This document shows, piece by piece, positions 1 through 11,521 of a stretch of 11,521 nt of DNA. Position 1 is the first letter of the stretch, and each line of letters starts with the position of its first letter. The notes beneath the pieces are model-generated. The model was not told where the DNA came from, made no database searches, and worked only from the letters and a program-made list of their open reading frames with translations. Origin of the DNA: Methanoregulaceae archaeon (GTDB lineage Archaea; Halobacteriota; Methanomicrobia; Methanomicrobiales; Methanospirillaceae); assembly GCA_013331215.1 (NCBI GenBank), contig DUGU01000081.1, positions 1-11,521 on the forward strand. The letters are read 5' to 3'. A program made the translations under genes and the position numbers.

Positions 1-122
1 GAACCGTCCCGACATGGCAACCAAAAACCGAGGTGATCCGAAGCGGGCCGGAGACTGCGGAACCGCCATGCTCTGTGCGGGAATGGCGGGGACGACGCAG
101 AACACCACCCCGTTCCGGCACT

Positions 123-162
123 AATTTTTTAACGTTAGAGAAAGCATCCGACTTCGAAAGGA
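123..162 (+). promoter_or_regulatory. possible promoter and ribosome binding site of the CDGSH gene
   Basis: A T/A-rich stretch (TTTTTTAACG, 125-134) stands out against GC-rich surroundings and could be a TATA-like element, with transcription expected to begin near 155. AAAGGA at 157-162 is a weak ribosome binding site 12 bases before the ATG at 175. The T-run could instead be the terminator of a gene to the left, because it directly follows a TAA at 122-124. I see no recognisable gene in 1-122. Confidence 0.3.
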
Positions 163-174
163 CCAGATGCATCC

Positions 175-870
175 ATGACCGCACCACCGGAAACATCCCC
201 CGATCCCCGCACCGAACAGATGAAGATCACGGTGAGCAAAAACGGCCCGTATATCGTGACCGGCGGAGTGCCCCTCACGACAGAGGAGATCTGCGTCGAT
301 GACGAGGGGTACTGCCGTTCCTGGAAAGAGACAAAGACCTATCCACTCCGGCAGCAGTATGCCCTCTGCCGGTGCGGGCACTCGAAGAACAGACCGTTCT
401 GCGACGGCACCCACGCACAGATCCGGTTCGACGGGACCGAGGCGGGTGACCGGGAGCCGTTCCTCGAGGGTGCGGAGATCACCAGGGGGCCGTCCCTGAC
501 GCTCGCGGACAACAAGCACCTCTGCATCCACGCCGGGTTCTGCCATCGGGCCGCCGGCATCTGGAACCTCGTCAAATTCTCGGACTCCGCTGCCCGGGAG
601 ACCGCTATCGAGGAGGCCTGCGACTGCCCGACGGGACGGCTGGTCGTCTACGACAATGCGACCGGGGAGGCCATCGGGCAGGACCTGGAGAAGTCCATCG
701 CCGTCATCGAGGACCCGGACGACGGGGAGTACGGACCGCTCTGGGTCCGGGGCGGCATCCCGGTGATCTCCGCCGACGGCACGCCCTACGAGGTCAGGCA
801 ACGGGTCACGCTCTGCCAGTGCGGGAGGTCGAAGAACAGGCCGTTCTGCGACGGGAGCCACACCGGGTAG
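175..870 (+). CDS. CDGSH iron-sulfur domain protein with central 4Fe-4S (Fer4_19-like) domain
   Basis: This 231-aa soluble protein has no signal peptide or membrane segment. It carries two CDGSH motifs: C65-x-C67-x8-C76-x3-H80 and C214-x-C216-x8-C225-x3-H229. Each is the 3Cys-1His set that binds a labile [2Fe-2S] cluster in this family. Between them, about residues 110-160, lies a divergent ferredoxin-like segment with CIHAGFC (C117, C123) and ACDCP (C149, C151), matching the Fer4_19 family. Each half also has a strand of the form GPxxVxGGxP (residues 24-33 and 187-196), so the protein looks internally duplicated. At DNA level 364-407 and 811-854 match at 39 of 44 bases. A redox or cluster-carrier role is the family inference; substrate and partner are unknown. 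The ATG at 175 is preferred over that at 220, which has no ribosome binding site. The gene appears to be transcribed alone. Confidence 0.9.
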   Translation: MTAPPETSPDPRTEQMKITVSKNGPYIVTGGVPLTTEEICVDDEGYCRSWKETKTYPLRQQYALCRCGHSKNRPFCDGTHAQIRFDGTEAGDREPFLEGAEITRGPSLTLADNKHLCIHAGFCHRAAGIWNLVKFSDSAARETAIEEACDCPTGRLVVYDNATGEAIGQDLEKSIAVIEDPDDGEYGPLWVRGGIPVISADGTPYEVRQRVTLCQCGRSKNRPFCDGSHTG

Positions 871-1266
871 CACGATCGGGCGGTGGCCGTTCTCGCCGGG
901 GTCCTGGCTGCAGGCGGCCGAGCGCCATGGAACGGCGCCGGGAACGGAACGAAATACGGCCGGTCTCCCGCATCTCTCATGCCGGCTCGGTGGCGAAACA
1001 CGGCAGTGCACCACCGGCGCCACGGCCACCGCGACGGGGGGTGTACAGCATCCGAACCGGCGCCCGACACGGTCGGAAAAAGGAGGCCGGTCCCGGCGCA
1101 TTCAGACCATTTTTTGTCAGGGCTTCGGGGATAATTACGGCAGGTTCCCGGCGGGCTTCGGCAGGACGGCCCGGACGACCTCGACGGGGTCGGCGATGGC
1201 GATCCGGGTCCGGGACATGGCCGTTCTATCGGCGCCGGGCCGCCCTATAGAGCAACCGACGCGGGG
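871..1266. other. gene-less stretch after the CDGSH gene
   Basis: No convincing gene was found in 396 bases. Open frames on both strands here are low-complexity, Arg/Gly/Pro-rich translations of GC-rich DNA. A T6 run at 1111-1116 could end a plus-strand transcript. A 27-codon minus-strand frame (1218 down to 1135) has a fairly protein-like composition but is too short to call. The stretch may be decayed sequence. Confidence 0.5.
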
Positions 1267-1353
1267 GAGGCATCGGTAACGGGGAGGGGCCTTGCGCCCC
1301 CCCCTCCCGCCTCGCTTCGCTCGGCACCCTCCCCCACGTAGTGATGCCTCTGC
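1267..1353 (-). repeat. GC-rich dispersed repeat, copy 1 (inverted)
   Basis: Read on the minus strand this begins GCAGAGGCATC, runs through a G-rich core with GAGCGAAGCGAGGCGGGAGG, and ends near CCCCTCCCCG. It is bounded by 8-base inverted ends, GAGGCATC (1267-1274) and GATGCCTC (1343-1350), giving an 84-base unit like a small non-coding mobile element or a structured intergenic repeat. The same order of blocks recurs in copy 2 on the opposite strand. No coding potential is seen beyond low-complexity frames. Confidence 0.6.
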
Positions 1354-1418
1354 TGTGAGCGCGTCCTCCAGGAGCCCGATCTTTCACGCCCCCCCACCGC
1401 CCGTGGGATGAGGATCCG

Positions 1419-1505
1419 GCAGAGGCATCGTCTCGCGGGGGTGGGGAGGCGCGGGGCGCCGGGGAGGGGGCGGCGCGAGCTCCCTCCCCATTCTGAAGGA
1501 GGGGG
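1419..1505 (+). repeat. GC-rich dispersed repeat, copy 2
   Basis: This copy starts GCAGAGGCATC (1419-1429), the exact 11-base inverse of 1343-1353 in copy 1. It then has a G-rich core (GGGGGTGGGGAGGCGCGG), GGGAGGGGGCG, and CTCCCTCCCC near the right end, matching copy 1 block by block. Unlike copy 1 it lacks the closing GATGCCTC. Copies 1 and 2 face each other across 65 bases and together could form a long imperfect hairpin. Confidence 0.55.
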
Positions 1506-1722
1506 AAACGGAAGCAACAGGATCGGGAGCAGATGGCTGCGACGGTACGGCATTGCCTCGTCCATTCCCGCCGAGGTACCCTGGAGGCAGCTCTGTATGC
1601 CCGTCCGGCGGCGCCCCGTGCGGATGCCGAGCTCCTCGCGGCCGTAGCGGCGTTCGTGGCGGAGGGCCTGTACTCGCGGACGCAACCGCCACCGGCGATC
1701 GGGCTCGGAGGCGAGGGGGAAC

Positions 1723-1827
1723 ATGCGCAGTCCGGCACCGCTGCCGATGCGGATCACCATGCTTTATCACCTGTTCCGCCATACCCACGCGCATGCTCGA
1801 CAGGACGGCGACGAGGTCCCGGCATGA
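1723..1827 (+). CDS. 34-aa peptide, first reading frame of a degenerate viral operon
   Basis: This short frame starts at an ATG with AGGGGG a few bases upstream and ends in a TGA that overlaps the next start (ATGA, 1824-1827). Its translation contains TMLYHLFRHTHAHARQDGDE, which is of ordinary protein composition and unlike the Arg/Pro-rich shadows around it. The overlap with a better supported gene, in the same style as the next junction, is the main argument that it is translated. It may be the C-terminal remnant of a longer gene whose 5' part (1506-1722) has decayed; no family is recognised. Confidence 0.4.
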   Translation: MRSPAPLPMRITMLYHLFRHTHAHARQDGDEVPA

Positions 1828-2162
1828 GTGATGCCGGCCCGCTCCCCACCCGCCTCGAGGCCCTGCAACGGGCCGACCAGGCGATCGCGGATGCCGCCCG
1901 GGGCCGCGACCTGGCCGTACTCCTCGAGGCGATCGAGGCCCGGGGCCCGGTTGCCGCGGCCGTCCTCGAGGCGATTGCCCTCGAGGACCAGGACCTCTCC
2001 TCCCGCATGGCCGCGGCGGCGGTCCGGCCCGGCGGGGGAGGCCGGTATGCAGAACGCCTCATCTACAGGGACCGGGAGATGGAGGCCCTCGCCAGCCTGA
2101 TCGATACGCGCACACGCGAGTACAACCGACTCCTCCGCCAGCTCGAGGACGAGGGGGCATGA
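1824..2162 (+). CDS. small hypothetical protein upstream of a terminase-like fragment (probable proviral)
   Basis: The 112-aa protein starts at an ATG with a good ribosome binding site, GAGGT at 1813-1817, six bases upstream. The longer frame from 1533 is not preferred because its first 97 codons are low-complexity. The protein is helical and charged: Ala/Leu/Glu-rich to residue 66, a PGGGGRY turn (69-75), then YRDREMEALASLIDTRTREY (81-100), which suggests a coiled coil. No enzyme motif is seen. It overlaps the preceding and following frames by ATGA, so translation is probably coupled. Its position just before a terminase large-subunit remnant suggests a packaging-module gene, perhaps a small-subunit-like protein. 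That role is inferred from context only. Confidence 0.6.
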   Translation: MSDAGPLPTRLEALQRADQAIADAARGRDLAVLLEAIEARGPVAAAVLEAIALEDQDLSSRMAAAAVRPGGGGRYAERLIYRDREMEALASLIDTRTREYNRLLRQLEDEGA

Positions 2163-2320
2163 GCCCGATACCGATCGGGCCCGCAAGAGCAACGGGAGAC
2201 AGGCGATTGCGGTTCCGGCAGGAATACCTCTGCGAGCTCGCGGCGACCACCGATCAGGTCTTCGCGTCCGATCTCGGAACGGGCGCGCCCGGAAGACGTG
2301 GCGCCGGTCTCTCCCGATAA
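2159..2320 (+). pseudogene. phage terminase large subunit remnant (internally deleted)
   Basis: A 53-codon frame opens with an ATG overlapping the previous stop (ATGA, 2159-2162) and ends at TAA 2318-2320. It begins MSPIPIGPARATGD, then at once shows RLRFRQEYLCELAATTDQVF (residues 16-35). The RQEYLCEF-type motif is familiar from large terminase subunits of tailed viruses, where it falls deep in the protein and is followed by the nuclease region. Full-length terminases are about 400-600 aa, so this is best read as a genuine start fused by internal deletion to a later part, then out of frame within 20 codons. The terminase match is from memory of the motif, not a search. If correct, no packaging activity remains. 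Confidence 0.55.
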
Positions 2321-2390
2321 ACCGCGCGGCCGACGCCGCCATCGATCTCATTACACGGGACGGCATGCCTGCCGGTGGCGGGAGCGGATT

Positions 2391-2455
2391 CTGCGAGGCA
2401 TCGTCCCGCAGGGGTGGTGCGAGGCGCAGAGCGCCGAGCGGAGGGGGCGACGCGT
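2391..2455 (+). repeat. GC-rich dispersed repeat, copy 3 (partial)
   Basis: GAGGCATCGT at 2395-2404 matches copy 2 at 1422-1431 exactly. It is followed by CCCGCAGGGGTGG, GCGCAGAGCGCC and GAGCGGAGGGGGCG in the same order as the core of copy 2. The right end fades after about 2455 without the closing inverted end. It is in the same orientation as copy 2, and the two bracket the viral remnant. Confidence 0.5.
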
Positions 2456-2710
2456 GCGACCGGCGGAAGGTGCGGAGAGGAGTGGCTGCCGGGGAGCCGG
2501 CGGCCTCCGCGGCGATCGCGGACTGAATACCAGGTACTTTCACGTTCGCGCCGCAGCCGGCGATCCTCGTCTCCCCGGACGTCGAGAATCCAAGCGTCGG
2601 CCGACGCGACCGTGGCGGCGACTGCCACATCGGAGATTGCCCGCTCCGAAGAGCTTCGGATGCAACGTCGTTCATGATCGACAGATCCTCGGAGCCGATG
2701 ATCCCGGCCA
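2456..2710. other. no recognisable gene between repeat copy 3 and the TA-type operon
   Basis: I found no supported gene here on either strand. Minus-strand frames are open through the whole stretch, but without a ribosome binding site or a recognisable motif. The region most likely holds decayed sequence from the same accessory island. Confidence 0.4.
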
Positions 2711-2713
2711 TCC

Positions 2714-2724
2714 ATAGATATATG
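2714..2724 (+). promoter_or_regulatory. TATA box for the nucleotidyltransferase/HEPN pair
   Basis: ATAGATATATG is the only strongly A/T-rich hexamer-like element before the operon. With the usual archaeal spacing of about 25 bases, transcription would start at about 2744-2750, at or just before the ATG at 2751. There is no ribosome binding site between, so a leaderless transcript is likely. Confidence 0.6.
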
Positions 2725-2750
2725 AAGGCAGGCGCGGAAATCAACAATTG

Positions 2751-3431
2751 ATGGATGGGAGTCAACGATCGCTGCATCGAATCCGTGATGCCAACCGCCG
2801 TCGCGCCGGCGATCCGGAGCAGATCGGAAAACAGGATCAGCTACCGCCGGAAAATGAAGATCCGGCGGACTTCCTCTCGCCGTACGGCACGCTCTTTCGG
2901 AAGTCGGCGCTCAAGCTGCTCGTCTTCCTCGGCAGGCAGTACACCCGGCAGTTCCACGTCCGCGACCTCGCCCGGTCGCTCGGCTACGACGTCTCGATCG
3001 TCAGTAAAAACCTGAAGGCGATCGAGGCCATGGGCCTCGCGACCCGCGAGGAGGTGGGGAACCTCGTCTTCTACCGGGGGAACATGGACAGCGTCCTCAT
3101 GCGGCAGATGAAGATCTGCTTTACGCTGCTGGAGCTCAACGACCTGGTCCGCACCATCGCGCCGATCGCGTCGAGCATCGTCCTCTACGGCAGCTGCGCC
3201 ACGGGCGAGGATACGGACGATAGCGACATCGACCTCTTCATCGAGACCACGGACCGGGCCGCGGCGGCGGAGAGCGTGGACGCCTTCGGCAGGACCGTCC
3301 GGAGACCGCTCTCGGCGATCGTCGCCACGCCCGCGGACCTCTACGCGTTGAAGACGAACGACCCGGCGCTGTATGCGAGCATCCGACAGGGGATCGTGCT
3401 GAAGGAGGCCGGCGATGTCTCACCGGTTTGA
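2751..3431 (+). CDS. winged-helix protein fused to a minimal nucleotidyltransferase (MNT), antitoxin-type
   Basis: A frame of about 226 aa whose ATG follows directly after an in-frame TTG; counted from that TTG (2748) the residues below apply. Residues 1-45 are a basic, hydrophilic extension. Residues 50-130 form a winged helix-turn-helix (FHVRDLARSLGYDVSIVSKN), as in DNA-binding regulators. Residues 140-200 hold the nucleotidyltransferase motif GSCATGEDTDDSDID (148-162), the GSx10DxD signature of pol-beta-like MNT proteins. The third acidic residue expected on the following strand is not obvious (RRPLSAIVATP, 185-195), so activity is uncertain. In MNT/HEPN pairs this partner neutralises the HEPN toxin, in some cases by AMP transfer. 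The fused DNA-binding domain suggests that it represses its own promoter. It overlaps the HEPN gene by 17 bases. Confidence 0.85.
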   Translation: MDGSQRSLHRIRDANRRRAGDPEQIGKQDQLPPENEDPADFLSPYGTLFRKSALKLLVFLGRQYTRQFHVRDLARSLGYDVSIVSKNLKAIEAMGLATREEVGNLVFYRGNMDSVLMRQMKICFTLLELNDLVRTIAPIASSIVLYGSCATGEDTDDSDIDLFIETTDRAAAAESVDAFGRTVRRPLSAIVATPADLYALKTNDPALYASIRQGIVLKEAGDVSPV

Positions 3432-3864
3432 CCGGGGCATCGAGTCCCGGGGGCTGCGCCGCTCGCCGGTCGATCCGGCGAGGGTGGACCGCGAGATCGC
3501 CGAGGCGCGGGCCGATCTCTCGGCCGCGAAACGGACGCTCGACCAGGCCGATTACAAGTGGGCGATCGTCAAGGCCTACTATGCGATCTTCCACGCCTGC
3601 CGTTCGCTCGTCTACAGCGCGGGATACAGCGAGAAGAGCCACGACTGCGTGATCGTCGCCGTTCAGGATCTCTTCGTGGCTCCGGGGACGCTGCCGGCGT
3701 TCGTCGCGACCGCGATGCGCGAGGCGAAGGCGGCGCGAGAGGCGGCGGACTACGGGTTGACCGACGACGACGGGACGGCCGGCGCGATCATCCGCGACGC
3801 GGAGGAGGTCTGCCGCATCGTGATAGAATATCTCGGCGATTCGGCGCCGGAGACCGCGGAGTAG
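3415..3864 (+). CDS. HEPN domain protein, probable toxin partner of the MNT protein
   Basis: This 149-aa helical protein shows the pattern of the HEPN family (PF05168-like): YKWAIVKAYYAIFHACRSL (47-65), GYSEKSH (70-76) and AREAADYGL (107-115). HEPN proteins paired with MNT proteins are usually ribonucleases that halt growth. The strict R-x4-6-H catalytic motif is not clearly present: R63 is followed by H76, 13 residues on. RNase activity is therefore a family inference only. The gene starts inside the MNT gene (17-base overlap), so translation is probably coupled and the two products are made together. A start further in is unlikely, since no other ATG precedes the conserved helices. Confidence 0.85.
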   Translation: MSHRFDRGIESRGLRRSPVDPARVDREIAEARADLSAAKRTLDQADYKWAIVKAYYAIFHACRSLVYSAGYSEKSHDCVIVAVQDLFVAPGTLPAFVATAMREAKAAREAADYGLTDDDGTAGAIIRDAEEVCRIVIEYLGDSAPETAE

Positions 3865-3885
3865 ACCGTTCTCGTATTTCGGTCC

Positions 3886-3895
3886 CTTCTTTTCT
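3886..3895 (+). terminator. T-rich terminator after the HEPN gene
   Basis: CTTCTTTTCT begins 22 bases past the HEPN stop, and TTT also occurs at 3877-3879. Archaeal transcription commonly ends on such pyrimidine/T-rich runs without a hairpin. The run is short, so the call is modest. Confidence 0.4.
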
Positions 3896-4236
3896 ACCGA
3901 TCCCGGCTGTGATCGACCCCGCGGCCTTCCGCAGTGCGACGGCGGGGATCGGGCACTGCGACATCTGCACCAGAGTGGACAGCCGGCGAGGCGTAACGGA
4001 GTTTCGGGATGATCGTCCAGTCTATGGCAGCCGCGCTCGCCTCCGCCCGGTTCAAGGAGATCGAGGACGAAGAGCCGCGCCAATTCCCGACGCGGCCGCG
4101 TTCACGGAGATCGCCGACGACGCGATCGCGAACACCCCGTTCGGCTGCATGGCCCACCTGTCGGGACCGGGAGCGAGGCGTCGCAGCGTCGCTCCCCAAT
4201 CCACATTCCACCGGCGCTCCTCTTCCCCTTCCCGGA
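3896..4236. other. largely gene-less stretch with a possible gene fragment
   Basis: Apart from the HicB-like fragment starting at 4009, I see no supported gene. The long plus-strand frame that crosses it (3558-4310) is a shadow of the HEPN gene in another frame. A second short fragment of reasonable composition, PIPDAAAFTEIADDAIANTP (about 4081-4140), sits in a different frame from the HicB-like one. Confidence 0.4.
4009..4080 (+). pseudogene. HicB-like antitoxin N-terminal fragment
   Basis: The ATG is preceded by CGGAG (3997-4001). The first 23 codons read MIVQSMAAALASARFKEIED followed by EEP, resembling the start of a subgroup of HicB/UPF0150-type antitoxins, which continue with a tyrosine-glycine-glutamate turn and a GVWATG strand. 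Here the frame instead goes straight into Arg/Pro/Ser-rich translation with no such strand. A truncated or internally deleted gene is the best reading. No hicA-like toxin is visible next to it. Recognition rests on memory of a short segment. Confidence 0.35.
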
Positions 4237-4244
4237 AATCATTT

Positions 4245-4258
4245 CGAAAGGTTTATCG
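4245..4258 (+). promoter_or_regulatory. BRE/TATA promoter of the first large surface-protein gene
   Basis: CGAAAG (4245-4250, BRE-like) precedes GTTTATCG (4251-4258, TATA-like). The same pair stands at 7466-7479, at the same distance (18 bases) from an identical 25-base block, which supports function. Transcription should begin inside that block, near 4278, leaving a leader of roughly 130 bases. Confidence 0.65.
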
Positions 4259-4268
4259 TATCAGGATC

Positions 4269-4406
4269 GTATCTGTGATAATCGCGCGTGGAGTGACAGA
4301 CCCTCTTTGATGGCCTCCGGGCCGGGCGCCATGCCAGTCCTCCGCGCGGGGCAAATTCACCGACGCATCATCGCCGCTCCGTAGCGGAGCGGCCGGAGGA
4401 AAAAGT
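4269..4406 (+). promoter_or_regulatory. conserved structured 5' leader, copy 1
   Basis: This leader is duplicated before the second large gene. It contains the following. (1) A 25-base block (4269-4293) identical to 7490-7514. (2) A hairpin, 4311-4315 with 4320-4324, closed by a U-G pair that is C-G in the other copy, with an unrelated loop. (3) CCTCCG at 4339-4344, complementary to the ribosome binding site CGGAGG at 4394-4399. (4) An 8-bp hairpin CCGCTCCGTAGCGGAGCGG (4374-4392) two bases before the ribosome binding site. A 17-codon frame (4331-4384) ends in the hairpin loop TAG, but it is not preserved in copy 2. The leader may control translation; no known riboswitch class is recognised. 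Confidence 0.55.
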
Positions 4407-7337
4407 ATGCTCCACATCGCACGCAATCGGGGGCGCAACCGCGCCCTCGCGCCGGCGGCAGCCCTGCTGCTGGCGCTCTGCCTGCTCGCCGTCGGCGTGC
4501 AGGCCGCACCGGATCCCGCAGATACGGCCGCGCTCGCTCTCGCCCCCTACCCGGGCAGCCACCCCGTGCCGGGACAGGTCTCGGCCCTGGACTTCGACGC
4601 CGGCGGCGAGGGCGTCGCGTACCACGACACCGAGCCCGCGAACCTCGGCAACGACAACTACCGCGCCGGCGAGGGTGTCGACATCGAGAACCAGGGCACG
4701 TTCCCGGACGTCGGCTGGATCCGCGACGGCGAATGGCTCGACTACACCGTCAACGCAACCGAGCCGCAGACCTTCGTCATCGATGTCTTGGCCGCGAACC
4801 CCGACCCGGTCACCAAGCGCGTCGCCATCCTGGCCGACGGCGTCCCCGCCGGCACGGTCGACCTCCGGCCGACCGGATCCTTCTCGGGCTTCAACGACGG
4901 TCAATCGACCCCCATCGCGCTCCCCGCGGGGGAGACCACGATCCGGCTCCAGTTCGACGGAGTCTCGCGGGTCAACCTCGCCAAGCTCGACTTCCACCTG
5001 CCGTGGGTCGAGCCGACGCCCGTCCCGACGCCCGCATCCGAGCTCCTCGTCGACACGCCCGGCCTCCACACCCTCGACCGCGACCTCTCGGCCGACGTGG
5101 TCGGCGTCCTCATCACCAGCTCCGACGTCGTCTTCGACGGCATGGGCCACACCATCGAGGGCATGACCGCGAACACGACGGGCGTCTATGCCGCTGGGCT
5201 CCAGACCCCGACCTCGTCCGGGATCATCGCGAACGTCACCGTCCGCAACCTCACCGTCCGAAACTGCGGCGGCGGGATCGGCATCGGCGGCGTCTCGGGC
5301 CTCGTGGTCGAGGACGTCGTCTCGGAGCGGAACATTGTCGGGCTCGGCATCGGCGCGTTCACCGGCACCGCCGACGACTACCTCGTCCGCGACTCCGTCT
5401 TCCGCGAGAACACCCGTACCGGTATCTCCCTCGGGTACGCAGCCCAGGGGATCGCGATCGAGCGGTGCTCGATCACCGGCAACGGCGAGGGGGTCGACGC
5501 CGACCTCTTCAGGTCGAGCGACCGCACCTCGAACCACATCGTCGACTCGACCATCTCCGACAACACGGAGAACGGCATCTCGCTCAAGGAGAGCGGGTTC
5601 CTGATCCGGAACTGTACCATCGGCGAGAACGGCGGCGACGGCGTCTACGTCGAGCACGGCGGCGCCGAGGTCATCGGCAACCGGATCGAGAACAACGCCG
5701 GCACCGGCGTGCAGTCCACCTCCCGCGGCGGGTCCGACATCAACGGCAACCGGATCACCGGCAACGGCCTGGGGGTCGCCGTCGGCGGCGACTGGTCGTC
5801 CTCGGTCAGGAACAACTACCTGAACAACACCGACAACGGCTTCTTCGGCGTCTCTGCGGCCGGGATGCTGAACTACGAGAAGACGGCCGGCCGGAACATC
5901 GTGGGCGGCCCGTACCTCGGCGGCAACTTCTGGGCCAGCCCGAACGGCACCGGGTTCTCCCAGACCCACCCCGACGCGGATGGCGACGGCATCTGCGACG
6001 AGCCCTTCGTCATCAACGAGGACGTCACCGACTTCCTCCCGCTCGCGCCGTGGAACGGCACGCCCGTTATCGCGCCGACGCCCTGCCGGGAGCACCCGGT
6101 CCCCGGCCGGATCGAGGCCGAGGACTACGACCTCGGCGGCGAGGGCGTCGCGTACCACGACACCACGCCGGGCAACACCGGCGGCGCGTACCGCCACGAC
6201 GACGTCGACATCGAGACGGCCGGAGGGATCACCGACGTCGGCTGGATCCGCGACGGCGAGTACCTCCTCTACACCGTGAACGTCACCCAGGCCGGCGTCT
6301 ACACCATGACGGCCCGCGTCGCGAGCCCGAACGACGGCCGGACCGCGACGATCTCGATCAACGCGGACCCGATGTACACTAACATAATCCGGGTCCCGAA
6401 CACCGGGTCGTTCGAGACGTTCGCGACGGCGACCGCGGATTACATCACCCTGCCAGCCGGGACCGTGACCCTGCGGCTGACCTTCCACGGCGACGGCCAG
6501 AACCTGGACTGGATCGAGTTCGTGCCCCACGACTTCGGCACGCCCAGGCCGACGCCGGCCGTGCCCTCGCCGTACACGGCGCTCGCGATCCCCGGCACGA
6601 TCCAGGCCGAGGGCTACGACCTCGGCGGCGAGAACGTCGCGTACCACGACACCACCCCCGGCAACGAGGGCGGCGCGTACCGCCACGACGACGTCGACAT
6701 CGAGACCGCCGGCGGCGTCACCAACGTCGGCTGGATCCGCGACGGCGAGTTCCTGCTCTACCACTCGAACGTCACCGAAACCGGGGCGTACACGCTGACC
6801 GCCCGCGTCGCGAGCCCGAACGGCGGGCGGACCATCGCCGTGCTGATGGACGAGATCCTGCTCACCACGATCGCGGTCCCGAACACAGGCTCGTTCTCGA
6901 CGTTCGCGACCGTCCAGGCGCCGGTCTCGGTCTGGGCGGGCCAACACGCGTTCAAGCTCGTCTTCCACGGCGACGGCCAGAACCTCGACTGGATCGCGTT
7001 CGAAAGGAGCGGCGTCGCGACACCGACTCCGACGCCCTCGGTGTCGACACCCACGCCGACGCCGGTGGCGGGCGGTGCCTCGTTCACGGCCGCGCCCCTG
7101 ACCGCCTCGCACGGCAGCGCGGTGAAGTTCACCCTGACCCCGGCGACCGGCAAGACCGTCGGCGCGGCCTGGTGGTCGTTCGACGCTCCGGCCCACCTGA
7201 ACACGTGGAACTCGCGGGCGGTCAACCCGACGTTCTTCTACCCGTCGGCCGGCACGTTCTCGCCGCTCGTGAAGATCACCTACACGGACGGCTCGAGCGA
7301 GACGGTCCAGCGGACGGCCTATGTCAGGGCGACCTGA
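4407..7337 (+). CDS. secreted beta-helix/CBM6 multidomain surface protein (976 aa)
   Basis: The ATG follows GGAGG (4395-4399) by seven bases. Domains in order: signal peptide 1-33 (basic start, then LLLALCLLAVGVQA); CBM6-like module 52-199, a divergent copy; right-handed parallel beta-helix about 212-497, NosD/pectate-lyase-like with repeated N-G-I/V turns; a NosD-type end with GGNFW and HPDADGDGICDEPF (505-534), possibly calcium-binding; CBM6-like modules 562-706 and 725-865, each with AEDYD or similar, GGEGVAYHD, VGWIRDGE and FHGDGQNLDWI motifs; a Thr-Pro linker 871-888; and a divergent PKD-like domain 889-976. CBM6 modules usually bind polysaccharide through a calcium-dependent beta-sandwich. 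No catalytic triad is seen in the helix, so binding or adhesion is likelier than cleavage. There is no C-terminal membrane anchor or PGF-CTERM motif. Several N-x-S/T sites could be glycosylated. Confidence 0.88.
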   Translation: MLHIARNRGRNRALAPAAALLLALCLLAVGVQAAPDPADTAALALAPYPGSHPVPGQVSALDFDAGGEGVAYHDTEPANLGNDNYRAGEGVDIENQGTFPDVGWIRDGEWLDYTVNATEPQTFVIDVLAANPDPVTKRVAILADGVPAGTVDLRPTGSFSGFNDGQSTPIALPAGETTIRLQFDGVSRVNLAKLDFHLPWVEPTPVPTPASELLVDTPGLHTLDRDLSADVVGVLITSSDVVFDGMGHTIEGMTANTTGVYAAGLQTPTSSGIIANVTVRNLTVRNCGGGIGIGGVSGLVVEDVVSERNIVGLGIGAFTGTADDYLVRDSVFRENTRTGISLGYAAQGIAIERCSITGNGEGVDADLFRSSDRTSNHIVDSTISDNTENGISLKESGFLIRNCTIGENGGDGVYVEHGGAEVIGNRIENNAGTGVQSTSRGGSDINGNRITGNGLGVAVGGDWSSSVRNNYLNNTDNGFFGVSAAGMLNYEKTAGRNIVGGPYLGGNFWASPNGTGFSQTHPDADGDGICDEPFVINEDVTDFLPLAPWNGTPVIAPTPCREHPVPGRIEAEDYDLGGEGVAYHDTTPGNTGGAYRHDDVDIETAGGITDVGWIRDGEYLLYTVNVTQAGVYTMTARVASPNDGRTATISINADPMYTNIIRVPNTGSFETFATATADYITLPAGTVTLRLTFHGDGQNLDWIEFVPHDFGTPRPTPAVPSPYTALAIPGTIQAEGYDLGGENVAYHDTTPGNEGGAYRHDDVDIETAGGVTNVGWIRDGEFLLYHSNVTETGAYTLTARVASPNGGRTIAVLMDEILLTTIAVPNTGSFSTFATVQAPVSVWAGQHAFKLVFHGDGQNLDWIAFERSGVATPTPTPSVSTPTPTPVAGGASFTAAPLTASHGSAVKFTLTPATGKTVGAAWWSFDAPAHLNTWNSRAVNPTFFYPSAGTFSPLVKITYTDGSSETVQRTAYVRAT
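6090..7001 (+). repeat. tandem CBM6-coding repeats in the first surface-protein gene
   Basis: Two modules, 6090-6524 and 6579-7001, repeat at both protein and DNA level, separated by a short Thr/Pro linker. A third, diverged copy lies at 4560-5003, before the beta-helix. Shared DNA islands code for GGEGVAYHD (from about 4605, 6135 and 6624) and for the VGWIRDGE and DGQNLDWI strands. Confidence 0.75.
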
Positions 7338-7349
7338 CCTCTCTTTTTT
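7338..7349 (+). terminator. T-run terminator of the first surface-protein gene
   Basis: CCTCTCTTTTTT directly follows the stop codon, with T6 at 7344-7349. The second gene has the same arrangement (CCCCTCTTTTT). This matches archaeal T-run termination. Confidence 0.65.
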
Positions 7350-7465
7350 CGGGCGACACCGGCGGCCAGCAGCCATCCGGCGGAGGCATCGGCATCGCCT
7401 TCTGCCGGATCGGCACCCGTTCCGGGCTCCGCCGGCGATCGGTAGTGATTCTTCTGAAAACATTT

Positions 7466-7479
7466 CGGAAGATTTATAG
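7466..7479 (+). promoter_or_regulatory. BRE/TATA promoter of the second large surface-protein gene
   Basis: CGGAAG (7466-7471) then ATTTATAG (7472-7479) is the counterpart of 4245-4258, with a closer match to the TATA consensus. Transcription should begin near 7500. Its presence shows that the second gene has its own promoter and is not only read through from the first. Confidence 0.7.
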
Positions 7480-7489
7480 GATCGCGAAC

Positions 7490-7629
7490 GTATCTGTGAT
7501 AATCGCGCGTGGAGCGACAGACCCCCTCTCACGGCCAATGGGCCGGGCGCCATGCCAATCCCTCCGCGCGGGATGAAATTCACCGACGCACCATCACCGC
7601 TCCGTAGCGGAGCGGCCGGAGGAAGAAGC
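7490..7629 (+). promoter_or_regulatory. conserved structured 5' leader, copy 2
   Basis: The counterpart of 4269-4406 carries the identical 25-base block (7490-7514); hairpin CGGCC-AATG-GGCCG (7532-7545); CCTCCG (7561-7566), able to pair with CGGAGG (7617-7622); and the identical hairpin CCGCTCCGTAGCGGAGCGG (7597-7615). The spacing of CCTCCG to the ribosome binding site is 56 bases here and 55 in copy 1. A two-base net length difference shifts the frames between the copies, so conservation is of nucleic acid rather than of an encoded peptide. Confidence 0.55.
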
Positions 7630-10600
7630 ATGCTCCACACCGCAGACTATCGGGGGTGCAGAAGCCCCCTGGCGCCGGCGGCGTTCCTGCTGCTGGCGCT
7701 CTGCCTGCTCGCCGTCGGCGTCCAGGCCGAACCGCCCGCGGGCGCCGTCCCGATCACGAACAGCACCGTGATCACCGCGCCGGGCACGTATTACCTCGCG
7801 CAGTCGCTCTCGGACCTCGACAGCCCGGTCGCGATCTCGATACGGGCCCCGGACGTCGCGTTCGACGGCCAGGACCGTCTCCTCGACGGCCGGGACCTCG
7901 CCGGCTCGATCGGGATCGAGGTCCGGCCTCCCGACGGCGGCCCGGCCCTGACGAACGTCAGCGTGGCCAACGTCCGGCTCGCGGACTGGGCGACCGGCCT
8001 CGACGCCTCGACGGCCGGGCTCCGGCTCGTGAACGTCAGCGCCGAGAGCGGCGGGACCGGGTTCCTGCTCATGGGCCCGGGCGCCGTGACGCTCGAGGGC
8101 TGCACCGCCGCGGAGAACGCCGCGAACGGGATCCGCGCCGACGGCATCACGGGCGACCTCGCGCTCGCCCTCTCCGACGTCCTTGTCCTGACGAGCGGGG
8201 AGACCGGGATCGACGTCCGCCTCGCCGCAGTCACCATGACCGACTGCAACGTCCTGGAGAACGGCCAGGCCTCGGCGGAGAGCAGCGGGTTCAGGATCTA
8301 CAAGGGGTCCGCGACCGTCCGGGACAGCCTCTTCAGGTTGAACGGCGGGTCCGGGATCTTCTTCGACACCTCGACTTCCGGCACGGTCACGGGCTCCCAT
8401 TGCCTGGTGAACGGGTACGCCGGCATCCGCGACGCGGAGACCGCCGGCGAGGGCGGCTCCCTGACCATCTACGACAACTACCTCCAGAACGACCGGAACG
8501 TCGCGCTCGGCGGCCGGGCGATCACCTGGTCCGTCCCGAAGACGGCCGGGCCGAACATCGTCGGCGGGCCGTCCATCGGTGGCAACTACTGGGCGAACCG
8601 GAATGGCACCGGCTTCTCCGAGACGCACCCCGACGCCGACGGCGACGGGTTCTGCGACGAGGCGTACGTCATCGCCGACGGGTCCACGGACGCCCTGCCG
8701 CTCGTCCTCCCGAAGGACACGCCCAGGCCGACCTCAGCGCCGTACGGGCCGCACGCGGTCACGGACCGGATCCAGGCCGAGGACTACGACGTCGGCGGCG
8801 AGAACGTCGCGTTCCACGACACCACGCCCGGCAACACCGGCGGTGCGTACCGGCATGACGACGTCGACATCGAGACCGGAAACGGCATCACCGACGTCGG
8901 CTGGATCCGCACTGGCGAGTACCTCCTCTACACCGTGAACGTCGCCGAGACCGGGGACTACGCGGTGGCGGCCCGCGTCGCCACCCCGAACCCCGGGTGC
9001 CGGATCCGCTTCTCCGTCGACGGCCAGGAGGGCACGGTGCTCTCGCTCCCGAAGACGGGCTCGTTCGAGACGTACACGACCGCCACCCGCGTCTACTACA
9101 CCGGGAGCCCTCACTATCCCCTCGACCCGTCGGTGACCGCGACCCCGACGCCGCAGGGCACGGGCTATCCCCCGTCCGAGCACCCGCTCCGGCTCACGGC
9201 CGGGACGCACGTCCTGAAACTCGAGTTCCATGGCGACGGCCAGAACCTCGACTGGTTCGAGCTCAGCCCGTACGTCGAGCCCACGACGCCGCCGGGCCCC
9301 GGGCAGTACAGACCGCTCGCGATCCCCGGGACGATCCAGGCCGAGGACTACAACACCGGCGGCGAGGGCGTCGCGTACCACGACACCACGCCCGGTAACG
9401 AGGGCGGCGCGTACCGCCACGACGGCGTCGACATCGAGACCGCCGGCGGCGTCACCAACGTCGGCTGGGTCCGGAACGGCGAATGGCTCGCGTACACCGC
9501 GAACGTCACGACGGCCGGCACGTACACGATGACCGTCCGGGTCGCGAGCCCCAACAGCGGCCGAGACATGGCGCTCATCGTCGACCAATCCTTCCTCACG
9601 TCGATCGAGGTCCCGAACACCGGGTCGTTCGCGACGTTCCGGACCGTCGAGGTCCCCCTGACGCTCGCGGCGGGACAGCACACCCTGAAGTTGACCTTTG
9701 CGGGCGACGGCCAGAACATCGACTGGATCGCGTTCGCGCCGGTCGGCATCCCGACACCGACGCCGACGTCGACGGTGACGTCCGCGCTCCCCGGCACGAT
9801 CCAGGCCGAGGACTACGACCTCGGCGGCGAGGGCGTCGCGTACCACGATACGACACCGGGCAACACCGGCGGCGCCTACCGCACCGACGACGTCGACGTC
9901 GCGGCAATCGCCGGCGGTCACGCCGTCGTCGGGATCGAGGACGGCGAGTACCTGACCTACACCATCGGCGGCGTCTCGGCGACGCCCGAGCTTCCGGCCC
10001 TCGTCCTCTATCTCGGAAGCGACCGCGACGGTGGGAGCGTCCAGCTCGAGGTCAACGGCAGGGTCGCCGGGAACGTGAGCGTCCCGAACACGGGAAGCCC
10101 GACCGCGTTCACGGCGGTGCAGACGCAGGTCGTCGCCGCCGCGGGCACGCTCCGGCTCCGCTTCCACGGGGCCGGCATGGGCATGGACCGGATCGAGTCG
10201 CCCCGCTTCGTCTCCTACGCGGACGCGTACGCCGAGCCCAACTTCACGGCCGACCGGACGAACGGCACGGCGCCGCTCACGGTCCGGTTCACGGACGCGT
10301 CCTCGGCATGGACCTACGAGTGGCACTGGGACTTCGGGGACGGCGCGACCTCGACCGAGCGGAACCCGGTCCACACGTTCCAGCATCCCGGTGTCTACGG
10401 CGTCTCCCTCGCGATCATGGAGTCCGACCGCTGGTCGGGCGGCACGATCCTGCACATCTGGAACAGCCCATATTACACGAAGGTCGTGCAGGTGACTGTC
10501 GAGGGGACGGGACCGGCGTTAGGGCTCGCCATCCCCGGGACGATCCAGGCCGAGGACTACGACGCCGGCGGCGAGGGCGTGGCCTACCACGACACGACCG

Positions 10601-11250
10601 CCGGCAATAGCGGCGGCGCGTACCGCACCGACGCAGTGGACATCGAGACTGTCGGCGGCATCACCAACGTCGGCTGGGTCCGCACCGGCGAGTACCTCGT
10701 CTACACCGCGGACGTCCGGGACGCGGGTGCCTACACTCTCTCGGCCCGCGTTGCGAGCCCGAACACCGGCCGGACGATCTCCGTCACTGTCGACGGCGCG
10801 GCCGCCGCGACGATCGCGGTCCCGAGGACCGGGTCGTTCGAGGCCTTCCGGACCGTCGACGTCCCCGTGACGCTCGCGGCCGGTACCCACACCCTCAAGC
10901 TCGCGTTCGCCGGCGACGGCCAGAACCTGGACTGGATCGCCTTCGCGAAGGGCGGCGAGGTCGAGACGCCGACGCCGGAGGCGGGCGGCGCGAACTTCAC
11001 GGCCGCGCCGCTCTCCGCGCCGAGGGGATCGGCCGTGCGGTTCACGCTCTCTCCCGCGGCCGGCAAAACGGTCGCGTCCGCCTGGTGGTCGTTCGACGCG
11101 CCGGCGCACCTGGACACATGGAACTCGCGGGCGACGAACCCGACGTTCTTCTACCCGGCGGCCGGCAGTTTCAGCCCGCTCGTGAAGATCGCGTACACGG
11201 ACGGCTCGACCGAGACCATGCAGCGGACGAACTACGTCCGGGCGACCTGA
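7630..11250 (+). CDS. secreted beta-helix/CBM6/PKD multidomain surface protein (1206 aa)
   Basis: The start is set at 7630, where GGAGG (7618-7622) precedes the ATG by seven bases and the signal peptide lines up with the paralogue. The in-frame ATG at 7552 lies in the conserved leader and its extension is not preserved in copy 1. Domains: signal peptide 1-33; parallel beta-helix about 40-305; NosD-type end with GGNYW and HPDADGDGFCDEAY (318-346); CBM6-like modules 375-546, 562-702, 718-856 and 966-1106; a classical PKD domain 864-957 (EWHWDFGDGATSTERNPVHTF); a Thr-Pro linker at 1112-1116; and a divergent PKD-like C-terminus 1119-1206 shared with the upstream gene. Module one has a Thr/Pro-rich insertion (about 490-516); module three has lost key aromatic residues. 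A role in polysaccharide binding at the cell surface is inferred. No C-terminal anchor is seen. Confidence 0.88.
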   Translation: MLHTADYRGCRSPLAPAAFLLLALCLLAVGVQAEPPAGAVPITNSTVITAPGTYYLAQSLSDLDSPVAISIRAPDVAFDGQDRLLDGRDLAGSIGIEVRPPDGGPALTNVSVANVRLADWATGLDASTAGLRLVNVSAESGGTGFLLMGPGAVTLEGCTAAENAANGIRADGITGDLALALSDVLVLTSGETGIDVRLAAVTMTDCNVLENGQASAESSGFRIYKGSATVRDSLFRLNGGSGIFFDTSTSGTVTGSHCLVNGYAGIRDAETAGEGGSLTIYDNYLQNDRNVALGGRAITWSVPKTAGPNIVGGPSIGGNYWANRNGTGFSETHPDADGDGFCDEAYVIADGSTDALPLVLPKDTPRPTSAPYGPHAVTDRIQAEDYDVGGENVAFHDTTPGNTGGAYRHDDVDIETGNGITDVGWIRTGEYLLYTVNVAETGDYAVAARVATPNPGCRIRFSVDGQEGTVLSLPKTGSFETYTTATRVYYTGSPHYPLDPSVTATPTPQGTGYPPSEHPLRLTAGTHVLKLEFHGDGQNLDWFELSPYVEPTTPPGPGQYRPLAIPGTIQAEDYNTGGEGVAYHDTTPGNEGGAYRHDGVDIETAGGVTNVGWVRNGEWLAYTANVTTAGTYTMTVRVASPNSGRDMALIVDQSFLTSIEVPNTGSFATFRTVEVPLTLAAGQHTLKLTFAGDGQNIDWIAFAPVGIPTPTPTSTVTSALPGTIQAEDYDLGGEGVAYHDTTPGNTGGAYRTDDVDVAAIAGGHAVVGIEDGEYLTYTIGGVSATPELPALVLYLGSDRDGGSVQLEVNGRVAGNVSVPNTGSPTAFTAVQTQVVAAAGTLRLRFHGAGMGMDRIESPRFVSYADAYAEPNFTADRTNGTAPLTVRFTDASSAWTYEWHWDFGDGATSTERNPVHTFQHPGVYGVSLAIMESDRWSGGTILHIWNSPYYTKVVQVTVEGTGPALGLAIPGTIQAEDYDAGGEGVAYHDTTAGNSGGAYRTDAVDIETVGGITNVGWVRTGEYLVYTADVRDAGAYTLSARVASPNTGRTISVTVDGAAAATIAVPRTGSFEAFRTVDVPVTLAAGTHTLKLAFAGDGQNLDWIAFAKGGEVETPTPEAGGANFTAAPLSAPRGSAVRFTLSPAAGKTVASAWWSFDAPAHLDTWNSRATNPTFFYPAAGSFSPLVKIAYTDGSTETMQRTNYVRAT
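9313..10197 (+). repeat. tandem CBM6-coding repeats in the second surface-protein gene
   Basis: Modules at 9313-9735 and 9781-10197 are in tandem. Related modules lie at 8752-9267 and, beyond the PKD domain, at 10525-10947. The module at 9313 shares 42 consecutive identical bases (9427-9468) with the third module of the upstream gene (6693-6734), more than protein-level constraint alone would require. Confidence 0.75.
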
Positions 11251-11258
11251 AACCCCTC

Positions 11259-11263
11259 TTTTT
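11259..11263 (+). terminator. T-run terminator of the second surface-protein gene
   Basis: T5 begins nine bases after the stop codon, in the context CCCCTCTTTTTCGG. It mirrors the end of the upstream paralogue. Confidence 0.55.
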
Positions 11264-11392
11264 CGGCCGCACAGGGAATCCCCGCCCGGCCCGCATCGAA
11301 CGACCCCTGGAAAAATTCGCGGTTCGCCGGCACGCCGGTATCCGGCCCTCGCGGAGATCGCTCCGGCCTTCATGGCCGTCCCGTCGCCGGGC

Positions 11393-11416
11393 CGCCCCGG
11401 CGGATTGCCCGGGGCG
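11393..11416. repeat. 8-bp inverted repeat between convergent genes
   Basis: CGCCCCGG (11393-11400) pairs perfectly with CCGGGGCG (11409-11416) around an eight-base loop. It lies 18 bases past the stop of the minus-strand RidA-type gene, so it could slow or end that transcript. No T-run follows immediately; the nearest on the minus strand is at 11312-11316. Confidence 0.35.
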
Positions 11417-11433
11417 TGTTCGCGCCCGGTGCC

Positions 11434-11521
11434 TCACCCGGAGTCCAGGGGGACGACGGCGATCGCGTCCATCTCCACGAGGAAGTCGGGGTTTCCCAGT
11501 CCCGCGACGTACATCCCGGTG
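11434..11521 (-). CDS. RidA family protein (YjgF/YER057c/UK114), C-terminal part
   Basis: The minus-strand frame enters at the window edge and ends at a TGA (complement of 11434-11436). It gives 28 codons ending YVAGLGNPDFLVEMDAIAVV followed by PLDSG. The VAGL-x-NPDFLVE-x-x-AIAV pattern is the typical last strand and helix of RidA proteins, trimeric enzymes that hydrolyse reactive enamine/imine intermediates from pyridoxal-dependent enzymes. The rest of the protein, about 100 aa including the active-site region, lies outside the window. The gene is convergent with the second surface-protein gene. Confidence 0.8.
   Translation of the reverse strand, partial: TGMYVAGLGNPDFLVEMDAIAVVPLDSG

Follow-up and report, generated by a model that had tools for sequence, protein, structure and literature searches.

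Structured, lineage-specific leaders in archaeal ribosomal-protein mRNAs, including an S15 leader of Methanomicrobia, are described in part of the study of Eckert and Weinberg (2020, PMC7247131). Moreover, portions of a report on the cold response of Methanolobus psychrophilus (PMC5378194) describe long 5′ UTRs with predicted stem-loops that mask the SD. The locus studied here carries long 5′ leaders in front of genes for probably secreted proteins. We consider it on balance probable that these leaders belong to a structured, cis-acting 5′ UTR RNA family that governs how a group of secreted-protein genes is translated in a single methanogen lineage.

The two leaders of the window

The window (the whole stretch of 11,521 nucleotides that was analysed) contains two leaders, A at 4269-4406 and B at 7490-7629, with the ATG of the following gene immediately 3′ at 4407 and 7630 (Table 1). 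They can be aligned over their full length, promoter and signal-peptide codons included. A DNA search with copy A as query returned copy B with E = 1.1e-60, and window repeats at 4235-4340 and 4353-4511 accompany an A/B homology that runs from the promoter to near the end of the signal peptide. The original prediction had described a near-identical leader duplicated before two paralogous genes, and its coordinates and distances were correct, including the spacing from CCTCCG to CGGAGG, which is 55 bases in A (4339 to 4394) and 56 bases in B (7561 to 7617). Reading frames do differ between the copies, as it had stated in arguing against a conserved peptide, and no upstream ORF is conserved. An upstream-ORF attenuator was rejected because at most 12 of the 24 leaders have any given frame open; by a count made by eye, 14 of the 24 have an AUG at the loop of P4, in mixed frames.

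Table 1. Coordinates of promoter, leader and gene features in the window
Feature	Position	Strand	Basis or remark
Archaeal promoter, gene A	4245..4256	+	BRE-like CGAAAGG 4245-4251, TATA-like TTTAT 4252-4256
Leader A, predicted 5′ UTR	4277..4406	+	R1 match of 145.7 bits over 4277-4409 including ATG; leader in the R1 building set
P1 5′ strand, leader A	4281..4293	+	Partner 4340-4352
Conserved junction strand TGACAGACCCTCTTTGA, leader A	4294..4310	+	Possible weak P2, 4296-4300 with 4304-4308
P3 hairpin, leader A, loop TCCG	4311..4324	+	Pairing in genus alignment and tree-based test
P4 hairpin, leader A	4325..4335	+	98.4% of cells paired, almost invariant; tree test not significant
P1 3′ strand, leader A	4340..4352	+	Overlapped by CCTCCG 4339-4344, complementary to SD
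P5 hairpin, leader A, beside SD	4374..4392	+	97.3% of cells paired in genus leaders
SD-like CGGAGG, gene A	4394..4399	+	Sequence
Gene A	4407..7337	+	Signal-peptide-like N-terminus (by eye), CBM6 and NosD/beta-helix domains
TATA-like TTTAT, gene B	7473..7477	+	Sequence and genus alignment
Leader B, predicted 5′ UTR	7498..7629	+	R1 match of 143.1 bits over 7498-7632 including ATG; leader in the R1 building set
P1 5′ strand, leader B	7502..7514	+	Partner 7562-7574
P3 hairpin, leader B, loop AATG	7532..7545	+	A/B alignment and genus pairing
P4 hairpin, leader B	7546..7556	+	Pairing in genus alignment
P1 3′ strand, leader B	7562..7574	+	Overlapped by CCTCCG 7561-7566
P5 hairpin, leader B	7597..7615	+	Sequence and genus pairing
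SD-like CGGAGG, gene B	7617..7622	+	Sequence
Gene B	7630..11250	+	Signal-peptide-like N-terminus (by eye), beta-helix/NosD, CBM6 and PKD domains

The leader lies on the transcript side, between a TATA-like box and the SD. The BRE-like and TATA-like elements are named by the general pattern of archaeal promoters. The TTTAT stands 21-25 bases upstream of the leader in most genus copies, with a per-position identity of 15-20 of 21 genus leaders, and the promoter bases G, A and A at -31, -29 and -28 are kept in 20, 20 and 21 of these 21. From this distance and general archaeal promoter geometry, transcription is expected to start at the first bases of the leader. Sigma-70 promoter or terminator-like sites were absent from 4150-4450 in a test unsuited to an archaeon.

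Each leader is arranged as P1 5′ strand, conserved strand, P3, P4, P1 3′ strand, a linker of variable length, P5, SD and ATG, with P1, P3, P4 and the junction strand forming a conserved core and P5 standing next to the SD. The element CTCCGTAGCGGAG is found at 4377 in leader A and at 7600 in leader B, and leader A has an additional CCTCCG at 4314, within P3. By eye, 7 of 21 genus leaders match the consensus of the conserved strand, GUGACAGACCCUCUUU, without a difference, and 12 of the 16 columns from 17 to 32 are at least 90% identical among these 21. In the distant leaders L066, L073 and L085 the helix sequences have changed and the motifs GGAG-n-GAC, GG-n-G-n-CA-n-n-CC and UCCU are retained. 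The outer columns of P1 are paired in L073 and L085 and mostly unpaired in genus leaders. The potential for a P2 helix, seen by eye as a perfect GACAGA/UCUGUC hairpin in L066 and a CCGA/UCGG hairpin in L085, was not significant on the tree (302/2000 and 276/2000).

Elsewhere in the window, ARAGORN finds no tRNA or tmRNA, and this identity was rejected. The region 175-870 encodes a protein in which two CDGSH iron-sulfur stretches occur together with a divergent 4Fe-4S domain. A nucleotidyltransferase-domain protein, which has a weak match to a winged-helix domain (MarR_2), and a HEPN-domain protein overlap at 2748-3864; the two are presumably a toxin-antitoxin pair of the HEPN/MNT type.

Distribution of the family and the genes behind it

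DNA searches found five leader copies in the window's own genome (G000, a fragmented assembly of 348 contigs, 66.5% complete) and copies in all 7 genomes of its genus. A covariance model built from 21 leaders (R1) was run against 108 genomes of the family with a cut-off of E 0.1. It detected 24 copies in the genus, spread over 7 of 7 genomes, and 3 more in G079, which is the single genome of a different genus. The same 8 hosts, with 27 model-detected copies in total, were returned by R1 from 232 order genomes, and again by a class search of 232 genomes at E up to 0.01; in a phylum draw 3 of 392 genomes were positive, all of them hosts already known, and absence elsewhere means absence at the sensitivity of searches of more than 40 genomes, where stricter filters lose weak matches. 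One of the hosts has its genome in a single contig (2,922,917 bases).

The copies in G079 scored 52.5, 52.2 and 29.6 bits. The 29.6-bit copy is a decayed leader at about L148 2304-2392 (G079:C1:1223303-1223391), from which the core middle is lost and in which P1-like arms and P5 are retained; it stands before a broken signal-peptide gene, an ORF of 34 codons. In the same contig, two leader-headed genes stand in tandem with their leaders 3.3 kb apart (L147, 5136 and 8458), resembling the pair in the window.

At the margins of the family, the R1 score of the strongly diverged L085, from the window's own genome, was 20.5 bits (E 0.024); R2, a model built with L085 included, gave it 49.9 bits. L101 of G004 is weak (19.4 bits, E 0.036) and was accepted on its context, the same type of signal peptide being encoded downstream. 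When the 108 family genomes were searched at the DNA level, a single additional short match of 29 bases (E 4.4e-4) appeared, in G078, and it had no significant R1 score (9.2 bits, E 0.24). With R2 at E up to 0.5, 13 of the 232 order genomes were matched, namely the 8 hosts and 5 others with 6 matches, and there was one extra match in G003; these 6 additional loci and the G003 stretch were dropped, since by eye they had no leader-like position before a start codon. A leader-pattern search of named genomes matched 15 stretches, 14 of them in MAGs labelled Methanoregulaceae, Methanomicrobiales, Euryarchaeota or Methanospirillum; a match in Neptunicoccus (L055, 15.1 bits) was judged to be chance. 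Going by these labels, the lineage is presumably Methanoregulaceae. Two viral pattern scans yielded 25 and 13 stretches, with one weak R2 match each (E 0.97 and 0.54).

Rfam gave no match in the window at gathering score and none in 4200-4450 at E up to 1; for the loci L066, L073, L079 and L085 at E up to 5, it gave only two weak matches, both outside the leaders. Among the papers listed in literature searches there was no description of this leader. Judged by sequence comparison, the family is lineage-specific, archaeal and structured, and has no Rfam match.

The leader is linked to genes with signal-peptide-like N-termini, which were called by eye. A search for the signal peptide in the genus gave 28 matches, and of the 20 with E up to 1.2e-4, 19 lie behind model-detected leaders and the twentieth behind the diverged L101; the 8 weaker matches (E 1.7e-4 to 1.14) had no R1 match. 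L026 (G002:C44), one of these 19 leaders, ends at an ATG that opens 53 codons only and is not in the signal-peptide frame. In G079, 3 of 3 signal-peptide matches lie behind a leader. Thus 19 of 24 genus leaders precede one type of signal peptide and 5 are without such a match. Other hydrophobic N-termini follow L012, L017 and L018, L014 is cut by a contig end, and a HEAT-repeat protein lacking the usual signal peptide follows L024 (778-1574, G004:C185). Mature domains found by Pfam in 10 proteins were NosD/beta-helix, CBM6, NHL propellers, TIG with weak matrixin, PD40 and HEAT, and 3 of the 10 had no match. The leader is thus tied to secreted proteins, yet it is more than an attachment of a single protein family. 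In L108 (G002:C35, minus strand, upstream of 100895), a gene that resembles a paralogue of the L005/L085 secreted protein has a 5′ region of another kind, with what by eye resembles a perfect 9-bp basal helix (GAAUGUGUU/AACACAUUC) and with no R1 or R2 match.

Evidence for selected RNA structure

Structure tests used 24 leaders, drawn from 28 copies (the 27 detected by the model and L101) by leaving out L014 (truncated at a contig end), L018 (leader identical to L012), L079 (deleted) and L101 (too diverged). In the tree-based test, substitutions were placed randomly on a FastTree tree with the root state fixed at the consensus, keeping the number per column and the observed spectrum. Double changes exceeded expectation in P1 (8 vs 2.25, reached in 43/2000 runs), P3 (7 vs 2.0, 47/2000) and P5 (9 vs 1.13, 14/2000), and the corresponding values for cells paired were 72/2000, 76/2000 and 5/2000. 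For P4 the test was not significant (cells paired 151/2000, double changes 653/2000), as this helix is too constant for the test to decide. With P1, P3, P4 and P5 taken jointly, 1/2000 runs reached the observed double changes and 0/2000 the observed number of paired cells. These helix p values are flattering, because the alignment that was tested is also the one from which the helices had been proposed. With random root states the cells-paired measure was unstable, and P1 had p of 0.001 and 0.330 with two seeds.

Simpler tests, in which relatedness was ignored, pointed in the same direction. Shuffling of the 21 genus leaders gave 15 double-change cells vs 5.0 (0/500), with the number of pair types not raised (226/500), and shuffling of the 24 leaders with P2 included in the structure gave 19 vs 8.3 (0/500). 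Own arms paired better than swapped arms in P1 (6/5000), P3 (73/5000) and P5 (0/5000), and within the genus alone the signal was confined to P5 (0/5000; P1 1185/5000, P3 635/5000). One pair of P5 is U-A in 10, C-G in 8 and U-G in 3 of 21 leaders. A blind all-pairs scan for covariation yielded nothing significant: the top pair overall had E = 1.4, and the top one among the proposed pairs, 110-118 in P5, had E = 16. The scan probably had little power, the leaders being too similar. Folding energies were barely below those of shuffled sequences, with mean z of -0.63 for the core and -0.68 for the leader plus 30 bases.

Among 19 genus leaders, mean pairwise divergence was 0.177 in the core, 0.281 in P3, 0.128 in P5, 0.490 in the linker and 0.435 between SD and AUG, vs 0.254 at fourfold-degenerate sites of the codons that follow. 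Taken whole, core and P5 are less diverged than these sites, and P3 alone is not.

Compensatory changes in P1, P3 and P5, together with the low divergence of core and P5, support the earlier proposal that RNA structure is selected in the leader. The hairpin on which that proposal relied is less telling: its loops (TCCG and AATG) and its T-G vs C-G closing pair are present, but the closing pair is poor evidence, being C-G in 10, U-G in 4, U-A in 3 and unpaired in 4 of the 21 genus leaders, a set to which A and B belong. The account was also incomplete, since P1 (4281-4293 with 4340-4352) and the covariation in P5 were missing from it. Of the covariance-model check in relatives that it had called for, the search found the family and the tree gave modest support to P1, P3 and P5, while the blind scan lacked significance.

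Masking of the SD and the role of the leader

The complementarity of CCUCCG in the P1 3′ strand to the SD is real, and masking of the SD by the leader is energetically plausible by folding models. In partition-function folding at 37 degrees with 30 coding bases, masking exceeded a probability of 0.5 in 10 of 24 leaders and P1 did so in 1 of 24; the counts were 8 and 9 of 24 for the leader alone, and 10 and 4 of 24 with 60 bases. The mean unpaired probability of the SD was 0.139 vs 0.289 in leaders shuffled upstream of a fixed SD, and it was lower than shuffled in 21 of 24 leaders (Wilcoxon p 2e-5, for leaders that are not independent). Because folding favours a buried SD, the leaders appear poised between P1 and SD masking. 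However, the helix of the P1 3′ strand with the SD showed 0 double changes in 21 leaders (tree 1443/2000) and no energy advantage of own over swapped arms, which 2031/5000 permutations reach, and it is weak in L085, L004, L024 and L026. Hence, of the original suggestion that the SD is sequestered, complementarity and predicted burial were borne out, and compensatory changes and an energy advantage were absent. The further suggestion that the left arm of P5 pairs with the SD likewise found no support in comparison (own vs swapped 4071/5000, tree 1013/2000). The exclusive alternative folds are present energetically, without compensatory changes. In random-root tree runs, the SD-masking helices gave p of at most 0.005 for cells paired, an unstable measure, and 1.0 and about 0.49 for double changes. 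Pairing of the P1 5′ strand with the start codon, present in some folds, was not significant (440/5000).

The leader is very probably structured and cis-acting, and its effect is probably on translation and not on mRNA stability alone; translational control as its role is likely but unproven. In the mechanism that we propose, the core would bind a small molecule, ion or protein. Formation of P1 would leave the SD free, and opening of P1 would let its 3′ strand (CCUCCG) pair with the SD and block the ribosome. The SD must remain complementary to CCUCC of the 16S rRNA, and for that reason alone it would keep a potential to pair with any CCUCC. Because of this constraint and the lack of comparative support for the masking helix, we regard the P1/SD switch as a doubtful mechanism. 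That the family forms a new class of archaeal translational riboswitch, in which a P1-closed junction senses a small molecule and frees or masks the SD, seems unlikely to us. A structured, conserved, aptamer-like core as expected of a riboswitch is found in the 5′ UTR, with modest helix support and a negative blind scan. If the riboswitch reading were true, the junction would set the output of a whole battery of secreted, sugar-binding and adhesion-like proteins. The leader family would make coordinated RNA-level control of an archaeal secretome testable.

Simpler roles can account for part of these data. It is possible, and in our judgement rather unlikely, that the leader merely protects or boosts the mRNA, with P1 capping the 5′ end, P5 insulating the SD, and neither sensing nor switching; P5 is the best-supported helix and is predicted with probability above 0.5 in 20-21 of 24 leaders, and the SD-masking alternatives have no compensatory support. 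However, the junction strand and the P4 region are conserved beyond the needs of helices, as would befit a binding site, and the SD is more buried than in shuffled leaders. An RNA thermometer, with the SD paired in the cold and opened by warmth or the reverse, would agree with competing folds of similar energy and with the SD-masking stem-loops predicted for long 5′ UTRs in the cold response of Methanolobus psychrophilus, as part of that report describes them (PMC5378194). We consider it highly improbable, since the ensembles predicted for 25 and 37 degrees hardly differ and the junction sequence appears more conserved than a thermometer would require.

Other readings dispense with a function of the RNA. 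Conservation could reflect recent duplication, if a cassette of promoter, leader and signal peptide was copied between paralogues, and the extent of the A/B homology and the joint travel of leaders and signal peptides fit such copying. It is nevertheless very unlikely as the explanation: core and P5 (P3 does not) diverge less than fourfold sites of the same cassette, compensatory changes appear in the tree-based test, the leader also precedes the HEAT-repeat protein (L024) and other N-termini (L012, L017), and the motif is kept in a distant genus despite changed helices. We give hardly any credence to a role at the DNA level, with the element acting, for instance, as a palindromic operator shortly after the point where transcription starts. 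P5 and P1 are inverted repeats and their position by the promoter is conserved, but one U-G pair of P1, retained in 18 of 21 leaders, breaks the dyad symmetry of DNA and argues for RNA, because U-G is allowed in RNA and not in a DNA palindrome; moreover, orientation and place directly before SD and ATG are fixed in the aligned leaders.

Translational control by a structured leader, the reading that we prefer, can be compared with known systems. The general architecture of translational riboswitches is shared in that a P1-closed, conserved junction-type core lies in the 5′ UTR, a P1 strand is complementary to the SD, and several genes of one functional class are preceded in each genome. Unlike described riboswitch classes, the scanned leaders have no Rfam match and no known ligand. 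A ribosomal-protein leader identity was rejected, as 0 of 12 Pfam-scanned leader genes match a ribosomal protein, 3 of the 12 having no match at all. As far as they are described in the relevant part of PMC7247131, archaeal ribosomal-protein leaders are likewise lineage-specific and structured elements of archaeal mRNAs; they precede ribosomal-protein operons, whereas the present leader precedes secreted-protein genes. The long 5′ UTRs of Methanolobus psychrophilus resemble it by description, in the portion of PMC5378194 concerned, as long methanogen leaders with predicted SD masking. Unlike those 5′ UTRs, as presented there, one conserved family here recurs before different genes.
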